64,000 bases of DNA from Haloarchaeobius amylolyticus (GTDB lineage Archaea; Halobacteriota; Halobacteria; Halobacteriales; Natrialbaceae). Under the pieces are notes generated by a model that saw nothing but the letters and a program-made list of their open reading frames with translations, was not told where the DNA came from and ran no database searches. This document shows, piece after piece, positions 1-64,000 of this stretch (its first letter is position 1; each line of letters starts with the position of its first letter). The translations under genes were made by a program, and so were the position numbers. The stretch covers positions 682,001 to 746,000 of the forward strand of contig NZ_JANHDH010000002.1 of the NCBI RefSeq assembly GCF_026616195.1. Reading direction: 5' to 3'.

Positions 1-67
1 AGGGGCGTAGAGTTTAAATGACCTGCTGTTTATTTCAACCGGGAATCCAGAAAACTGCGGCTTCCCG

Positions 68-409
68 TCAGGCGTTCAGCGTTTCGTCGAGTTCGCCCCG
101 TTCGTCCAGTTCGGCGAGCACGTCGCTCCCACCCACGAACTCCCCGTTCACGAAGGTCTGGGGGATCGTCTCCCAGCCGGAGTGTTCGGAGAGCGCGGTC
201 CGGAACTCCTCGAGCGATTCGAGGACGTCCACCGTCTCGTAGTCGTCCCGGTACTGGCGGATGAGCCCGAGCGCGCGGTCGGAGTAGCCACACTGGGGCA
301 TGATCTCCGTGCCCTTCATGAACAGTACGACCTCGTTGTTCTCGATGGTCTCGCGCACCAGCTCGTCGACGTCCTCCTGCGGGAGGCTCTCGTTGGGGTC
401 GAACGTCAT
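68..409 (-). CDS. Monothiol glutaredoxin-like protein (Grx4/CGFS type)
   Basis: A 113-residue glutaredoxin fold protein. The active-site motif is CGYS (Cys40), a variant of the CGFS signature of monothiol glutaredoxins, which handle Fe-S cluster transfer or deglutathionylation. The thioredoxin-fold cis-Pro region 'TIPQTFVNGEFVGG' and its GG-S-D glutathione-binding turn are intact. Haloarchaea generally use gamma-glutamylcysteine rather than glutathione, so the thiol partner is uncertain. It is the last gene of a minus-strand run gdh-gfcR-grx, 57 bp after gfcR, so it may be co-transcribed. The 67 bp beyond its stop to the window edge hold no gene. The family call is firm; the cellular role is inferred. 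Confidence 0.88.
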   Translation of the reverse strand: MTFDPNESLPQEDVDELVRETIENNEVVLFMKGTEIMPQCGYSDRALGLIRQYRDDYETVDVLESLEEFRTALSEHSGWETIPQTFVNGEFVGGSDVLAELDERGELDETLNA

Positions 410-466
410 ACAGCCGGATAAGCAACCACCGCGGAAAGAAGTTGCGTCGGCGGCTTCCAGGCCGAC

Positions 467-1111
467 CTAGTCGTCGCTGCCGACGGTGATGACCTGCAAC
501 AGCGAGTAGACCGGGACGCCCTCGATCTCGTCGAGGCCCTGCTTGTCCACGAGGACGCAGGCGGCGACCGGGTTGCCGCCCTGCTCGCGGATGGCCTCGA
601 TGGTCTCGGTCATCGTCGTCCCGCTGGTGATGGTGTCGTCGACCACGTAGCAGTCGCGGCCGCGGATCTGGGCGAAGTTGCGCGAGAACGACCCACCGAG
701 GTCCTCGAGGTCGCCCTCGTTCCACTGGTGCTTGCGCGGCGCGTAGGACGCGAGGTCGGTGTCGAGGTCGCGCGCGATGTGGGTGGCGATGGGCGCCCCG
801 GCCTTCTCGATGCCGATGGTGAGGTCGACCGCATCGCCCTGCTTGACGAGGAGGTCGGCCATCGCGGAGGTGACGGCTTCGAGCCGGTAGCTGTCGCGGC
901 CGATGGCGGACCAGTCGACGTGGATGTCGTGGGGACCGCCCGTCGGGGCCGGTTCGCTGGTCTCCGACTGGGTCGCGGCACTGCCCGACCGCTCGACCAG
1001 CCAGGAGGCGGTCTCGCGCGAGACGTTCAGTTCGTCCGCGATCTCGCCCTTGGACAGGCCACGGTCTGCGAGCTCGGCGGCACTCTCGATGAGGTCGTCG
1101 ACGTTCTTCAT
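467..1111 (-). CDS. gfcR: Transcriptional regulator GfcR (PRTase-like sugar catabolism regulator)
   Basis: A 214-residue protein with an N-terminal helix-turn-helix (about residues 18-40, 'LSKGEIADELNVSRETASWL') joined to an orotate-phosphoribosyltransferase-like domain with an intact PRPP loop 'VVDDTITSGT' (residues 156-165). This architecture is that of haloarchaeal GfcR, an activator of glucose and fructose breakdown by the semiphosphorylative Entner-Doudoroff route, formerly annotated PyrE2. The ATG overlaps the gdh stop codon by four bases (ATGA), so it is translationally coupled to glucose dehydrogenase, one of the enzymes it is known to control in Haloferax. The frame stays open upstream on this strand, but that part is the antisense shadow of gdh; the start at 1111 follows from the overlap. 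Confidence 0.9.
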   Translation of the reverse strand: MKNVDDLIESAAELADRGLSKGEIADELNVSRETASWLVERSGSAATQSETSEPAPTGGPHDIHVDWSAIGRDSYRLEAVTSAMADLLVKQGDAVDLTIGIEKAGAPIATHIARDLDTDLASYAPRKHQWNEGDLEDLGGSFSRNFAQIRGRDCYVVDDTITSGTTMTETIEAIREQGGNPVAACVLVDKQGLDEIEGVPVYSLLQVITVGSDD

Positions 1112-2175
1112 ATAGCGTCGAATTCGATGGCCGTTTTTATAGTGCTGTCGTCGTCCGCAAAGGCAGCGTCGAGGTCGTCCAGTCCGTACACGCCGGTGAC
1201 GAGTTCGTCGAAGAACCACCCGGGGAGGTCCTGCAGCCGGTCGACGGCGGCCTCGAAGTGGCCGACGTGGGAGTTGACGCTCCCGACCAGCGCCTTGTTG
1301 TGGAGGACGAACTCGCGGTGGAGGCGGCCGCCGTCGACCTCGAACTCCCAGTCGGTCGGGACGCCCAGCAGGGCGCCGACGCCGTTGGGCGCGAGCGACT
1401 CGATGGTCTCGAACGCGTGGGGCGCGTAGCCGGTCGCCTCGTAGACGAAGTCCATGGGCTCGTGGGCGGCCGGGACCTCCGAGACCGGCGTCTCCCGCGA
1501 GTCGACGTAGGTACAGCCGAGTTCCTCGATGATGTCGATGGTGGGGTCGGGGCGGTCGCGTCGACCGAGACAGTAGTTGCGCTCGAAGGTGTCGCTCGTC
1601 TCGAGCATCGCGAGGGTGAGCAGGCCGAGGCTTCCGTTCCCGAGGACCATCGCGGACTCGGGCCGCCAGTCGAACGCGGACCGCGAGGCGAAGGCGTGCT
1701 CGAACGCCTTCTCGGAGATGCTGATGGGTTCGACGAGGAACCCGAGGGGAGCCAGCTCGCGCGGCAGGGAGACGAGGCACTCCGCCGGGCTCGTGAAGTA
1801 CTCGCTCATGAAGCCGTGTGCGCCGACGATGCCGCGCTCGAAGTACTGCCCGTCGGGCGCCATGTCGGGTTCGCCGCGCTCGAAGTACTCGTTCGTCCCG
1901 TTGGGTGCGCGCCGGACCGTCGGCACGACCACGTCCCCCACCGAGAGGTCGGTGCCGTTCGGGTCCTCGACGACGCCGACGGCCTCGTGCCCGATGACGA
2001 GGTGGTCGTCGTCGGCCGGAAAGCCCCCGTGGCCCCCGTTGAGTACCTCGTGGTCGGTCCCGTCGATCCCGACCCGGAGCGTCCGGACGAGGGCCTCCCC
2101 CGGGCCCGGTTCAGGCCGTGGTTTCTCCATCACGACGGGTTCGGTCTCGCCCCGTCGAACTGCGACTGCTTGCAT
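1108..2175 (-). CDS. gdh: Glucose 1-dehydrogenase (zinc-dependent MDR family)
   Basis: A 355-residue medium-chain dehydrogenase that oxidises glucose to gluconolactone with NAD(P)+, the first step of the haloarchaeal Entner-Doudoroff pathway. The catalytic zinc site shows the halophilic pattern: Asp38 (usually Cys in other MDR enzymes), His63-Glu64 in 'IGHEAVG', and Glu149 in 'LVEP'. The nucleotide-binding loop is 'GNGSLG' (179-184). I chose the ATG at 2175 ('MQAVAVRRGE') rather than an in-frame ATG 18 codons upstream: it matches the family N-terminus and lies about 30 bp from a TATA-like box, giving a leaderless message. It forms an operon with gfcR. Confidence 0.93.
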   Translation of the reverse strand: MQAVAVRRGETEPVVMEKPRPEPGPGEALVRTLRVGIDGTDHEVLNGGHGGFPADDDHLVIGHEAVGVVEDPNGTDLSVGDVVVPTVRRAPNGTNEYFERGEPDMAPDGQYFERGIVGAHGFMSEYFTSPAECLVSLPRELAPLGFLVEPISISEKAFEHAFASRSAFDWRPESAMVLGNGSLGLLTLAMLETSDTFERNYCLGRRDRPDPTIDIIEELGCTYVDSRETPVSEVPAAHEPMDFVYEATGYAPHAFETIESLAPNGVGALLGVPTDWEFEVDGGRLHREFVLHNKALVGSVNSHVGHFEAAVDRLQDLPGWFFDELVTGVYGLDDLDAAFADDDSTIKTAIEFDAI

Positions 2176-2198
2176 ACGTACTGGATGAACCCGCACCG

Positions 2199-2212
2199 AC
2201 AAAAGATTTATT
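2199..2212 (-). promoter_or_regulatory. TATA-box promoter of gdh-gfcR operon
   Basis: Read on the minus strand the sequence is 'AATAAATCTTTTGT', an A/T island in GC-rich DNA centred about 30 bp before the gdh ATG at 2175. This is the spacing expected of a leaderless haloarchaeal promoter. The upstream gene (start 2375) runs the other way, so the 199-bp gap is a divergent promoter region; its own TATA 'GTTTTATCCG' lies at 2341-2350. Confidence 0.6.
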
Positions 2213-2374
2213 CTCTCCCGAGTAAACATCTGAAGTGACGGTGGATGCCACCTGACTCGCCACTCGGCAGGTACCCCCCCAGCATCCCCTCGGCCCCTGC
2301 ACAGCAGGTGACTGCAGCCACATCCGTGCCAGCATCCACCGTTTTATCCGTGCCCTTCGAACGCTTCTGATACC

Positions 2375-3619
2375 ATGGAACGATACGACCTGCTCTACCA
2401 GCTGTACGACGACTTCGACACCGCGACCCTGCGTGACTACCAGGAGTTCGTCGACGTGTTCCCACCGGTGGATTCGCGCGTCGCGCTCTCGCACTGGCAG
2501 GACGCGAGCGACGAACTCGCCGACCGCAAGTCCGAGATCCGCGAGGCGTTCGCGGCGGGCGAGACCTTCGCCGAGGTCGCCGCGCACGCGACCCGCGACC
2601 AGGCGTTCACCGCGCTCGACCTCTACTCGAAGTACGAGCGCGCCGTGAACGTCCTCGTGCTCGACGTGGACGAGACGCTGCGCTCGGCCGGGAACACCGA
2701 CAACGAGATCCCCCGGGAGACGCTGCACCTGCTGACCGAGTTCCACGAGGACGGCGTCCCCATCGTCATCTGCACGGGCCAGACCCTGGAGAACGTCAAG
2801 GGATTCATGATCCAGGGCCTCGGGAGCGAGGTCGTCCACTCCGGCGACCTCAGCATCGTCTACGAGGCGGGTAACGGCGTGTTCACGCCGGGGCACGGCG
2901 CGGACACGAAGCAACTCCTGTACGAGGACCTCGACGACTCGGTCCGGAACGTGTTCGACGACGTGCGCGCCCGCGTGCTCACGGACGCCCCCGAGAGCAT
3001 CCGCCACGGCTGTCACCTGCAGGGGAACGAGTTCAACGTCACGCTCAAGCCGAACTTCGAGACCGGGAGCAAGCGCGCCCGCGAGATCATCGACGAGGCG
3101 CTGGTCTACCAGCTCGACCTCGTCGGCGAGGCCGTCGCCCGCGCGACCGACACCGACCCCGAGGCGGCCGCCGACTGGTCGCGCCGGTACTACGCCGAGT
3201 CCGACCCGGAGATCCGCGGCGTGCTCGAACGCGAGGGCGGCTTCCCCGACGTGGACCTCGACGCGATGCCCGAGGCGGTCGAGGACACCTTCGAGCGCAT
3301 CGACGTGGCCTACTACGAGGCCGACGCCGCCGAGGTCACCAGCCTCGAGCTCGACAAGGTCGCCGGCGTCGAGGCCGCCCTCGACGTGCTCGGCGTCGAG
3401 GACCCCTTCGCGCTCGTGATGGGCGACTCGAAGTCCGACCTGCGGGTGATGCGCTGGGCCGCCGAGACCGACTCCGGCATCGGCGCGGCGCCGGAACACG
3501 CCTCGAGCGACGTGCTCGACTTCGTGCTCTCGACCGACGAACTCGTCTTCGACCGCGGCAAGAGCGCCGAGATGCTGCGGACGGTGTACGCGCTGAACCG
3601 GCTGGCCGGGCTGTCGTAA
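2375..3619 (+). CDS. HAD superfamily hydrolase
   Basis: A 414-residue protein. About 90 N-terminal helical residues of unknown role precede a HAD phosphatase core: motif I 'VLDVDETL' (Asp97 and Asp99), motif II 'VICTGQT' (around 131-137), and motif IV 'MGDSKSDLRVM' near residue 350. The large insertion between motifs II and IV would be a cap domain that sets substrate choice. The substrate is not identifiable. Its neighbours are sugar-catabolic genes (gdh, kdgA), so a sugar phosphate is a reasonable guess only. A TATA-like box 29 bp before the ATG implies a leaderless message. Confidence 0.8.
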   Translation: MERYDLLYQLYDDFDTATLRDYQEFVDVFPPVDSRVALSHWQDASDELADRKSEIREAFAAGETFAEVAAHATRDQAFTALDLYSKYERAVNVLVLDVDETLRSAGNTDNEIPRETLHLLTEFHEDGVPIVICTGQTLENVKGFMIQGLGSEVVHSGDLSIVYEAGNGVFTPGHGADTKQLLYEDLDDSVRNVFDDVRARVLTDAPESIRHGCHLQGNEFNVTLKPNFETGSKRAREIIDEALVYQLDLVGEAVARATDTDPEAAADWSRRYYAESDPEIRGVLEREGGFPDVDLDAMPEAVEDTFERIDVAYYEADAAEVTSLELDKVAGVEAALDVLGVEDPFALVMGDSKSDLRVMRWAAETDSGIGAAPEHASSDVLDFVLSTDELVFDRGKSAEMLRTVYALNRLAGLS

Positions 3620-3690
3620 CTCCCCCGGGCGATTCGCTCTCCTCGCCGTCTCGCAACCGTCAAGTGCGTCCTGCCCTTCGATTCGGGGAG

Positions 3691-4347
3691 ATGCAGGCGT
3701 CTCGCAAGACGGCCCTCGTCCTCCTCGCGCTGGTGAGCGCCGCGCTCGTCGGCCGTCTGGTCCTGACCGGGGACGTCTCCGGGCTGGTCGCGGCCGTCGA
3801 GAACGACTACGTCTTCCTCCTCGCGCTGGTCGTCGCCTACGTCATCAGGCCCTTCCTCGCCCTGCCAGTGAGCCTGTTCTCGCTGATAATCATCTTCCGG
3901 TTCGGCTGGCTCGGCTTCCCCATCGCCATCGTCGGGACCGTCTTCACGTCCCTGCCGCCGTACCTGCTCGCGCGGCGGTACGAGGGCGACTCGGCCATCC
4001 TCGGCCGGTTCCGCGACTTCGGGAGCGACGCCTTCGCGGCGACGGGCGACCTCCGCGGCATCATCGCCATCCGGCTCACCCCCACGCCCGCGGACGTGGT
4101 CTCCTACGGGGCGGGCCTCTCGAAGGTCCCGGTGGGCGCGTTCGCGCTCGGGACGGCCATCGGCATCACCCCGTGGGTGCTCATGTACATGGTCATCGCG
4201 CAGTCCGCGCGCGCCGCCACCGGGGTCGCGAACATCGACCTGCGGCTGCTGGCCGCCTTCGCGGTCCTCGGCGTCCTGCTCGTGGCGCGACCGCTCGCGA
4301 AGGCCGTCCGTCGGTGGCAGCGCCGTCGCGAGCACAGCAACAATTAA
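3691..4347 (+). CDS. TVP38/TMEM64 family membrane protein
   Basis: A 218-residue integral membrane protein of the VTT/DedA-like superfamily. It has several hydrophobic segments and the typical conserved core: 'RPFLALPVSLFSL' followed by the re-entrant region, and later 'IIAIRLTPTPADVVSYGAGLS', equivalent to the family's R-x-x-P-x-P-x-x-x-x-x-Y-x-x-G motif. Relatives are implicated in lipid scrambling or proton-coupled transport, but no substrate can be assigned. The start at 3691 is preferred over an in-frame codon nine codons upstream because homologues begin at a short basic N-terminus. It ends 27 bp before kdgA. Confidence 0.78.
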   Translation: MQASRKTALVLLALVSAALVGRLVLTGDVSGLVAAVENDYVFLLALVVAYVIRPFLALPVSLFSLIIIFRFGWLGFPIAIVGTVFTSLPPYLLARRYEGDSAILGRFRDFGSDAFAATGDLRGIIAIRLTPTPADVVSYGAGLSKVPVGAFALGTAIGITPWVLMYMVIAQSARAATGVANIDLRLLAAFAVLGVLLVARPLAKAVRRWQRRREHSNN

Positions 4348-4374
4348 CTCGGTTCCGTGTAATTTGTTCACCAC

Positions 4375-5289
4375 ATGGTCAGCCACGCACCCACACCCGG
4401 CAGCGACGACCCCCTCGACATCCACGGCGTCGTCCCGCCGACAATCACGGTCTTCGACGAGGACGAATCGGTCGACTACGAGCAGACCGCGGCCCACGCC
4501 GAGTACGTCGTCGACCGCGGCGCCCACGGCGTCTTCCCGCTCGGGACCAACGGCGAGTTCCCGATGCTCGACGGCCGAGAGCGCGACGAGGTCGTCGCCG
4601 CGGTCGTCGAGGCGGTCGGCGACGAGGTCCCCGTCATCGCCGGCGTCGGCGCTCCGAGCACCCACAAGACGGTCGAGCGCGCCGAGGCCGCCGAGGCCGC
4701 CGGCGCCGACGGCCTCGTCGTCGTCACGCCGTACTACTTCCCCCTCGACCACGACGCTGCGCTCCGGCACTACCGCCGCGTCTGCGAGGCGACCGACCTC
4801 CCGGTGTACGTCTACCACATCCCCTCGAAGACCGGGAACAGCCTCTCGCTCGACACCCTCGACGAGCTCGCCCGGATCGACAACCTCGCCGGCCTCAAGG
4901 ACTCCAGCAAGGACGTCCCGTGGCTCGGCCAGGCCATCGACGCCCACCCCGACCTCACCTTCCTCGCCGGCTCGGACTCCCTGCTGTTCCCCGGCCTCGA
5001 GGTCGGCTGTACCGGCATGGTCTCCGCGGTCGCGAACGTCTTCCCGGAGGTCGTCGTCGACCTCTACGAGGCCTACGACGAGGGCGACGAAGAGCGCGCC
5101 CGCGAACTCCAGAGCCAGGTGTACGACATCCGCTCCGCCCTCAAGCGCGGCCCGTACATGGCCGGCGTGAAGACCGCGCTCTCCCTGCGCGGCTTCGACG
5201 CGGGCGACCTGCGCGACCCCCTCACCACGATGGACGAGGAAGACACCGCCGCGCTCGAAGCGGACCTCGAGGACCTCGGCCTGCTGTAG
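4375..5289 (+). CDS. kdgA: 2-keto-3-deoxy-(phospho)gluconate aldolase (DHDPS/NAL family)
   Basis: A 304-residue class I aldolase of the dihydrodipicolinate synthase family. It has the Schiff-base lysine Lys175 in 'GLKDSS' and the catalytic tyrosine Tyr147 in 'VYVYHIPS'. The loop 'PLGTNGEFPML' carries TNGE where true DapA enzymes have G-S/T-T-G-E, and the window holds a separate canonical dapA at 26674. Its position near gdh and gfcR supports a K(D)PG aldolase role, cleaving KDPG to pyruvate and glyceraldehyde 3-phosphate. A possible TATA 'CAATTAAC' lies about 30 bp upstream, over the preceding gene's stop codon. KDG kinase and gluconate dehydratase are not in this window. Confidence 0.85.
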   Translation: MVSHAPTPGSDDPLDIHGVVPPTITVFDEDESVDYEQTAAHAEYVVDRGAHGVFPLGTNGEFPMLDGRERDEVVAAVVEAVGDEVPVIAGVGAPSTHKTVERAEAAEAAGADGLVVVTPYYFPLDHDAALRHYRRVCEATDLPVYVYHIPSKTGNSLSLDTLDELARIDNLAGLKDSSKDVPWLGQAIDAHPDLTFLAGSDSLLFPGLEVGCTGMVSAVANVFPEVVVDLYEAYDEGDEERARELQSQVYDIRSALKRGPYMAGVKTALSLRGFDAGDLRDPLTTMDEEDTAALEADLEDLGLL

Positions 5290-5320
5290 TCGCGGACGGT
5301 CGTCCCTCGCCCTGGTTCCC

Positions 5321-5328
5321 GTTTTTCC
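5321..5328 (+). terminator. Possible T-tract terminator after kdgA
   Basis: The sequence 'GTTTTTCC', 32 bp after the kdgA stop, is the only T-run at the end of this transcription unit. Archaeal RNA polymerase can stop at such short T-tracts, but no stem-loop precedes it and it was not tested. Confidence 0.3.
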
Positions 5329-5330
5329 CT

Positions 5331-5580
5331 CTGGCGCGCGCCGACGAGCGTGCTGAGCACGAGGCGACTTGGTCGCCTCGCAATGCGAAGCCGCGAGTCG
5401 GTGCTGCGCGAGGGATGCGGAGCGCAATAGAGCGGAACGCAGTGAAGCGGAATGAGCACCGCAATCGGCTGGGGAGGGTGTGGTGCGGAGCGGTGCGGAG
5501 CGGTGCGGTGCGGTGCGGGTTTTCACCGCCATCGGCGCGAGTTCGATGCTCGTCGTCACCAGCAACCGGCTCGGGAAGCA
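5331..5580 (+). repeat. Dispersed intergenic element, copy 1
   Basis: This occupies most of the 395-bp gene-free gap between kdgA and the next membrane protein. It shares with 39898-40160 a 15-bp block 'CTGGCGCGCGCCGAC' (5331-5345), 'GCGCGAGGGATG' (5406-5417), 'GAACGCAGTGA' (5435-5445), a perfect 26-bp block (5463-5488) and 'CGTCGTCACCA' (5551-5561). Between the last two it has a GGTGC/GGAGC-rich stretch of short direct repeats (5481-5519). It has no plausible codon structure. Both copies lie in the same orientation downstream of a plus-strand enzyme gene and upstream of a plus-strand membrane protein gene. I see no terminal inverted repeat or target duplication, so mobility is not shown. Confidence 0.7.
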
Positions 5581-5684
5581 CCGACACGATGCCCGGGACC
5601 GCCTGAACCCAGACCAGTCAGTTCACGGATCAGAATTGCGCGAGGCCGAAAGCGTAAACAGCGGCCGCACGCACCTCACACGCA

Positions 5685-6407
5685 ATGGCAGGTGTCGTCG
5701 CCGGGCTCAGAGTCGACCTGAAGCGCCTCCACGAGACGTGGATGGAGATCGTCTTCCCGCGCCAGCGGAACGCGGACCGGTCGGTGCTCGGCAAGTGGAA
5801 ACCACAGACGGCCAGTGGCAAGGCCGCGTACCGGTTCTGGGGCGCTATCGGCGCGCTCATCGTCGCGCTGCTGTACCCCTTCGCGCTGGCCGGGACCATC
5901 GTCCGCTGGGCCGCGTACAACTTCGACGACCTCGGGGAGTACCTCGGCGTCCTCGGGACGGTCCTCATCGTCGCGGTGCTCTGGGGTGCGCTCTCGGCGC
6001 TCGCCCGGTTCCAGTTCTCGTTCGCGGGCTTCCTCGCGGTGGTCGTCGCGGCCGCCGTGGCGACCATCGCGGCCGGACTCGCGGTCGCCACGTCGCGGGT
6101 CGGCGGGCGGCTCACCTCGATACTGGTGGCCTACCCGCTGGGGATGACCGCGGTGTTCCTCCCGCCGGTCGTCGCGGCGTTCTACTCGCCCGCGCTGGGG
6201 CAGGTCGTCTTCACCGAGAGCGAGTCCATCGCCATCTGGTTCCTCGACAACGTGCTCGCGGTCGGTGACATCAACGAGTACCTCCGGACCCAGTACGACC
6301 TCACGGGCATCGCGTACGTCCTGATGTGGCTGGGCGTGGCGGTCCCGCTGGGGTGGATACTCGGCGTGCTGGTGTCGCTGGCGGAGTTGGCGCGGCCGAC
6401 CGAGTGA
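5685..6407 (+). CDS. Hypothetical integral membrane protein
   Basis: A 240-residue protein I do not recognise. A basic N-terminal segment with 'FPRQRNADRSVLG' is followed by about five hydrophobic segments (roughly residues 54-78, 88-110, 114-138, 143-168 and 208-234). A polar loop before the last helix contains 'SIAIWFLDNVLAVGDINEYL'. There are no catalytic motifs. Codon use is normal for the genome and the frame is intact. It follows the intergenic repeat element, and the next gene begins 66 bp after its stop. Probably a haloarchaea-specific membrane protein. Confidence 0.75.
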   Translation: MAGVVAGLRVDLKRLHETWMEIVFPRQRNADRSVLGKWKPQTASGKAAYRFWGAIGALIVALLYPFALAGTIVRWAAYNFDDLGEYLGVLGTVLIVAVLWGALSALARFQFSFAGFLAVVVAAAVATIAAGLAVATSRVGGRLTSILVAYPLGMTAVFLPPVVAAFYSPALGQVVFTESESIAIWFLDNVLAVGDINEYLRTQYDLTGIAYVLMWLGVAVPLGWILGVLVSLAELARPTE

Positions 6408-6473
6408 CCGACCTTCCGGCGAGCCGAGAGGCCCTCCGCTGCGATTATCTTCTTCCAGTTCCCACGTACCCGC

Positions 6474-6665
6474 ATGGAATTCGACCTGCAGAAGACCGCG
6501 GTGGTGTTCCTCGCGCTCATCGCGCTGGGGACCCTCGCGCTCGTCGCCGCACCGATGATGACCACGCAGACCGTCCTGATGATGGTCACGCCGTCGATGC
6601 TCGTCTTCGGGCTCGTCTGTCTCCTCATCGGCGTGAAGCACGGCGAGTGGCGCGCGACGCACTGA
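6474..6665 (+). CDS. Small two-helix membrane protein
   Basis: A 63-residue protein with two hydrophobic helices (about residues 8-27 and 33-54) separated by 'MMTTQTVLMM', ending in a short basic tail 'GVKHGEWRATH'. A TATA-like 'GATTATCT' centred 27 bp upstream supports this start as a leaderless message. Similar short proteins recur in haloarchaea; the function is unknown. Confidence 0.72.
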   Translation: MEFDLQKTAVVFLALIALGTLALVAAPMMTTQTVLMMVTPSMLVFGLVCLLIGVKHGEWRATH

Positions 6666-6690
6666 GGCCGCGCCAGAAGCGCGACGACGA

Positions 6691-6745
6691 GAACCGTCGC
6701 CCGTGGCGCGACGCGAGTTGAATCGTCGCCCGTGGCGCGACGCGA
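6691..6745. repeat. Tandem pair of hairpin-forming 29-bp units
   Basis: Two copies (6691-6716 and 6720-6745) are identical apart from one base over 26 bp, with a 29-bp period. Each contains the inverted repeat CGTCGC-N7-GCGACG, able to form a stem of six base pairs. They lie in the 119-bp gap between two plus-strand small membrane protein genes. A related GTGGCGCG string also occurs at the 3' end of the preceding gene, hinting at local duplication. This could be a terminator-like or RNA-processing element; no function is shown. Confidence 0.6.
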
Positions 6746-6784
6746 CACGAAAACTCCTTTCCGCCGACACGACGACCCACACCC

Positions 6785-7192
6785 ATGAGCAACTCCGCCG
6801 GTTCACCCCTCGCCGACCTCGACCCCGTACTCCTCGGCCGCGGCGCGGCCGCCCTCGCGGGCGTTCTCGGCCTCGTCTTCCTCGCGAGCCCACTGTTCCT
6901 GTTGACCACGGCCGCGGCCGACCCGGAGGTGGCCGAGGTCGCACTCATCATCCAGTCGACCGCGGTCGCGTTCGGACTGACGCTCGTGGCCGTCGCGTGG
7001 GTCGACCGGCACGGCCAGAGCATCCTCGCCGCGGCGGGTCCGGCCGGCCTCGCGGTCGTGTTGCTGGTGACGGGGCCGGTGCTGGGCTACGCCTTCGGCG
7101 TGTTCAGCTGGGCGGGGCTGTTGCTGGCGTCGGTGTTCGTCGCCGGGATTCCCGGCATCTGGAAGGCGTATCAGGCGCAGCGAACCGCCTGA
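6785..7192 (+). CDS. Hypothetical four-helix membrane protein
   Basis: A 135-residue protein with a hydrophilic N-terminus of about 15 residues and four hydrophobic segments (roughly 20-42, 50-68, 76-97 and 102-120), ending in 'IWKAYQAQRTA'. No family was recognised and there are no charged catalytic motifs. It sits convergently against the TFS gene, with only 10 bp between the two stops. The reading frame is intact and codon use matches its neighbours. Confidence 0.7.
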   Translation: MSNSAGSPLADLDPVLLGRGAAALAGVLGLVFLASPLFLLTTAAADPEVAEVALIIQSTAVAFGLTLVAVAWVDRHGQSILAAAGPAGLAVVLLVTGPVLGYAFGVFSWAGLLLASVFVAGIPGIWKAYQAQRTA

Positions 7193-7202
7193 GTCGAGAG
7201 AG

Positions 7203-7523
7203 TCAGTGGTCGTCTTCGCGCCACTTGTGCTCGCACTCGGTGCAGATGAAGAAGCGCGTCTCGGACTCGTCCGCGGAGCGGATCTGTTGCATGTACCAGT
7301 ACGCCTGGTCGTTGTCACACTTCGGGCAGTGGGCCTGGGTCTTCGCGAGTCCCTTGTCCTCGGCGTCGCTCACGTCGACGATCTCGGACTCCTCCTGGGA
7401 CTCGGTGGTGACCATCGCCGCCTCGGCGACGGCGTCACGGGCCTTCTCGTAGCCACAGCTCCCGCAGACCCAGTGGTCGTCCTGGGTCTTCATCATGGAA
7501 CCGCATTCGTCACAGAACTCCAT
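7203..7523 (-). CDS. tfs: Transcription elongation factor TFS
   Basis: A 106-residue archaeal TFIIS/RPB9-like factor that stimulates RNA cleavage by stalled RNA polymerase. The N-terminal zinc ribbon uses Cys4, Cys7, Cys20 and Cys23 and the C-terminal ribbon Cys66, Cys69, Cys94 and Cys97. The catalytic acidic pair Asp85-Glu86 in 'RSADESET' is present, so this is an active cleavage factor rather than an inhibitory paralogue. An A/T-rich box about 30 bp upstream ('CCCTTAAGTT' on the minus strand) fits a leaderless transcript. Confidence 0.95.
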   Translation of the reverse strand: MEFCDECGSMMKTQDDHWVCGSCGYEKARDAVAEAAMVTTESQEESEIVDVSDAEDKGLAKTQAHCPKCDNDQAYWYMQQIRSADESETRFFICTECEHKWREDDH

Positions 7524-7606
7524 TGATACCCAGTCCTACGCCCGGCAGGAAACTTAAGGGACCCGCTTCAGCAGTCGACTCGCGCCACCCGCGCCACGCC
7601 TGTCTC

Positions 7607-7864
7607 TCACCCCTCGCCCTCTGCCTGCCCGGGTTCGCCGACGGCCTCGACCGGTAACACGTTGTTCAGTTCGAGCATGAGGTCCTCCGCGGAGTCGAAG
7701 GCGTCGCTCTGTGTCTCCGAGACCAGTTCCCCCAGGTTCGCCTCGCCGTCGGCGAGGACGACCGTCACGTCGGACAGGTCGAAGGCGATGTCGTCGCGCA
7801 TCGCCGGGTACGACAGGTCCTCCAGCACCCCCTCGATGTGGCTGAGCTTGACCGTCTGTGCCAT
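7607..7864 (-). CDS. DUF5789 family protein
   Basis: An 85-residue acidic haloarchaeal protein. The pattern 'GVLEDLSYPAMRDD', 'VVLADGEANLGEL' and the C-terminal 'LPVEAVGEPGQAEGEG' matches my recollection of the DUF5789 family, whose function is unknown. In-frame ATGs also exist at 7870 and 7885. I chose 'MAQTVKLSH' because a TATA-like 'TATAAAG' lies about 29 bp ahead on this strand, making it leaderless. It is divergent from the DUF5797 gene. Confidence 0.75.
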   Translation of the reverse strand: MAQTVKLSHIEGVLEDLSYPAMRDDIAFDLSDVTVVLADGEANLGELVSETQSDAFDSAEDLMLELNNVLPVEAVGEPGQAEGEG

Positions 7865-7972
7865 GTCCATGAGTACGCGTGCCACGACCTTTATACTGCT
7901 GCCAAACGGGTGGTTCCGGGCGCCCGACCGCAGACAGAACTCCCAAATAGCGGCTGTGCGTATCCGCGGCTG

Positions 7973-8482
7973 ATGACCCTCTCGGACGAGGCTCGCGAGC
8001 GCCTGGCGGACGTCGTCGAGTTGCAGCCGACGAAGAACGCCGAGCTACAGAAGCGGTGGGGCATGGAGAGTGGGAGCGAGGTCCACCAGTACCTCGAGAA
8101 CGAGCTGAAGGAGTACTACTACCGCGACGACAACAGCCTCATCCGCGCGACGGCCGAGGCCGCGGAGCTGGTCGACGTCGAGCCGGGCGTGGAGGCCGAC
8201 GAGGACGGCGACGGCACCCCGAGTGCGGTCCGGGTGCCCGAGCTGCAGGCCCAGATCTTCGAGGTGCTGGCCGCCCCCGACGAGGACGGTCAGAGCGTCG
8301 TGAGCGTCCTCCACGCGGTCCGCGACGAGTTCGGCCTCGGCGACGACGTGACCGCCGACGACGTGCGCTCCGCGCTCCAGGCGCTCCGGCGCAAGGGCGT
8401 CGTCGAGGTCGTCTACACGACCGTCCCGACGTTCCGGCTCGCGGTCGCTCGCGACGACATCGAGGTCTCCGTCGCCGCCTGA
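7973..8482 (+). CDS. DUF5797 family protein
   Basis: A 169-residue acidic protein opening 'MTLSDEARERLADVV', a pattern I associate with haloarchaeal DUF5797. The N-terminal half ('LQPTKNAELQKRWGMESGSEVHQYLE') resembles a DNA-binding helix bundle and the C-terminal half looks like a winged helix ('VRSALQALRRKGVVEVVYTTVPTFRLA'), so a nucleic-acid-binding role is possible but unproven. The ATG at 7973 lies 26 bp after a TATA-like 'CAAATAG'; the open frame upstream lacks coding character. Its TGA overlaps the next start by one base, so the two genes are co-translated. Confidence 0.78.
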   Translation: MTLSDEARERLADVVELQPTKNAELQKRWGMESGSEVHQYLENELKEYYYRDDNSLIRATAEAAELVDVEPGVEADEDGDGTPSAVRVPELQAQIFEVLAAPDEDGQSVVSVLHAVRDEFGLGDDVTADDVRSALQALRRKGVVEVVYTTVPTFRLAVARDDIEVSVAA

Positions 8483-9324
8483 TGACGGTCGTCTGTTGCG
8501 GCATCGGTGCCGACACCACGAACGTCTCCCTGCGCGATGCTCGCGTCCCCAGAATCGACGAGGACGGTCGCTTCGAGTACGTCCCGATTCCGGAGAAGAC
8601 CCGCGAGACCGACGAACCGCTGACCTACGGGACCATCCCGCGGCGGACCGGCGACGGCACCATGGCAGACCTGCTCGCCAGCCTGACGCCGGACCCCGAC
8701 GGCGCCGGGGAATCCATCACCGACCCCGACGCCATCGCCGCGTACCCGCCCCATCACGACCCGAACTTCGACGCGCTGACCTACGGCGAGCACCGGCCGG
8801 GCTACGTCAACCGGCTGGCCGCGCTCGACGCCGACGGGACCGACGCGGTCGCGTTCTACGCCGGGCTCGAAGGCGCGGACGGGCGGCTCCACCGCTACCT
8901 CGTCGGCTGGTTTCCAGTGGTGAAAAAGACGGTCGTCGAGGCCGACGACGACCCGGAGACGAAGCGCGAGAAGCTCGCGCGCCATCCCGCCAACGCCCAC
9001 ACGCGGCGGGCTGTCGACGGCCTGCCGTACCGGGACGACCGGCGGGTCGTGCTGCTGGACGGTGAGTCGGACCCGGCCGACGGAGACGACGACGAGGTCG
9101 GCCTCCTCGACCGCGCCGGCCCGCAGATGAGCACCTTCGCGGCCTTCGGCGGAGAGCGCCGGGGCTACTTCCTCGACGACGAGTTCGTCCGGGAGTTCGC
9201 GGTCTCGAAACCGGACCACGACCCGGACAGCACGGCGCGGGCCGACAAGGCGGGCGTGACGCGCAAGCCCGCCATCGTCTGTGACCTCACGGCGACCGAG
9301 TTCCGCGAGCGACTGTTCTCCTGA
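8482..9324 (+). CDS. Nmad3-like putative nucleotide-modification protein
   Basis: A 280-residue protein with the N-terminal signature 'CCGIGADTTNVSLRDARVPRIDEDGRFEYVPIPE' style of the Nmad3 family (nucleotide modification-associated domain 3), in which a short beta-rich head is followed by a region naming period and location. 'PHHDPNFDALTYGEH', 'VAFYAGL' and 'HRYLVGWF' are further conserved-looking blocks. The family was predicted from phage and bacterial DNA-modification neighbourhoods; its chemistry is unknown. Here it overlaps the DUF5797 gene (TGATG) with no phage or modification genes around, so it is a chromosomal member. The assignment is from memory of the family and is moderately sure. 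Confidence 0.65.
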   Translation: MTVVCCGIGADTTNVSLRDARVPRIDEDGRFEYVPIPEKTRETDEPLTYGTIPRRTGDGTMADLLASLTPDPDGAGESITDPDAIAAYPPHHDPNFDALTYGEHRPGYVNRLAALDADGTDAVAFYAGLEGADGRLHRYLVGWFPVVKKTVVEADDDPETKREKLARHPANAHTRRAVDGLPYRDDRRVVLLDGESDPADGDDDEVGLLDRAGPQMSTFAAFGGERRGYFLDDEFVREFAVSKPDHDPDSTARADKAGVTRKPAIVCDLTATEFRERLFS

Positions 9325-9333
9325 GTACCCGTC

Positions 9334-10389
9334 TCATTCCAGGCCGGGGCGCTGTCGTCGCCTGCGTGCCGCCAGCAACCGCTTGAGTCTGGTCCCGGGG
9401 CCGCCCTCGATGGGCCAGCCCTTCGTCCGCCAGGCGGGGGGTTCGGGCTGGAAGTCGGGACAGCGCCCGGAGCACTCCCCCGCGGTCTGACAGCGTTCCT
9501 TCGCCGCGCACCACGGCAGCAGGGGGCCGTCCTCGCGCAACTCGAAGTACCGGCAGTCCGGGCGCATCGTGTCGGCGAACGACCGCCAGCCGCGCTCGTA
9601 GGCGCGCTCGGCGATCGCGAGGCGCTTGCCGGCCTTCCACTCGGGGTCGGCGTACCGGAACTCGGCAGCCGAGGCGTCGAAGTCGCCGCCGTCGGGCCGG
9701 TCCAGTATCATCGTCCCCGGGTCGTCGACCGGGAGTCTCCGGGCGTGCCACGCGACGCTGGCGTCGGTCGCTTCGGGGTCGACGGTGAGGATACCGGCCT
9801 GCACCGGCATCCCCTCCAGCAGCACCGGTTCGACCGTCTCGCCGGTCTCGCGGGAGGCCACCCACACCTCGTCGGCGAGTTTCAGGGCCACGTCGTACTG
9901 CACCTGCTCGACCAGCGCGTCGGCCGCGCTCGCGTCGAGGTCGGGCTTGTTCTCGATGGCGATTATCCGACGGACCCAGTCCGGGTAGGCCCACTTCCGA
10001 CGGATCTGGATGCGGTTGCCCTCTTTGCGCTCCTCGATGACACCGCGGGTGCTGGCGCGGTGGATGGCCTCGCGGACGTACCGCCACGGGTAGCCCGGCT
10101 CGGGGAGGCAGTCGCGGTAGTAGGTCCACTCTTCGGGCGCGTGCTGGACGACGTGGAGGAGGTCCGAATCCAGCGCCTCGTGGCCGAAGTTCGCGCGCTG
10201 GCGCAGGCCGTCGGGGTCGCATTCGACGACGATGGTGTCCCAGCGCCGGCGCTTCGTGCCGAGCTGGCGGGCGACGATGATGGGGTCGGTCTCGGCGTCG
10301 TCGGTGTCGGAGCCGGGGGGCCACGACCGCTCGGCCCACCGGCACACCCGCAACTCGAAGCCGAACTCGGTGTCCTCGCCCGGGAGCAT
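9334..10389 (-). CDS. DUF5787 family protein
   Basis: A 351-residue haloarchaeal protein. The opening 'FGFELRVCRWAERSWPP' and internal 'IIVARQLGTKRRRWDTIVVECDPDGL' resemble DUF5787. The middle region 'IIAIENKPDLDASAADALVEQVQYDVALKLADEVWVAS' looks like a restriction-endonuclease-like (PD-ExK) core, with E-N-K as the possible E-x-K catalytic strand. Four cysteines near the C-terminus ('PWCAAKERCQTAGECSGRCPDF') could bind a metal or Fe-S cluster, as in Cas4/AddB-type nucleases. I infer a nuclease-like fold, not a proven nuclease. It is convergent with the Nmad3-like gene, 9 bp apart. Confidence 0.65.
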   Translation of the reverse strand: MLPGEDTEFGFELRVCRWAERSWPPGSDTDDAETDPIIVARQLGTKRRRWDTIVVECDPDGLRQRANFGHEALDSDLLHVVQHAPEEWTYYRDCLPEPGYPWRYVREAIHRASTRGVIEERKEGNRIQIRRKWAYPDWVRRIIAIENKPDLDASAADALVEQVQYDVALKLADEVWVASRETGETVEPVLLEGMPVQAGILTVDPEATDASVAWHARRLPVDDPGTMILDRPDGGDFDASAAEFRYADPEWKAGKRLAIAERAYERGWRSFADTMRPDCRYFELREDGPLLPWCAAKERCQTAGECSGRCPDFQPEPPAWRTKGWPIEGGPGTRLKRLLAARRRRQRPGLE

Positions 10390-10461
10390 GGTGCGGGGTC
10401 GGTGTGCCCGCGGGGAAGGTGTTTCGGTGCTTTCTTGTCGGGTTTCGATATAGTTCCGCGT

Positions 10462-10716
10462 ATGTCCTCACGTGCCGTCGAGACCCTCCTCGTGCTCATC
10501 GCGTTCCTGCTCGCCCTCCTCGTCGACATGGTCGCGACCTACCTCCGGTGGGAAGGCCTGTCGACCGGGGTCGCGGACCTCATCGCCACACTGGTCGTGT
10601 TCCTGCTCGGGGGCTACCTCGCCCTCGCCCTGGTCGCGGCCCTCGGCGAGGGCGACGACGACCCGGTGTCGCTGCTGTACTCGGTCCTCGCCCCGGCCGA
10701 GACCGAGAACCAGTAA
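10462..10716 (+). CDS. Small membrane protein
   Basis: An 84-residue protein with two hydrophobic helices (about 7-26 and 37-60) and an acidic C-terminus 'GEGDDDPVSLLYSVLAPAETENQ'. The ATG at 10462 ('MSSRAVETL') is the first start after the divergent DUF5787 promoter; the frame upstream is antisense shadow. Function unknown. Confidence 0.68.
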   Translation: MSSRAVETLLVLIAFLLALLVDMVATYLRWEGLSTGVADLIATLVVFLLGGYLALALVAALGEGDDDPVSLLYSVLAPAETENQ

Positions 10717-10782
10717 GACAGTCGCTGTAGCGGGGAGTAGTGCGTCTGAAAAGCCGGGATCGGCTCGCGGGGCCGGTGGCGG

Positions 10783-11220
10783 CTAGATGCCGCCGTTCTC
10801 TTGGAGTTCGTCGAGGAACTCGTGAGCGTCCTCGAGGATCTCTCGGGGGCCGTCCTGGGTGACGGTGTTGAAGGCCTGTTCGTAGTCGCGCCACTGCAGG
10901 TCGCGATGTTCCGTCGATAGCTCGGCGGAGGCCTCGTAGGACTTCGCGATGAACAGGTGGACCGTCTTGTGGATGGTCTTCCCGTTCGCCTCGAAGACGT
11001 AGTCGTAGTCTTTGCGGAATCCGTCGATGAGACGGAAGTCGTTGATGCCTGCTTCCTCTTTCACTTCTCGTATCGCGGTCTGTTGGAGCTCTTCGTCTCC
11101 TTCCACGCCGCCCTTGGGGAATTCCCAGTCCCCGGGGCGACTCTTGAGCAGCAAGTACTCGCGCCGGCCCCGCGTATCCCGAAAGAGGATGGCACCTGCG
11201 CTCGTAGCTTCTACTGCCAT
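10783..11220 (-). CDS. Nudix hydrolase (diadenosine tetraphosphatase-like)
   Basis: A 145-residue Nudix protein with a complete Nudix box: Gly37, Glu43, Arg51-Glu52, Glu55-Glu56 and Gly58, fitting GX5EX7REUXEEXGU. The short length, 'SAGAILFRD' start and 'WEFPKGGVE' lead-in are like archaeal and animal Ap4A hydrolases. Likely substrates are dinucleoside polyphosphates or other nucleoside diphosphate derivatives. The start at 11220 ('MAVEATSAG') is chosen over one six codons upstream because a 'CTTAA' box lies 27 bp ahead on this strand. Confidence 0.88.
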   Translation of the reverse strand: MAVEATSAGAILFRDTRGRREYLLLKSRPGDWEFPKGGVEGDEELQQTAIREVKEEAGINDFRLIDGFRKDYDYVFEANGKTIHKTVHLFIAKSYEASAELSTEHRDLQWRDYEQAFNTVTQDGPREILEDAHEFLDELQENGGI

Positions 11221-11360
11221 TACCCATTGGTAAACCATCCCCAGTTAAGAGAATATCGGAGAGCGCGTCAGAGATTGGGCCTCGGTTCCCCTCGCCCCGG
11301 CCCGCGGCGCGAACTCAATGGCTTTTTGACGATGACGCGTCTCTCACTCTATACCTGACC

Positions 11361-11690
11361 ATGAGCTTCGTCACACGCCTCACGCTCCAGAGCGGGGACA
11401 GAGCCGTCCTCGACTCGGTCGTCGACGACATCCGAGAGACGGTCTCGCGCAAGGGCGCAGAGATGAAAGGGCCGCACTCGGCCCCACCGGAACGCCTGCG
11501 CGTTCCCCAGCATCGCAGCCTCTCCGACGACCAGAAGGCGCCGTTCGACCACTGGAACTACACCGTCTACAGCCGCGAGATCGAGATCGTCGGCCACGAC
11601 GAGGTCGCCCGGATGGTCGCCGGCCAGGACCTGCCGCCGTCGGTCCACGTCGAGGTCGAGGTCGAACAGATCCGCTCGATGGGCTCGTAA
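11361..11690 (+). CDS. Stand-alone uS10-like ribosomal protein paralogue
   Basis: A 109-residue protein with the uS10 fold pattern: 'RLTLQSGDRAVLDSVVDDIRETVSRKGAEMKGPHSAPPERLRVPQHRS' aligns with S10 motifs such as the KGP-x-P-L-P-T segment, and the C-terminus 'PPSVHVEVEVEQI' replaces the usual S10 end. True rpsJ in archaea lies beside the EF-1 alpha gene; here there are no translation neighbours, so this is a paralogue (the uS10/mL48-like group). Whether it binds ribosomes or NusB-like partners is unknown. It ends 10 bp before the convergent YihY gene. Confidence 0.78.
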   Translation: MSFVTRLTLQSGDRAVLDSVVDDIRETVSRKGAEMKGPHSAPPERLRVPQHRSLSDDQKAPFDHWNYTVYSREIEIVGHDEVARMVAGQDLPPSVHVEVEVEQIRSMGS

Positions 11691-11700
11691 GCCGTTCTCG

Positions 11701-12732
11701 CTACTCCCCGCGCCGCCAGCGCAGTATCACCCTCCCGGTCCGCTCCGACCCGCCGAGCAACTGCGGTCGGCTGACGTGCTCGCTCTTCGACTCGGCGGTG
11801 TCCGGTTCCGGAAGTTCGACCGTCGTGTCGCCGACCGTGATGGTCACCGGCCCGCCCTCGTCCAGGGCCGCTTGCAGCGCGACGAGGTCCGCGTCGAGTT
11901 CGTCGAACACCGGCGTCTCGACCGTCTCGGCGTGCCAGCCGAGCGTCGCGACGTCCTCCGAGCGCCCCGCAAGCACCGCGTTCAGGGCCGCCCCGACGAG
12001 GACGACCAGCCCGGAGAAGTAGAGCCACGTCACGAGCAGCAGGATGGCCCCGACGACCCCGTAGGCGTCGGCCTTCCCGGCGACGGCGACGTAGTACTGG
12101 AACAGCGATTCGAGCGTCGCCCAGCCGGTCGCCGCGAAGACCGCGCCCGGAATCACCTCCCGGACGGTCACGTTCTCGTCGGGGAAGACGTAGTACATCG
12201 GGAAGAACACGAGCGAGAGCCCCGCGACGAGCAGGAGGAACCCGAGCGCCTCCCCCAGCAGGGACCCGTCGAGGTCGACGAGGGTGCCCGCGCCGGCGGC
12301 GATGGCTGCCGCGACGCCGACCGAGACGAACACGAGGATGCCGTCGGCGAGCTGGTCCGCGAACGTGTTCTCGGCCTCGGACTCGTAGATGTCAGAGAAG
12401 GCGGTGTCGAGGCTGCGGAATATCTTCAGGGTCCCCCACACCAGTGCGACGACGCCGAGGATGGAGACGCTGGCGCTGGCGGTCGCGCGCTGGACCGTCT
12501 CGGTCAGCAACTCGCCGGCGTTGGGCGAGAGGTAGGTCCCGATGCTGAACACCACGTCGAGCGCCAGCCCCTCGCCGCCGACGGCGGTCAGCGCGGCCAG
12601 CAGGACGAGCAGGAACGGTAGCAGGGAGATGAACGCGTGGTAGGCGATGCTCCCGGCCATGAAGGTGAGGTTCTCGGCCCGGACCTCGCGCTGGAGCGCG
12701 CGGAGGAGACCGAGGACCCGTGGCGCATTCAT
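11701..12732 (-). CDS. YihY/BrkB family inner-membrane protein
   Basis: A 343-residue membrane protein with the family's N-terminal block 'ENLTFMAGSIAYHAFISLLPFLLVLLAAL' and the central 'GTLKIFRSLDTAFSDIYE', followed by helices including 'YGVVGAILLLVTWLYFSGLVVLVGAALNAVL'. About six membrane segments are seen, with a soluble C-terminal tail of about 80 residues. The family was once called ribonuclease BN by mistake; it is a membrane protein of unknown transport role. The start at 12732 ('MNAPRVLG') lies 27 bp from a 'CTTATC' box; an upstream in-frame ATG at 12768 would overlap that box. Confidence 0.88.
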   Translation of the reverse strand: MNAPRVLGLLRALQREVRAENLTFMAGSIAYHAFISLLPFLLVLLAALTAVGGEGLALDVVFSIGTYLSPNAGELLTETVQRATASASVSILGVVALVWGTLKIFRSLDTAFSDIYESEAENTFADQLADGILVFVSVGVAAAIAAGAGTLVDLDGSLLGEALGFLLLVAGLSLVFFPMYYVFPDENVTVREVIPGAVFAATGWATLESLFQYYVAVAGKADAYGVVGAILLLVTWLYFSGLVVLVGAALNAVLAGRSEDVATLGWHAETVETPVFDELDADLVALQAALDEGGPVTITVGDTTVELPEPDTAESKSEHVSRPQLLGGSERTGRVILRWRRGE

Positions 12733-12842
12733 ATAGCCTCCATTCGCGGCCGTCGCTGATAAGGGCACGCGGCCGGGTCGTGCGGTCGAGCCCCCGCCGG
12801 CAAGCTCACGCGGTTAAGTAGGCGCGGCCCCTCCGGTCGGAC

Positions 12843-14117
12843 ATGGTAGACCGCGACAGGTTAGTCGAGTTGCGACGCGAGTTCCATCGCTACCCCGAGC
12901 CCGCCTGGCGGGAGTTCTGGACGACGTGCCGGCTGGTCGAGGAGCTGGAGGCCATCGGCGTCGACGAACTCCACGTCGGCCCGGACGCGCTGGCGACGGA
13001 CGAGCGCATGGCCGTCCCCGACGAGGACGAACTGCAGGAGTGGTACGAGGCGGCCCGCGAGCGCGGCGCCCGCCAGGACGTCCTCGACCGGCTCGAGGGC
13101 GGCTACACCGGCGCCGTCGCCGTGGTCGAGCAGGGCCCCGGCCCGACGGTCGGCCTGCGCGTCGACATCGACGCCCTGCCCATCTGGGAGTCCGACGAGG
13201 ACAGCCACCACCCGGCGGGCGAGGGCTTCCGCTCGGAGAACGAGGGCTACATGCACTCCTGCGGCCACGACGGGCACATCACGCTCGGCCTCGGGACGCT
13301 CGAAGCCGTCACGGAGAGCGACTTCTCGGGCACGCTGAAGGTGTTCTTCCAGCCCGCCGAGGAACTCGTCGGCGGCGGGAAGGCGATGGCGAAGTCCGGA
13401 CACCTCGACGACGTGGACTACCTCTTTGCCACCCACCTCGGCCTCGACCACCCGACCGGCGAGGTCGTCGCCGGCATCGACGACTTCCTCGCCGTGAAGC
13501 ACCTCGACGTGGAGTTCACCGGCGCGCCCTCCCATGCGGGCGCGAAGCCCGAGGAGGGCCGGAACGCGGTGCAGGCCCTGGCGACCGCGGTCCAGAACCT
13601 CTACGGCATCCCCCGGCACTCCGACGGGGCGACCCGGGTCAACGCGGGCAAACTGGAGGCTGGCACCGCGGCGAACATCATCCCCGAGCGCGCCCACCTG
13701 GAGTGCGAGGTCCGCGGCGTGACGACCCACCTCAAGGACTACATGGACGAGCGCGCCCAGCAGGTCCTCGACTCGGCGGCCGAGATGCACGGCTGCGAGG
13801 TCGACGTCGAGATCGGCGGCGAGGCCCCGAGCGCGACCAGCGACCAGGACCTCGTCGACCTCGTCGGGGCCGTCGCGGGCGAACACCCCGACGTGGAACG
13901 GCTGGTCGAGCGTGACGCCCTCGGCGGGAGCGAGGACGCGACGTTCCTGATGCAGGCGGTCCAGCAGCGCGGCGGCCTCGCCACCTACGTCTGCGTCGGC
14001 ACCGACCACCCCGGCGGCCACCACACCAGCACCTTCGACGTGGACGAGGCGAGCCTCCCCATCGGCGTCGACGTGCTCGCGGGCGCCATCGAGTCGGTCG
14101 CCGCGAAGCGGCCCTGA
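12843..14117 (+). CDS. M20 family amidohydrolase
   Basis: A 424-residue metallopeptidase-like amidohydrolase. It has 'LRVDIDALP', the metal site 'HSCGHDGH' (138-145, with Cys140 typical of the amidohydrolase/aminoacylase branch), and 'FFQPAEE'. The dimerisation domain has 'GAPSHAGAKPEEGRNAV' and the last ligand 'HHTSTFDVDE' is present. Residues about 48-86 form a lineage insertion seen in AbgA/AbgB-like members. The substrate (N-acyl amino acid, aminobenzoyl-glutamate or similar) cannot be told. A TATA-like 'GTTAAGT' lies 28 bp upstream. Confidence 0.88.
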   Translation: MVDRDRLVELRREFHRYPEPAWREFWTTCRLVEELEAIGVDELHVGPDALATDERMAVPDEDELQEWYEAARERGARQDVLDRLEGGYTGAVAVVEQGPGPTVGLRVDIDALPIWESDEDSHHPAGEGFRSENEGYMHSCGHDGHITLGLGTLEAVTESDFSGTLKVFFQPAEELVGGGKAMAKSGHLDDVDYLFATHLGLDHPTGEVVAGIDDFLAVKHLDVEFTGAPSHAGAKPEEGRNAVQALATAVQNLYGIPRHSDGATRVNAGKLEAGTAANIIPERAHLECEVRGVTTHLKDYMDERAQQVLDSAAEMHGCEVDVEIGGEAPSATSDQDLVDLVGAVAGEHPDVERLVERDALGGSEDATFLMQAVQQRGGLATYVCVGTDHPGGHHTSTFDVDEASLPIGVDVLAGAIESVAAKRP

Positions 14118-14263
14118 ACGACTGACTGCACGCCTGCGGGCAGCCATCGCGACGACCTGTGCAGGAACGAACCCGAAGGCGAGAAAATATTACTCTCGCC
14201 CAACTTTTGGTTTCCTCGATTGTATTGGAAAACTATACAGTACTGGCTACTGAACCGCGGGGT

Positions 14264-14683
14264 ATGGTTGGGAGTATGCATCGGCCGGCAGGGGTCTCGT
14301 TCGCGGCGCTCGTCGCCGCGGGACACGGGTTCTGGATACTGCTCGTGAGCGGGGTGTTCGTGCTGTTCAGCGCATCGTTCCAGTCCGTCTTCGGGGTCGT
14401 CGTCGCGGTCCTGTCGATCCTGTACGGACTGTTCGAGCTATTCCTCGCCGGCGCCCTGTTCAGGCTCACCTCGTGGGCCCGGTTCGTCGGTGTCGCCGTC
14501 TTCACGCTGGCCGCCCTCTGGCACGGTGTCCGCATGTTCGGCGACCTGTCGGCACTGCTCACCTGTGGGCTGAACACGACCTGTGCGGTCCTGCTGTTCA
14601 TCAACGGTGATGCCTTCGGCACGAGCACGGACCGCGCGGACCTCTCGGACGAACACGCCACCAGCATCGGGAGCGGACTCTAG
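14264..14683 (+). CDS. Hypothetical four-helix membrane protein
   Basis: A 139-residue protein with four hydrophobic segments (roughly residues 12-33, 36-60, 66-84 and 93-113) and an acidic C-terminal tail. The first in-frame ATG is at 14159, but a clear 'AACTATAC' TATA-like box at 14231-14238 lies about 28 bp before the ATG at 14264, so the leaderless start 'MVGSMHRPAG' is preferred. No family recognised. Confidence 0.65.
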   Translation: MVGSMHRPAGVSFAALVAAGHGFWILLVSGVFVLFSASFQSVFGVVVAVLSILYGLFELFLAGALFRLTSWARFVGVAVFTLAALWHGVRMFGDLSALLTCGLNTTCAVLLFINGDAFGTSTDRADLSDEHATSIGSGL

Positions 14684-14732
14684 GCCGCAGGATCAACGCG
14701 AACGATTTCCGTCGTCCGACCCCAGAGATGGT

Positions 14733-15353
14733 ATGGGGGAACAGCACACGCCGAGCGTGACGCGTCGCGGTTTCCTCCGCGGCGCGGTGGGCGTCTCGGC
14801 CCTGGCAGTGGCCGACACCACGCGCGCTCAGGCGGGGACGACCCACACGGTCGACATGACCGACACGCTCGTCTTCGACCCGGCGGAACTGATAATCGCC
14901 CCCGGCGACACCGTCGAGTGGGTGAACGTCGGGAACGTCGGGCACAGCGTCACGGCCTACGAGGACCAGATTCCGGCTGACGCCGAGTACTTCGCCAGCG
15001 GCGGCTTCGCCTCCGAGACGGCGGCCCGGACGGGCTACCCCGAGGGGGACATCGGCGGTGGCGGCAGCTACTCGCACACCTTCGAGGTCGTCGGGACCTA
15101 CGAGTACTTCTGCATCCCGCACGAGGGCGTCGGGATGGTCGGCACCATCGAGGTCCGCGAGGGCGGCGCGCCCGCGGTCGAGGAGACGGGGCCGGTGCTC
15201 CCGGACAGCGCGAAGGGAATCGCCATCGCCACGATGAGCGCGATGCTGGCGGTCCTCGGTCTCGCGTACGTCTTCCTGAAGTACGGTGGTGACTACGGCG
15301 AGGGCGGCGGCGGAGAAGGGGGCGGCGCAGCAGGCGGCCCGGGCGCGGTCTAG
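14733..15353 (+). CDS. Halocyanin-like blue copper protein, Tat-exported, C-terminal anchor
   Basis: A 206-residue plastocyanin/azurin-family protein. The N-terminus has a twin-arginine signal (Arg11-Arg12 in 'TRRGFLRG', then a hydrophobic stretch). The type 1 copper site is complete: His71 ('VGHSV'), Cys127 and His130 ('YFCIPH'), and Met135. Instead of the lipobox of classical halocyanin, it has a C-terminal membrane helix (about 160-183) and a Gly/Glu-rich tail, so it is anchored at its C-terminus. It likely shuttles electrons at the outer membrane face. Its stop shares the tetranucleotide CTAG with the stop of the convergent geranylgeranyl reductase gene. Confidence 0.9.
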   Translation: MGEQHTPSVTRRGFLRGAVGVSALAVADTTRAQAGTTHTVDMTDTLVFDPAELIIAPGDTVEWVNVGNVGHSVTAYEDQIPADAEYFASGGFASETAARTGYPEGDIGGGGSYSHTFEVVGTYEYFCIPHEGVGMVGTIEVREGGAPAVEETGPVLPDSAKGIAIATMSAMLAVLGLAYVFLKYGGDYGEGGGGEGGGAAGGPGAV

Positions 15354-16720
15354 TACTTCGGGTCCGCGCCGGTGGTCTCGTAGACGCCCTCCATGATGGA
15401 GTCGCGCCGCGAGCGCCACATGCCGAACTCGGTCGGGTCGGTCGGGTAGTCCTCGTAGTGCGCCATGAGCTCGTCGGCGCGCTGTTTCGTCCGGTAGAAC
15501 TGGAGGATGTTGCGCCAGTAGCCGAAGCTCTTGACGGCGAGCTTGGCCTTGAACAGCATGCTCATCTGGGTGCTGCCCTCGTAGAGCGCCTCGGCGAGCT
15601 TCTCGCCGGGCAGGGCGGCGAGCAGGCCCATCAGGTCGTCGACGTCGACCGCGGTCGAGAGGATGTTGTACACGTCGAGGGCGGCGTAGCGGCTGCCGAA
15701 GTGGTCCATGACGTTCTCGTTGTACTCCCAGAGCGCGGCCTCGCTCACGTCGCCGTGTTCGATGGCCTCGATGGCCTGCTCGCCGGCGTACTTGCCGGAG
15801 TAGGCCGCACCGGCGATGCCGCCACCGGTCGTCGGGTTGACGTACCCCGCGGCGTCCCCGACGGCGATGAAGCCGGGCGCGACCGCGGAGTCGTAGGGGC
15901 GGCGGGTCGGCAGGGCTGCACCGAGTTTGTCCTCGACGCGGGCGCCCGCGAACTCGGGCCGGTCGCGCAGGTCCTGCTTGAGGTCCTCGACGAGCTTCAT
16001 CGGCTGCTCGGTCATCTGGAAGCCCAGGCCGGCGTTGATCTCCGTCTCGGTGCGCGGGAAGTACCAGAGGTAACCCGCGGCGCGCTTGGTCGGCTTGAAC
16101 ACGAGCGCGTCGTCCCACTCGACCGGGTCCGGGACGTGGACGACCTCGCGGTAGGCCGAACAGAACTGCGAGTAGCTGACGTTGGTGTCGAAGGTGACGT
16201 CGGAGAAGTCGGCCTTGTCCTGCAGGAGCGAGAGCGCGCCCGCGCCGTCGATGACGATGTCGGCGTCGTACTCGACGGGGTCACCCTTCCGGGTCGCGCG
16301 GACCCCGGTGACGGTCCCGTCGGGTTCCTGGGTCACGTCCTGGACGACCGTGTCGTAGTGGAACTCCGCGCCGGCCTCCTTCGCGCCCTCGATGATGAGG
16401 CGGCCGTACTCCCAGCGGTCGATGACGGCGAGTTCGCCGGGGACCGGAATCTCGAGGACGGTGTCCTCCTGGGGTATCTCGAAGCGGCCGTGGTCGACGC
16501 CCGTGTTGGTGAACGCGGACTCGATCTTGGACTTCGGGATGGCCTCGGGGAACGCGTCTGCTCCCTTCAGGGCGTCGCCACAGGCGATGTGTCCGGCCTC
16601 CTCCGCGGACTTTCGCTCGACGACGACGACGTCGTAGCCCTCGCGCGCGATGGTCGCCGCGGCGTAGCAGCCGGAGGTCCCTGCGCCTACGACGGCCACG
16701 TCGGGCGTGTGTGTAGTCAT
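15350..16720 (-). CDS. Geranylgeranyl reductase family FAD protein
   Basis: A 456-residue flavoprotein with an N-terminal dinucleotide loop 'VVGAGTSGCYAA' (glycines at 12, 14 and 17), the mid-sequence substrate motif region 'GYLWYFPRTETEINAGLG' (equivalent to the family's Y-x-W-x-F-P...N-x-G), and 'FIAVGDAAGYVNPTTGGGI', the second FAD site. Such enzymes saturate the isoprenoid chains of archaeal lipids, or of menaquinone or chlorophyll side chains. Haloarchaea carry several copies, so digeranylgeranylglycerophospholipid reductase is likely but not certain. It is divergent from a 2Fe-2S ferredoxin gene that could donate its electrons. Confidence 0.88.
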   Translation of the reverse strand: MTTHTPDVAVVGAGTSGCYAAATIAREGYDVVVVERKSAEEAGHIACGDALKGADAFPEAIPKSKIESAFTNTGVDHGRFEIPQEDTVLEIPVPGELAVIDRWEYGRLIIEGAKEAGAEFHYDTVVQDVTQEPDGTVTGVRATRKGDPVEYDADIVIDGAGALSLLQDKADFSDVTFDTNVSYSQFCSAYREVVHVPDPVEWDDALVFKPTKRAAGYLWYFPRTETEINAGLGFQMTEQPMKLVEDLKQDLRDRPEFAGARVEDKLGAALPTRRPYDSAVAPGFIAVGDAAGYVNPTTGGGIAGAAYSGKYAGEQAIEAIEHGDVSEAALWEYNENVMDHFGSRYAALDVYNILSTAVDVDDLMGLLAALPGEKLAEALYEGSTQMSMLFKAKLAVKSFGYWRNILQFYRTKQRADELMAHYEDYPTDPTEFGMWRSRRDSIMEGVYETTGADPKY

Positions 16721-16748
16721 GAATTGCCGTCTTCGCCCCAGGGAAAAA

Positions 16749-16806
16749 ACGTTTTATCCCCGTTTCTGTCGGCGTACTGGCGTCACGATGGGGATAAAGA
16801 GTTTTG
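16749..16806. promoter_or_regulatory. Symmetric divergent promoter of geranylgeranyl reductase and ferredoxin
   Basis: In the 110-bp gap the sequence GGGGATAAA occurs on both strands, pointing outward: on the plus strand at 16789-16797 (toward the ferredoxin, about 38 bp before its ATG) and as its complement TTTATCCCC at 16752-16760 (toward the reductase, about 36 bp before its ATG). Each TATA-like box is preceded by the same GGGG, so the two promoters are mirror images and may be recognised by the same factor. Short leaders of about 8-10 nt would result. Confidence 0.6.
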
Positions 16807-16830
16807 TTGCGGAGCGAAGAAGACGGGATT

Positions 16831-17160
16831 ATGACCGACTACACCGTCGAATTCGTCGGGACGGGCGAGACCATCACCGTCTCCGACAAGCAGACCATCC
16901 TGCGGCGATGCATCGAGGAGGGCATCGCCCAGGAGTACTCCTGCCGGGTGGGGATGTGCCTGGCCTGTTCGGCCGAGATCGTCGAGGGCGAGGTGACCCA
17001 GCCCGCGGCCCACGGCCTCACCGACGAGGAGCGCGAGAACTACGCGCTGACCTGCATGGCACGCCCGGCCTCCGACCTCAAACTCGACCGCGGGAAGTAC
17101 CCGCCGAGCATCGAGGGCGACGTGGAGGCCAACGCCGAACAGGCGGCCGCGGACGACTGA
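16831..17160 (+). CDS. 2Fe-2S plant-type ferredoxin
   Basis: A 109-residue ferredoxin with cluster ligands Cys38, Cys43, Cys46 and Cys75, in the plant-type CX4CX2C...C spacing. It lacks the long N-terminal acidic insertion of the main halobacterial ferredoxin, so it is a secondary, shorter ferredoxin. The acidic surface and tail ('DVEANAEQAAADD') are halophilic. It shares a mirror-symmetric promoter with the geranylgeranyl reductase gene, which suggests an electron donor role for that enzyme (inference). The start 'MTDYTVEF' is chosen over one nine codons upstream because it fits the family. Confidence 0.92.
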   Translation: MTDYTVEFVGTGETITVSDKQTILRRCIEEGIAQEYSCRVGMCLACSAEIVEGEVTQPAAHGLTDEERENYALTCMARPASDLKLDRGKYPPSIEGDVEANAEQAAADD

Positions 17161-17163
17161 GGA

Positions 17164-17997
17164 CTAGTCTTCTTCCAGGCTCTCGGGGCGGTGCTCCGTG
17201 AACCACTCGGCGGCGAAGTCGACCAGCGACGGCTGGTCGATGCGCCGGGCCGTCGCCTCGCCGACCTCGCCGACGGTGACCGCCCCGGGACAGTCCTCTT
17301 CGAACGCCGCGCCGGCCTGCGGGAAGTCGCTGGTGTCGAGTTCGATGTCGACGAACCGGAGCCAGACGCGCTCGCCGTCCCGGATGACCGGCGCGCCGCC
17401 GGGGTCCATCTCCTTGTCGAGGTCGTCACGGTACTCCGCGAGGTGGAGCGAGGTGTTCGTACCGTGGTCGGTGCCGAGCATGAGGACGTCCGCGTCGCGT
17501 TCGTAGAGCCGCGCGAGGGGTGACTGCTCGCCGAGGGGCTCGTCGTAGCTGTGGTCGGCCGTGATGGCCTCGGCCTCGGCCCCCCACGCCGCGAAGGAGA
17601 CGACGGGGTGGCGGCTGCGCTCGACGCCGGGGTAGGACCGGAAGGTGTCCGGGACGGCCCCGAGTCGGGTGCAGGGGGTCACCTCGGGGCGGTACGCCGG
17701 CATCGTCTCGCGGATGGTCTCCTCCCAGTCGTCCGGGACCGGCGGGTTCTGCCAGGAGCCGGGGTCGGAGTAGTCGCCGGTGTGGGCGGGCATCACCAGC
17801 GTCCCCTCCGCGGTGACGACCTGCTGGAGGGCGTCGACGACCGCGACCGGCCCGCCACAGACCCACCCCAGCGCGGAGAGCGAGGAGTGGACGAGGACGG
17901 TGTCGCCGGCGCCGAGGCCGAGGTCGCGCAGGTCGCTCGCGATGCGCTCGACCGTTATGGGTTCGTCGCTGCGGTCTTCGGGAAGCGTCTCTGTCAT
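17164..17997 (-). CDS. AAC(3)-family N-acetyltransferase
   Basis: A 277-residue member of the aminoglycoside 3-N-acetyltransferase family. Recognisable blocks are 'LVHSSLSALGWVCGG', 'LVMPAHTGDYS', 'ERSRHPVVSFAAWG' with the conserved His, and 'LGTDHGTNTSLHLAEY'. Family members transfer acetyl from acetyl-CoA to amino sugars. Archaeal ribosomes are largely insensitive to these drugs, so a native role on an amino-sugar or other amine is more likely than resistance. It ends 3 bp after the convergent ferredoxin gene's stop and lies 61 bp downstream of the rhodanese-MBL gene on the same strand. Confidence 0.85.
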   Translation of the reverse strand: MTETLPEDRSDEPITVERIASDLRDLGLGAGDTVLVHSSLSALGWVCGGPVAVVDALQQVVTAEGTLVMPAHTGDYSDPGSWQNPPVPDDWEETIRETMPAYRPEVTPCTRLGAVPDTFRSYPGVERSRHPVVSFAAWGAEAEAITADHSYDEPLGEQSPLARLYERDADVLMLGTDHGTNTSLHLAEYRDDLDKEMDPGGAPVIRDGERVWLRFVDIELDTSDFPQAGAAFEEDCPGAVTVGEVGEATARRIDQPSLVDFAAEWFTEHRPESLEED

Positions 17998-18058
17998 CGG
18001 GTTGTCCGGAACTCAGGAGGGCCCGTAATGAGTCTTCTGTGGCCCTGCCAGTGTCTCC

Positions 18059-19219
18059 CTAGCGCGTCGCGGCGCAGTTGTTCGGGCCGAGCTCTATCTC
18101 GAACGCCTCGGCGTCGTCGAGGCTCTCGCGGCCGAGGTTGGTCTCGATGATGCGCTCGTAGTTGTTCGGGCGCGGCGGCATGTCCGCGAGCACGTACTCG
18201 ACGAACTCGTCCTCGCGCATGTCGAGCGCGTCGAGGCGGGCTGCCAGCTCGCCGATGCTCGCGGTGTAGGTCCCGTCCTCGGCGCGGTCGGCCGCCTCGC
18301 TGTAGTGGGCCGGTGCGACCCGCACGCTGTCGGGGAACGGGAGGACCGTCTCCTGCAGCGACCGGTACAGCCGGCGGGCCGCATCGGGGGCCCCCTCGTC
18401 GCCGTCTTCGAGGTCCGGGCGGGCCACGCTCTCGAGGAAGAGCCCGTCGCCCGTGAACAGCAGGCCGTCGTACTCGACGGCGGTCATCTCGCTGGTGTGC
18501 CCCGGCGTGTGGACGGCCCTGAGGCGCTCGCCGCCGAGGTCCAGCGTCTCCCTGTCGGCGAGGGGGCGCGCGTCGAAGGCGAGGCCGCGCTCTCTGGCCA
18601 GTTCGGGCAGGACCGGCTCGGCGTCGCTGGCCTCGGCCACGGCTCGGATCCCCGAGACGTGGTCGGCGTGGACGTGCGTGTCGATGGCGTACGTGATGTC
18701 CGCACCGCGTTCGGTCGCGTCCGCGATGTAGCGGTCGGCGAACGCCCGGAGGGGGTCGACGACCGCCGCCTCGTCGCCCGAGACGACGAGGTAGCTCAGG
18801 CAGCCACTGGAGGGGCGGTCGTACTGGATGACGGTGCCCGGTACGTCCGAGATCTCGCGGCCGACGAGCAGGTCGGCCCAGGCGTCCATGCCGCCGGCGA
18901 GGTTCCGGGCGTCGAGGCCCGCGTCGGTGAGCAGGCCGGCCGCGTGCGCGCTGGCCTCGCCCTCGCCACAGACCACGACGATGGGCTCTGGCACGTCGCC
19001 GACGAGGTCGGCCGCATCGCCGGTGACCTCCGCCTGGATGAACTTCACGTGCGGTACCTGTCTGGCGGTCACGGCCGGGCCGTCGACGTGCCACGCCTCG
19101 AACTCGTCGCGGTCGCGCACGTCGAGGACGGTGAGGGACTCGCCGCCCGCCACCAGCTCGTGGAGTTCGGCCGGCGAGACCGAGGGCACCGACCCGTCGG
19201 ACTCAGAATGGACGCTCAT
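18059..19219 (-). CDS. Rhodanese-metallo-beta-lactamase fusion (persulfide dioxygenase-like)
   Basis: A 386-residue fusion. The N-terminal rhodanese domain (about 10-120) has the active-site loop 'CGEGEAS' with Cys84. The C-terminal metallo-beta-lactamase domain (about 125-330) has 'THVHADHVSG' (His182, His184, Asp186 and His187), 'HTPGHTSE' and 'FTGDGLFL'. This pairing suggests oxidation of persulfide sulfur to sulfite with relay between domains, as in ETHE1-rhodanese proteins, though here the rhodanese is at the N-terminus. The start at 19219 is fixed by a leaderless TATA 'GTTTAAG' 28 bp upstream on this strand. The long open frame further upstream is the antisense of the next gene. Confidence 0.85.
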   Translation of the reverse strand: MSVHSESDGSVPSVSPAELHELVAGGESLTVLDVRDRDEFEAWHVDGPAVTARQVPHVKFIQAEVTGDAADLVGDVPEPIVVVCGEGEASAHAAGLLTDAGLDARNLAGGMDAWADLLVGREISDVPGTVIQYDRPSSGCLSYLVVSGDEAAVVDPLRAFADRYIADATERGADITYAIDTHVHADHVSGIRAVAEASDAEPVLPELARERGLAFDARPLADRETLDLGGERLRAVHTPGHTSEMTAVEYDGLLFTGDGLFLESVARPDLEDGDEGAPDAARRLYRSLQETVLPFPDSVRVAPAHYSEAADRAEDGTYTASIGELAARLDALDMREDEFVEYVLADMPPRPNNYERIIETNLGRESLDDAEAFEIELGPNNCAATR

Positions 19220-19312
19220 GGCCGTTGGTACGGGCGTTCTGGTCTTAAACACCGACACTGGATGGATGGGCGGCGGGCCAAGGTTGAAGCCGGCTGCCGT
19301 CGACTTCCCGAC

Positions 19313-19945
19313 ATGGACGCAGCCGCCTTCCGCGAGGCCGTCGAATCGTCGAAACGGACCGAACTCGACCGCCTCGGCTCCAACAAACTCCTCATCGCGC
19401 TGACCGACGCGAACCTCGAGGAGGAGCGCATCCTCCGCGCCGCCGCCTTCAGCGAGTACCTCGCCCGCGAGACGTTCCGGGCGTGGGCCGACGACGAGGA
19501 CGCCGACGACGCCCGGGAGGTGTTCGCCGCGGTCGCGACACAGGAGGACGAGCACTACGAGCGCGTGGTCGAGCGCCTCGGCGAGTCCGTCGATCCCGAC
19601 AGCGTCGGGCCGATGCACAGCTATCTCCGCCAGCGCGAGGACACGGTCGAGCGCGCCGCCGCGGGCCTCGTCGGCCGCGGGCTGGTCAGCCTGAAGACCC
19701 ACATGCAGATCATCAGTTTCTACATCAACGAACCGGACGAGGCCGGCGCGGACCTGTTCCGCGACCTCCGGAGCGAGACCGAGGCGTCCCTCCAGCAAGG
19801 CCTCGACCTGCTGGACGCCCACTGCGAGGACGAGGAGGACTGGGAGCGCGCCCAGATGGTCGCCGAGTACGTCGTACAGGTGGCCTACGACGACTACGCG
19901 GATTCGCTCTCGGAACTGGGCGTGGACCCGAAGCCCATCTGTTGA
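19313..19945 (+). CDS. Ferritin-like (rubrerythrin family) protein
   Basis: A 210-residue all-helical protein. Possible iron ligands sit in a ferritin-like four-helix bundle: 'LEEERILRAAAFSEYLARE', the E-x-x-H motif 'TQEDEHYERV' and 'EYVVQVAYDDYADSL'. There is no rubredoxin-like Cys4 domain. Diiron members of this family reduce peroxide or handle oxygen. It is divergent from the rhodanese-MBL sulfur gene, and both could act in redox stress (inference). The start 'MDAAAFREAV' is the first after the divergent promoter. The diiron site is probable but not verified by alignment. Confidence 0.78.
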   Translation: MDAAAFREAVESSKRTELDRLGSNKLLIALTDANLEEERILRAAAFSEYLARETFRAWADDEDADDAREVFAAVATQEDEHYERVVERLGESVDPDSVGPMHSYLRQREDTVERAAAGLVGRGLVSLKTHMQIISFYINEPDEAGADLFRDLRSETEASLQQGLDLLDAHCEDEEDWERAQMVAEYVVQVAYDDYADSLSELGVDPKPIC

Positions 19946-19992
19946 GGTTCGAGAGCGACGGGTCCGGCCGACGGGGAGTGGGGAACGCCCGG

Positions 19993-21000
19993 TCAGGACC
20001 GCCGGGCCCGCAGGAACGCGACGGCCAGCCCGCCGCCCCCGAGCGAGACGCCGAACTCGAAGGTCCGCACGATGAGGACGGCAGCGGCCGCGTTCGTCGC
20101 CGTCACGCCGGTCACGGCGACCAGCGCGCCCGCGAGCAGCAGGTCGTAGGCGCCGAGACTGCCGGGGATGGGGACGACGCTCGCGGCCCGCGGGAGCGGG
20201 ACGAGTGCGACGATGGCGACGAGCGCGACGCCGGTGCCGGTTCCGGTCCCTGAGAGTGCGACCCACAGCGCCCCGGCGGTGAGGAGCTGTTCGAGGAGCC
20301 CGCCGACGGCGATGAGTGCGACGAGCCCCGGGGCGTCCCGGAACGCGGCGGCGCGCGACCGGAAGCGGGCGACGGCGTCGGCGACCGTCTCCCGGCCGTA
20401 GGGGTCGTCACGGTACAGGCCCGAAACGACCCGCAGGACGGGTGTGACGGTGAAGACGATGGCGCGGGCGACCCAGTCGCGCGCCAGCACGATGGCGACG
20501 CCGGCGACGCCGAGCGTGACGGTCGCGCCGACGAGCGTGAGGAAGAGCGACCGGGAGGCGGACCCGCCGGTGAGGATGACGCCACCGAGGACGACCGACA
20601 GGAGCAACTGGGCAGCGGATTTCACGTACTTGGCGACGCCGCGGACGCCCAGCGCCTCGCTGTAGTCCGTGTCGGTGGCGACCGCGAAGAACTGGGCCAT
20701 GATGGGCTCGGAGCTGACCGGGCCCGCCGGGCTGAGTACGTCGAAGAAGTCGCCGGCGAAGGCGAACTGGACGCTCCTGCCCGGTGAGAGGCCGCCGTTC
20801 AGCGGCCGGATCGAGGCCCACACGCCGATGCCGTCTGCGGCCGCCTCTGCGAGGACCAGGACGGCGACGACCGCGACGGCCCACCCGGCGACGGCGGTGG
20901 CCCGCCCGAGCACCGCCTCCGGCCCGACGTAGAGGAGGTAGCCCGCGAGAGCGACGGCACCGAGGAGGAGCCCGAGGACGAACCGCACGTGTCGCTGCAC
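19993..21000 (-). CDS. Flippase-like (LPG synthase TM/UPF0104) membrane protein, paralogue 1
   Basis: A 335-residue protein with about eight membrane helices. It shows family marks: 'FDVLSPAGPVSSEPIMAQFFA' near the second helix pair, and 'LPRAASVVPIPGSLGAYDLLLAGAL', the P-x-P-G-S-x-G-x-x-E/D region of the lysylphosphatidylglycerol synthase TM domain. Archaeal members are thought to flip polyisoprenyl-linked sugars or lipids. A strong leaderless promoter box 'TTTTTTATCC' lies 27 bp before the ATG. A second paralogue is at 54118-55188. Confidence 0.83.
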   Translation of the reverse strand: MQRHVRFVLGLLLGAVALAGYLLYVGPEAVLGRATAVAGWAVAVVAVLVLAEAAADGIGVWASIRPLNGGLSPGRSVQFAFAGDFFDVLSPAGPVSSEPIMAQFFAVATDTDYSEALGVRGVAKYVKSAAQLLLSVVLGGVILTGGSASRSLFLTLVGATVTLGVAGVAIVLARDWVARAIVFTVTPVLRVVSGLYRDDPYGRETVADAVARFRSRAAAFRDAPGLVALIAVGGLLEQLLTAGALWVALSGTGTGTGVALVAIVALVPLPRAASVVPIPGSLGAYDLLLAGALVAVTGVTATNAAAAVLIVRTFEFGVSLGGGGLAVAFLRARRS

Positions 21001-21060
21001 GTTCCGTCCGGGGGGGACAGGGATAAAAAAGTCTCTGATGTTCGCGGGCGCCGGGGTGAT

Positions 21061-21441
21061 TCAGCCCGTGCGCCCCCGACGTAACGCCGCCAGCACCACG
21101 CCCTCGGGATACACCGACACGGGGCCGGTCCCGACGACGCGGGAGAGCAGGCCGCCGCGTCGCTCCCGGTCGAACCCGCCGACGCTCACGTCGCCGACGC
21201 GCACGTCGAGCGCGACGCCCGAGTACGCGAGCGAGGCGAGCAGGCGCTGGACGGGCCACTGCCGGGCGGCGCGGCGCAACTGCCGGACTGCCCGGAGGCT
21301 CGGTGCCTCGACGACCACCGACGACCCGTAGCCTCTGACGAGCACGTCGGTATCCCCCAGTCGAAGCCGCAGGTCGGCGTCGACGCGCAGGGGACTGTGG
21401 GTCGACGGTCGCACGTCGCTCACCGGCTCGGCCTCGCTCAC
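21061..21441 (-). CDS. Hypothetical protein, GTG start overlapping upstream gene
   Basis: A 126-residue protein not recognised. It contains a beta-rich, Arg/Val-rich sequence with 'SVVVEAPSLRAVRQLRRAARQ' and 'VSVYPEGVVLAALRRGRTG'. No ATG in frame gives a sensible start. A GTG whose first base overlaps the TGA of the preceding 74-residue gene (shared GTGA, 21438-21441) is the best choice, implying translational coupling. The unusually high Arg content compared with its acidic neighbours makes it less certain, but the coupling and intact frame support it. Confidence 0.5.
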   Translation of the reverse strand: MSEAEPVSDVRPSTHSPLRVDADLRLRLGDTDVLVRGYGSSVVVEAPSLRAVRQLRRAARQWPVQRLLASLAYSGVALDVRVGDVSVGGFDRERRGGLLSRVVGTGPVSVYPEGVVLAALRRGRTG

Positions 21442-21662
21442 TGCTCCATCGTGGTGATGGTCAGTTTCCCGTCGAGGTGCCATTCGGCGTGTTTGGCACC
21501 CTTGCCGGCCTTGCTCGGGACCATGACCGTCATGTCCTCGAAGTCGTAGGTGATGGCCGCGCCGCGGCCGGTGAGCCGGTCGTACAGGCCGATGGCCAGC
21601 TCGGGCCACGTTGTCGTCTCGTCGATCTCCTGTTTCGTCGGCTTCTGCTGTGCTTCAGCCAT
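21438..21662 (-). CDS. Small hypothetical haloarchaeal protein
   Basis: A 74-residue protein: 'TTTWPELAIGLYDRLTGRGAAITYDFEDMTVMVPSKA', ending with a beta-strand-like 'HAEWHLDGKLTITTMEQ'. I recall similar short proteins across haloarchaea but know no function. A clear 'AATATT' box 28 bp before the ATG supports leaderless expression. It leads a two-gene operon with the next coding sequence, which overlaps it by four bases. Confidence 0.75.
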   Translation of the reverse strand: MAEAQQKPTKQEIDETTTWPELAIGLYDRLTGRGAAITYDFEDMTVMVPSKAGKGAKHAEWHLDGKLTITTMEQ

Positions 21663-21759
21663 GCCCCTCGTAGGGCGCGCGACGAGAAATATTCGCGTGT
21701 CGACAGTTAGTATCGAAGATATGGAGAAACCGGGGGAGTGAGTGGTTACGAACGCCCAC

Positions 21760-22488
21760 TCAGTCGTTCCGTGCGAACGTCAGGTAGCCGGTGTGACCGA
21801 CGCCGCGGGTGCTCGGGCGCGAGCCGCGGTCGTCGAAGTCCATCTTTCGCTGGATGGTCTCGTAGGTCGTCACGTTCGAGAGCCCGGCCTCGCGGGCGGC
21901 CTCGACGGCGTCCCTGGTCTGCTCGACGAACGGGGAGTAGACGGAGACGAACCCGCCGTGGACGAGCAGGTCGGGGACGTGTGCGACGACCTCGGCGGCG
22001 TCGCCGGTGTCGAGGGTCACCACGTCGAACGCCTCGTCCGCGAGGTCGTCCAGGTGCTCGGTCACGTCGCCGGTGCGGACGTCGACCCGGTCGTCGACGC
22101 CGGCGAGGCGCATGTTCTCGCGGGCCACGTCTGCGAACTCGGCCTTCTGCTCGAACGTCGTCACCTCGGCGCCGGCGCGGGCCAGGTACGCCGAGAGGAC
22201 GCCGGTGCCGGTCCCGGCGTCGAGCACCCGGTCGCCGCCAGCGACCCCCGTCTCGCCCACGATGATGCCGATGTCGCGGGGCATCATCGGCGCGCCGGTG
22301 CGCTCGAAGTGGTTGAACAGGTCGGGGCCGCGGAGCGGCCGGACGTGGAACGCCTCGCCCAGATGCGTCTCCAGCGTGTCACCGGGTTCGACGTCCTCGG
22401 GGACCTGCAGGACACCGAGGTCGGTCTGGAGTTCGTCCCCGGGCGGGACGAGGTACTCGCGGTCGCCGTGGACGAGCAGGACGCTCAC
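21760..22488 (-). CDS. trmI: tRNA (adenine-N1)-methyltransferase TrmI
   Basis: A 242-residue SAM-dependent methyltransferase. An N-terminal beta domain ('[20 protein letters not shown]') leads to a Rossmann core with '[16 protein letters not shown]' and the acidic '[16 protein letters not shown]'. The segment '[10 protein letters not shown]' corresponds to the family's P-K-D-x-x-x-I block. In archaea TrmI makes m1A at positions 57 and 58 of the tRNA T-loop. It follows nac with a 4-bp overlap (22485-22488), a pairing I recall as conserved in haloarchaea. Confidence 0.9.
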
Positions 22489-22883
22489 TCTAGCTGGCTG
22501 ACGGCAGCCGCGAGGTCGCCGTCGTTGTCCTCCAGCGCCTTCCGGGCCTCCTCCTTGCTGGCGCCGGTCCGGGTGACGACGATCTCGATGTCGGCCTCCG
22601 GGATGGCGGAGTCGGCCGCCTCGGCCGCGTCGCCCTCGTCGGCGTCGGCGCTCTCGACGGCGCCCGCCGCGCCGCGTTCGCGCTCCTCGGGTGTCCCGAC
22701 GACCTGGTAGGTCTCCTGGCCGCGGGCGTCCATCTTGGTCACCTGGGCGTCCTCGAAGACGAGGTCGTACTCCTCGGTGCGGATGATGACCTCCTCGGCG
22801 TCGACCTCCTCGACGTCGATACCCATCTGCTTCATCATCTGCTTCATCTTGCGCGGGTTCATCCCGCCGCCTCCTCCGAACAT
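22485..22883 (-). CDS. nac: Nascent polypeptide-associated complex protein
   Basis: A 132-residue archaeal NAC. It begins with the family's glycine-rich '[23 protein letters not shown]', continues with the NAC barrel ('[32 protein letters not shown]'), has an acidic Ala/Glu linker (about 70-93) and ends in a UBA domain ('[27 protein letters not shown]'). It binds emerging polypeptides at the ribosome exit. A TATA-like 'CCTTTTG' lies 28 bp upstream on this strand. First gene of the nac-trmI operon. Confidence 0.95.
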
Positions 22884-23015
22884 ACCCGGAGGGTCGCGGT
22901 GTACCGGCAAAAGGATGACGAACTTCGGGATACCGTCCCGGTTTCCGCCCGGTGACGACACGAGGCCCGGGAGGGCCACGGAGTGGTTCATCTCACTGGA
23001 GTGCGTACGTGGGGT

Positions 23016-23972
23016 ATGGACGTGGTCATCGGTACCGGCCCGCTCGGGCAGGCCGTCGCCCGCGAGCTCACGGCGCGGGGACGGCTCGTCAGGGCGGTGA
23101 ACAGCACCGGCACGGGAGCGTTCCCGGGCGCCGTGCCGGTCAGGGCGGCAGACATCTGCGACCACGACGAGGTAGCAGCCGCGCTCGCGGGCGCGGACGT
23201 CGTCTATCTCTCTGTCGACCCGGCCGCCTGTCGGCGGGCACGCACCGTCATGACCATCGTGGGAAGCGTCATCGAGGCCGCTGCGCAGTCGGGGGCGACC
23301 GTCGCCTACTGCGACACCCTCGCGGCGTACGGGCCCGCGACGGACCCGTACCACGAGGGCATGCAGCCCACCGCACCCGGGCGCTGGGGCCGGGCGCGCG
23401 CCGACGCCAGCGAGACGCTGCTGGCGGCCCACGCGGCCGGGCGCATCGGCGCGGTCGTGCTCCGGACGAGCGACCTCTACGGCCCGGGCGTCCGCGACTC
23501 GCCGTACGGCCAGCGCATCTTCGGGCGGCTGCTCGACGGGAAGCCCGCGCTGGTCCTCGGCGACCCCGACGCGACCCACGCCGTGACCTACGTCGAGGAC
23601 GCGGCGCGGGCACTCGTCACGCTGGCCCAGGAGCCGGCGACCCACGGAGAGGTCTGGCACGCGCCGACGCCGACCGCCGTGTCGGCCCGGGAGTTCGTCG
23701 AGCTCGTCGCCGGTGCGGCCGGCGTCCAGCCGAAGCTCCGGCGGGTCCCGGGCTGGGTCGCGCTGCTGGCCGCGCCGTTCTCGAAGCGGTACCGCCGGCT
23801 CCGCGAGCTCTGGTACTGCTACGACGAGCCCCACCTCGTCGACGACCGCAAGTACGTCTCGACGTTCGGGGACGTGGCGACGCCGCTGGAGGACGGCATC
23901 GAGCGGACCGTCGAGTGGTTCCGCGACGGCGGTCGGCCGGCCGTGGTCCAGCCGCCGCCGGCGGCCGAGTAG
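23016..23972 (+). CDS. NAD(P)-binding Rossmann/epimerase family protein
   Basis: A 318-residue extended-SDR-like protein. The N-terminal loop '[16 protein letters not shown]' is a G-x-G-x-x-G variant, and '[13 protein letters not shown]' and '[19 protein letters not shown]' are typical of NAD-dependent epimerases and dehydratases. The catalytic Y-x-x-x-K is not in its canonical place: after 'CDTLAAYGP' the region reads '[12 protein letters not shown]', with no lysine four residues after a tyrosine. It may therefore be a redox-inactive or atypical SDR. The start at 23016 ('[11 protein letters not shown]') is set by the dinucleotide-binding motif. Confidence 0.78.
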
Positions 23973-24023
23973 CGTGAGTGGAGCGAGGAGAGAACGAGAG
24001 AGAGCGAGAACGAGGGAGACGGG

Positions 24024-24509
24024 TTATTCGGCGTCGCCGGCGCCGTCACGGACGCTGACGGCCATCCCGGAGCCGAAGTCGAGCATCGCGTCGGCCGACA
24101 GCTCGGCTCGCCCGACCCCGAGCAGGTGGCCCTCGTAGTGGACCACGAGCACCTCGTCGCCGGGGCGGATGTCGGCGTCGGCGTCCTGGACGAACTTCGC
24201 GAACACGTTCTTCCCGTCCCGGACGAAGGGCTCGCTGTCGTCCCCGACGACCACGCGGCCGGTGGGGGCCTCGAGCGCCTCGTGGAGGCGGCGGCCGCCC
24301 GCGATACCGAGGGTGAACCGGCCGTCGGTCCCGTGGCTGACCAGCCGGCCATCCGCGGCGAGTATCTGCTCTGGTCGGCCGGAGGAGGTCCGTTTCACCG
24401 TCAGGTCCGCCGTCGGGGGGAACAGCGCCGCCCCGGCACCGCTGCCGAACTGGTAGTCCGCCAGCGTCCGCAACTCGGGGGCGTCGTCGAAGGCGTCGGA
24501 GTCGGTCAT
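24024..24509 (-). CDS. PUA domain protein
   Basis: A 161-residue protein with an N-terminal domain like that of archaeosine tRNA-guanine transglycosylase C-terminal regions ('LRTLADYQFGSGAGAALFPPTADLTVKRTSSGRPEQIL') and a C-terminal PUA domain ('FAKFVQDADADIRPGDEVLVVHYEGHLLGVGRAELSADAML'). PUA domains bind tRNA or rRNA, so a role in RNA modification or translation is likely. The start 'MTDSDAFDD' (24509) is preferred over an upstream in-frame ATG at 24554, as the upstream part lacks conservation features. Confidence 0.82.
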   Translation of the reverse strand: MTDSDAFDDAPELRTLADYQFGSGAGAALFPPTADLTVKRTSSGRPEQILAADGRLVSHGTDGRFTLGIAGGRRLHEALEAPTGRVVVGDDSEPFVRDGKNVFAKFVQDADADIRPGDEVLVVHYEGHLLGVGRAELSADAMLDFGSGMAVSVRDGAGDAE

Positions 24510-24674
24510 GCGCCCGGGTTCGGGGCTGACCCGTGAAAGCGTGTCGGAGCGCACCAGAAACGTTCACGGTCTTGCATGACACTGGACAGCACGTGCCTAG
24601 ACACTCGGTACCATTATTCTCACTCGATTCGGTGGCGAAAGTTATATTCTACTGCGATACGAGTATACGTGTAC

Positions 24675-24851
24675 ATGAACACAACGAAAGTACTCCTCGG
24701 CGCGGTCCTGCTGTTCGTCAGCTCCGCACTCCTGCTCTACCTCGGGACACCCGGCGCGAACATCCCGATCGTCGCAGGTGGCGCGGCCTCGCTCGCGATG
24801 GCCGCCGGTGCGCTGCTGGTCGGCACCTCGGAAGGCGGCCGCCCGGTCTGA
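24675..24851 (+). CDS. Small membrane protein (58 residues)
   Basis: A 58-residue two-helix protein: 'TKVLLGAVLLFVSSALLLYLG' and 'IVAGGAASLAMAAGALLVG', joined by a short Pro/Gly loop. The start at 24675 is supported by 'GTTATATTC' about 30 bp upstream. An earlier in-frame ATG at 24576 would place the TATA box inside the gene. The region ahead is AT-rich for this genome. Function unknown. Confidence 0.6.
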   Translation: MNTTKVLLGAVLLFVSSALLLYLGTPGANIPIVAGGAASLAMAAGALLVGTSEGGRPV

Positions 24852-24953
24852 GCAGGACCCCTTTTCTCTCTCGTACCCCCACACCCGCCAGCGATTGCTG
24901 TCGGTGTGAGACCGTCGGTAGAACCCGATAGCGCGAGCGACGGCAGGCGCGAG

Positions 24954-25451
24954 CTACAGCAGGAAGGTGTCCGGGCGCTCGGAGAGGTCGATGAAGCGGT
25001 CGGTCGCCTCGACGAGTTCGTCCGCGGTGGAGGACTCGAAGCCCATCACCTCGACGCGGACGCCCTCGTGACGCAGGTGCGAGCACAGCCGCGAGAAGTC
25101 GCCGTCGCCGGTGCAGAGGATGATGGTGTCGTTGTGGCTGGCGAGCGTGACCGCGTCGAGGCTCATGCCGACGTCCCAGTCGGCCTTCTTCGAGCCGTCC
25201 GCGAACGTCTTGATGTCCTTTATCTTCGGCTCGAAGCCGATGTCCTCCAGCGCCTCGAAGAAGCTCTCCTCGTCCGGTGAGTCGGCCCGGATGACGTACG
25301 CGATGGCACGGGTCAGGGTCCGACCCTGCACGCCCTTCTCCAGGAGCGCGGAGTAGTCGATGTTGCGGGTGTAGATGCTCTGGGCCGTGTGGTAGAGGTT
25401 CTGGGCGTCGACCAGCATGGCGACGCGTTGGCCCGGATGAATCTCGGTCAT
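24954..25451 (-). CDS. LabA-like NYN domain protein (putative RNase)
   Basis: A 165-residue NYN (PIN-like) domain protein. The acidic active-site residues are visible: Asp in 'AMLVDAQNLYH', 'KADWDVGMSLDAV' and 'IILCTGDGDFSRL'. The spacing matches LabA/DUF88 proteins, predicted metal-dependent ribonucleases. No RNA target can be named. The start at 25451 ('MTEIHPGQ') is chosen by distance to a 'CATAAAG' box upstream; an ATG three codons earlier is the alternative. It follows htpX's gene start region head-to-tail with a 59-bp gap from htpX's stop. Confidence 0.85.
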   Translation of the reverse strand: MTEIHPGQRVAMLVDAQNLYHTAQSIYTRNIDYSALLEKGVQGRTLTRAIAYVIRADSPDEESFFEALEDIGFEPKIKDIKTFADGSKKADWDVGMSLDAVTLASHNDTIILCTGDGDFSRLCSHLRHEGVRVEVMGFESSTADELVEATDRFIDLSERPDTFLL

Positions 25452-25510
25452 ACGTGACACGTGCGGACGGGGGGTGAAAGCCCTTTATGCCCGCGCGTGG
25501 GACGCGGTGG

Positions 25511-26341
25511 TCAGTTCCGGAGACGTTCGATGCGCTTCTCGACGGGCGGGTGGGTCGCGAACAGGCTCCGGAGCAGGCCCTTCTCGCTGTCGAAGATGCA
25601 GAGGGCGGCCGTGCTGTCGTCGATGCGGGTGTCCTCGACGCGCTCGTTCCCGCTCTGGATCTTCTCCAGGGCGCGGGCGAGGGGTTCGCCGCTGCCGACG
25701 TGCTCGCGTGCGTCGGCGTCCGCGACGTACTCCCGGTACCGGGAGATGGCGAGGACGAATATCATCACGAGCATCTGCGAGACCATCCCGGCGATCCAGC
25801 CGAGGATGAAGTCGGCGAAGTCGTTGTCGCCGGCGAGGATGACCCCCCACTGGACGGCGATGCCCACGATGGCGGCGATGGACTGACCGAGCACCATCGT
25901 CACCACGTCGCGGTTACGGATGTGTGCGAGCTCGTGGGCGATGACGCCCTCCAGTTCGTCGCGGTCGAGGACCTGCATCAACTCGACCCCGACGACGACG
26001 ACGCCGGCGCCACGGCGACCGGTCGCGAACGCGTTCGGCGCGCCCATGCGGGCCATCTTCAGTTTCGGCTTCTCGATGCCCATGTCGTCGGAGAGTCGCT
26101 CCACCATCCGGTGTATCTCCGGGTACTGCTCCTCGGGCAGGTCCTCGGCGCCGACGCTGCGCAGGGCCGCCCACTTGCCGAACTTGTACTGGAAGCCGAC
26201 GAACAGGAGGGTGCCGACCGCCACGATTGGCCAGATACCTGTCCCGAACATCGCCAGGGCGACCCCGGCGATGGCCGCGTAGAACGCGAACAGGATGGTC
26301 CCGACGAACAGCATCCTGAGCTTCAGACCAGTGTGTCTCAT
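25511..26341 (-). CDS. htpX: M48 family zinc metalloprotease HtpX
   Basis: A 276-residue membrane metalloprotease for quality control of membrane proteins. Two N-terminal helices (about 9-30 and 36-51) precede the zinc motif 'HELAH' (His136, Glu137, His140). Two more helices follow (about 148-171 and 177-200), then the third ligand Glu204 in 'SRYREYVADADA'. The active site faces the cytoplasm in this family. The segment 'MGAPNAFATGR' is a conserved substrate-cleft strand. The length equals typical HtpX. Several paralogues are usual in haloarchaea, so this may not be the only one. Confidence 0.93.
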   Translation of the reverse strand: MRHTGLKLRMLFVGTILFAFYAAIAGVALAMFGTGIWPIVAVGTLLFVGFQYKFGKWAALRSVGAEDLPEEQYPEIHRMVERLSDDMGIEKPKLKMARMGAPNAFATGRRGAGVVVVGVELMQVLDRDELEGVIAHELAHIRNRDVVTMVLGQSIAAIVGIAVQWGVILAGDNDFADFILGWIAGMVSQMLVMIFVLAISRYREYVADADAREHVGSGEPLARALEKIQSGNERVEDTRIDDSTAALCIFDSEKGLLRSLFATHPPVEKRIERLRN

Positions 26342-26673
26342 GGGCGGGTCTTGCGAACCGGGACTTGTAAACTTCTCTCCTCAGTGTCTCGATATCGCAT
26401 GTGTTTGTCACCCATGCCACGGCAGGGGCGTTGCGGACACATCTGCGAGCGGCACAAACGTTATTGTATGGTGGACCAGTGTATCCAGTGATGACTGCCG
26501 CCACTCCGGTCCGGGTCCGAGGTCCCGTGAAGAGTGGCACATTCCGTTTTACATTTGGGAAAAAATTCGCGCAGTAGAGTGCTCGAAGCGGGCGTGGCGA
26601 CCCCGTTCCGGGTGCGTTCGGCTGACCTGCACTGCGCGACGGACGACTTCCCACGATACACACACCACACCAC
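26342..26673 (+). promoter_or_regulatory. Long upstream region of lysine operon with inverted repeats
   Basis: A 332-bp gap without a convincing gene. No TATA-like box lies at the leaderless distance from the dapA ATG. Candidate boxes are 'GTTTTACATTT' (26546-26556) and 'ACGTTATTGTA' (26458-26468), implying a leader of roughly 95 or 180 nt. A perfect 9-bp inverted repeat (TCGCGCAGT, 26567-26575; ACTGCGCGA, 26631-26639) encloses a smaller stem (26585-26592 with 26602-26608, one bulge). If transcription starts at the later box the first arm would lie at or before the start site, so this could be a DNA operator rather than RNA. A seven-codon frame (26468-26491) is too short to judge. Confidence 0.45.
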
Positions 26674-27594
26674 ATGACAGACATCGATTTCAGCGGCGTC
26701 TATCCCGCCATCACCACACCGTTCCACGCGGACGGGAGCATCGACTTCGAGACACTGCGAGCGAACGTCACCCGGCTGGAGACGGCCGGCGTCGACGGCA
26801 TCGTGCCCGTCGGCTCCACCGGCGAATCGGCCACGCTCAGCCACGACGAGCACATCGAGGTCGTCGAGGCCGTGGTCGACGAGGCCGAGGAGATACCCGT
26901 CATCGCGGGCTCGGGGTCGAACAACACGGCAGAGGCGCTGTCGCTCTCCCAGCGGTCGGTCGAGGCGGGCGCGGACGCCCTGTTACTCATCTCGCCGTAC
27001 TACAACAAGCCCGAACAGCGCGGTTTCGTCGAGCACTACGAGGCGATCGCGGACGCGGTGGACGCGCCACAGATCGTCTACAACGTCCCCTCGCGGACGG
27101 GCCAGAACATCGAGGCCGGGACCGCGGTCGAGCTGGCGAGCCACGAGAACATCGCCGGGTTCAAGGCCGCCTCCGGTGACCTCGGCCAGATCACCGAGAT
27201 CGTCGAGCGCACCCGCGACGAGGACTTCGCGGTCCTCTCGGGCGACGACGCGCTCACGCTCCCGATGCTCTCGGTCGGCGCGACCGGCACCATCTCGGTC
27301 TCGGCGAACATCGAGCCCGAGCGCACCTGCGCGATGGTCGGCGCGGCGCTGGCCGGCGACTACGAGCGCGCACAGGCGCTCCACCACGAACTCGGGCCGC
27401 TGTTCCGCGCGCTGTTCTGGGAGACCAACCCGATTCCGGTGAAGGAGGCGATGCGCATCCGGGGCTACAGCGAGGCCCACATGCGCTCGCCCCTGACCCG
27501 GCTCTCCGAGGAGTACGTCGAGCCCCTGGCCGACATCCTCGACGAACTCGACTCGGACATGGTCCGAGAGGAACCGGCGGAGGTAGGAAACTGA
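26674..27594 (+). CDS. dapA: 4-hydroxy-tetrahydrodipicolinate synthase
   Basis: A 306-residue aldolase that condenses pyruvate with aspartate semialdehyde in the first lysine-specific step. It has the Schiff-base lysine Lys164 ('GFKAASGD'), catalytic Tyr136 ('VYNVPSRTG') and the 'GSTGE' loop (47-51). The GSTGE and the operon separate it from the KdgA homologue at 4375. It heads the six-gene lysine operon; its TGA overlaps the dapB ATG by one base. Confidence 0.95.
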   Translation: MTDIDFSGVYPAITTPFHADGSIDFETLRANVTRLETAGVDGIVPVGSTGESATLSHDEHIEVVEAVVDEAEEIPVIAGSGSNNTAEALSLSQRSVEAGADALLLISPYYNKPEQRGFVEHYEAIADAVDAPQIVYNVPSRTGQNIEAGTAVELASHENIAGFKAASGDLGQITEIVERTRDEDFAVLSGDDALTLPMLSVGATGTISVSANIEPERTCAMVGAALAGDYERAQALHHELGPLFRALFWETNPIPVKEAMRIRGYSEAHMRSPLTRLSEEYVEPLADILDELDSDMVREEPAEVGN

Positions 27595-28367
27595 TGGTAC
27601 GGCTCGGTGTCACCGGTGCGACCGGCGCGATGGGCCGGGAGGTACTCGACGCGGTCGCCGACCGCACCGAGTTCGGGTCGGTCGTCGGCTTCACCGCCTC
27701 CGGCGTGGACGACACGGTCGCGGGCGCCGAGGTCGTCTCGGACGACGACCTCGCCGACACCCTGGCGGACCGCGAGATCGACGTGGTCGTGGACTTCACC
27801 GTCCCCGAGGCCACCGCCGACTACGCCGCGGCCTGCGCCGGATCGGACACCGCACTGGTCACCGGGACGACCGGCCTCTCGGCCGAGCAGGAGGCGGCCC
27901 TCGACGACGCGAGCGAGGCCGTCCCGGTCCTGCACGCCGCGAACTTCTCGAAGGGCATCGCCGTGCTCCGCAGCCTCGTCCGCGAGGCGGCAGGGGCGCT
28001 CGACGACTACGACGTCGAGCTCGTCGAGGCCCACCACAACCGCAAGCGCGACGCCCCATCGGGCACCGCGAACACGCTGCTGGACGACGTCGAGTCCGTC
28101 CGCGGCGAGGAAGACCGCGTCCACGGCCGCGAGGGCGAGGCCCCGCGGTCGGAGGGCGAGGTCGGCGTCCACGCCCTGCGTGCCGGGAACGTCACCGGCA
28201 TGCACGAGGTGTGGCTCGCCGGCGGCCACGAGGAACTGCGACTCAGTCACCGCGCCGAGTCCCGCGGCGTCTTCGCCGAGGGGGCACTCGACGCGGCCCA
28301 GTGGCTGGCCGGCCGCGACGCCGGCTGGTACGATTTTGCAGACGTTCTGGAGGGAGACGACGAATGA
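27594..28367 (+). CDS. dapB: 4-hydroxy-tetrahydrodipicolinate reductase
   Basis: A 257-residue NAD(P)H-dependent reductase, second in the pathway. The N-terminal nucleotide site is 'GVTGATGAMGREV', followed by 'VVDFTVPEAT'. The signature 'EAHHNRKRDAPSGTA' carries the catalytic His-His and Lys of the active site. Its length is typical of the family. The start overlaps the dapA stop (TGATG), and its stop overlaps the dapD start (ATGA), so expression is tightly coupled. Confidence 0.95.
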   Translation: MVRLGVTGATGAMGREVLDAVADRTEFGSVVGFTASGVDDTVAGAEVVSDDDLADTLADREIDVVVDFTVPEATADYAAACAGSDTALVTGTTGLSAEQEAALDDASEAVPVLHAANFSKGIAVLRSLVREAAGALDDYDVELVEAHHNRKRDAPSGTANTLLDDVESVRGEEDRVHGREGEAPRSEGEVGVHALRAGNVTGMHEVWLAGGHEELRLSHRAESRGVFAEGALDAAQWLAGRDAGWYDFADVLEGDDE

Positions 28368-29191
28368 GCCTGGAATCCGACATCGACGACCTGTGGCACC
28401 GACACCAGACAGACGACCTCGACGCCGACGACCCCGACGCACACGAGGTCCTGCACGAACTCCTCGCCGCGCTCGAGGCCGGCGAGGTCCGTGCCGCCGA
28501 GAAGCGCGGCGGCGAGTGGGAGGCGAACGCGTGGGTCAAGCAGGGCGTCCTGCTCAACTTCGCGCTCCACGACATCCAGCAGTACGAGCACGGCGGCGTC
28601 GTCTACAACGACGTGCTGCCCCTGCAGGACACGTCGGACCTCGGTGAGCGCGGGAGCCGCAACACGCCCGACGGGACCGTCGTCCGCGCCGGGGCACACA
28701 TCGGCTCGGACTGCATCATGATGAGCCCGAGCTTCGTGAACATCGGCGCCCACGTCGGCGACGGGACGCTGGTCGACTCGTGTGACACGGTCGGCTCCTG
28801 CGCCCAGATCGGCGAGAACGTCAAGCTCGGCGCGAACACGCTCATCGGCGGCGTCCTCGAACCGGTCGAGGGCGCACCCGTTGTGGTCGAGGACGGCGTC
28901 TCGCTCGGCGCGGGCTGCCGGGTCACCTCCGGCTTCGTCGTCGGCGAGGACTCGGTCGTGGGCGAGAACACCCTGCTCACGCCGCGCATCCCCGTCTACG
29001 ACCTCGTGGACGAGGAGGTGTACTACGGCGAACTGCCGCCGGAGCGCCGTGCGTTCCAGCGCTTCGTCGAGTCCTCGCTGGGCGACCACGACCTCATCCC
29101 GGGCGGCGCGTACAAGCCCGCGGTCGTGGCGACCGGCCTCGAGGCCGAGACGCTCGAAGCGACCCAGCGCGAGGAGGTGCTGCGCGAATGA
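28364..29191 (+). CDS. dapD: Tetrahydrodipicolinate N-succinyltransferase
   Basis: A 275-residue acyltransferase of the left-handed beta-helix (hexapeptide repeat) type. The repeats run through 'GTVVRAGAHIGSDCIMMSPSFVNIGAHVGDGTLVDSCDTVGSCAQIG', which contains the family's M-x-P-S-F/Y-V-N-I-G-A motif. It makes N-succinyl-2-amino-6-ketopimelate, marking this as the succinylase branch, not the aminotransferase (DapL) or dehydrogenase branch. The matching aminotransferase DapC is not in the window and is probably supplied by a general aminotransferase elsewhere. Confidence 0.94.
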   Translation: MSLESDIDDLWHRHQTDDLDADDPDAHEVLHELLAALEAGEVRAAEKRGGEWEANAWVKQGVLLNFALHDIQQYEHGGVVYNDVLPLQDTSDLGERGSRNTPDGTVVRAGAHIGSDCIMMSPSFVNIGAHVGDGTLVDSCDTVGSCAQIGENVKLGANTLIGGVLEPVEGAPVVVEDGVSLGAGCRVTSGFVVGEDSVVGENTLLTPRIPVYDLVDEEVYYGELPPERRAFQRFVESSLGDHDLIPGGAYKPAVVATGLEAETLEATQREEVLRE

Positions 29192-30465
29192 GCGGCGAGG
29201 TCGCGCGGGCCGACGGAGCGGCCCCCGACGGCGGTGCCAGCATCCGGCGGCTCGCCGACTGGGACGCCGACAGCCTGCGCGACTTCGCCGCCGAGTACGG
29301 CAGCCCGCTCTACGTGCTGGACCTCGACCGGGTGCGCGAGAACTATCGCCGGCTCGACGCGGCCTTCCCCCAGGCCGACGTGTTCTACGCCGCGAAGGCG
29401 AACACGCTCGGCCGGTGTCTCGCGACCCTGCACGACGAGGGCGCGGGCATCGAGTGCGCCAGCGCCGGCGAGGTCGCCCGCGCGCTCGACGCCGGGGTTC
29501 CCGGCCACCGGGTCCAGTACACCGCGGTCAACCCGCCCGCCGCGGACCTGACCACCGTGGTCGGCCTCTGGCAGGACTACCCCGAGCTGACGGTCACGGT
29601 GGGCGCGGCCGACACCCTCGACCGGCTCGAGTTGCGGGGGTACGACGGCCGGCTCTGCCTGCGGGTGAACCCGGGCGTCGGCGCGGGCCACCACGAGAAG
29701 GTCCAGACCGGCGCGGACGCCAAGTTCGGCGTCCCCTACGACGAGGCAGCGGACCTGCTCGCCGAGGCCGCCGACCGCGGCTTCGACGTGGTCGGTATCC
29801 ACGCCCACGCCGGGTCGGGCATCTCCGGCGAGGAGGACCTCGCGAACCACCGCGAACTCGTCTCGCGGATGGGCGACCTTGCGCGTGATGCGCCGGTCGC
29901 CCTGGAGTTCGTGGACGTGGGCGGCGGCTTCGGCGTCCCGTACCACGAGGACGAGGAGCCCCTCGACCTCGACGCGGTGGCCGAGGCCACCCGCGAGGCA
30001 CTGGGCGAGGTCGACGCGACGCTCCAGGTCGAACCGGGGCGCTACCTCGTCGCCGACGCGGGCGTCCTGCTCACGACCGTCAACACGGTCAAGGAGACGC
30101 CCGACACCACCGTGGTCGGCCTCGACGCCGGGATGACGACGCTGCTTCGCCCGGCGATGTACGACGCCTACCACGCCATGCGGAACATCGACGCGGAAGA
30201 ACGCGAAGGGGAGACCGTCGACCAGACGGTCGTCGGCCCCATCTGCGAGAGTTCGGACGCGTTCTGTTCGAATCGACCGCTCCCTGCACCGGAGCGAGAC
30301 GACATCGTCGCCATCGGGAACGCCGGCGCGTACGGCTACGAGATGGCGAGTCACTACAACTCCCGCCCGCGGCCAGCCACCATCACGCTAGCGGACGGGG
30401 CGGCGTCGCTCGCGCGACGTCGGGAGACCATCGCGGACATCACGCGACAGGAGGTATCAGAATGA
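29188..30465 (+). CDS. lysA: Diaminopimelate decarboxylase
   Basis: A 425-residue fold-type III PLP enzyme that converts meso-diaminopimelate to lysine. The PLP lysine is Lys70 in 'FYAAKANTLG'. Other motifs are 'GIHAHAGSGI', 'FVDVGGGFGVPY', 'VEPGRYLVADAGVL', and 'VVGPICESSDAF', where the Cys-Glu-Ser completes the partner subunit's active site. A 28-residue N-terminal extension rich in Ala and Gly precedes the barrel. It lies in the middle of the operon rather than at the end, overlapping dapD by four bases (ATGA). Confidence 0.95.
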   Translation: MSGEVARADGAAPDGGASIRRLADWDADSLRDFAAEYGSPLYVLDLDRVRENYRRLDAAFPQADVFYAAKANTLGRCLATLHDEGAGIECASAGEVARALDAGVPGHRVQYTAVNPPAADLTTVVGLWQDYPELTVTVGAADTLDRLELRGYDGRLCLRVNPGVGAGHHEKVQTGADAKFGVPYDEAADLLAEAADRGFDVVGIHAHAGSGISGEEDLANHRELVSRMGDLARDAPVALEFVDVGGGFGVPYHEDEEPLDLDAVAEATREALGEVDATLQVEPGRYLVADAGVLLTTVNTVKETPDTTVVGLDAGMTTLLRPAMYDAYHAMRNIDAEEREGETVDQTVVGPICESSDAFCSNRPLPAPERDDIVAIGNAGAYGYEMASHYNSRPRPATITLADGAASLARRRETIADITRQEVSE

Positions 30466-31355
30466 GCATCTCACAACGAACCGTCGAGTATCGGAAGTAC
30501 AACGGCACCGGCAACGACTTCATCGTGGTAGACGCGGACGAGTACGTCCCGGACCGCTTCGCCTTCGCGACGCGGAACTGCGACCGCCAGGACGGCGTCG
30601 CCGGCACCGACGAATCCAGCGTCCAGCGCAACGACATGGGAACGACGGGCGCCGACGGCGTCCTCTTCTTGCATCTCGAGGACAAGTACAGCCCACCACG
30701 CGTGGTCATGACGCTCGTCCAGCCGGACGGCTCCACCGCGGAGATGTGCGGCAACGGGGCGCGCGTCGCCGCCGAGTGGGCCATGGAACAGACCGGCGCC
30801 CGCGAGGTCATGATCGACACGCAGGCGGGCACCCGCCACGCCCGGCAGGTCGGCGACGACATCTCCATCGAGATGGGCGAGCCGTCGTTCCGGCCCGAGG
30901 TCGTCCCGCTCTCGCAGGACGAGCCGCTGGTCGAACAGCAGCTCGCGGGCTACCAGGTGACGGGCATCAACACGGGGGTCCCCCACGCCGTCGTCTTTGT
31001 CGAGGACGTCGACGACGTCGACCTCGACGCCGACGCGCCGCCCATCCGCCACCACGACGTGTTCCCGGAGGGCGCGAACGTCACCTTCGCCTCCGAGCGC
31101 GACGACGGCGGCTACGACCAGCGCACCTTCGAGCGCGGCGTCGAGGGCGAGACGCGGTCCTGTGGGACGGGCGCGGTCGCCATCGCGGCGGTCGCGAAGT
31201 ACCTGGGCAAGCTCGCGGCCGAGGAGGTCCACGTCTCCCCGCCCGGTGGCGACCTCACGGTCGAGGTGCCGGACGACGGCCCCGCGGTGCTGCGCGGCCC
31301 GGTCGTCCACGAGTTCGACGGAAAGGCGTCCATCACGCCGCCGTCTGCCGACTGA
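30462..31355 (+). CDS. dapF: Diaminopimelate epimerase
   Basis: A 297-residue PLP-independent epimerase interconverting LL- and meso-diaminopimelate. Both catalytic cysteines are present: Cys96 in 'EMCGNGARV' and Cys234 in 'SCGTGAVAIA'. The N-terminal 'KYNGTGNDFIVVD' is the expected substrate-binding strand. The start overlaps the lysA stop by four bases, and its TGA overlaps the dapE start by one base. Confidence 0.95.
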   Translation: MSISQRTVEYRKYNGTGNDFIVVDADEYVPDRFAFATRNCDRQDGVAGTDESSVQRNDMGTTGADGVLFLHLEDKYSPPRVVMTLVQPDGSTAEMCGNGARVAAEWAMEQTGAREVMIDTQAGTRHARQVGDDISIEMGEPSFRPEVVPLSQDEPLVEQQLAGYQVTGINTGVPHAVVFVEDVDDVDLDADAPPIRHHDVFPEGANVTFASERDDGGYDQRTFERGVEGETRSCGTGAVAIAAVAKYLGKLAAEEVHVSPPGGDLTVEVPDDGPAVLRGPVVHEFDGKASITPPSAD

Positions 31356-32452
31356 TGGGGACAGCGTTCGACCCCATCGCGTTCCTCGACGAGGCGGTCC
31401 GCATCGAGTCCCACGAGGACGTGACCGAGATGCGCACGTTCCTGGTGGAGACGCTGGCCGACCACGGCGTCGAGGCACACGTCGACGACGCGGGCAACAC
31501 CATCGCGACGCGCGGCAGTGGCAGTCCCCACGTCGTCCTGAACACGCACATCGACACGGTGCCCCCCCACGTCCCCTACGAGCGCGACGACGAGGCGGGC
31601 ATCATCCGCGGGCGCGGCTCCTGCGACGCGAAGGGGCCACTCGCGGCGCTGCTGGCTGGCTTCCTGACGGCCGACGTGGATTCCGACGACGGCGCGGGTC
31701 GGGTCACCCTCGCCATCTCGCCCGACGAGGAGACGCTCTCGACCGGTGCAGCAGCCATGGCGTTCGACGACCCCGACTGCTTCATCGTCGGCGAACCGAC
31801 CGACCTCGACGTCTGTACCGCCGCGAAGGGCCGGTTCCAGGGTACCATCACGCTCACCGGCGAGAACGCCCACGCCGCCGAGCCCGACTCCGGTATCAAC
31901 ACCATCAGCGCGGTCCGGGCGGTCATCGACGCCATCGCGACGTTCGACGAGCGACCCGACGCGCCGCCGGTCCACCCGCAACTCGGTGGCCCGACGCTCA
32001 CGCCGACGATGGTCGAGGGCGGCACCGCGACCAACCAGGTGCCCGCGTCGACCAGCATCGTGGTCGACCGCCGGAGCGTCCCGCCGGAGACCGCCGACGG
32101 GTTCCACGCGGCGCTGACCGAACACCTCCGCGAGTACGTCCCGTCCGAGGTCGGCGTGGAGTTCGCGCTCACCGACCGGGACACCCCGTTCCTCGAGGCG
32201 TGGGACACCGACGAGGACAGCGCCGTGGTGCAGGCGCTGTCCGAGGCGGCCGACGCCGAGACGCGGCACTTCACGGCCGCGACCGAGGCCTCCTACTTCG
32301 CGAAGTTGGCCCCGACCGTGGTGTTCGGGCCCGGCGTGCTCGCGGACGAGGACGGCGCGGTCGCGCACTCGCCACAGGAGTACGTGCGCATCGCGGAGGT
32401 CGACCGCGCCGCCGAGGCGGTGACCGACGCCATCGCGACGCTCCTGTCCTGA
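31355..32452 (+). CDS. dapE: Succinyl-diaminopimelate desuccinylase (M20 family)
   Basis: A 365-residue metallohydrolase that removes succinate from N-succinyl-LL-diaminopimelate. Zinc ligands and catalytic residues are His65-x-Asp67 ('NTHIDTVPP'), Asp91 ('RGSCDAKGP') and Glu125-Glu126 ('SPDEETLS'). A lid domain with 'GENAHAAEPDSGINTI' follows. The DapE role is inferred from the operon, since the same fold includes many peptidases and LysK. It is the last gene of the operon and stops 12 bp before the convergent PGF-CTERM gene. Confidence 0.92.
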   Translation: MGTAFDPIAFLDEAVRIESHEDVTEMRTFLVETLADHGVEAHVDDAGNTIATRGSGSPHVVLNTHIDTVPPHVPYERDDEAGIIRGRGSCDAKGPLAALLAGFLTADVDSDDGAGRVTLAISPDEETLSTGAAAMAFDDPDCFIVGEPTDLDVCTAAKGRFQGTITLTGENAHAAEPDSGINTISAVRAVIDAIATFDERPDAPPVHPQLGGPTLTPTMVEGGTATNQVPASTSIVVDRRSVPPETADGFHAALTEHLREYVPSEVGVEFALTDRDTPFLEAWDTDEDSAVVQALSEAADAETRHFTAATEASYFAKLAPTVVFGPGVLADEDGAVAHSPQEYVRIAEVDRAAEAVTDAIATLLS

Positions 32453-32464
32453 TACCTGCTGTTC

Positions 32465-33322
32465 TCACCGCTCACTTCGCCGCGCCCAGAGCACCGCGGC
32501 CGCGAGAGCTGCGAGGCCGCCGGCCGTGACACCGAAACCCGGAACCGGGCCGTCGTCGGTGTCACTGGCTGCTGTCGTGGTGGTCGTGGCCCGGCTGGAG
32601 GTCGTGGCACGGCTGGTGGTTGTCGTGGTGGTCGTGGCCTGACTGGTGGTCCCGGCGGTCGGACGGGTCGTCGTGGCGTCGGTCGTCGTCAGTTCCTCGG
32701 GGTCGGCGAACTCGACGATGGGGCTGTCCGGGGTGGTCGCCCGCGACCACTCGTCGGGGAGGTCGTACCCGAACTGGACGGCGAATCGCTCGCCGGGGTA
32801 GATGTCCGCGTCGGTCTCGGCCTCGCGGTAGACGAAGTCCAGCGCACCGGTGTCGACGACCGCGTAGACGGTCGCGCCGTCGCGGTAGACGGTCACGTTC
32901 GCCGGGGTGAGGACCGCCGCCTTCCGTTGTTTCTGCGGCGTGGGGTTCGTCTGGACGATGCGGAACTCGGCGTCGCCGTCCAGCGCCGCGAAGAACTGGG
33001 CCGTCTCCGAGCCGGTGGACTCGTTCATCGTGTCGGCGAGACGGTCCGACGAGATGGTGACGACCAGCGTGTCACCGGCGACGATGCGGTCTGCGGGTTC
33101 GAGCGTCCCGTCGGTGATGGCCTGCTGGATGGCCGCGGCGTCCGCGACGGAGGCGTTCCCGGCCTCGTAGACCGAGACGTGTTCGTCTGTCTCTGTGGCT
33201 TCGGCCGCCGTCGCGGGGGCGGCGCCGAGGCAGACGAGCGCCAGACCGAGCAGCAGGAGGACACCGAGGACCCGCCAGGTGCGGCCGTCGGCAGCACGGG
33301 TGCTCGTACTGGAGCGTGGCAT
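32465..33322 (-). CDS. PGF-CTERM surface protein with Thr-rich stalk
   Basis: A 285-residue secreted protein. A Sec-type signal (hydrophobic residues about 17-38, 'LLLLGLALVCLGAAPATAAEA') is followed by a BGTF-like surface domain ('DRIVAGDTLVVTISSDRLADTM'), then a Thr/Ser/Ala-rich stalk of about 60 residues. At the C-terminus comes 'PVPGFGVTAGGLAALAAAVLWARRSER', a PGF-CTERM signal for archaeosortase A processing and lipid anchoring. The stalk likely carries O-glycans and is encoded by a low-complexity ACC/GTGGT tract (about 32565-32660) prone to length change. It is probably an S-layer-associated protein. Confidence 0.85.
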   Translation of the reverse strand: MPRSSTSTRAADGRTWRVLGVLLLLGLALVCLGAAPATAAEATETDEHVSVYEAGNASVADAAAIQQAITDGTLEPADRIVAGDTLVVTISSDRLADTMNESTGSETAQFFAALDGDAEFRIVQTNPTPQKQRKAAVLTPANVTVYRDGATVYAVVDTGALDFVYREAETDADIYPGERFAVQFGYDLPDEWSRATTPDSPIVEFADPEELTTTDATTTRPTAGTTSQATTTTTTTSRATTSSRATTTTTAASDTDDGPVPGFGVTAGGLAALAAAVLWARRSER

Positions 33323-33397
33323 CTGTTCGATATCTCTGTCGTAGTATGTTAACGGTTGGCGAGGGTACAGTCGCCGTTTCAGTTTCGGCGGTGCGGG

Positions 33398-33850
33398 TCA
33401 GTCCCGGACCTGTCGGACCACGGGCAGGAGCAGGCAGGCGAGCCCGGTGATGGCGGAGAGGGCGGCGCCCTGGCCGAACGTCGTCCCGAAGTCGACGTAG
33501 ACGCGTCGCCTGAAGACGTGCCAGGTGTTCGCCTCGGCGTCGTAGACGGCCAGCGACCCGCGGCCCGGCCCGGGCGCGGCCTCGGGGCTCTCGTAGACGA
33601 TGCGTTCGCCCGCGATGGCGCGGTCGATGGCCGCGCGGTCGGCCGCGGTGAGGTCGGTCCGGTCGATGCTCCAGCGGGCCTCGGGTGCCTCGGCGGTCCC
33701 GTCGTAGACGAGGGCGACCCGGATGGCGCCGATGGTGAGGACGGCCGCGAGCGTCAGCAGGACGACGCCGAGGAAGAAGAGCGCGAAGCGCCGGCTCGGC
33801 GTACCTGCGATGCCGCGTCGGGAGCCAGCCGCGGTCGACCCGGAGTTCAC
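33398..33850 (-). CDS. Hypothetical membrane protein with extracytoplasmic domain
   Basis: A 150-residue protein with a membrane helix near each end (about 23-48 and 122-145) and a polar central domain of about 75 residues between them ('IDRTDLTAADRAAIDRAIAGERIVYESPEAAPG'). Such an arrangement puts the central domain on the outside. Homologues I recall are haloarchaea-only and uncharacterised. It is separate from the PGF-CTERM gene by 75 bp on the same strand. Confidence 0.7.
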   Translation of the reverse strand: MNSGSTAAGSRRGIAGTPSRRFALFFLGVVLLTLAAVLTIGAIRVALVYDGTAEAPEARWSIDRTDLTAADRAAIDRAIAGERIVYESPEAAPGPGRGSLAVYDAEANTWHVFRRRVYVDFGTTFGQGAALSAITGLACLLLPVVRQVRD

Positions 33851-33873
33851 GTGGTACTGTAGGCGCCCGACGA

Positions 33874-34203
33874 CTATCGGGTTCCCGCCTCTGGGCGGCC
33901 GAGGAAGGCGTCGATGCCGGTCCCTTCGTCGGCCTGTGCCTCGTCGTAGAACTCCGAGTAGCCGCAGTACTCGCAGGTGACGACGTGGAACTGCCGGGTC
34001 TTGATGTCGAAGAACCGGGCGAGCCCGGAGCCGGTCGTGGACACCTGGCTCGTGGTGACGGACTCGCTATCGCACTTCGGGCAGCCGGGGTCTGGCGGGT
34101 GCTCGCCGGCGTCGGTGGCTGGCGAGTCGGACTCGCCGGTGGCCGACCCGGCGTCGCTGGCGGAGGCGCTGGTGGAGGGCGCGGGGTCTGGAGAGCGGGC
34201 CAT
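33874..34203 (-). CDS. Zn-ribbon nucleic-acid-binding protein (YpzJ-like)
   Basis: A 109-residue protein. A low-complexity Ser/Ala/Asp-rich N-terminus (about 45 residues) precedes a zinc ribbon with two Cys pairs: 'CPKCDSE' and 'CEYCGYSEFY'. The linker 'LARFFDIKTRQFHVVT' matches the COG3478/YpzJ pattern of predicted nucleic-acid-binding Zn ribbons. The start at 34203 avoids an upstream ATG seven codons earlier that lies nearer to the divergent ABC promoter. Its role is unknown. Confidence 0.75.
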   Translation of the reverse strand: MARSPDPAPSTSASASDAGSATGESDSPATDAGEHPPDPGCPKCDSESVTTSQVSTTGSGLARFFDIKTRQFHVVTCEYCGYSEFYDEAQADEGTGIDAFLGRPEAGTR

Positions 34204-34307
34204 GCCCCGGGCTTCTATGCACATTCACAAGTGTCTGTTGGTGGACCGGTCTGCCGGTCACGTCGTCAGTACGGCCGAGAACGGCCGCGAGGCGGCTCAA
34301 AAATTTG

Positions 34308-34330
34308 TGAACCAAATATTTATGAGTTCA
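34308..34330 (+). promoter_or_regulatory. Candidate TetR operator over the ABC operon TATA box
   Basis: The inverted repeat TGAAC (34308-34312), 13-bp spacer, GTTCA (34326-34330) encloses a strong TATA-like 'AAATATTTAT' (34314-34323). The TATA centre is about 32 bp before the ATG at 34350. A dimeric repressor bound here would block TBP. The operon's third gene encodes a TetR regulator, so autoregulation is the simplest reading. Confidence 0.55.
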
Positions 34331-34349
34331 TTTTGCGTATCGTCGAGTG

Positions 34350-35294
34350 ATGAGCGCGATAACGGTGTCCGGCCTGACCAAGGACTACGGCGAGGTACTC
34401 GCCAACGACGACGTCTCGTTCTCCGTGGCGGAGGGCGAGGTCTTCGGGTATCTCGGTCCCAACGGGGCCGGCAAGACGACCACCATCCGGACCCTGATGG
34501 GGTTCCAGTCACCCACGGCCGGGACCGCCACGCTCCTCGGCGCCGACGTACGCGACGAAGCGGCCCTCATCGAGGCCAAGCAGCGCATCGGCTACCTGCC
34601 GGCGAACCCCGGCTTCGACGCGCAGTCGACGGGGCGACAGATACTCGACCTGCACGCCAGCATCAAGGGCGACAGCCGCCGCGACGACCTGCTCGAGATA
34701 TTCGACCCGCCCCTCGACCGCAAGGTCCGCGAGTACTCGACCGGGAACAAGCAGAAGCTCGGGCTCGTCCAGGCGTTCATGCACGACCCCGACCTCGTCA
34801 TCATGGACGAGCCGACCTCCGGGCTGGACCCGCTGATGCAACAGCGCTTCAACGAGTTCGTCCGCGCCGAGAAGGAGCGCGGGACCACCGTGTTCCTCTC
34901 CTCGCACGTCCTCGGCGAGGTCCGCCAGATCTGCGACCGCGTCGGCATCATCCGCGAGGGTCGCATGGTGACCGTCGAGACCGTCGCCGACCTGCTCGGG
35001 CGCTCGGGCAAGTCGGTCCTCGTCCGGGTCGCCGGCGAGGTCGACGCCGAGTCCATCGCACTCGACGGAATCCACGACCTCACGGTCCGACCCCTCGAAC
35101 GCGTCGCCAGCGAGGCGGTCGTCGGTGACGGCGGCGGTGAGGTCGCCACCGCCACGGAACTCACGTTCACCTTCACGGGCGACGTGAACGACCTCGTCGA
35201 CCTCGTCGACGGCTACGACCTGCTCGAACTTGACGTGGAGGAGGCACCACTCGAAGACGTGTTCATGCGGTTCTACGGTGACGACGATGTTTGA
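34350..35294 (+). CDS. ABC-2 type transporter, ATP-binding protein
   Basis: A 314-residue ABC ATPase. Walker A is 'GPNGAGKTT' (36-44), the signature is a variant 'YSTGNKQKLGL' (S-T-G-N-K in place of LSGGQ, common in NatA/CcmA-like exporters), and Walker B is 'LVIMDEPTSGLD' (149-160). A C-terminal domain of about 90 residues after residue 220 is typical of drug or antibiotic exporter ATPases. The ATG at 34350 sits just downstream of the operator-covered promoter. The 3' end overlaps the permease gene by eight bases. Confidence 0.93.
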   Translation: MSAITVSGLTKDYGEVLANDDVSFSVAEGEVFGYLGPNGAGKTTTIRTLMGFQSPTAGTATLLGADVRDEAALIEAKQRIGYLPANPGFDAQSTGRQILDLHASIKGDSRRDDLLEIFDPPLDRKVREYSTGNKQKLGLVQAFMHDPDLVIMDEPTSGLDPLMQQRFNEFVRAEKERGTTVFLSSHVLGEVRQICDRVGIIREGRMVTVETVADLLGRSGKSVLVRVAGEVDAESIALDGIHDLTVRPLERVASEAVVGDGGGEVATATELTFTFTGDVNDLVDLVDGYDLLELDVEEAPLEDVFMRFYGDDDV

Positions 35295-36075
35295 GATCGC
35301 ACGCTACGACGGCCGGAAACGACTGAAGGGCGCACTCGCCATGTCGGTCGGTATCGCCCTGTTGACCGCCCTGTACGTCGCGATGTTCCCCTCCATCACG
35401 GAGGCCGCGAACCTCGACGACATCATCAACAGCTACCCGCCCGCGATGCGCGAGGCGTTCGGCATCCGGACGATGAACACCATCGAGGGCTTCCTCGCCA
35501 CGCAACTCTACGCGTTCGCCTGGGTCATCCTGCTCGGGCTGTACTTCGCGTACGCCGCGGCCAGCCTGGTCGCTGGCGACGTGGAGACCGAGAAGATGGA
35601 CATGACGCTGTCGTTACCGGTCTCGCGCAGCCAGGTGCTGCTGGAGAAGTTCGCGTCGCTGGCGGTCCCGCTGGTCGTCGCGAACGCGCTCTTGCCCGTC
35701 GTGGTGTTCGTCGGGACGCTCGCCATCGGCGAGGAGATCGCGATGGTCGACGTGCTCGCCGCCCACGCGCTCTCGATTCCGTACCTGCTGGCGTGTGCCG
35801 GCATCGGTATCGTCGCCTCGGTCGTCTTCGACCGGGCCTCCATCGCCCAGCGCGTCGCGGTCGGCATCGTCTTCGCGATGTTCCTCGTGGACGCGGTCGT
35901 CGCGGACACCTCGCTGGCGGCACTGGGCTACCTCGCCCCGATGCACTACTACGACCCCGCGGCCATCCTCGTCGACAGCAGCTACGACCTCGTCGGCGCC
36001 GGCATCCTGCTCGCCGCGACCGTCGTGCTGGTGCTCGTGAGCCGCGAGTTCTTCCGCCGGAAGGACATCGCATGA
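35287..36075 (+). CDS. ABC-2 type transporter, permease protein
   Basis: A 262-residue membrane permease with about six helices. The N-terminal 'FEIARYDGRKRLKGAL' is a short amphipathic lead, and a conserved-looking loop 'GDVETEKMDMTLSLPVSRSQVLLEKF' matches ABC-2/ABC-type export permeases of the NatB group ('E...G-T-L/D-L-L-L-A-x-P-V-S-R'). Its substrate is unknown. It overlaps the ATPase gene by eight bases and the TetR gene by four (ATGA), making one cotranslated unit. Confidence 0.9.
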   Translation: MFEIARYDGRKRLKGALAMSVGIALLTALYVAMFPSITEAANLDDIINSYPPAMREAFGIRTMNTIEGFLATQLYAFAWVILLGLYFAYAAASLVAGDVETEKMDMTLSLPVSRSQVLLEKFASLAVPLVVANALLPVVVFVGTLAIGEEIAMVDVLAAHALSIPYLLACAGIGIVASVVFDRASIAQRVAVGIVFAMFLVDAVVADTSLAALGYLAPMHYYDPAAILVDSSYDLVGAGILLAATVVLVLVSREFFRRKDIA

Positions 36076-36671
36076 GCGGGGGGTTCAGCGACGCCGAACG
36101 CGAGCGCATCCGCGAGCGACTGGTCGCGGAGGGCCGCGAGCTGTTCAGCCACTACGGCCTGAAGAAGACGACCATCGCGGACCTCACCGACCCGGTCGGT
36201 ATCGCCACCAGCACCTTCTACCAGTTCTTCGACTCGAAGGAGGCGCTCTACGTCGAGATCCTCGAACGCGAGGGCGAGGAGATGCTCCCGCGCATCATCG
36301 CGCCCTTCGAGGAGCACGACGACCCCGAGGCGGCCATCGTCGGGTTCCTGACCGAACTGATGGACGAGATAGAGACGAACCCGCTGGTGCGCCGGCTGCT
36401 CGTCGAGCCACAGGAGCTGCAGATGCTCCGGGACTACCACACCGAGGAGGACCTGCGCGAGGACCGCGAGGAGTCCCTGGCGTACTTCCTGCCATACGTC
36501 GAGGCGTGGTACGAGGCGGGCGAGGTCGAGGGCCCGAACCCGAAGGTCGTCGCGAACGCCATCCGGTCCGTGTCGTTTCTCACCCTGCACCAGGAGGACA
36601 TCGGGGCGGACCTCTACCCGGAGACGCGCGATCTGGTGATTCGGGCGGTGGCGAGGGGGTTGACCGAGTAG
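36072..36671 (+). CDS. TetR/AcrR family regulator
   Basis: A 199-residue repressor-type protein. The N-terminal DNA-binding domain reads 'AEGRELFSHYGLKKTTIADLTDPVGIATSTFYQFFDSKEALYVEIL', the standard TetR pattern with the G-L-x-K-T-T-I turn and F-Y-x-x-F-x-S-K-E recognition end. The acidic C-terminal ligand domain is specific to this protein. It is the last gene in the ABC operon and probably represses it in response to the exporter's substrate. The TGAAC-N13-GTTCA site at 34308 is its proposed operator. Confidence 0.92.
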   Translation: MSGGFSDAERERIRERLVAEGRELFSHYGLKKTTIADLTDPVGIATSTFYQFFDSKEALYVEILEREGEEMLPRIIAPFEEHDDPEAAIVGFLTELMDEIETNPLVRRLLVEPQELQMLRDYHTEEDLREDREESLAYFLPYVEAWYEAGEVEGPNPKVVANAIRSVSFLTLHQEDIGADLYPETRDLVIRAVARGLTE

Positions 36672-36705
36672 TCGTGGCGGCCTCGGCGGCCACTCCGACG
36701 CGTCC

Positions 36706-38085
36706 TCACTCCAGCTCGTCCACGAGGTCTGCCCCGACGCCGACGTAACCCTCCGGCGTCAGCGCCTTCAGCTCCTCGCGCACGTCCTCGCTGACGTCGA
36801 GGTCGTCGAAGAGGTCGTAGAAGTCCTCGATGGTGACGCGCTTGCCCCGGGTGAGTTCCTTCACGCGCTCGTAGGCCGCCGTGTCGCCCTCTCGCCGGAG
36901 GATGGTCTGCACCGCTTCCCCGATGATTTCCGGCGTCTCGTGCAGGTCCTCGCGCATGACCTGCTCGTTCGGGACGACCTTCCCGAGCCCGTTCTGGGCC
37001 TTGGTGTAGCCGATGAGGCAGTGCGCGAAGGCGGCGCCGATGTTGCGCTTGACCGTCGAATCGGAGAGGTCGCGCTGGAGGCGCGAGGTCGTGACGTAGT
37101 CCGCGAGGAAGGTGAGGTCGGCGTTCGCCTTCGAGAGGTTGCCCTCGCTGTTCTCGAAGTCGATGGGGTTGACCTTGTGCGGCATGGTCGAGGAGCCGGT
37201 CTCGCCCTCGACGGCCTCCTGCCCGAGGTAGCGCTTCGAGACGTAGAGCCACATGTCGCGGTCCATGTCGAGCAGGACGTTGTTGACGCCGCGGGCCGCG
37301 TCGAACACCTCGGCGAGGTCGTCACAGGGGTTGACCTGCGTGGTGACCGGGGAGAACGAGAGGCCCAGGTCGGTGACGAACTCGCGGGCGAAGGCGCGCC
37401 AGTCCACGTCGGGATAGGCCGCGACGTGGGCGGCGTAGGTGCCGGAGGCACCGCCGAGCTTGCCGGCGAGGGAGTCCACGGCGCCCGCCAGCCGGGCCCG
37501 GGTCCGACCGAGCCGGGCCGCGTACACCGCGACCTCCTTGCCCCAGGTCGTCGGCGTCGCGGGCTGGCCGTGGGTGTGTGCGAGCATCGGCAGGTCGCGG
37601 TACTCCCGGGCCATCTCGGTGAGCTGGTCCACGAGGGCGTCGAGTTCGGGGAGCAGGACCTCCTCGACCGCGCCCGAGACGAGCAGGCGGTGTGCGAGGT
37701 TGTTCACGTCCTCGCTGGTGAGCCCGAAGTGGATCCACTGGGCGGCGTCGAGGCCCTCCGGCAGGTTCAGGCGGACGTAGTACTCCACCGCCTTCACGTC
37801 GTGGTTCGTGGCGCTGAACTCGCCGTAGCCGTCGGTCTCGATGGTCTTCACGAGGTCAGCGTCCTCCTCGTCCCAGTCCTCGTAGAGCGAGCGCAACTCG
37901 GCGCGCTGCTCGGCGTCGATGGACAGCGGTGTCGCGTCGAGGTCGGCGAGCGCGACGAGGTACTCGACCTCGACCTGCACGCGAGCGCGCATCAGCGCGG
38001 ACTCGCTGGCGTAGGGTGCGAGGGGTCGGGTGCGACCGGCGTAGCGGCCGTCGAGCGGCGAGACGGCAGAGAGCGGATTCGGCAT
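36706..38085 (-). CDS. purB: Adenylosuccinate lyase
   Basis: A 459-residue fumarase/aspartase-superfamily lyase that acts twice in purine synthesis, on SAICAR and adenylosuccinate. The signature loop is 'GSSTMPHKVNPIDFEN'; the N-terminal 'SPLDGRYAGRTRPLA' and central 'HTHGQPATPTTWGKEV' with the catalytic His are present. The start at 38085 is chosen because the family begins 'SPLDGRY', and the 44 codons upstream of it are the divergent promoter. It is transcribed away from the purN-purH fusion gene, so the two share a 164-bp control region. Confidence 0.95.
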   Translation of the reverse strand: MPNPLSAVSPLDGRYAGRTRPLAPYASESALMRARVQVEVEYLVALADLDATPLSIDAEQRAELRSLYEDWDEEDADLVKTIETDGYGEFSATNHDVKAVEYYVRLNLPEGLDAAQWIHFGLTSEDVNNLAHRLLVSGAVEEVLLPELDALVDQLTEMAREYRDLPMLAHTHGQPATPTTWGKEVAVYAARLGRTRARLAGAVDSLAGKLGGASGTYAAHVAAYPDVDWRAFAREFVTDLGLSFSPVTTQVNPCDDLAEVFDAARGVNNVLLDMDRDMWLYVSKRYLGQEAVEGETGSSTMPHKVNPIDFENSEGNLSKANADLTFLADYVTTSRLQRDLSDSTVKRNIGAAFAHCLIGYTKAQNGLGKVVPNEQVMREDLHETPEIIGEAVQTILRREGDTAAYERVKELTRGKRVTIEDFYDLFDDLDVSEDVREELKALTPEGYVGVGADLVDELE

Positions 38086-38249
38086 GGACGACACTGCCGG
38101 GGCGGGTCGCAAAAGCCTGTCGGAACAATCCGCGTTCGTGCACAGGACGGCCGCAATCTGGCCTGCGATTCGGCAAAATATGCAGGCCCGTGCATACTTC
38201 TTCGCTCGCAACCGCAACTACTTTCCTGCATGCACCACGCCGTTCTCGT
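38086..38249. promoter_or_regulatory. Divergent purB / purNH control region
   Basis: A 164-bp gap between two purine genes. Around 38133-38235 the motif T/G-GCA recurs in several forms ('GTGCAC', 'ATGCAGG', 'GTGCATAC', 'CTGCATGCAC'), denser than expected and in both orientations. The AT-rich 'GCAAAATATGC' at 38173-38183 is itself palindromic. No strong TATA is seen at -27 for either gene. It may hold a shared purine-responsive operator; this is a suggestion only. Confidence 0.35.
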
Positions 38250-39866
38250 ATGACACGCATCGCCGGCCTCGCCGGGAACCGCGGTCGCAATCTCCTGCAC
38301 ATCGACGACCTCACACCGGGCGGCGCGGAGCTCGCCGTCGTCCTGACGAACGACGAGGACGCCCCGGTCCTCGCCGACGCCGCAGAGCGCGGCATCGCCA
38401 CCGAGGCGGTCCCGAAGACGGAGGGCGAGAGCCGACGCGAGCACGAGGCGCGCGTGGTCGACGCCCTCTCGGAATACGACTTCGACCTCGTCTGCCTCGA
38501 CGGCTACATGCGCGTGCTCTCGGAGACCTTCCTCGACGAGATGCCCCTGACGCTGAACGTCCACCCGAGCCTGCTCCCGTCGTTCCCCGGCATGGACGCC
38601 TGGGGCGACGCGCTCGACGCGGGCGTCAAGACCGTCGGCTGTACGGTCCACGCCGTGACGAACGCGGTGGACGAAGAGGGGAACGTCGTCGCCGGCGAGG
38701 TCGACGGCGGCCCCATCGTCACGCAGGAACCCGTCCCCGTCTACGAGGGCGACGACAGAGATTCGCTCAAGGAGCGCGTGCTCTACGAGGGCGAGTTCAA
38801 GGCGTACCCCCGCGCAGTCAAGTGGTTCGCCGAGGACCGCCTCACCGTCGACTGGGACACCAACGAGGTCTCCGTCGAGGGCGACGAGGCCGCCGACCTG
38901 CCCCAGCGCCGGGTCGTCACCGAGGACCGCCACGCCGACCTCCGCTACGGCGAGAACCCCCACCAGGACGCCGCCTTGTATGCAGATAACACCTGCGAGG
39001 AGGCAAGCGTCGTCCACGCCGAGCAGCTCAACGAGGGCGCGAAGGCACTCAGCTACAACAACTACAACGACGCCGACGGCGCCCTGAACCTCATCAAGGA
39101 GTTCGACGAACCCGCCGCCGCCGTCATCAAGCACACCAACCCGGCCGGCTGCGCCACCGCCGATACCCTGAGCGAAGCGTACGCGGACGCGCTCGCGACG
39201 GACGCGAAGTCCGCCTTCGGCGGCATCGTCGCGCTCAACCGCGAGTGCGACGCCGAGACGGCCGAACTCATCACCGACTCCTTCAAAGAGGTCGTCGTCG
39301 CTCCCGGCTACACCGACGAGGCGCTCGACACCCTCACCGAGAAGAAGAACCTGCGCGTGCTCGACGTCGGCCCGCTGGGAGCGGTCACGGAGACGTTCAC
39401 CAGCAAGGAACTCGTCGGCGGTCGCCTCGTGCAGGAGCGCGACCTCGACGAGGTCACCCGCGACGACCTCGAGGTCGTCACCGAGCGCGAACCCACCGAG
39501 GAGGAGATCGAGTCGATGCTGTTCGCGTGGAAGGTCCAGAAGCACGTCAAGTCCAACGGTATCGTGTTCGCGAAGGACACCGAGACCGTGGGTCTGGGCG
39601 TCGGCCAGGTCTCTCGCGTCGACGCCGTCGAGATCGCCGCGATGAAGGCCGAGCGCGACGCCGAAGGCAAGTCCGCCGATGGCGCCGTGATGGGCAGCGA
39701 CGCCTTCTTCCCGTTCCCGGACGCGGTCGAGAAGGCCGCCGAAGCCGGCGTCGAGGCCGTCATCCAGCCCGGTGGCTCGAAGAACGACGACAAGGTCATC
39801 GCGGCCGCCGACGAACTCGGCATGACGATGGTCATGACCGGGACCAGGTGCTTCCGCCACGACTGA
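38250..39866 (+). CDS. purH: PurN-PurH fusion: GAR and AICAR formyltransferase
   Basis: A 538-residue fusion typical of haloarchaea. The N-terminal part (about 1-195) is glycinamide ribonucleotide transformylase (PurN-type) with 'IAGLAGNRGRNLL', catalytic Asn103 and His105 in 'NVHPSLLPSFPG', and Asp152 in 'EVDGGPIV'. The rest (about 220-538) is AICAR transformylase: 'LRYGENPHQ', 'LSYNNYNDADGA', 'IKHTNPAG', 'SAFGGIVALN'. The bacterial PurH N-terminal IMP cyclohydrolase domain is replaced, so ring closure must come from PurO elsewhere. The start at 38250 follows the domain N-terminus. Confidence 0.92.
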   Translation: MTRIAGLAGNRGRNLLHIDDLTPGGAELAVVLTNDEDAPVLADAAERGIATEAVPKTEGESRREHEARVVDALSEYDFDLVCLDGYMRVLSETFLDEMPLTLNVHPSLLPSFPGMDAWGDALDAGVKTVGCTVHAVTNAVDEEGNVVAGEVDGGPIVTQEPVPVYEGDDRDSLKERVLYEGEFKAYPRAVKWFAEDRLTVDWDTNEVSVEGDEAADLPQRRVVTEDRHADLRYGENPHQDAALYADNTCEEASVVHAEQLNEGAKALSYNNYNDADGALNLIKEFDEPAAAVIKHTNPAGCATADTLSEAYADALATDAKSAFGGIVALNRECDAETAELITDSFKEVVVAPGYTDEALDTLTEKKNLRVLDVGPLGAVTETFTSKELVGGRLVQERDLDEVTRDDLEVVTEREPTEEEIESMLFAWKVQKHVKSNGIVFAKDTETVGLGVGQVSRVDAVEIAAMKAERDAEGKSADGAVMGSDAFFPFPDAVEKAAEAGVEAVIQPGGSKNDDKVIAAADELGMTMVMTGTRCFRHD

Positions 39867-39897
39867 AGTCCCGAGGCGCGATTTCTACGTTCTCGTT

Positions 39898-40160
39898 CTG
39901 GCGCGCGCCGACAGGATGCCGAACGCAGTGAGGCTCCTGTCAGACGCCGCGCGAGGGATGAGTACCGGAGCGGAGCAACGCGGAGCGAGGAACGGAATCG
40001 GCTGGGGAGGGTGTGGTGCGGGGTGGTTGCGGTGCGGTCGCGGTCATCGACGCCAGCGCGAGTCGTCTCGTCGTCGTCACCAAGCACACTCGCACTGCCA
40101 GTCACACCTCTCGTCGTCGTCACCAAGCACACTCGCACTGCCAGTCACACCTCTCGTCGT
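39898..40160 (+). repeat. Dispersed intergenic element, copy 2
   Basis: This fills most of the 383-bp gap after purH. It shares with 5331-5580 the 15-bp block (39898-39912), 'GAACGCAGTGA' (39921-39931), 'GCGCGAGGGATG' (39949-39960), the perfect 26-bp block (39996-40021) and 'CGTCGTCACCA' (40072-40082), though two of these blocks are in swapped order. It has no credible gene. The tail has expanded into a 43-bp tandem repeat. Both copies keep the same orientation and sit after a plus-strand gene. Confidence 0.7.
40066..40160 (+). repeat. 43-bp perfect tandem repeat (2.2 units)
   Basis: Two identical 43-bp units (40066-40108 and 40109-40151) plus a 9-bp partial third. Each unit begins 'TCTCGTCGTCGTCACC' and contains 'AAGCACACTCGCACTG'. 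The unit seems to derive from the tail of the dispersed element, which occurs once in copy 1. It lies about 90 bp before the next ATG (40250). Repeat number could vary between strains. Confidence 0.75.
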
Positions 40161-40249
40161 TCCCTCTCGAATCGCCACACGAGACCACCCGGACCCGACG
40201 CAGCAACCTTGCGTTTTGAAGTACGCTCCCGACGTAGGAATCACCGTCA

Positions 40250-40807
40250 ATGGGTCTGCTCTCCAGTCGGAAGGTCAAGGCACTCCTGGCCATGCTCGTC
40301 CTGACCCTGTTCGCCCTCGTCGGGGTCTCCGCGTGGGGGCTGTTGCAGGCGGTCGCGGCGCTCGGCACCGCCGGAAGCCTGTTCGCCTTCGTCGGGGCGG
40401 TCGCGCCCTGGGTCGTCGGCACCCTCCTCCTCACGCTGCTCTCGGTCGTCTGGGTGGTCTGGCTGCTGGTCGTCGCCGTCAGCCAGGTGTCGATGCCGAG
40501 CCTGCACAGCCAGCGGCTCTCCCAGGCCGCGTCGCTCGTGGAGTACGCGGTGCCGGAGGCGCGCAAGTACGGTGTCTCGGAGTGGCTCGCGCCGCCGGAG
40601 CCGACGCTGGCGGAGAAGCGCGAGGCGCTGACCGAGCGGTACGTCGACGGCGACCTCTCCGATTCGGAGTTCGAGCGCGAACTCCAGCGCCTCTACGAGG
40701 ACGAGGAGGGCTTCGACAACCGGGAGTTCCGGAACGACCTCGACGCGCTGCTGGACGACGCGGAACACGACCGCGAGTACCGCAATCTGGAGCGGGAGTC
40801 GCAGTAG
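40250..40807 (+). CDS. SHOCT domain membrane protein
   Basis: A 185-residue protein. Two N-terminal helices (about 9-31 and 40-78, the latter possibly two) lead to a cytoplasmic part ending in a short SHOCT-like C-terminal module, 'ALTERYVDGDLSDSEFERELQRL' (about 128-150), with the L-x-x-R-Y-x-x-G-x-I/L-x-x-x-E-F/Y pattern. SHOCT modules promote oligomerisation. The acidic tail to residue 185 is variable. Function unknown. Confidence 0.78.
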   Translation: MGLLSSRKVKALLAMLVLTLFALVGVSAWGLLQAVAALGTAGSLFAFVGAVAPWVVGTLLLTLLSVVWVVWLLVVAVSQVSMPSLHSQRLSQAASLVEYAVPEARKYGVSEWLAPPEPTLAEKREALTERYVDGDLSDSEFERELQRLYEDEEGFDNREFRNDLDALLDDAEHDREYRNLERESQ

Positions 40808-40879
40808 GCGCGCGAAGAACGCGGGAACCGCCCGCCGCCGAGGGCAAGACATTCCACGGTCGGGCGATTCTGCTAGCCT

Positions 40880-41767
40880 ATGGGACTGTTCGACCGGTTG
40901 CGAGATCTCTTCGGGGGGAGCGACGACGAATCGACGGGTGGTGAGGCGGTCGGCCCCGCGGCGGGGCACGAGGACGCCGAGGCGACGCTGGACCCACGGG
41001 CCGACCCCGAGGGCCGGGGGCGGGGTGGCGTGAACGTCGCCCGCGAGGACGCCAAGAGCGGGAGCCACGGGAGCCACTGGGACACCGTGGTCGCGGGCGA
41101 CGACGCCATCATGCAGGCCATCATGGGCGCGGTCGAGTCGGGGACCGCGACCGAGGGCCGGCTGGTCGACGGCGAGACGGTCGTCGGCTACCGGGGCGGC
41201 CCCGGGGCGCTCTCGACGCTGACCATCGCCAGCGAGGACGGCGAGATCTGGTCCGGCTATCCCGTCGCCGAGGGCATCAGCCACGACGTGACCATCACCC
41301 AGTTGATCCCGTGGGCGAACGGGGCCGAGGCACAGCTCTCGGGCGAGCTGGGCGACGCGACCGCCTCCTTCTTCGCGACGAACACGTGGGAGCACGAGGA
41401 GGATTACTTCGGCGGCGAGCGACAGGTCGAACTCGCGGCGCTGGCGTACGACCTGAACCCCGCCGAGGCGGAGACGCTCACCGACGAGGACGGTAACGAG
41501 TTCTCCACGGCCGGGATGGCCGGCTTCGTCCCGTTCGAGGGCGGCGACGTGGACGACTACATCTTCCAGACGACGGTCGAGACCGTCACCGAGGTCGAGT
41601 TCCAGGGTAGCACGGTGTACCGGATGCGGGTGCCGCTGTTCCGGGGCGACGACGGGACCGAGTACCAGGTCATGCTCTACGCCGCGAAGCGGCTCTGTGG
41701 CGACTTCGAACCGGAGAAGGGCGACGACGTGGAGGGCGTGTTCTGGCTGCAGGGCCGGGTGCACTGA
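40880..41767 (+). CDS. Hypothetical protein with acidic N-terminal linker
   Basis: A 295-residue soluble protein not recognised. After an amphipathic start 'MGLFDRLRDLFGGSDD' comes a disordered acidic Gly-rich stretch (to about 55), then a beta-rich domain with 'SHDVTITQLIPWANGAEAQLSGELGDATASFFATNTWEHEEDYF'. This resembles DUF-type single-stranded-nucleic-acid or OB-like folds only weakly. It follows the SHOCT gene by 72 bp on the same strand and may be co-transcribed. The frame is intact. Confidence 0.7.
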   Translation: MGLFDRLRDLFGGSDDESTGGEAVGPAAGHEDAEATLDPRADPEGRGRGGVNVAREDAKSGSHGSHWDTVVAGDDAIMQAIMGAVESGTATEGRLVDGETVVGYRGGPGALSTLTIASEDGEIWSGYPVAEGISHDVTITQLIPWANGAEAQLSGELGDATASFFATNTWEHEEDYFGGERQVELAALAYDLNPAEAETLTDEDGNEFSTAGMAGFVPFEGGDVDDYIFQTTVETVTEVEFQGSTVYRMRVPLFRGDDGTEYQVMLYAAKRLCGDFEPEKGDDVEGVFWLQGRVH

Positions 41768-41798
41768 GTCGGTCCGGGCGACGGCCGCGGCCCGGAAC

Positions 41799-42626
41799 TC
41801 ACAGCTCGACCGTCTTCCGGTGGTAGGTGCTGCCCCACCCGAGGACGACCGTGACCTCGTCGGCGTCCTCGGCGTGGATGGGGACGCTCTCCTCGCGGGT
41901 CACGGTCTCGCCGGCGGGCACCGCGAACGCGACCTCGGGCGTGTCGCTGATGTAGTCCGTCCCGAGTTCGGCCAGGAACCGGCCGTCGCGGTCGCCCTCG
42001 TTCGAGACCGCGAGCGTCGCCCGGACGGTCGCGTTCCCGGCCTCGAGCGCGAACGAGTCGAGCGAGAACCGCGGGACGCGGGCGATGCGGTCGAGCTGTT
42101 CTGGGGTGAACTGGTGCGAGACGCCACCACCACCGCCGGGACCGACCGCCAGGGCCCCCTCGTCGGGGTCGATGCCGGTCGGGACCGGGACGGCCATCCG
42201 GGTCCTGCGTCCGCCACCGAACTCGGTCGCGAAGGCGCGCCGGTACTCGTCGCCGTCGAGCGTGGCGACGAACCGGAGGTCAGCAGGGGCGGGCGGGTCG
42301 ACCGTCGTCTCGCCGTCGACGTGCGGCGCGACCGCGACGTCTGCGACGACGTACTGTTCTTCTGGGTCGGCGGCCACGTCGACGTGGGCGCCACTCTGGA
42401 TGGTGGTCGTCCGGCGGGAGACGGCGACATCCTCGACGTCGATGCTGTAGCCCGGTCCCTCTGTCTCGGAGGTGCTGGTCGGCTCCGGGGTCGTCGCGGT
42501 CGGGTCCGTGACGCGGTCGGTCGGCTCCCGGTCGGTGCTCGTCCCCGGCCCGCCACCGGCGAGACAGCCAGCGCTGGTCGCGGGGAGGGCTGCCGCGGTC
42601 GCGGCGAGGAAACGACGTCTGTGCAT
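41799..42626 (-). CDS. Tat-exported lipoprotein, paralogue A
   Basis: A 275-residue protein. The signal has twin arginines ('HRRRFLAATAAALPATSAGC') ending in a lipobox with Cys21 as the lipid anchor. A Thr/Glu/Asp-rich linker (about 28-58) follows, then a beta-sandwich-like domain. It is a clear paralogue of the protein at 44425-45348: both share 'AVPVPTxIDP', 'LDSFAxE', 'VSNxGxRxGRFLAxL' and a C-terminal 'VLxWGxTxHxxTVE'. The role is unknown; a binding or scaffold role outside the membrane is likely. Confidence 0.82.
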   Translation of the reverse strand: MHRRRFLAATAAALPATSAGCLAGGGPGTSTDREPTDRVTDPTATTPEPTSTSETEGPGYSIDVEDVAVSRRTTTIQSGAHVDVAADPEEQYVVADVAVAPHVDGETTVDPPAPADLRFVATLDGDEYRRAFATEFGGGRRTRMAVPVPTGIDPDEGALAVGPGGGGGVSHQFTPEQLDRIARVPRFSLDSFALEAGNATVRATLAVSNEGDRDGRFLAELGTDYISDTPEVAFAVPAGETVTREESVPIHAEDADEVTVVLGWGSTYHRKTVEL

Positions 42627-42634
42627 AGCCACGA

Positions 42635-42677
42635 GTTTCAGGCGGACTGATAAGTGCTTTCAGCAAGGTGAAAGAGC
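42635..42677 (-). promoter_or_regulatory. Promoter of lipoprotein A with TTTCAG elements
   Basis: On the minus strand a TATA-like 'CTTATCAG' is centred about 25 bp before the ATG at 42626. The inverted repeat CTTTCA (42657-42662) N6 TGAAAG (42669-42674) lies just upstream, and TTTCAG also occurs at 42636-42641. The related palindrome upstream of paralogue B suggests a shared regulator. Confidence 0.45.
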
Positions 42678-42733
42678 GGTTGCAGGGTCGGCGGAGACGG
42701 CGGACCGCGACGAGACGGGGACCGGCTACCCGG

Positions 42734-44356
42734 TCACTCCCCGAACGCGGCCTGTTCCTCCTCGCGCAACTCGATGCGCCGTATCTTCCCACTGGAGGTC
42801 TTCGGCAGTTCGTCGACGAACTCGATTCTGCGGGGGTACTTGTACGGTGCCGTCTCCTCCTTCACGAAGTCCTGTATCTCCGCGATCAGGTCCTCGCTGC
42901 CCTCGTGGCCCTCTGCGAGGACCACGTAGGCCTTCACCACCTGCCCGCGCTCGTCGTGGGGGCTGCCGACCGCGGCGGCCTCGGTGACGGCCTCGTGGGC
43001 CACCAGCGCGTCCTCGACCTCGAAGGGGCCGATGCGGTAGCCGGCCGAGATGATGATGTCGTCGGCCCGCCCCTCGAAGAAGAAGTAGCCGTCCGCGTCG
43101 CGGGAGGCGAGGTCGCCGGTGCGGTAGTAGTCGCCGGAGAACGTCTGCTCGTCGAGGTGGGGCTTCTCGTAGTAGCCGTCGAAGATGCCCGGGCAGTCGA
43201 CGGGGACGGCTATCTCGCCGATCTCGCCGGTGTCGACCTCGACCTCCTCCTGCGTGTCGATGATGGTCGTGCCCATGCCGGGGGCGGGCCTGCCCATGCT
43301 GCCCGGCTTCACGTCGATGCCGGGGTAGTTCGTGACGAGCGCGACCGTCTCGGTCTGGCCGTAACCGTCACGCGGGGTGACGCCGACCTCCTGTTCGAAG
43401 GCCTCGATGGGTTCGCGGTTGAGCGGTTCGCCGGCGGAGAGCGCGTCGCGCAGGGAGAGGTCCCACTGCGAGAGGTCCTCCTGGGCGAACATGCGGTACT
43501 GGGTCGGGACCGCACAGAGCTTCGTGACGCCCTCGCGTTCGAGCACGTCGAGGAACGTCGCGGGGTCGAACTCGCCCTGGTAGAGCAACTGGGTCGCGCC
43601 GCTGGTGAAGGCGACGCCGATGGGGCTCCAGAACCACTTCGCCCAGCCGGTGCCGGTGGTCGCCCAGAGCAGTTCGTCGTCGAGGTCGGTGTCGTCGTCG
43701 ATGCCCCACCAGTACCGGGCGTTGACCCGGTTGAACGCGTAGGTCCAGCGGTGGCGGTGGAGGACGGGCTTTGGCTGGCCGGTCGTCCCCGAGGTGTAGT
43801 TGATGGAGAGCGGGTCCTGCGGGCCGAGCGTCGGCCCCTCGTGCTCGATGGGCTTGCCGGCCACGAGGTCGTCGAAGCGCTCCCAGCCCTCGACGGCGTC
43901 CCCCACGACGATACGGTTCTCGATGGGCGTGTCCGCGACCACCTCGTCGACCATCTCGGTCAGGTCGGCGTGACAGACCACCGTCGTCGCCTCGCAGTCG
44001 GTCGCCCGAAAGCGGATGTCCTTCGGCTTGAGCATCGAGGAACAGGGCACGAGGAGCGCGCCGCGCTTGGCCGCCCCGAGCTGGATGGCGAAGATGTCGG
44101 GGTGTCGCGGCATGAGGTGCATGACGCGGTCACCCTCGTCCACCCCCAGTTCGGCGAGCGCGGTGGCGAACCGGTTCATGTCGTCCCGGACCTCGGCGTA
44201 GGTCCGCGAGGCCTCTGTCCCCGCCTCGTCGCGGAAGTGGACCGCGATCCGGTCGCCGATGGCGTCGGCGTGCTCCTCGGCGACGGCCGGGAGGGAGTAG
44301 TCGGCCGGGATGTCCCACTCGAAGCTCTCGCGTTCGTGGTCGTAGTCGAGTGCCAT
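42734..44356 (-). CDS. AMP-forming acyl-CoA synthetase
   Basis: A 540-residue ANL-superfamily ligase that activates a carboxylic acid to acyl-AMP and then acyl-CoA. Motifs present are the P-loop 'INYTSGTTGQPKPV', the A5 motif 'GYGQTE', the A7 motif 'YYRTGDLASRDADGYFFFEGRADDIIISAGYRIGPFEVE', and the A10 catalytic lysine in 'KTSSGKIRR'. The N-terminal 'FEWDIPADYSLPA' is typical of medium-chain/benzoate-type (AcsM-like) enzymes. The exact acid is not assigned. It is flanked on both sides by paralogous Tat lipoprotein genes on the same strand, 68 bp and 107 bp away. Confidence 0.9.
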   Translation of the reverse strand: MALDYDHERESFEWDIPADYSLPAVAEEHADAIGDRIAVHFRDEAGTEASRTYAEVRDDMNRFATALAELGVDEGDRVMHLMPRHPDIFAIQLGAAKRGALLVPCSSMLKPKDIRFRATDCEATTVVCHADLTEMVDEVVADTPIENRIVVGDAVEGWERFDDLVAGKPIEHEGPTLGPQDPLSINYTSGTTGQPKPVLHRHRWTYAFNRVNARYWWGIDDDTDLDDELLWATTGTGWAKWFWSPIGVAFTSGATQLLYQGEFDPATFLDVLEREGVTKLCAVPTQYRMFAQEDLSQWDLSLRDALSAGEPLNREPIEAFEQEVGVTPRDGYGQTETVALVTNYPGIDVKPGSMGRPAPGMGTTIIDTQEEVEVDTGEIGEIAVPVDCPGIFDGYYEKPHLDEQTFSGDYYRTGDLASRDADGYFFFEGRADDIIISAGYRIGPFEVEDALVAHEAVTEAAAVGSPHDERGQVVKAYVVLAEGHEGSEDLIAEIQDFVKEETAPYKYPRRIEFVDELPKTSSGKIRRIELREEEQAAFGE

Positions 44357-44424
44357 GTTTCCACAGACCACAGGGTTCGCTGTCAATCGGGTGCACGACA
44401 ATACAGGGTCGGTCAGCCGGCGCC

Positions 44425-45348
44425 TCAGCGCTCGACCGTCCGTTCGTGGACGGTGTCGCCCCACTGCAGGAGGACGGTGGCCTTCTCCCGGCCATCCCGT
44501 GGGACCGGCGCGCTGGTCCGGTAGGTGACCGTCTCGTCCAGTGGCACGCCGAAGGATATCCGCTCGCCGTGGGGGGTCCCGTCGGTCCGCAGGCTGGCGA
44601 GGAACCGTCCGGCGCGGGAGCCCTGGTTGCTCACTGTGAGCCGGACGGGGAGCTGGCCGGGGCCCGGCTCGACCGCGAACGAGTCGAGGACGAACTGGGG
44701 CGTCCGGTCGAGCTGGTCGAAGTGGCCGTCCGAGAGCGCCCAGCGGACCGTGGTCCCGTTCTCGGCGTACCACGTCACCGCGCCGGTCGCGGGGTCGATG
44801 TCGGTCGGGACGGGGACGGCGAAGGAGACACGACCGGCCTCGTGGACCTCCGTCGGGAAGACCCGGGTGTAGGTCACGCCGCCGAGCGAGAGTGCCAGGG
44901 AGAGGTCGGTCGGGTCGGGCGGCTGCTCGGTCGCGGTGTCCGGCTGCGTCGTGGACTGGGGCTGCGTCGTGGACTGAGTCTGTGCCGTGGAGGTGGTCCC
45001 GGACTCGGTCGTGGTCGTCTCGACGTGCTCCGTGGCGAGGTGGAACACGAGGTACTGCCGGTCGGGGGCGGCGGCGACCGCACCGTCGTCGTCGGCCCGG
45101 ACCGTCCGGCGCCAGACACCGGCGGCGGTGACGGTGGCGGCGATACCGTCCACGGTGGCCGCCGTCCCGATGCTCGTCGAGACGACCCTGGTGGTGGGCC
45201 GGACGGTCCGGCCGTTCGTGGTCGTCCCGTCCGTCGGGCCACCGGCACCGGGTGGGCCTGTCCCGGGGTTCTGGGTGAGGGCGTCGAGGCAGCCGGCGGT
45301 GGCACTGGAGGCACCGGCTGCGAGGGCGAGGAACCGTCGTCGGTCCAT
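44425..45348 (-). CDS. Tat-exported lipoprotein, paralogue B
   Basis: A 307-residue protein with a twin-arginine lipoprotein signal ('DRRRFLALAAGASSATAGC', lipid Cys20). A long Thr-rich linker ('TTTTESGTTSTAQTQSTTQPQ', about 119-140) interrupts an otherwise shared domain with paralogue A, so B has an insertion of about 20-30 residues. The last 120 residues align well with A. A leaderless TATA 'CCTATAAG' is 28 bp from the chosen start at 45348; an upstream in-frame ATG eight codons earlier would overlap that box. It lies upstream of the acyl-CoA synthetase gene and may be co-transcribed with it. Confidence 0.82.
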   Translation of the reverse strand: MDRRRFLALAAGASSATAGCLDALTQNPGTGPPGAGGPTDGTTTNGRTVRPTTRVVSTSIGTAATVDGIAATVTAAGVWRRTVRADDDGAVAAAPDRQYLVFHLATEHVETTTTESGTTSTAQTQSTTQPQSTTQPDTATEQPPDPTDLSLALSLGGVTYTRVFPTEVHEAGRVSFAVPVPTDIDPATGAVTWYAENGTTVRWALSDGHFDQLDRTPQFVLDSFAVEPGPGQLPVRLTVSNQGSRAGRFLASLRTDGTPHGERISFGVPLDETVTYRTSAPVPRDGREKATVLLQWGDTVHERTVER

Positions 45349-45388
45349 GTGGCGTCGTTGTGTACACCACACCTTATAGGTTCATCAT

Positions 45389-45408
45389 ACTGAAAAATGA
45401 TTTTCAGT
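45389..45408. promoter_or_regulatory. 20-bp perfect palindrome upstream of lipoprotein B promoter
   Basis: ACTGAAAA (45389-45396), 4-bp centre, TTTTCAGT (45401-45408), 8-bp perfect arms. It sits about 13 bp upstream of the TATA box of the lipoprotein B gene, the usual site of an activator or of a repressor next to the BRE. The TTTCAG half-site also occurs twice in front of paralogue A. In this 254-bp divergent gap the folCP gene has its own weak box 'GCTAAAG' 27 bp before its ATG. Confidence 0.6.
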
Positions 45409-45602
45409 CTCCGTTCGTCCGCCGGAAAACGGGCGCATGCGCGAGTTTGTGCGGATTCTCCCGGCCTCGAAACAGGTGCAAGGAGGTCGTTCGTATGTAC
45501 GATATTACATGACTGCTGGCGGGACGGTCGCGGGTCGGCGGTGGGGTTCGCCCGCCCTCTCCAGTTCGACAGGCTAAAGCGGGCAGCCTCGGACCATCGG
45601 AT

Positions 45603-48041
45603 ATGCAGTACCACGAGGCCGCGAACGCGCTCTTCGACCTGCGCCGGTACGGACCCCGTCCCGGCACCGAGTCGACCGCGGACCTCCTCGCACACCTCGG
45701 CGACCCGCACGAGGGCCTCACCGTCGTCCAGATCGCGGGGTCGAACGGGAAGGGCAGTACCGCCCGCATGGTCGAGTCGGTCCTCCGCGGGACCGACCGG
45801 ACGGTCGGACTGTACACCTCGCCGCACTTCGAGGACGTGCGAGAGCGGGTCCGGGTCGACGGCCGCAAGGTCACCCGGAACGCGCTGACCGAGTTCGTCG
45901 AGACGGTCCAGCCCTACCTCACCGAGCGCGGTGCGGCCGGCGAATCCCCCACCTTCTTCGAGACGATGACCGCCATCGCGCTCTGGTACTTCGACCGCCA
46001 GGAGGTCGACGTGGCCGTCCTCGAGGTCGGCATCGGCGGGAAGTACGACGCGACGAGCGTCGTCGACCCGGTCGCCAGCGCGGTCACGAGCGTCACGCTC
46101 GAACACACCAGCGTCCTCGGCGACACCATCGAGGAGATCGCCACGGACAAGGCCCACGTCGCCCCCGACGACGCCCCGCTCGTCACGGGCACGACTGGCG
46201 ACGCCCTCGACGCCGTGCGGAAGCAGGCGGGCGAGGTCGTCACGGTCGGGCCCGACGGCGAGGTCGAGACCACCTACGAGGGCCGCGTCGACGGTGCCGA
46301 GGCGGGTATCGTCCTCGACGGCCCGGACTGGCGCGTCGAGACGCGCATCCCCGTCCTCGGTGAGTTCCAGGCGGTCAACGCCGGCATCGCGGCCACCCTC
46401 GCCCAACAGGTCGCCGACGTGGACGCGGAGACGCTGGCTCGCGGGCTCCGGAACGCCCACTGGCCGGGTCGGTTCGAGGTGCTTTCGGAGGCCCCACTGA
46501 CGGTCCTCGACGGGGCACACAACCCAGGGGCCTGCGAGAAGCTCGCCACCGTCCTCGACGAGTTCGACTACGACGACCTCCACCTCGTCTTCGGCGCGAT
46601 GCACGACAAGGACCACGCCGAGATGGCCGCGGCCCTCCCGACGCCCGACGCGGTGTACACCTGCGAGCCGAACCTCGACCGCGCCGAGGACTCGGCGGTC
46701 CTCGCCCGCGTCTTCGAGGACGCGGGCGTCGCCGACCGCACCGTCAGGACGTCGGTCGACACCGCGCTCGACCGCGCGCTGGAGGCCGCCGACGCGGACG
46801 ACTGCGTGCTCGTCACCGGGTCGCTGTTCACCGTCGCCGAGGCCCGGACGCGCTGGACCCGCGTCGAGATTCCCAAGACGGTCCGCGACCTCGACGACGC
46901 CCGCGACGCGCTCGAATCCGCGAGCGTCACCGAGGGCGGCATCTGGCGGATGCGCGGCAAGGGCGTCCACCGGGTGCTCAAGACCCGCGTCCAGAAGCGC
47001 CAGGCCTCCTACCTCAAGGAGGAGATGCTCAGCCTCGGCGGCGAGTGCGCCGTCTCCGGGCTGGAGAACGAGGGCGAGCGCCTCGACGTCGTGCTGATGG
47101 GCACCCTCTCGCAGTTCAAGCGCCTCACCGACAAGCTCGACGGCCAACCGTACGGCCTCGCCCAGTTCGCCGGCGAACTCCGCGAGGCACTCGACATCCA
47201 GCAACCCGACACCCCGACGGAGTACCCCTGGCAGGACGGCACCGCCGTCATGGGCATCCTGAACGTCACGCCGGACTCCTTCCACGACGGCGGCGAGTAC
47301 GACGCCGTCGACGCGGCCGTCGCCCACGCCGAGGAGATGGTCGACGCGGGCGTCGACATCATCGACATCGGCGGGGAGTCCACCCGCCCCGGCGCCGAGG
47401 TGGTCACCGTCGCCGACGAGATCGACCGGGTCGTCCCGGCCATCGAGGCCATCCGCGACGCCGGTATCGAGACGACCATCTCGGTCGACACCCGGAAGGC
47501 CGCGGTGGCCCGCGCGGCCCTGGCGGCCGGCGCGGACGTGCTCAACGACGTGTCCGGGCTCGAGGACCCCGAGATGCGCTTCGTCGCCGCCGAGTTCGAC
47601 GTGCCCATCGTCGTCATGCACAGCATCGACACGCCGGTCGACCCCGACAACGACATCGAGTACGACGACGTGGTCGACGACGTCATCGACCAGCTCAGAG
47701 AGCAGGTCCTGCTGGCCGAGAAGGCCGGCCTCGACCGCGAGCAGATCATCGTCGACCCCGGCGTCGGCTTCGGGAAGACCGCCGCCGAATCCTTCGACCT
47801 GCTCGGGCGCATCGACGAGTTCCGTGCGCTGGGCTGTCCCGTCCTCGTCGGCCACTCCCACAAGTCGATGTTCGGCTACGTCGGCCGCGACGCGGACGAG
47901 CGCGGGCACGCCACCGTCGCCGCGACGGCCATCGCGGCCGACCGCGGTGCCGACATCGTCCGCGTCCACGACGTACAGGAGAACGTCGCCGCGGTCCGCG
48001 TCGCGAAGGCGGCCAACGACCCCGACTCGTTCTCGTCGTAA
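45603..48041 (+). CDS. folP: FolC-FolP fusion: dihydrofolate synthase / dihydropteroate synthase
   Basis: An 812-residue fusion for folate synthesis, known in haloarchaea. The N-terminal Mur-ligase-like part (about 1-420) has the ATP loop 'IAGSNGKGSTARMV', 'EVGIGGKYDATSV' and 'VLDGAHNPGACE', as in folylpolyglutamate/dihydrofolate synthases. A middle region (about 425-545, with 'KTRVQKRQASYLKEEMLSLGG') resembles the N-terminal segment of archaeal DHPS-like proteins. The C-terminal dihydropteroate synthase barrel starts near residue 550 with 'MGILNVTPDSFHDGG', then 'DIGGESTRPGAEVV', 'SVDTRK' and 'DPGVGFGKT'. The reactions are dihydropteroate formation and glutamylation. Confidence 0.93.
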   Translation: MQYHEAANALFDLRRYGPRPGTESTADLLAHLGDPHEGLTVVQIAGSNGKGSTARMVESVLRGTDRTVGLYTSPHFEDVRERVRVDGRKVTRNALTEFVETVQPYLTERGAAGESPTFFETMTAIALWYFDRQEVDVAVLEVGIGGKYDATSVVDPVASAVTSVTLEHTSVLGDTIEEIATDKAHVAPDDAPLVTGTTGDALDAVRKQAGEVVTVGPDGEVETTYEGRVDGAEAGIVLDGPDWRVETRIPVLGEFQAVNAGIAATLAQQVADVDAETLARGLRNAHWPGRFEVLSEAPLTVLDGAHNPGACEKLATVLDEFDYDDLHLVFGAMHDKDHAEMAAALPTPDAVYTCEPNLDRAEDSAVLARVFEDAGVADRTVRTSVDTALDRALEAADADDCVLVTGSLFTVAEARTRWTRVEIPKTVRDLDDARDALESASVTEGGIWRMRGKGVHRVLKTRVQKRQASYLKEEMLSLGGECAVSGLENEGERLDVVLMGTLSQFKRLTDKLDGQPYGLAQFAGELREALDIQQPDTPTEYPWQDGTAVMGILNVTPDSFHDGGEYDAVDAAVAHAEEMVDAGVDIIDIGGESTRPGAEVVTVADEIDRVVPAIEAIRDAGIETTISVDTRKAAVARAALAAGADVLNDVSGLEDPEMRFVAAEFDVPIVVMHSIDTPVDPDNDIEYDDVVDDVIDQLREQVLLAEKAGLDREQIIVDPGVGFGKTAAESFDLLGRIDEFRALGCPVLVGHSHKSMFGYVGRDADERGHATVAATAIAADRGADIVRVHDVQENVAAVRVAKAANDPDSFSS

Positions 48042-48293
48042 CCTGTCCACCCGACTCACCGACCCACCGGAGGCAATCCTTTTTATTCGAGACCGCGGCC
48101 AGTCCCGCCATCTCCTGAGAACCGACCCGTCGTCGGTCGAGGCTGGTGTGCGGGTCGCCGCGACGGGAACCGACCGAGAGCGTCCCATCGGCCGACCCGC
48201 CTGTCCGCAACCCCAGCGATTCCTCCCTGCAGAGCACCGAGCCTAATAGATTAAGGAGAAGGGGGATGGGACGGGTGGTCGTGTCACTCTACC

Positions 48294-48740
48294 ATGGCGA
48301 CCACGCCCCCTCGCGACGCGCTGGAGGACCCGAACTCGACAGACCACGACCAGACGGTCACGCGTCTCGACCCTGCCGGTCCGGGCTCGATGGCGGCGGC
48401 CCTGCAGGCGGTCCTGGCTCCCGACGCGGAGCTTCTGCTCGGCCCGACCGACGACACGCTCGGGGGGATGGACCTCCTGGAGACCTACCGGACCCACGCC
48501 GGCGACGACGCGCAGGTCCCACCCGGCGACACCTGCACGCTCGACGCCGTCGTCGCGGCGACGCCGACACCCGACCGACTGCTCGAGTACCGGCGGGTGC
48601 TCCGCCCGAACGGCTACCTCCTGACCAGTCTGGCGGCCGAGACGGGGTACGACGACCTGGACGTCGCCCGGTTCGAGCCGGTTCTGGAGGTCCTCACCGA
48701 CGGTGGCGAGTCCATGGTCGTGCTCGCGCAGGCGGCCTGA
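48294..48740 (+). CDS. Short methyltransferase-like protein, motif I not seen
   Basis: A 148-residue protein. The C-terminal half 'DAVVAATPTPDRLLEYRRVLRPNGYLLTSLAAETGYDDLDVARFEPVLEVL' resembles motifs III-V of class I SAM methyltransferases (the 'R-V-L-R-P-x-G-x-L' strand). No glycine-rich SAM motif I is present; the N-terminal half reads 'AALQAVLAPDAELLLGPTDDTLGGMDLLETY'. It may be a degenerate or binding-only relative, or an independent family; it is in frame without disruption. It is preceded by a 252-bp gap with no gene I can support, and is convergent with an MFS gene. Confidence 0.6.
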   Translation: MATTPPRDALEDPNSTDHDQTVTRLDPAGPGSMAAALQAVLAPDAELLLGPTDDTLGGMDLLETYRTHAGDDAQVPPGDTCTLDAVVAATPTPDRLLEYRRVLRPNGYLLTSLAAETGYDDLDVARFEPVLEVLTDGGESMVVLAQAA

Positions 48741-48760
48741 CCCGGGCGGTCGCTGCCGTC

Positions 48761-49996
48761 TCAGTCTGCGACAGTCCCGTTCTCTGCTGTCGACCCACTA
48801 CCCGTGCCGCCGACCTTCACGGCCAGCGTCGCGACGAGCAACAGGAGCCCGAGGCTGCCGACCGCGAGCGCGGGGCCGAACCGGTCGGCACCCACGCCCG
48901 CGGCCAACCCGATGGGAGCCCGCGCCAGCGCGCCGAGCATCGAGAGCGTCGAGAGGATGGTCGCCCGCCCGGCCGACCCGATGCGCTGGTTCACGTAGTT
49001 CTTCTGCAGCGGCATCGTGACCGTGACGACCACGCGATGGACCACCATCATCGGGAGGACGAACAGTGGCGACACGACCACCGCGACCATCGCGAGCGCG
49101 TCGAGGACGTACGCCACGACGACGCCCGTGATGGGACCGAGGGCGGATTCGACGGCCGAGACGTGGTCGCTGACCAGCGCGCCACAGACCGTGAAGGAGG
49201 CGTAGGCCACTCCGAGGACCGCGGTCTCCGGGAGGGCGTGGCCGGCGACGGCGACCCCCGAGAGCAGTGGCGTTATCGAGTCGACCGCGATGGGCTGGAA
49301 GTACGACCGGGCCGACCGGCCGACGGCGGCCGCGATGGCGAACAGGGCGATGAACCGCCTGATGTCCGCCGTGAGCAGCTCCGACCGGATCACGTCGATG
49401 GCCTCCCGGACGCGCAGCGCGTCGTCGCCGTCGGGGGTCTCGCCGCTCGCGGGGAACGTCGAGGCGATGAGGAATCCGGCGGCGCCCATCCCGGCCGAGG
49501 CGACGAACGGGAGCATCGGCTCGACCGCGTACATGAGCCCGCCGGCGACCATCGTCGCGGCGAGGACCCAGAGCCGGATGGCGGTCCCGCGGCCCTCGAC
49601 GTGGGTGTAGCGGTCCGCGTCGTCGTGGCTGTCGAGTGCGTCGTAGAGGAAGGCGCTGCCGGCGCCCGACTGGAGGGTCTCGGCCATGCCGAGGACGCAG
49701 TAGGCGGCCACGACGGTCGCGGGCCCCCGGGCGTACAGCAGCGTCAGCGGGTACAGGGCGAACAGTGACTGTGCGACCCGGATGGTGTCGCGGCGGCCGA
49801 GGCGGTCCCCGACGTAGCCGGTCGGTACCTCGCCGAGGACCGTCAGCAGCGCCATCGCGGAGCTACCCAGGGCGAGGGTGGCGTAGGAGACGCCGTTGGA
49901 GACGAGGTAGAGGACCGAGACGGGCCACATGAACCCGGGCGTCGTGACGGCACGGAAGGCGTAGTACTTCAGGACGGTGGTGCGAGCGGTCGCCAT
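48761..49996 (-). CDS. MFS transporter
   Basis: A 411-residue major facilitator protein with about 12 hydrophobic segments. The loop 2-3 motif A is 'GEVPTGYVGDRLGRRDTI'. A related loop 'GVGADRFGPA' appears late in the sequence near the last helices. The substrate cannot be inferred. Its first residues 'TTVLKYYAFRAVTTPGFMWPVS' put the N-terminus inside. It lies head-to-tail 66 bp downstream of the winged-helix regulator gene at 50063, so that regulator may control it (inference). Confidence 0.88.
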   Translation of the reverse strand: MATARTTVLKYYAFRAVTTPGFMWPVSVLYLVSNGVSYATLALGSSAMALLTVLGEVPTGYVGDRLGRRDTIRVAQSLFALYPLTLLYARGPATVVAAYCVLGMAETLQSGAGSAFLYDALDSHDDADRYTHVEGRGTAIRLWVLAATMVAGGLMYAVEPMLPFVASAGMGAAGFLIASTFPASGETPDGDDALRVREAIDVIRSELLTADIRRFIALFAIAAAVGRSARSYFQPIAVDSITPLLSGVAVAGHALPETAVLGVAYASFTVCGALVSDHVSAVESALGPITGVVVAYVLDALAMVAVVVSPLFVLPMMVVHRVVVTVTMPLQKNYVNQRIGSAGRATILSTLSMLGALARAPIGLAAGVGADRFGPALAVGSLGLLLLVATLAVKVGGTGSGSTAENGTVAD

Positions 49997-50062
49997 CGGC
50001 GACTCGACGTGAACGGAGTCTGCGACATGAAGATTCTGCGAACCCGGTTTCGGTAAGCAGGC

Positions 50063-50986
50063 TCACACGATTTCGGTGGCGAGGACGGTCGCCTCCTCGT
50101 CGAGTCGCGCCCGGAGCACGTCACCCTCCAGCGGTATCTCGACGCGGAGGTCCCACGGGTTCGGCCCGTACCAGGTCAGGTGGTGGTCGGTGACGGCCCA
50201 CTCGAGTTCCCACTTCGGGATGGTGTGCAGGTCGTGGCCGTGGTCGGCGTAGAAGGCGATGACGTCGGCGTGGTAGCGCAGCGTCTCGCCGATGGGCGTG
50301 TAGTGGAATCCCGTACAGGACTCGCAGTGGTGCTCGTAGTACACCGACAGGGGGCGCCCGTCGTCCGAGGCCGGCAGCGACTCGTCAGGGTCGCGCTCGT
50401 GGACGGTCGTGTCGACGTGGCCGGCACACCACGGACAGACGCCGCGGACGAGCGAGGCCGTCTCCATGCGGTTGCGGCGGTCGGCGGCGACGAGCAGCTC
50501 CGCTTTCGAGCGTGTCGCGACGCCCCGCGGCGGGACGTACGTGCGGGCGAACTCCGCCCGGCAGTCCCAGCACTTCACGAAGAACAGCGGCATCAGGGGG
50601 CGCTCCCAGCCGTAGCCGTACTCCGCGACGAGGTCGTTCCCGCACTCCCAGCACGACTGCTCGACCGGGAAGGCGTTCACGCGCAGGTCGGTCGTGAAGC
50701 CACCGCCGACGAGGTGCTGGAAGGCGAGCCGGCCCTGCGTGGTCAGTCCGTAGCCGGGGTCGTACTCGCGGACGAACGTCCCCTGCAACTCGCCGAGGTG
50801 GTAGTTGAACCGCCCCGAGTCGGTGACGTCGACGCGGCGCTGCAAGTCGGCGTACGAGAGGTAGCCCAGCCCGTCGCTGTCGACCGTCTCCTCGCCGAGC
50901 GCCCGGATGATGTCGACGCGGATCTCGCTGGCGAGCAGCGAGAGTGCGGTCTCCTCGTCGAAGCGGTCCCCGGAATCGTCGGTCAT
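50063..50986 (-). CDS. Winged-helix regulator with two zinc-ribbon-like modules
   Basis: A 307-residue protein. The N-terminal ArsR-type winged helix (about 12-85: 'SLLASEIRVDIIRAL', 'LSYADLQRRVDVTDSGRFNYHLGEL', 'YGLTTQGRLAFQHL') is followed by four CxxC motifs: 'CWECG', 'CWDCR', 'CPWCA' and 'CESCT'. These can form two zinc ribbons. A C-terminal beta domain ends with 'RARLDEEATVLATEIV'. This layout is a haloarchaeal regulator type of unknown ligand. It is upstream of and co-directional with the MFS gene. Confidence 0.8.
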   Translation of the reverse strand: MTDDSGDRFDEETALSLLASEIRVDIIRALGEETVDSDGLGYLSYADLQRRVDVTDSGRFNYHLGELQGTFVREYDPGYGLTTQGRLAFQHLVGGGFTTDLRVNAFPVEQSCWECGNDLVAEYGYGWERPLMPLFFVKCWDCRAEFARTYVPPRGVATRSKAELLVAADRRNRMETASLVRGVCPWCAGHVDTTVHERDPDESLPASDDGRPLSVYYEHHCESCTGFHYTPIGETLRYHADVIAFYADHGHDLHTIPKWELEWAVTDHHLTWYGPNPWDLRVEIPLEGDVLRARLDEEATVLATEIV

Positions 50987-51004
50987 GGCTCGTGGCTCAC
51001 CCCG

Positions 51005-52075
51005 TCAGAAGAGTCCCGCGGCGTCCATCTCCTCGCGATAGATGTCGAGGTAGCGTTCGAGGACGGGACGGTGGTCGAACTCGGCGAAGTCCTCGTCGAC
51101 CGTCTTGTGCGGCATGTCCGCGGCCGCCTTGATGGCGTCCGCGAGTTCCTGCTCGCTGGTGGTACGGAACCCGCGTTCGGCGTCCATCTGGCGCAACTCC
51201 ACGAGTTCGTGGGCCGCCGAGTCGGCGTGGTACTCCACGATGCCGATGCAGCCAGAGGCGAGCGCCCAGAGGAGTTCGGTCGCGAACAGGCACTCGTGGG
51301 CCGTCTGGGCGAAGACGTGTGCCCCCCTGTAGACGGCGACGCGTTGCTCGCGGTCGCACTCGCCCAGCCAGGTGATGCGGTCGTCGATGCGCAGGTCCCG
51401 GGCCTGTCGCTCGTAGTTCTCGCGCTCGGGCCCGTCGCCGACCACGACGGCGGACCAGTCGACCTGCCGGAGTTCGGCGAGCGCGAGCAGGACGGACTCG
51501 AGGTTCGCGCCCTCGTCCAGTTTCCGCGAGTAGACGATGTCGCCGGCGTTCACCGGGTCGACCGACTCGATGTAGTCCATGTCGACGCTGTTCGGGACGA
51601 CCTCGACCTCGTCCTCGGCGAGGCCCTGTTCCCAGACGCGGGTCTGGACGAGGCGCGAGGGGGTGACCACCGCGTCGGACTTCTTCAGCGCCTTCCGGTG
51701 GGTCCGCCGGACGTTCGCGGCGTCGCCGTACCAGTCGGTGATCAGCGGTGCGCGGGCGACGCGTGCGCCCTTGCTCGCGGCGGAGACCTGCCTCGGCGGG
51801 ATGGCGCCGGCGTGGACCACGTCGGGCGAGAACTTCGGTAGCGCGACGGTCAGGCTGTAGCGGAACTTCCGCGTGTCGTCGAGGTCGTCGACGAGTCCCC
51901 GGTAGCGCACGCCCTCGTGCTCCCACTCCGCCTTCTCTCCGGTCCACCACTTCGCGCAGTACCAGACGACGTCGTGCCCACGTCCCGCGAGCAGCTCTGC
52001 GGTCCGCGTGAGGCGGTCTATCGCCTCGTAGTCGCAGTGCAGGGCTGTCTCCAGCGAGACGAAGGCGATACGCAT
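51005..52075 (-). CDS. Glycosyltransferase family 4 protein
   Basis: A 356-residue GT-B glycosyltransferase. It begins 'MRIAFVSLE' with the family strand and has 'DVVHAGAIPPRQ', the linker 'KSDAVVTPSRLVQ' and 'VVPNSVDMDYIE'. The donor-binding C-terminal Rossmann has 'DWSAVVVGDGPERENYERQA' and 'ELLWALASGCIGIVEY', where the canonical E-x7-E motif is partly kept. It likely adds a sugar to a lipid carrier or surface glycan. The start at 52075 is preferred over an ATG eight codons upstream, which lacks homology. Confidence 0.85.
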   Translation of the reverse strand: MRIAFVSLETALHCDYEAIDRLTRTAELLAGRGHDVVWYCAKWWTGEKAEWEHEGVRYRGLVDDLDDTRKFRYSLTVALPKFSPDVVHAGAIPPRQVSAASKGARVARAPLITDWYGDAANVRRTHRKALKKSDAVVTPSRLVQTRVWEQGLAEDEVEVVPNSVDMDYIESVDPVNAGDIVYSRKLDEGANLESVLLALAELRQVDWSAVVVGDGPERENYERQARDLRIDDRITWLGECDREQRVAVYRGAHVFAQTAHECLFATELLWALASGCIGIVEYHADSAAHELVELRQMDAERGFRTTSEQELADAIKAAADMPHKTVDEDFAEFDHRPVLERYLDIYREEMDAAGLF

Positions 52076-52212
52076 TGCTCGTATCGAGTGGCACCGCATG
52101 ACGTATTAAAAATCCCTCCCTTTTCCCACTCGTTCGGGCAGTCACCGCCGAGAACGCCACGAGACCACCCGACACCACAACCGCTTAACGCCGTGGTGAC
52201 GCATGGTAGTGT

Positions 52213-54012
52213 ATGTCCTACGACATCGAGCGGTATCTCCACATCCGCAGTGCCGGGTCCGCCTCGTTCTCGCCGGACGGGGAGCGACTCTCGTTCCTGA
52301 TGGACACGACCGGCGTCTCGCAGGTCTGGACCATCGACGAACCCGGCGGCTGGCCCGACCAGCGCACCTTCTACGACGAGCGCGTCACCTTCGCGTCGTG
52401 GTCGCCAGAGCGCGACGAACTCGTCTTCGGGATGGACCGGGGCGGCAACGAGCGCCAGCAGTTCTACCGGCTCTCGGGCGACGGCCGCGAGGAGGTGAAC
52501 CTGACCGAACACCCCGACGCGAAGCATCGCTGGGGCGGCTGGAGCCACGACGGCGAGCGCTTCGCGTTCACCTCGAACCGGCGGGACGAGAGCGTCTTCG
52601 ACGTGTACGTCCAGGGCCGGGACGAGCGCGGGAACGACGCGACGCTGGTCCACGAGGGCGACGGCTGGCTGACCGTCGGCGGCTGGAGCCCGGACGACTC
52701 GCGGCTCATCGTCTCGCAGGCGTACTCGAACTTCGACCAGGACCTCTACGTGCTCGACCTGGAGGCCGGCGACATGCGCCACGTCACGCCCCACGAGGGC
52801 AACGTCCGGTTCTACAGCGCGACGTGGGCGCCCGACGGCGACGCCCTCTACGTCAGCACGGACGACGGGTCGGACACGCTGTACCTCGCCAGGCTCGACC
52901 TCGAGACGCTGGAGCTGGAGACCGTCGTCGACGGCGACGGCTGGAACGTCGACGGCATCGCGCTCGACCAGGACACCGGGCGCTTCGTCTACTCGCGCAA
53001 CGTCGACGGGTTCACCGAGCTGACGGTCGGGGAGTTCACCGGGCCGACCAGCTACGAGACCTACCCGACGCCCGACCTGCCGAAGGGCATCGCCGGCGGG
53101 GTCTCGTGGGGGCCGGACGCGGACCGCTTCGCGGTGACGGCCACGGGCGCCGCGGTCAACACCAACGTCTACGTCGTCGAGACGACGACCGGCGAGACCG
53201 AGCGCTGGACCTACGCCGCGACGGCGGGCATCCCGGAGTCCTCGTTCCGCGAGCCCGAACTGGTCCACGTCGAGAGCTTCGACGGGCTGGACGTGCCCGG
53301 GTTCCTCACGCTCCCCGAGGACGACGACGGCCCGGCGCCGGTCATCGTCTCCATCCACGGCGGCCCGGAGTCACAGCGCCGGCCGTCGTTCAACCCCATC
53401 AAGCAGTACTTCCTGAACCGCGGGTACGGCTACTTCGAGCCGAACGTCCGCGGCTCGTCGGGCTACGGGAAGGAGTACGGGCACCTCGACGACGTCCGCA
53501 ACCGGATGGACTCGGTGCAGGACATCCGCGCCTGCGTGGACTGGCTCCACGACCACCCGGCGGTCGACGACGACCGGCTGGTGGCGATGGGCGGGTCCTA
53601 CGGCGGGTTCATGGTGCTCGCGTGCCTGACCGAGTACCCCGACCTCTGGGCCGCGGGCGTCGACGTGGTCGGCATCGCGAACTTCGTCACGTTCCTCGAG
53701 AACACCGGCGAGTGGCGGCGCAAGCTCCGCGAGGCCGAGTACGGCTCGCTGGAGCACGACCGTGAGTTCCTCGAGTCCATCTCGCCCATCAACAACATCG
53801 AGGCCATCCAGGCGCCGCTGTTCGTCATCCACGGCGAGAACGACCCGCGCGTCCCGGTCAGCGAGGCCCACCAGATCGTCGAGGAGGCCCGCGAACAGGG
53901 CGTCCCGGTCCGCGAGCTCATCTTCGAGGACGAGGGCCACGGTCTCTCGAAACTGGAGAACAAGATCGAGGCGTACTCCGCGGTCGCGGAGTTCCTCGCC
54001 GAGCACGTCTGA
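52213..54012 (+). CDS. S9 family prolyl oligopeptidase-like peptidase
   Basis: A 599-residue protein. The N-terminal part (about 1-340) is a beta-propeller with repeated 'W-S-P-D/E' blades ('ASWSPERDELVFG', 'GGWSHDGERFAF', 'GGWSPDDSRLIV', 'ATWAPDGDALYV'). The C-terminal alpha/beta hydrolase has the triad Ser462 in 'GGSYGGF', Asp544 in 'GENDPRVP' and His576 in 'DEGHGL', plus the oxyanion segment 'VSIHGGPES'. It matches acylaminoacyl-peptidase/dipeptidyl-peptidase IV relatives. No signal peptide is seen, so it acts in the cytoplasm on peptides. Confidence 0.93.
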   Translation: MSYDIERYLHIRSAGSASFSPDGERLSFLMDTTGVSQVWTIDEPGGWPDQRTFYDERVTFASWSPERDELVFGMDRGGNERQQFYRLSGDGREEVNLTEHPDAKHRWGGWSHDGERFAFTSNRRDESVFDVYVQGRDERGNDATLVHEGDGWLTVGGWSPDDSRLIVSQAYSNFDQDLYVLDLEAGDMRHVTPHEGNVRFYSATWAPDGDALYVSTDDGSDTLYLARLDLETLELETVVDGDGWNVDGIALDQDTGRFVYSRNVDGFTELTVGEFTGPTSYETYPTPDLPKGIAGGVSWGPDADRFAVTATGAAVNTNVYVVETTTGETERWTYAATAGIPESSFREPELVHVESFDGLDVPGFLTLPEDDDGPAPVIVSIHGGPESQRRPSFNPIKQYFLNRGYGYFEPNVRGSSGYGKEYGHLDDVRNRMDSVQDIRACVDWLHDHPAVDDDRLVAMGGSYGGFMVLACLTEYPDLWAAGVDVVGIANFVTFLENTGEWRRKLREAEYGSLEHDREFLESISPINNIEAIQAPLFVIHGENDPRVPVSEAHQIVEEAREQGVPVRELIFEDEGHGLSKLENKIEAYSAVAEFLAEHV

Positions 54013-54117
54013 GGGGCTCTCGACCCGGCCCACCCCGCCCTGCGCAGTCGCCCTATCGACCGGGCACCGGGCCGGCGCGTCGATACTCTCTTGTGACGGT
54101 CGCCCGACAGCCATGCC

Positions 54118-55188
54118 ATGGAACACCGCGAGTTCGTCGCCGGCCTGCTCGGCGGACTCGTCATCCTCGCGGTGCTCGGGCTGGGGGTCGGCTGGGAGTC
54201 GCTGCTCGGGCACGTCCTCGCGGCCGACGGGCCGACGGTCGTGCTCCTCTTCGCCGCCTCGTCGCTGTCCGTCGGGAGCTACGCCGCCGGGACCTACGTC
54301 CTGGTCCGTGCGGTCCCGGGCGCCCCCGACGCCGGCCGGTTCGTCCCCATCTACCTCGCCGGGGTCTTCCTCAAGCAGGCGGTCCCGTTGGGGAACGCCG
54401 GCGGCCCCGCCATCTTCGCGTACGTCATCTCGCGGTACTCCGACGCCGCCGTCGAACGCACCCTCCTGGCGACGACCGTCGTCGCCGTCCTCAGTTTCGT
54501 CGCCAGCGTCCTCGTGGCTGGCGGCGGGTTCGTCGCCGTCGCGCTCACGCGCCCGCTCCCGATGTGGCTCCTCCGGTTCGCCAGCGTCCTCGCGCTCGGG
54601 GTCGCGGCCGCGGTCGCGGTGCTGGTCGGGCTGGCGCTCGACCCCTCCGGCCTCGAGGGCACCATCCGGCGGCTCGCGGCCGTGCTCCGTCGCTGGCTCG
54701 GCCCGTACTCAAGCCGGCTCGACGCGGCCCTCGCGCCCGCGGTGGTCGACGCCCGACTGGCCCGCGCGGTCGAGACCGGCGAGGCGCTCGCGGCCGCGCC
54801 GCGGGCGGTCGGGCTCTCGTTCTGTCTCTCCCTTTCGGGCTGGCTGGCGATGGTCGCGACGTTCTCGCTGTCGCTGGTCGCCGTCGGGCTCGCACCCGAC
54901 CCTGCGGTGACGGCGCTGGCCGTCCCGGCCTCGGGCGTGGCGACCGTCCTCCCGGTCCCCGGCGGCATCGGCGGCATCGAGGCGACGCTCTCGGGGCTGG
55001 TCGCGCTCCTGAGCAGCGCGGAGGCGGGGGCGCTCGGCGCGGCGATCGTCCTCTTCCGCATCGCGACGTTCTGGTTCCGGCTCGCCCTCGGCGGGGTCGC
55101 GGGGCTGCTCACGCTCGGGCGGCTGGGTGTCGGCGACGACGCGATGGCCACCATCGAGGGGGCACGCGAGTACGCCGACGAAGGATAG
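54118..55188 (+). CDS. Flippase-like (LPG synthase TM/UPF0104) membrane protein, paralogue 2
   Basis: A 356-residue protein with about eight membrane helices. Family marks are 'YLAGVFLKQAVPLGNAGGPAIFAYVISR' and 'GVATVLPVPGGIGGIEATLSGLVALL', the P-x-P-G-G-x-G-x-x-E motif. It is distinct in sequence from paralogue 1 at 19993, so the two are likely to have different substrates. It lies downstream of the S9 peptidase by 105 bp and convergent with the G1P dehydrogenase gene. A link to glycolipid or polyprenol transport is inferred. Confidence 0.86.
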   Translation: MEHREFVAGLLGGLVILAVLGLGVGWESLLGHVLAADGPTVVLLFAASSLSVGSYAAGTYVLVRAVPGAPDAGRFVPIYLAGVFLKQAVPLGNAGGPAIFAYVISRYSDAAVERTLLATTVVAVLSFVASVLVAGGGFVAVALTRPLPMWLLRFASVLALGVAAAVAVLVGLALDPSGLEGTIRRLAAVLRRWLGPYSSRLDAALAPAVVDARLARAVETGEALAAAPRAVGLSFCLSLSGWLAMVATFSLSLVAVGLAPDPAVTALAVPASGVATVLPVPGGIGGIEATLSGLVALLSSAEAGALGAAIVLFRIATFWFRLALGGVAGLLTLGRLGVGDDAMATIEGAREYADEG

Positions 55189-55233
55189 TCTGGCGTGGGG
55201 CGTCGGCTGGCAACTGCTCGCCGGCCAGGACCG

Positions 55234-56295
55234 TTACTCGATGACGCCGGTCTTCGTCGCGACCTCGCGAGCCGCACGTTCGTTCATCCCGTCGCCCAGG
55301 ATGGTGTAGCGGTCGCGGATGGTGTGACAGGTCGTCAGCGCCTCGATGACGGTGTCGGCGTCGATGCCGAGTTCGCGGGCGGTCGTCGGCGCGTCGATGC
55401 TCCGGAGCGCGTCGCGGATGTCGGTCCAGATGCCGCGGTCGCCCTCGTGGAGGTACGCGGTCATGATGGAGCCGACGCCGACCTGGTGGCCGTGCAGGGC
55501 CGGGTCGGGCGCGATGCGGTCGAGCTGGTGCGAGAAGAGGTGTTCGGCGCCGGAGGCAGGTCGCGAGGAGCCGGCGATGGACATGGCGACGCCCGAGGAG
55601 ACGAGCGCCTTCGTGACGACCCACGCGGACTCCTCGAGCCCCGGCCTGACGAGGTCGGCGTTGTCGACCAGAATCTCGGCGGTCATCTCCGAGAGCGCGG
55701 CCGCGTACTCCGAGTACTCCACGTCCTTCAGCCGGTTGGCGAGCCGCCAGTCCATGACGGCCGTGTAGTTCGAGATGATGTCGGCACAGCCCGCCGTCGT
55801 CAGCTCCCACGGCGCCTCCGCGAGGAGTTCGGTGTCCGCGACGACCGCCAGCGGCGGGTCCGCGGCGACCGAGTGACGGGTATCACCCTCGGGGACAGAC
55901 CCGCGCCCGGAGACGATGCCGTCGTGGCTCGCCGCGGTCGGGACCGAGACGAACCCGCGGCCGATGTGGTCCGCCGCCATCTTCGCGATGTCGATGGCCT
56001 TCCCGCCGCCGACGCCGAGCAGGAAGCCGGCGTCCATCTCCTCGGCGACTCCGATGACGCGCTCGACCGCGTCGAAACTGGCCGTCTCGACGACGACCGT
56101 CTCGGCGTCGAGCCCGGCCTCGGCGAACTGCTCGTCGATGGCCTCGCCCGCGATCTGGCGCGGTGTCGGGCTCGTCACGATGAGGGGTCGCCCGTGCAGG
56201 TGGAGCTCCTCGACGGCCTCGACGGTCTGGTCGAGGACGCCGTGGCCGACCACGACGTTGCGTGGCAGCCGGATCCACGTCGATTTGGTGAACAT
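55234..56295 (-). CDS. egsA: sn-Glycerol-1-phosphate dehydrogenase
   Basis: A 353-residue zinc-dependent, NAD(P)H-linked enzyme making sn-glycerol-1-phosphate, the archaeal lipid backbone. Motifs are 'GVGGGKAIDIAK' (94-105), 'SVPTAASHDGIVSG', and zinc ligands in 'AGCADIISNYTAVMDW' (Asp172), 'SGAEHLFSHQLD' and 'LHGHQVGVG'. The length and order are typical of archaeal EgsA. It defines the stereochemistry of the membrane lipids and is a solid archaeal marker. A T-rich box about 31 bp upstream supports the chosen start. Confidence 0.95.
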   Translation of the reverse strand: MFTKSTWIRLPRNVVVGHGVLDQTVEAVEELHLHGRPLIVTSPTPRQIAGEAIDEQFAEAGLDAETVVVETASFDAVERVIGVAEEMDAGFLLGVGGGKAIDIAKMAADHIGRGFVSVPTAASHDGIVSGRGSVPEGDTRHSVAADPPLAVVADTELLAEAPWELTTAGCADIISNYTAVMDWRLANRLKDVEYSEYAAALSEMTAEILVDNADLVRPGLEESAWVVTKALVSSGVAMSIAGSSRPASGAEHLFSHQLDRIAPDPALHGHQVGVGSIMTAYLHEGDRGIWTDIRDALRSIDAPTTARELGIDADTVIEALTTCHTIRDRYTILGDGMNERAAREVATKTGVIE

Positions 56296-56391
56296 ACGTG
56301 ACAGTCATCGGTGAGACAGGTAACTCTTTTTCGTCTCGATTCCGGGGCCGGCGCGTGACGGAGACACGGCTATCCGCCGGCAAGGGGCCTC

Positions 56392-56604
56392 TCAGGCCGG
56401 GTACCCGATGAAGAAGCGCTTCTGTGCCAGCAGCCCGTCGTCGGTCTCGACGGTCAGGACCAGCCAGTTCCCGTCCTCGGAGTACTCGTAGTCGACGTAG
56501 TCCTCGGGACCGTACTCCTCGACGTGGCCGGCGTCGTCGTCCTCGACGCAGAACGTGGGGTTCTCGTCCGGGTCGTGCGGCAGGTCTGGTTGCTCGGGGA
56601 CCAT
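56392..56604 (-). CDS. Small acidic hypothetical protein
   Basis: A 70-residue acidic protein, 'MVPEQPDLPHDPDENPTFCVEDD', with a C-terminal beta hairpin-like 'GNWLVLTVETDDGLLAQKRFFIGYPA'. Codon bias is normal and there is no overlapping better frame. The ATG at 56604 is preferred to one five codons upstream. Function unknown. It sits between egsA and the epimerase-like gene on the same strand. Confidence 0.65.
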   Translation of the reverse strand: MVPEQPDLPHDPDENPTFCVEDDDAGHVEEYGPEDYVDYEYSEDGNWLVLTVETDDGLLAQKRFFIGYPA

Positions 56605-56665
56605 GCGACTCCTTGGCACTGTGCCGGCATAGCCACTGTCGACGCCGCGGTGAGGTATCAGTTCC

Positions 56666-57655
56666 TCACAGCGTGTCGAGCACGCCCAGCACGCGCTCCT
56701 CGTTCTCGCGACCGGGGTCGTGCTCGCTCCCGTCGCGCTCGGAGTCGAGGTGGTCGTCGACCGCGCGCTGCATCGCCTCGGCGAGCGGGGTCGACTCCCA
56801 GCCCAGTGACGCGAGCCTGGTCGTATCGAGGACGTGCGGGTAGTCGCGATAGAGCACGTAGTCCTCGCCCGAGAGGTCGCCGATGGAGAGCTCGCGCTCG
56901 GAGGCGTGGACGACCTCGACCTCCGTATCGAGGCAGTCCGCCACGAGTTCGACCATCTCCTCCAGCGTCACGAGGCGCTGGTCGCCGACGTTGTACACCT
57001 CGCCGGCCTCGCCCTCCTCGGCGACGGTTCGGAGCGCGGACGCCACGTCCTCGACGTAGGCACGGTGCCAGACGTTCGTGCCGTCGCCGGGGACGACGAC
57101 GCGGTCGTACTCGTTCACGCGGTCGATCCAGAAGTCCAGTCGCTCGGAGTAGTCGTGCGGGCCGTAGACGATGCAGGGCCGGACCGACATCGCGTTCACG
57201 CCGTCCTCGGCGGCCGCGAAGACGGCGCGGTCGCCCTCGGCCTTGCGGTTGCCGTAGGTCTCGTCGGAGTCGTCCTTCGCCTGCTCGTCGGTGCACTCGC
57301 GCATCGGCGTGACGCCCTCGCGCTTGGGAATCTCCTCGCGGCCGTACGCGTCGCCGGAGGAGATGTAGACGTAGGCGTCGACGTCCGAGAAGACGCGGCA
57401 GGCCATGCGGACCTCGCGCGGTCTGTACGCCACGCAGTCGATGACGACGTCCGGGTCGACCTCGTGGGCGGCCGAGGCGAGGTCGCCGTCGTCGGTGCGG
57501 TCGCCCGCGACGTGGGTCACGCGGTCGTCGTCCGCGAAGGGGTTCTCGTGGTTTCCGCGGTTGAATATCGTGACCTCGTAGTCGTGTTCGAGGAGTTCCG
57601 AGACGGTGTGGCGGCCGATGAAGCGGGTCCCGCCGATGACCATCGCTGTGTCCAT
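56666..57655 (-). CDS. NAD-dependent epimerase/dehydratase family protein
   Basis: A 329-residue extended-SDR protein. The N-terminal nucleotide motif is 'MVIGGTRFIGRHTV', a Gly-Gly-Thr-x-F-I-G variant seen in the isoflavone-reductase/atypical SDR branch. The expected catalytic tyrosine may lie in 'TYGNRKAEGD' (Y-G-N-R-K, a Y-x3-K pattern). Later 'VRPCIVYGPHDYSERL' and 'WHRAYVEDVASAL' are typical of nucleotide-sugar epimerases. The substrate is unassigned. It follows its own TATA-like 'CGTTTTTC' about 28 bp upstream. Confidence 0.85.
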   Translation of the reverse strand: MDTAMVIGGTRFIGRHTVSELLEHDYEVTIFNRGNHENPFADDDRVTHVAGDRTDDGDLASAAHEVDPDVVIDCVAYRPREVRMACRVFSDVDAYVYISSGDAYGREEIPKREGVTPMRECTDEQAKDDSDETYGNRKAEGDRAVFAAAEDGVNAMSVRPCIVYGPHDYSERLDFWIDRVNEYDRVVVPGDGTNVWHRAYVEDVASALRTVAEEGEAGEVYNVGDQRLVTLEEMVELVADCLDTEVEVVHASERELSIGDLSGEDYVLYRDYPHVLDTTRLASLGWESTPLAEAMQRAVDDHLDSERDGSEHDPGRENEERVLGVLDTL

Positions 57656-57727
57656 GGCTGGTGGGATGGGAGAGGCGGGAAAAACGGTGCTGATTCCGGC
57701 GCGGTGCGTGGTGTTTCGGACCGGGCC

Positions 57728-60700
57728 TCAGTCGTCGCTGGAGGCGAACCCGGCCGCGGCGGACTCGCTCTCGACGGTCGCGCTGTCGGGCAGGTTCTCG
57801 CGCACGTCCTCGGCGTCCTCCTCGGTCAGCACGCGCTCGTAGGCGTCGGGCATGACCTTCACGAAGGCGTCGAGCGTGGCCTCCCAGTTCTCGAGCAGGT
57901 CGGCCGCGCGCCCGGAGTCGACGTAGGCGCGGTGGTTCTGGACGAGGCGCTTCAGCATCGCGCGGTCGCGCTCGTCGAGGTCGTGGTCGACGTGGACCAT
58001 GCCGGTGTTGACGTGGTCCTCGAAGTCGCCCGCTTCGTCCAGCACGTAGGCGATGCCGCCGGACATGCCCGCGGCGAAGTTCTTCCCGGTGTCGCCGAGC
58101 ACGGCGACGACGCCGCCGGTCATGTACTCGCAGCCGTGGTCACCGACGCCCTCGACGACCGCGGTCGCGCCGGAGTTCCGGACCGCGAAGCGCTCGCCGG
58201 CCACGCCGTTGACGTAGCACTCGCCGTCGGTCGCGCCGTAGAGCGCGACGTTGCCGACCGCGACGTTGTCGACGGGCTCGTAGCCGGCGTCCATCGGGGT
58301 CTCGACGGCGATGCGGCCGCCGGAGAGGCCCTTGCCGACGTGGTCGTTCGCGCTACCGGTGAGGTGGAGCGCGACGCCGGGTGCGAGGAACGCGCCGAAG
58401 GACTGGCCGGCGGTCCCGCGCAGGGAGACGTTGACCGTGTTGTCGGGCAGGCCGCGCTCGCCGTACTCGCTGGAGATGGCGCTCGAGAGCATCGCGCCGA
58501 CGGTGCGGTCGGTGTTGGTGACCTCGGTGGCGATGCCGACCGGTTCCTCGCGGTCGATGGCCGGCTGGGCCTCCTCGAGCAGGTCGTGGTCCAGGTGGTC
58601 GTCGAGTTCGTGGTCCTGCTCGCGGACCTTGGTGCGCGGGCCCTCGCCCACGTCGGCCAGCACCGACGAGAGGTCGAGGTGGCGGGCCTTCGGGTGGTCG
58701 GTCTCGCGCTGGGTCAGGCAGTCGACCCGGCCGACCATCTCCTCGACGGTCTCGAAGCCGAGTTCGGCCATGATCTCGCGCAGCTCCTGGGCGATGAACG
58801 TCATGTAGTTGATGACGTGCTCGGGCTGGCCGGGGAAGCGCTCGCGCAGGTCCTCGCGCTGGGTGGCGACGCCGACCGGGCAGGTGTTCTTGTGGCACTG
58901 CCGGGCCATCACGCAGCCGGAGGTGACCAGCGACGCGGTCCCGAAGACGTACTCCTCGGCGCCGAGCAGGGCACCGACGGCCACGTCGTGGCCGGTCTTC
59001 ATGCCGCCGTCGACCGAGACGCGGATGCGGTCGCGGAGGTTCGTCTCGCGGAGCATCTGGACGGCCTCGGCGAGGCCGAGCTCCCACGGCAGGCCCGCGT
59101 TCTTGATGGAGGTGCGCGGCGAGGCACCCGTCCCGCCGTCGTGGCCCGAGATGTGGACCACGTCGGCGTTGGCCTTCGCGACGCCGGCCGCGATGGTGCC
59201 GATGCCGGCCTCCGAGACCAACTTGACGTTGATGTCCGCGTCGGGGCTGGACGCCTTCAGGTCGAAGATGAGCTGCTTTAAGTCCTCGATGGAGTAGATG
59301 TCGTGCAGCGGCGGCGGCGAGATGAGGCCGACGCCCGGCGTCGACTTGCGGACGTGGGCGATCATCTCGTTGACCTTCTCGCCGGGGAGGTGGCCGCCCT
59401 CGCCGGGCTTCGACCCCTGGGCCATCTTGATCTGGAGTTCGTCGGCGTTGGCGAGGTAGGTCGAGGTGACGCCGAAGCGCCCGGAGGCCACCTGCTTGAC
59501 GGTACACTCCTTCTCGGTGCCGAAGCGTTCCGGCGGCTCGCCACCCTCTCCTGAATTACTCTTCCCGCCGATGCGGTTCATCGCGATGGAGTTGTTCTCG
59601 TGGGCCTCCGGCGAGAGGCTCCCGAGGCTCATCGCGGCCGTCGAGAAGCGCTCGACGATGTCCGCGATGGGTTCGACCTCCTCGACCGGGATGGGCTCGC
59701 GGTCGGAGTCGAAGTCGAGCAGGCCCCGCAGCGTCTGGAGTTCCTCGTTCTGGTCGTTGACGAGTTCGGCGAAGTCCCCGTAGCGCTCGTAGTCGCCGGC
59801 CCGCACCGACTGCTGGAGCGTCCCGACCGTCTCGGGGTTCCAGCCGTGGCGGATGCCGTCGGAGCGGTGCTCGAACTCGCCGGAGCGGTCGAGGTCGGGG
59901 TCCTCGCCGTAGGCGGCGGCGTGGCGGTCGCGCAGGTCGGCTTCGATGTCGTCGATGCCGATGCCCTCGGTGCGGTTCTCGGTGCCCTCGAAGTACTCCG
60001 CGACGAAGTCGGAGTCGAGGCCGACGGCCTCGAATATCTGGGCGCCCTGATAGCTCTCGACCGTCGAGATGCCCATCTTGGCCATCGTCTTCAGCAGGCC
60101 GCTCTCGACCGCGTCGATGTAGGCGTCGATGGCCGCCGCGAGTTCCGCGCCGTCGGCGCCGGCGGTGATGTCCTCGATGGTCTGGAACGCGAGGTACGGG
60201 TTGATGGCGTCGGCGCCGTAGCCGACGAGGGTCGCGACGTGGTGGACGGTGCGGGGGTCGCCCGACTCAACCACGACGCCGGCGTGGTTGCGCAGGCCGT
60301 TGCGGACGAGATGGTGATGCACCGCGCCCATCGCGAGCAGCGACGGGACCGGGAGCCGGTCCTCGCCGACGGTCCGGTCCGAGAGGACGACCACGTCCGC
60401 GCCGTCGCGGATGGCCGCCGCGGCGTCCTCGCGGACGCGCTCGACCGCGCTCTCGAGGTCCGAATCGGGGGCGAAGGTCGTGTCGACGACCGTCGAGGAG
60501 AGCCCGTTGGTCGAGAGGTCCTTGACCGCCGCCGTCTCGGTGTCGGTGAGGACCGGCGAGTCGGCGACGAGCTGGCGGGCGTGCTCGGGCGACTCGCCGA
60601 GCATGTTGCGCTGGTAGCCCATCCGGGTCTCCAGCGAGGTGACGAGTTCCTCGCGGATGTAGTCCAGCGGCGGGTTCGTCACCTGCGCGAACAGCTGCTT

Positions 60701-62245
60701 GAAGTACGAGAACAGCGGGCGGTTGTAGTCCGAGAGCACCGACAGCGGCGTGTCGTCACCCATCGAGCCGACGGGGTCCTTCCCCTTCTTGCTCATCGGC
60801 TCGATCATGTGCTGGAGTTCGTCGTGGGTGTAGCCGAAGACGGCCTGCGTGGCGCGCAGGTCGCCCTGGAACGCACCGGGTCGCACGTCCTCGGGGTCGG
60901 CCTCGTCCTCGAGCTCGACCTGTTCGTCGGCGACCCACTCGCCGTACTTCTCGTCGGTGAGGTCCTCGAAGACCTCGGCGTCGGGGACGACGCGACCTTC
61001 GGTCGGGTCGGCGAGGAAGAGCTGGCCCGGCTGGAGCCGGCCGCGCTCCTCGATGTCGGCCTCGTCGATCTCCAGCGCGCCGGCCTCGCTGGCCATGACG
61101 AGCCGGTCGTCGGTGGTCACGTCGTACCGGCACGGACGCAGGCCGTTGCGGTCCAGTACCGCGCCGACGCGTTCGCCGTCGGTCGCCGCCACGAGCGCGG
61201 GGCCGTCCCACGGCTCGACGAGCGAGGCGTGGAAGTCGTAGAACTCCTTGCGTGCCTGGTCCATGTCGTCGTCGCCGCGCCACGCCTCTGGGACGAGCAT
61301 CCGGAGGGCGTGGGGCAGGTCGCGGTTCTGCGTGAGCAGTTCGAGCGCGTTGTCGACGCTCGCGGTGTCGGACTGGTCCGGGTCCTGGATGATGGGCGTG
61401 ACCGCGTCGAGGTCGAGGTCGTCGGACTCGAGGTCGGTCTCGCGGGCCCGCATCCAGTTCACGTTGCCCTGGATGGTGTTGAACTCGCCGTTGTGGATGA
61501 TACCGCGGTAGGGGTGGGCGAGGTGCCACGCGCCCAGCGTGTTCGTCGAGAAGCGCTCGTGGACCATCACGAACGTCGAGGTGACGCGGTCGTCGCGCAG
61601 GTCGGGGTAGTACGAGGGGACCTGTTCGCCCGTCAGCAGGCCCTTGTAGACGACCGTCTTGCGGTCCAGCGAGCAGATGTAGAAGCGTTCCGCACCGTCG
61701 TACCCGTCGTCCTCGACCCTCTTCTCGATGGTTCGTCGGGCCTCGTAGAGGGCGCGGTCGAACTCGTCGCTGGAGACGCCATCGGCCGGGACGACGAACG
61801 CCTGCCAGACGTCCGGTTCGGAGTCGAGTGCGGTCTGGCCGAGGCCGTCGTTGTCGGTCGGCACGTCGCGCCAGTGCAGCACCTCGAGGTCGCGCTCGCC
61901 GAGGTGGGACTCGACCAGCGACTGGAGGTCCTCACGGGCCGCGGTCGACTGCGGGAAGAAGAAGGAGCCGACAGCGTACGCGTCGGGGAGGTCGACCGGG
62001 ACCTCGTCCGCGAAGAAGGCGTCGGGCGTCTGGAGCAGGATGCCGGCCCCGTCGCCGGTGTTCGGTTCGGCGCCGGTCGTCCCGCGGTGTTCGAGGTTCT
62101 GCAGGAGCTGGAGTCCGTCCGCGACCACGTCGTGGTCGGTCGCGCCGTCGAGGTTCATGACGACCCCGACGCCGCAGTTCGAGCGTTCGTCGGTGGGGTC
62201 GGCCAGTCCCTGCGAGGCAGGGGCTGCCCGGTGTGGCTGAGTCAT
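57728..62245 (-). CDS. gltB: Glutamate synthase, large subunit
   Basis: A 1505-residue enzyme forming glutamate from glutamine and 2-oxoglutarate. The N-terminal class II glutaminase begins after a 23-residue propeptide at Cys24 ('RSNCGVGVV'), which is freed by processing. The central and FMN domains contain 'GKSNSGEGGEPPERFG', 'KPGEGGHLPGEKV' and 'SGHDGGTGASPRTS', then 'CVMARQCHKNTCPVGVAT', which supplies the three cysteines of the 3Fe-4S cluster. The C-terminal beta-helix domain carries the G-x-G repeats. No gltD (small subunit) is nearby, so ferredoxin-dependent use is likely. The start at 62245 lies about 25 bp from a TATA box; an ATG at 62251 is the alternative. Confidence 0.96.
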   Translation of the reverse strand: MTQPHRAAPASQGLADPTDERSNCGVGVVMNLDGATDHDVVADGLQLLQNLEHRGTTGAEPNTGDGAGILLQTPDAFFADEVPVDLPDAYAVGSFFFPQSTAAREDLQSLVESHLGERDLEVLHWRDVPTDNDGLGQTALDSEPDVWQAFVVPADGVSSDEFDRALYEARRTIEKRVEDDGYDGAERFYICSLDRKTVVYKGLLTGEQVPSYYPDLRDDRVTSTFVMVHERFSTNTLGAWHLAHPYRGIIHNGEFNTIQGNVNWMRARETDLESDDLDLDAVTPIIQDPDQSDTASVDNALELLTQNRDLPHALRMLVPEAWRGDDDMDQARKEFYDFHASLVEPWDGPALVAATDGERVGAVLDRNGLRPCRYDVTTDDRLVMASEAGALEIDEADIEERGRLQPGQLFLADPTEGRVVPDAEVFEDLTDEKYGEWVADEQVELEDEADPEDVRPGAFQGDLRATQAVFGYTHDELQHMIEPMSKKGKDPVGSMGDDTPLSVLSDYNRPLFSYFKQLFAQVTNPPLDYIREELVTSLETRMGYQRNMLGESPEHARQLVADSPVLTDTETAAVKDLSTNGLSSTVVDTTFAPDSDLESAVERVREDAAAAIRDGADVVVLSDRTVGEDRLPVPSLLAMGAVHHHLVRNGLRNHAGVVVESGDPRTVHHVATLVGYGADAINPYLAFQTIEDITAGADGAELAAAIDAYIDAVESGLLKTMAKMGISTVESYQGAQIFEAVGLDSDFVAEYFEGTENRTEGIGIDDIEADLRDRHAAAYGEDPDLDRSGEFEHRSDGIRHGWNPETVGTLQQSVRAGDYERYGDFAELVNDQNEELQTLRGLLDFDSDREPIPVEEVEPIADIVERFSTAAMSLGSLSPEAHENNSIAMNRIGGKSNSGEGGEPPERFGTEKECTVKQVASGRFGVTSTYLANADELQIKMAQGSKPGEGGHLPGEKVNEMIAHVRKSTPGVGLISPPPLHDIYSIEDLKQLIFDLKASSPDADINVKLVSEAGIGTIAAGVAKANADVVHISGHDGGTGASPRTSIKNAGLPWELGLAEAVQMLRETNLRDRIRVSVDGGMKTGHDVAVGALLGAEEYVFGTASLVTSGCVMARQCHKNTCPVGVATQREDLRERFPGQPEHVINYMTFIAQELREIMAELGFETVEEMVGRVDCLTQRETDHPKARHLDLSSVLADVGEGPRTKVREQDHELDDHLDHDLLEEAQPAIDREEPVGIATEVTNTDRTVGAMLSSAISSEYGERGLPDNTVNVSLRGTAGQSFGAFLAPGVALHLTGSANDHVGKGLSGGRIAVETPMDAGYEPVDNVAVGNVALYGATDGECYVNGVAGERFAVRNSGATAVVEGVGDHGCEYMTGGVVAVLGDTGKNFAAGMSGGIAYVLDEAGDFEDHVNTGMVHVDHDLDERDRAMLKRLVQNHRAYVDSGRAADLLENWEATLDAFVKVMPDAYERVLTEEDAEDVRENLPDSATVESESAAAGFASSDD

Positions 62246-62364
62246 GTGCATTGCTGCCACGCACTCGTATAAGAGGCTACTCCTCAATGACTAAGGGTAT
62301 TAATAACACATACTAGTGGATTTAAGGAGTATAGTTGAGCGATTTGTAGAACCGAGGGAATCCG
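62246..62364 (-). promoter_or_regulatory. AT-rich promoter region of gltB
   Basis: A 119-bp, unusually AT-rich gap between the histidine kinase stop and gltB. A TATA-like 'CTTATACG' (minus strand, about 62267-62274) fits the gltB start. Upstream are an inverted repeat TACTCCT (62278-62284) / AGGAGTA (62325-62331) with a 40-bp spacer, and the AT core 'GGTATTAATAACACATACTA' near 62296-62315. These are candidate sites for a nitrogen-responsive (Lrp-type) regulator. No regulator is known here. Confidence 0.5.
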
Positions 62365-63552
62365 TCAGCACTGGACCGTGACACCGGCGAACTCGAATCG
62401 GGCACCGCCCGCCGCGCCGGTCGTCACGGCCGCCGTCCACCCGTGGGCGTCGGCGATGCGCTCGACGATGGCCAGCCCGAAGCCGGTCCCACGGGGGGCG
62501 GTCGTGTAGCCTGTCTCGAACACCGTCTCCTGTTCGCCCTCGGGGATGCCCGGCCCGTCGTCGGCGACGTAGAAGCCGTCTCTGGCGTCTCCCTCTTGGG
62601 CGTCTTCGTCGGCTCCGTCGTCGCCGGCGGCGAGGGCCCCGACGGTCACCGTGGTCGAGCCGTCGGCGTGGGTCGCGGCGTTCGCGAAGAGGTTCTCCAG
62701 CAGTCGTTCCAGCCGGCTTTCGTCCGCCACCACCGTCAGGTCGCCCTGTACCACGAGCGAGAGGTCACCCGTGTCCGCCGTCTCCCAGGCGTCGCGGGCC
62801 ACCTCGGCGAGCCCGACCCGTGACTGCTCGTCGACCGTCCGGCCGTCGCGGGCGAGCGCGAGCAACTCGTCGATGAGGCGCTCCATGCGGTCGAGGCCGT
62901 TCCGGGCGTCCCCGACGTACTGGGTGTCCCCGGTGTCCTCGACGAGGTCGAGGAACCCCCGGACCGCACCGAGCGGGTTCTTCAGGTCGTGGGCGACCAC
63001 CGAGGCGAACTCGTCGAGGCGTTCCCGCTCCGTGGCGAGTTGCCGGCGCTTCTCGGCCCGGTCGAGGACGGCCGTCGTGTTCCCCGCCAGGATCTCGGCG
63101 AGGGCGACCTCGCGCTCGGTGAACGCGCCGTCTGTCTTCCCGACGCTCAGGAGGCCGTGCTCGCCGAGTGGGACGTACATCGTCTGGACGAACGAATCGC
63201 GGTCGAAGCGGTCGTCCTCCGGCACGTCCTCGACGACGGTCTCGCCGCGCCTGAAGGCCCGGCCGTGGGGCGAGTCCGCCACGTCGTACGGGGGCCGGCT
63301 CTCGATGTCGCCGACGCGCCCGCCCAGCGCGACGTGGTGCAGGGTCTCCGTCTCGGCGTCGTAGGCCCGGACGCCCGACCCGGGGAACCCGAGCACGTCG
63401 CTGGCCGCCTCCCCGGCGACCGTCAGGATGTCCTCGTGGTCGTCGGCACGCAGCAGCCGCCTCGTCGCCGCGTGGAGTTCGCCGAGTGATTCGTCTTCGG
63501 TATCGAGCGCTGCGTCCCGCCCCGCCGTCGCCGGTTCGTTGCTATCACTCAT
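62365..63552 (-). CDS. GAF-domain sensor histidine kinase
   Basis: A 395-residue cytosolic sensor kinase. A GAF-like domain (about 28-165) precedes a HisKA dimerisation domain with phospho-acceptor His188 ('FASVVAHDLKNPLGAVRGF') and a HATPase domain with the N box 'LLENLFANAATHA', G1 'DDGPGIPEGEQ' and G2 'GTGFGLAIVERI'. There are no membrane segments. It is a haloarchaeal-type soluble kinase; no response regulator gene is adjacent. The start at 63552 ('MSDSNEP') is chosen over one 23 codons upstream that lies in the promoter. Confidence 0.92.
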   Translation of the reverse strand: MSDSNEPATAGRDAALDTEDESLGELHAATRRLLRADDHEDILTVAGEAASDVLGFPGSGVRAYDAETETLHHVALGGRVGDIESRPPYDVADSPHGRAFRRGETVVEDVPEDDRFDRDSFVQTMYVPLGEHGLLSVGKTDGAFTEREVALAEILAGNTTAVLDRAEKRRQLATERERLDEFASVVAHDLKNPLGAVRGFLDLVEDTGDTQYVGDARNGLDRMERLIDELLALARDGRTVDEQSRVGLAEVARDAWETADTGDLSLVVQGDLTVVADESRLERLLENLFANAATHADGSTTVTVGALAAGDDGADEDAQEGDARDGFYVADDGPGIPEGEQETVFETGYTTAPRGTGFGLAIVERIADAHGWTAAVTTGAAGGARFEFAGVTVQC

Positions 63553-63659
63553 CGTTCGTGGGGCCCCGCCGCGGACCCGGTCGGTGGCAACTGCAGCGTA
63601 CTGGTACTTTGCTCTTGGCACCCGGCAGTCGCGTTACAGAAGAGAAGAGACAGGCCGCG

Positions 63660-64000
63660 TCAGTAGGACTTCGCGAAGTAGGCGATCTCGGTGGCCTCGT
63701 CACCGCACATCGTACACTCGTCGGCGTCGGGTTCAGCCTCCTCGTTCATCGGGAGCATGACGATCTCGGCGTGGACCTTCTCCTTGACGACCTCCTCGCA
63801 GGCCTCGTCGCCGCACCACGGCGTCTTCACGTAGCCGCCGTGCTGGCCGATGGTGCCGAGTATCTCGTTGACCTCGTCGACCTCGCGGACGTTCTCCTCG
63901 AGGTTCTCCTCGGCCGCCTCGTAGAGCTTGTCGTACACGGCGTCGAGGTGTTCGTTGGTGGCCTCGACGATGTCGGCGCGGTCCTCGACGACCTCCTCGC
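63660..64000 (-). CDS. proS: Prolyl-tRNA synthetase, 3' end only (cut by window edge)
   Basis: The last 113 codons of a minus-strand gene that continues past the right edge. The sequence 'DIVEATNEHLDAVYDKLYEAAEENLEENVREV', then 'YVKTPWCGDEACEE' and 'CTMCGDEATEIAYFAKSY', matches the C-terminal zinc-binding domain of archaeal/eukaryal-type ProRS, whose last residue is typically Tyr. No start is within the window; an apparent early start is only an internal GTG. It is head-to-tail with the histidine kinase gene, about 107 bp upstream. Confidence 0.85.
   Translation of the reverse strand, partial: EEVVEDRADIVEATNEHLDAVYDKLYEAAEENLEENVREVDEVNEILGTIGQHGGYVKTPWCGDEACEEVVKEKVHAEIVMLPMNEEAEPDADECTMCGDEATEIAYFAKSY

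What the first reader, a model, noticed from the sequence alone, without database searches (positions are those of the whole stretch)
5331..5580. Two matching non-coding elements 34 kb apart (copy 1 of 2)
The 395-bp gap after kdgA shares five exact blocks (11-26 bp) in similar spacing with 39898-40160, including a perfect 26-bp match (5463-5488 and 39996-40021). A 26-bp identity between unrelated intergenic sites is very unlikely by chance even at high GC. Both copies have the same orientation and sit after a plus-strand enzyme gene, before a membrane protein gene. Two of the blocks are in swapped order, suggesting recombination. I cannot name a known element. It could be a miniature mobile or REP-like repeat, a structured 3' region or an RNA.
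Basis: seen in the sequence. Interest (0 to 1): 0.62.

Follow-up and report, generated by a model that had tools for sequence, protein, structure and literature searches.

The report
Haloarchaeal REP-like G·A-hairpin intergenic repeats
The two matching gaps are members of a large, apparently undescribed family of non-coding elements found between genes in about half of the salt-loving archaeal genera sampled; each has one conserved G-rich tag and rapidly changing hairpins whose fold is nevertheless kept, so they appear to be preserved because of the shape of one DNA (or RNA) strand.

Summary
Window 5331-5541 and 39898-40062 are two of about 49 copies in this genome and 64 in a sister species; the strict pattern occurs in 143 of 391 Halobacteria genomes (44 of 86 genera), with no hit for the reversed control. 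Each copy is strand-specific: head CTGGCGCGYGC; hairpin A; GYGCGAGGGAYGA; hairpin B; RTCGGCTGGGGAGGNNGTGG; G-rich tail. Hairpin B follows a strict grammar: two-base-pair steps (or NNANN stems) separated by invariant GA/GA, GNA/GNA or GA/GNA blocks (probable sheared G·A pairs), with mostly C(GNA)G triloops. In one class 97% of cells pair, with changes on both sides at 8 of 9 pairs. About 28 copies keep their site between two sister species although hairpin B keeps almost no primary-sequence similarity; at radB in another genus the element is more conserved than the gene end beside it. This is selection on a folded single strand at fixed sites. I favour a REP-like DNA element that folds as ssDNA (loops match known stable DNA mini-hairpins; both gene orientations occur; no TATA peak); an RNA role is not excluded. 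No Y1 transposase was found in the genome, Rfam has no match, and I found no description. One copy sits at an inversion breakpoint.

The parts
5331..5338 (+). copy 1 head, CTGGCGCG (continues as CGC)
   Evidence: sequence; head TGGCGYG recurs in G000 copies and in most copies of other genera
5335..5406 (+). copy 1 hairpin A: CCGAC-GA-GCG-(bulged T)-GCT-GA-...-GA-AGC-CGC-GA-GTCGG
   Evidence: grammar fold; ViennaRNA z -3.2 with DNA and -4.3 with RNA parameters
5408..5414 (+). copy 1 constant linker GCGAGGG
5414..5466 (+). copy 1 hairpin B, from GAT to ATC
   Evidence: grammar fold; nearest-neighbour energy alone does not support it; the family covaries
5466..5483 (+). copy 1 invariant G-run motif CGGCTGGGGAGGGTGTGG
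   Evidence: 40 perfect plus 9 one-mismatch sites in the genome; local G4Hunter score up to 1.56
5484..5519 (+). copy 1 variable G-rich tail (GCGGT/GCGGA units)
5528..5541 (+). copy 1 tail end GCCATCGGCGCGAG; repeats the GCGCG of the head
   Evidence: two tail-end types recur in G000 copies
39898..39905 (+). copy 2 head CTGGCGCG
39900..39950 (+). copy 2 hairpin A: GACAGGA-(bulged T)-GCC-GA-AC-GCA-GT-GA-GGC-TCCTGTC
   Evidence: grammar fold
39951..39957 (+). copy 2 constant linker GCGAGGG
39957..39999 (+). copy 2 hairpin B: GAT-GA-GTACC-GGA-GC-GGA-GC-AAC-GC-GGA-GC-GA-GGAAC-GGA-ATC
   Evidence: grammar fold
39999..40016 (+). copy 2 invariant G-run motif
   Evidence: G4Hunter 1.92 to 2.0
40052..40062 (+). 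copy 2 tail end GCCAGCGCGAG

Best explanation
A family of REP-like intergenic elements specific to Halobacteria. One strand carries the information. When single-stranded it folds into two adjacent hairpins (A and B) built from short Watson-Crick steps alternating with sheared-G·A blocks and capped by GNA triloops, followed by a conserved run of G tracts. SHOWN by computation: the family, its distribution, the strand-specific fold, the covariation, and conservation at fixed sites. INFERRED, about 55:45 over RNA: the folded molecule is DNA exposed as a single strand (replication, repair, R-loops). INFERRED, weaker: a chromosomal protein, or the DNA-processing machinery itself, recognises the hairpin pair plus the G-tract tag rather than the base sequence of the arms, which is why arms drift while fold and tag stay. 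Copies arose by copying between intergenic sites, are then mostly inherited vertically, and act incidentally as breakpoints for rearrangement.
For: Copy number and clade: 49 sites with at most one mismatch in G000 and 64 in G002; strict bipartite pattern in 143/391 genomes, reversed control 0 in all. Fold: 184 hairpin-B sequences score 19.5 against 2.0 for shuffles; 97% of cells paired, 90 both-side changes against 24 shuffled (0 of 500 shuffles reach it), slid controls 18-39%; G·T 18 versus A·C 1, so this strand is the one that folds. DNA-like loops: 153/184 loops are 3 nt, 116 of them GNA, and 130 of the 153 are closed by C-G; GNA and GNNA loops are the known extraordinarily stable DNA mini-hairpins (PMC4686876, PMC6479982). 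Selection: about 28 sites shared by G000 and G002 with hairpin-B interiors only 0.62 identical (random pairs 0.59) but motif 0.955, while 38/42 and 38/40 hairpins beat every shuffle; element after radB 96.5% identical against 91.5% for the gene end and 57% for the spacer. Against an RNA gene: no TATA-like peak before the head, both gene orientations used. In G000 and G002, 15 of 16 single changes in the motif avoid its Gs.
Against: No experiment or transcript data. Sheared G·A blocks also stabilise RNA, and 61% of copies lie downstream of a co-directional gene, which leaves a 3'-UTR or RNA role open. Some loops that RNA also uses occur (GCAA, GTGA, CTTG). Nearest-neighbour energies do not predict hairpin B of the two window copies better than shuffles. 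No binding protein or mobilising enzyme was identified. The G-tract motif scores below 1.2 in G4Hunter in most other genera (median 1.08).
Confidence: 0.5

Rival explanations
1. An RNA element: the folded strand is RNA, in 3'-UTRs or as a family of small RNAs, acting in 3'-end formation, mRNA stability or as a protein-binding RNA.
For: Strand-specific fold with G·T wobble tolerated; 100 of 163 copies follow a co-directional gene, with a short median gap of 52 bases; in Halosimplex and other genera the element continues into a third long hairpin GAAAGGGGC...GGGGGCTTTC, which looks like a large structured RNA.
Against: 63 of 163 copies lie antisense to the gene upstream, and 27 lie between divergent genes; no TATA-like peak at the head; no UUCG loops and few GNRA tetraloops, instead C(GNA)G triloops; no Rfam match.
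Confidence: 0.35
2. A non-autonomous mobile element (MITE or REPIN) mobilised by a single-strand transposase; hairpins are transposase recognition structures.
For: Dispersed, intergenic, head-to-head pairs (14 versus 6) like REPINs/BIMEs; a bulged T in many hairpin-A stems, as IS200/IS605 ends have (own knowledge); near-identical copies at different sites in Halosimplex and Natrinema.
Against: No Y1 transposase (PF01797) in G000 although the control found it in H. volcanii; vertical site conservation; 40 of 49 motif copies perfect while the arms differ widely; none in 2.9 million viral contigs; no clear target duplication seen.
Confidence: 0.25
3. Hairpins are made by mutation alone (template-switch correction of quasi-palindromes) without selection.
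For: Template switching can create compensatory changes in inverted repeats (own knowledge; no tool result supports it here).
Against: It would turn stems into perfect palindromes, but the GA blocks are conserved mismatches (47-48 of 48 sequences at every GA column), and the adjacent motif and the radB-locus copy are conserved.
Confidence: 0.03

Closest known systems
REP / BIME / REPIN elements of bacteria
   Same: Short intergenic palindromic repeats, tens to hundreds of copies, often in inverted pairs, oriented, near gene ends
   Different: Not the described REP tetranucleotide tags; about 165-210 bp with two hairpins plus a G-tract tag; arms diverge while the fold stays; no Y1/RAYT-type transposase in this genome; restricted to Halobacteria as far as searched
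IS200/IS605-derived MITEs
   Same: Strand-specific subterminal hairpins; many hairpin-A stems with a bulged T; scar-like junction at one lost copy
   Different: No PF01797 protein in the genome; no flanking autonomous element or conserved target tetranucleotide found; sites inherited vertically
DNA mini-hairpins d(GCGNAGC) and zipper-like sheared G·A motifs (chemistry)
   Same: C(GNA)G loops; GA and GNA blocks between two-base-pair steps
   Different: Known as oligonucleotide structures; I found no report of a natural, covarying family in haloarchaea
Large structured RNAs of bacteria and archaea (Rfam)
   Same: Multi-hairpin, covarying, intergenic; a third hairpin in some genera
   Different: No Rfam match; both gene orientations; no promoter signature; high copy number

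Membership tests
REP/BIME (broad sense) | many dispersed intergenic copies with hairpin potential | tested here: met
REP/BIME (broad sense) | inverted pairing of copies | tested here: inconclusive
   14 head-to-head and 6 tail-to-tail pairs among the loci held; most copies are single
REP/RAYT system | Y1 (HUH) transposase in the genome | tested here: not met
   PF01797 absent from G000, positive control in 5 of 14 genomes
MITE | terminal inverted repeats plus target-site duplication | tested here: inconclusive
   head TGGC and tail GCCA could pair; GCGCG is a direct repeat at both ends; flanks too diverged to read a duplication
MITE | recent insertions differing between relatives | tested here: inconclusive
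   about 28 of 45 G000 sites shared with G002; sites after the AICARFT gene and before the membrane gene are empty in four congeners
Structured RNA family | match to a curated covariance model | tested here: not met
Structured RNA family | transcribed from the folding strand | not testable with these tools
   no expression data
DNA GNA mini-hairpin | C(GNA)G triloop | tested here: met
   116 of 153 triloops are GNA; 130 of the 153 are closed by C-G
DNA GNA mini-hairpin | exceptional thermal stability as DNA | not testable with these tools
   literature on short oligonucleotides only (PMC4686876, PMC6479982)

The most novel reading that the evidence does not exclude
A clade-wide chromosomal DNA signal whose working form is single-stranded DNA: paired GA-zipper/GNA-loop hairpins next to a G-tract (possibly G-quadruplex, favoured by the molar K+ of haloarchaeal cytoplasm), read by shape rather than sequence by an unknown protein, for chromosome organisation, replication or recombination.
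Probability: 0.3. Interest if true: 0.85.

Novelty: new variant of a known kind. Interest (0 to 1): 0.7.

Why it matters
About half of the haloarchaeal genera sampled carry it, up to 64 sites in a genome examined closely, yet it matches no Rfam family and I found no description. It gives many natural examples of a fold (sheared G·A zipper with GNA loops) known mainly from oligonucleotide chemistry, with strong covariation as evidence of selection. Whether shape-read ssDNA signals exist in chromosomes, and what reads them, becomes testable. The elements also mark rearrangement breakpoints, which bears on haloarchaeal genome plasticity.

Tried and rejected
Rfam with gathering and E-value thresholds: nothing credible. 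Y1 transposase partner: absent in G000. Viral carriage: no exact match in IMG/VR. Origin-centred chromosomal signal: significant in G002 (KS p 6e-5 around the best Orc1/Cdc6 gene) but not replicated in three other genomes (p 0.54, 0.18, 0.05; combined 0.10), so not claimed. Chromosome-only rule: holds in G000 (49/49 sites), G002 (64/64) and Natrinema zhouii (29/29 on contig 1), but eight plasmids of other haloarchaea carry copies, so it is no general rule; exclusion from recently acquired DNA explains it as well. Strand bias with replication: none in G002 (27 of 64). Head-tail pairing as a closing stem: possible but invariant, so untestable. First gene caller was wrong and was replaced. In working notes I called the copy-2 upstream gene 'pyk'; Pfam shows it is formyl transferase/AICARFT.

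Full report
OBSERVATION. The 26-bp identity at 5463-5488 and 39996-40021 is exact. The block occurs only at these two places in the window, with 0 occurrences in 100 shuffles. The two gaps align over 159 bp at 70% identity, E 1e-17. A direct 43-bp tandem duplication at 40066-40151 lies behind copy 2 and is separate.

FAMILY. Searching the whole genome with copy 1 gives 51 places. The 18-nt motif CGGCTGGGGAGGNNGTGG has 40 perfect and 9 one-mismatch sites in G000 and 57 plus 7 in the sister species G002; two-mismatch sites (13 in each) are near control level. A strict bipartite pattern, GCGAGGGRYGA-N20..50-CGGCTGGGGAGG, is in 143 of 391 Halobacteria genomes and 44 of 86 genera, the reversed pattern in none. 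IMG/VR viral contigs: none. Some haloarchaeal plasmids of other genera carry copies without an annotated feature.

ANATOMY. In element orientation: head (C)TGGCGCGYGC; hairpin A (very variable arms, often with one bulged T, as GCG-T-GCT...AGC-CGC); GYGCGAGGG; hairpin B from GAY to RTC; the motif, whose first C closes hairpin B; a variable G-rich tail; in the window genus a tail end GCCAGCGCGAG or GCCATCGGCGCGAG. In Halosimplex and several other genera a third long hairpin GGACTGAAAGGGGC...GGGGGCTTTC follows.

FOLD. Hairpin B obeys a grammar. Example: GAT-GA-CT-GA-AC-GA-GC-GAA-GC-GA-GT-GA-GG-GA-ATC. Two-pair steps alternate with GA/GA blocks, or GNA/GNA (common in the window genus), or NNANN/NNANN stems flanked by GA/GNA. 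All 184 distinct hairpins: mean score 19.5 against 2.0 for shuffled interiors; 153 loops are 3 nt, 116 of them GNA; 130 of the 153 are closed by C-G. The scoring rewards GA blocks but not loop sequence, so the loop statistics are independent of it. In the 50-nt class (48 sequences) 403 of 432 cells are Watson-Crick, 18 G·T, 1 A·C, and GA columns are invariant or nearly so. The formal count on 36 of them: 96.9% paired, 8 of 9 pairs with both-side changes, covariation score 0.787 against 0.257 shuffled and at most 0.127 slid. These sequences come from many genera and paralogous sites, so relatedness is low but not zero. In G000 38 of 42 and in G002 38 of 40 hairpins beat all 20 shuffles. Ordinary nearest-neighbour folding supports hairpin A of copy 1 (z -3.2 DNA, -4.3 RNA) but not hairpin B of either window copy.

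SELECTION AT FIXED SITES. About 28 of 45 G000 elements with usable flanks have an element at the orthologous site and mostly in the same orientation in G002, with flanking genes mostly 81-93% identical. Not one hairpin B was identical, and the interiors are hardly more alike (0.62) than random pairs (0.59), while the motif is 0.955. Intergenic flanks are also strongly diverged (0.63-0.66 against 0.52-0.53), so the arms drift at about the intergenic rate while the fold is kept. In another genus, seven species share an element after a gene whose translation reads as RadB (own assignment): element 96.5% identical, gene end 91.5%, spacer 57%. Of 16 single changes in the motif of G000 and G002, 15 fall on its 5 non-G positions (p 3e-7), as expected if G tracts matter. 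Quadruplex formation is an inference; G4Hunter scores are above 1.2 in 87 of 88 copies of these two species but only in 47 of 156 copies elsewhere, and such scores are common in this GC-rich window.

CONTEXT. With a codon-model gene caller, elements are intergenic, more often after a co-directional gene (100 versus 63) and more often in convergent than divergent gaps (49 versus 27). No TATA-like peak precedes the head. Some copies form head-to-head pairs (14 versus 6 tail-to-tail).

REARRANGEMENT. Relative to G002, G000 carries an inverted segment of about 7 kb that ends in window copy 1: the kdgA-side alignment runs to 687564 and the membrane-gene side starts at 687330, so the overlap is the element. 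G002 has an element at both ends of that segment, in inverted orientation; in G000 the other junction has only CTGGCGCGAG, as if an element had been lost between its GCGCG ends (interpretation inferred). In four other congeners the aldo/keto-reductase and membrane genes are adjacent without an element, and the aldolase and AICARFT genes lack one, so these elements were gained after the genus diversified or lost in those species.

DNA OR RNA. For DNA: loop types match the known extraordinarily stable DNA mini-hairpins with GNA or GNNA loops (PMC4686876; PMC6479982); the tetraloops seen (GATA, GCCA, GAAT, GGAC, CCTG with G-C closure) resemble selected stable DNA tetraloop classes (own memory, not looked up); UUCG is absent. 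Both transcription orientations occur. For RNA: wobble tolerance, partial orientation bias, third hairpin. I put DNA at about 55-60%.

KNOWN KINDS. It works like a REP/BIME element in the broad sense. It is not a member of the REP/RAYT system, because the transposase is absent here. No Rfam family matches. Paper searches found no description; most subscription journals are not held, so prior description cannot be excluded. The RepRanger survey of REPs in bacteria and archaea lists no haloarchaeon in the text searched (PMC12306157).

VERDICT. A real, widespread, structurally selected element family; the function of the folded strand is open. Novelty: new variant of a known kind.

Noticed in passing
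window 40066-40151: Perfect 43-bp tandem duplication directly behind copy 2; G002 has a single copy of the unit at the orthologous place.
   Followed up: partly
L223-L226 (four congeners), 3' region of the AICARFT-type gene: One or more hairpins of the same GA grammar, the first overlapping the gene's stop codon (for example TTTAGACAC-GA-TT-GA-GC-GCCA-GC-GA-GT-GA-GTGTCTAAA), without the element's motif; tandem copies in some species.
   Followed up: no
L055, L112, L174, downstream of the element: The right end of the third hairpin (GCGACCGGGCGGGGGCTTTC or GCGAGCGGGGCGAGGGCTTTC) is repeated some 60-70 bp further on.
   Followed up: no
L241 12380-12440 (G000 C2 about 680380-680440): Scar-like CTGGCGCGAG at the other junction of the inversion, as if an element was lost between its GCGCG ends.
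   Followed up: partly
G000 C1:2058026 and G002 C1:462898: An element lies within about 300 bp of the best-scoring Orc1/Cdc6 gene match in both species; element density is highest around it in G002.
   Followed up: partly
L062-L073 (one genus of another family): Element after radB conserved better than the gene end itself.
   Followed up: yes
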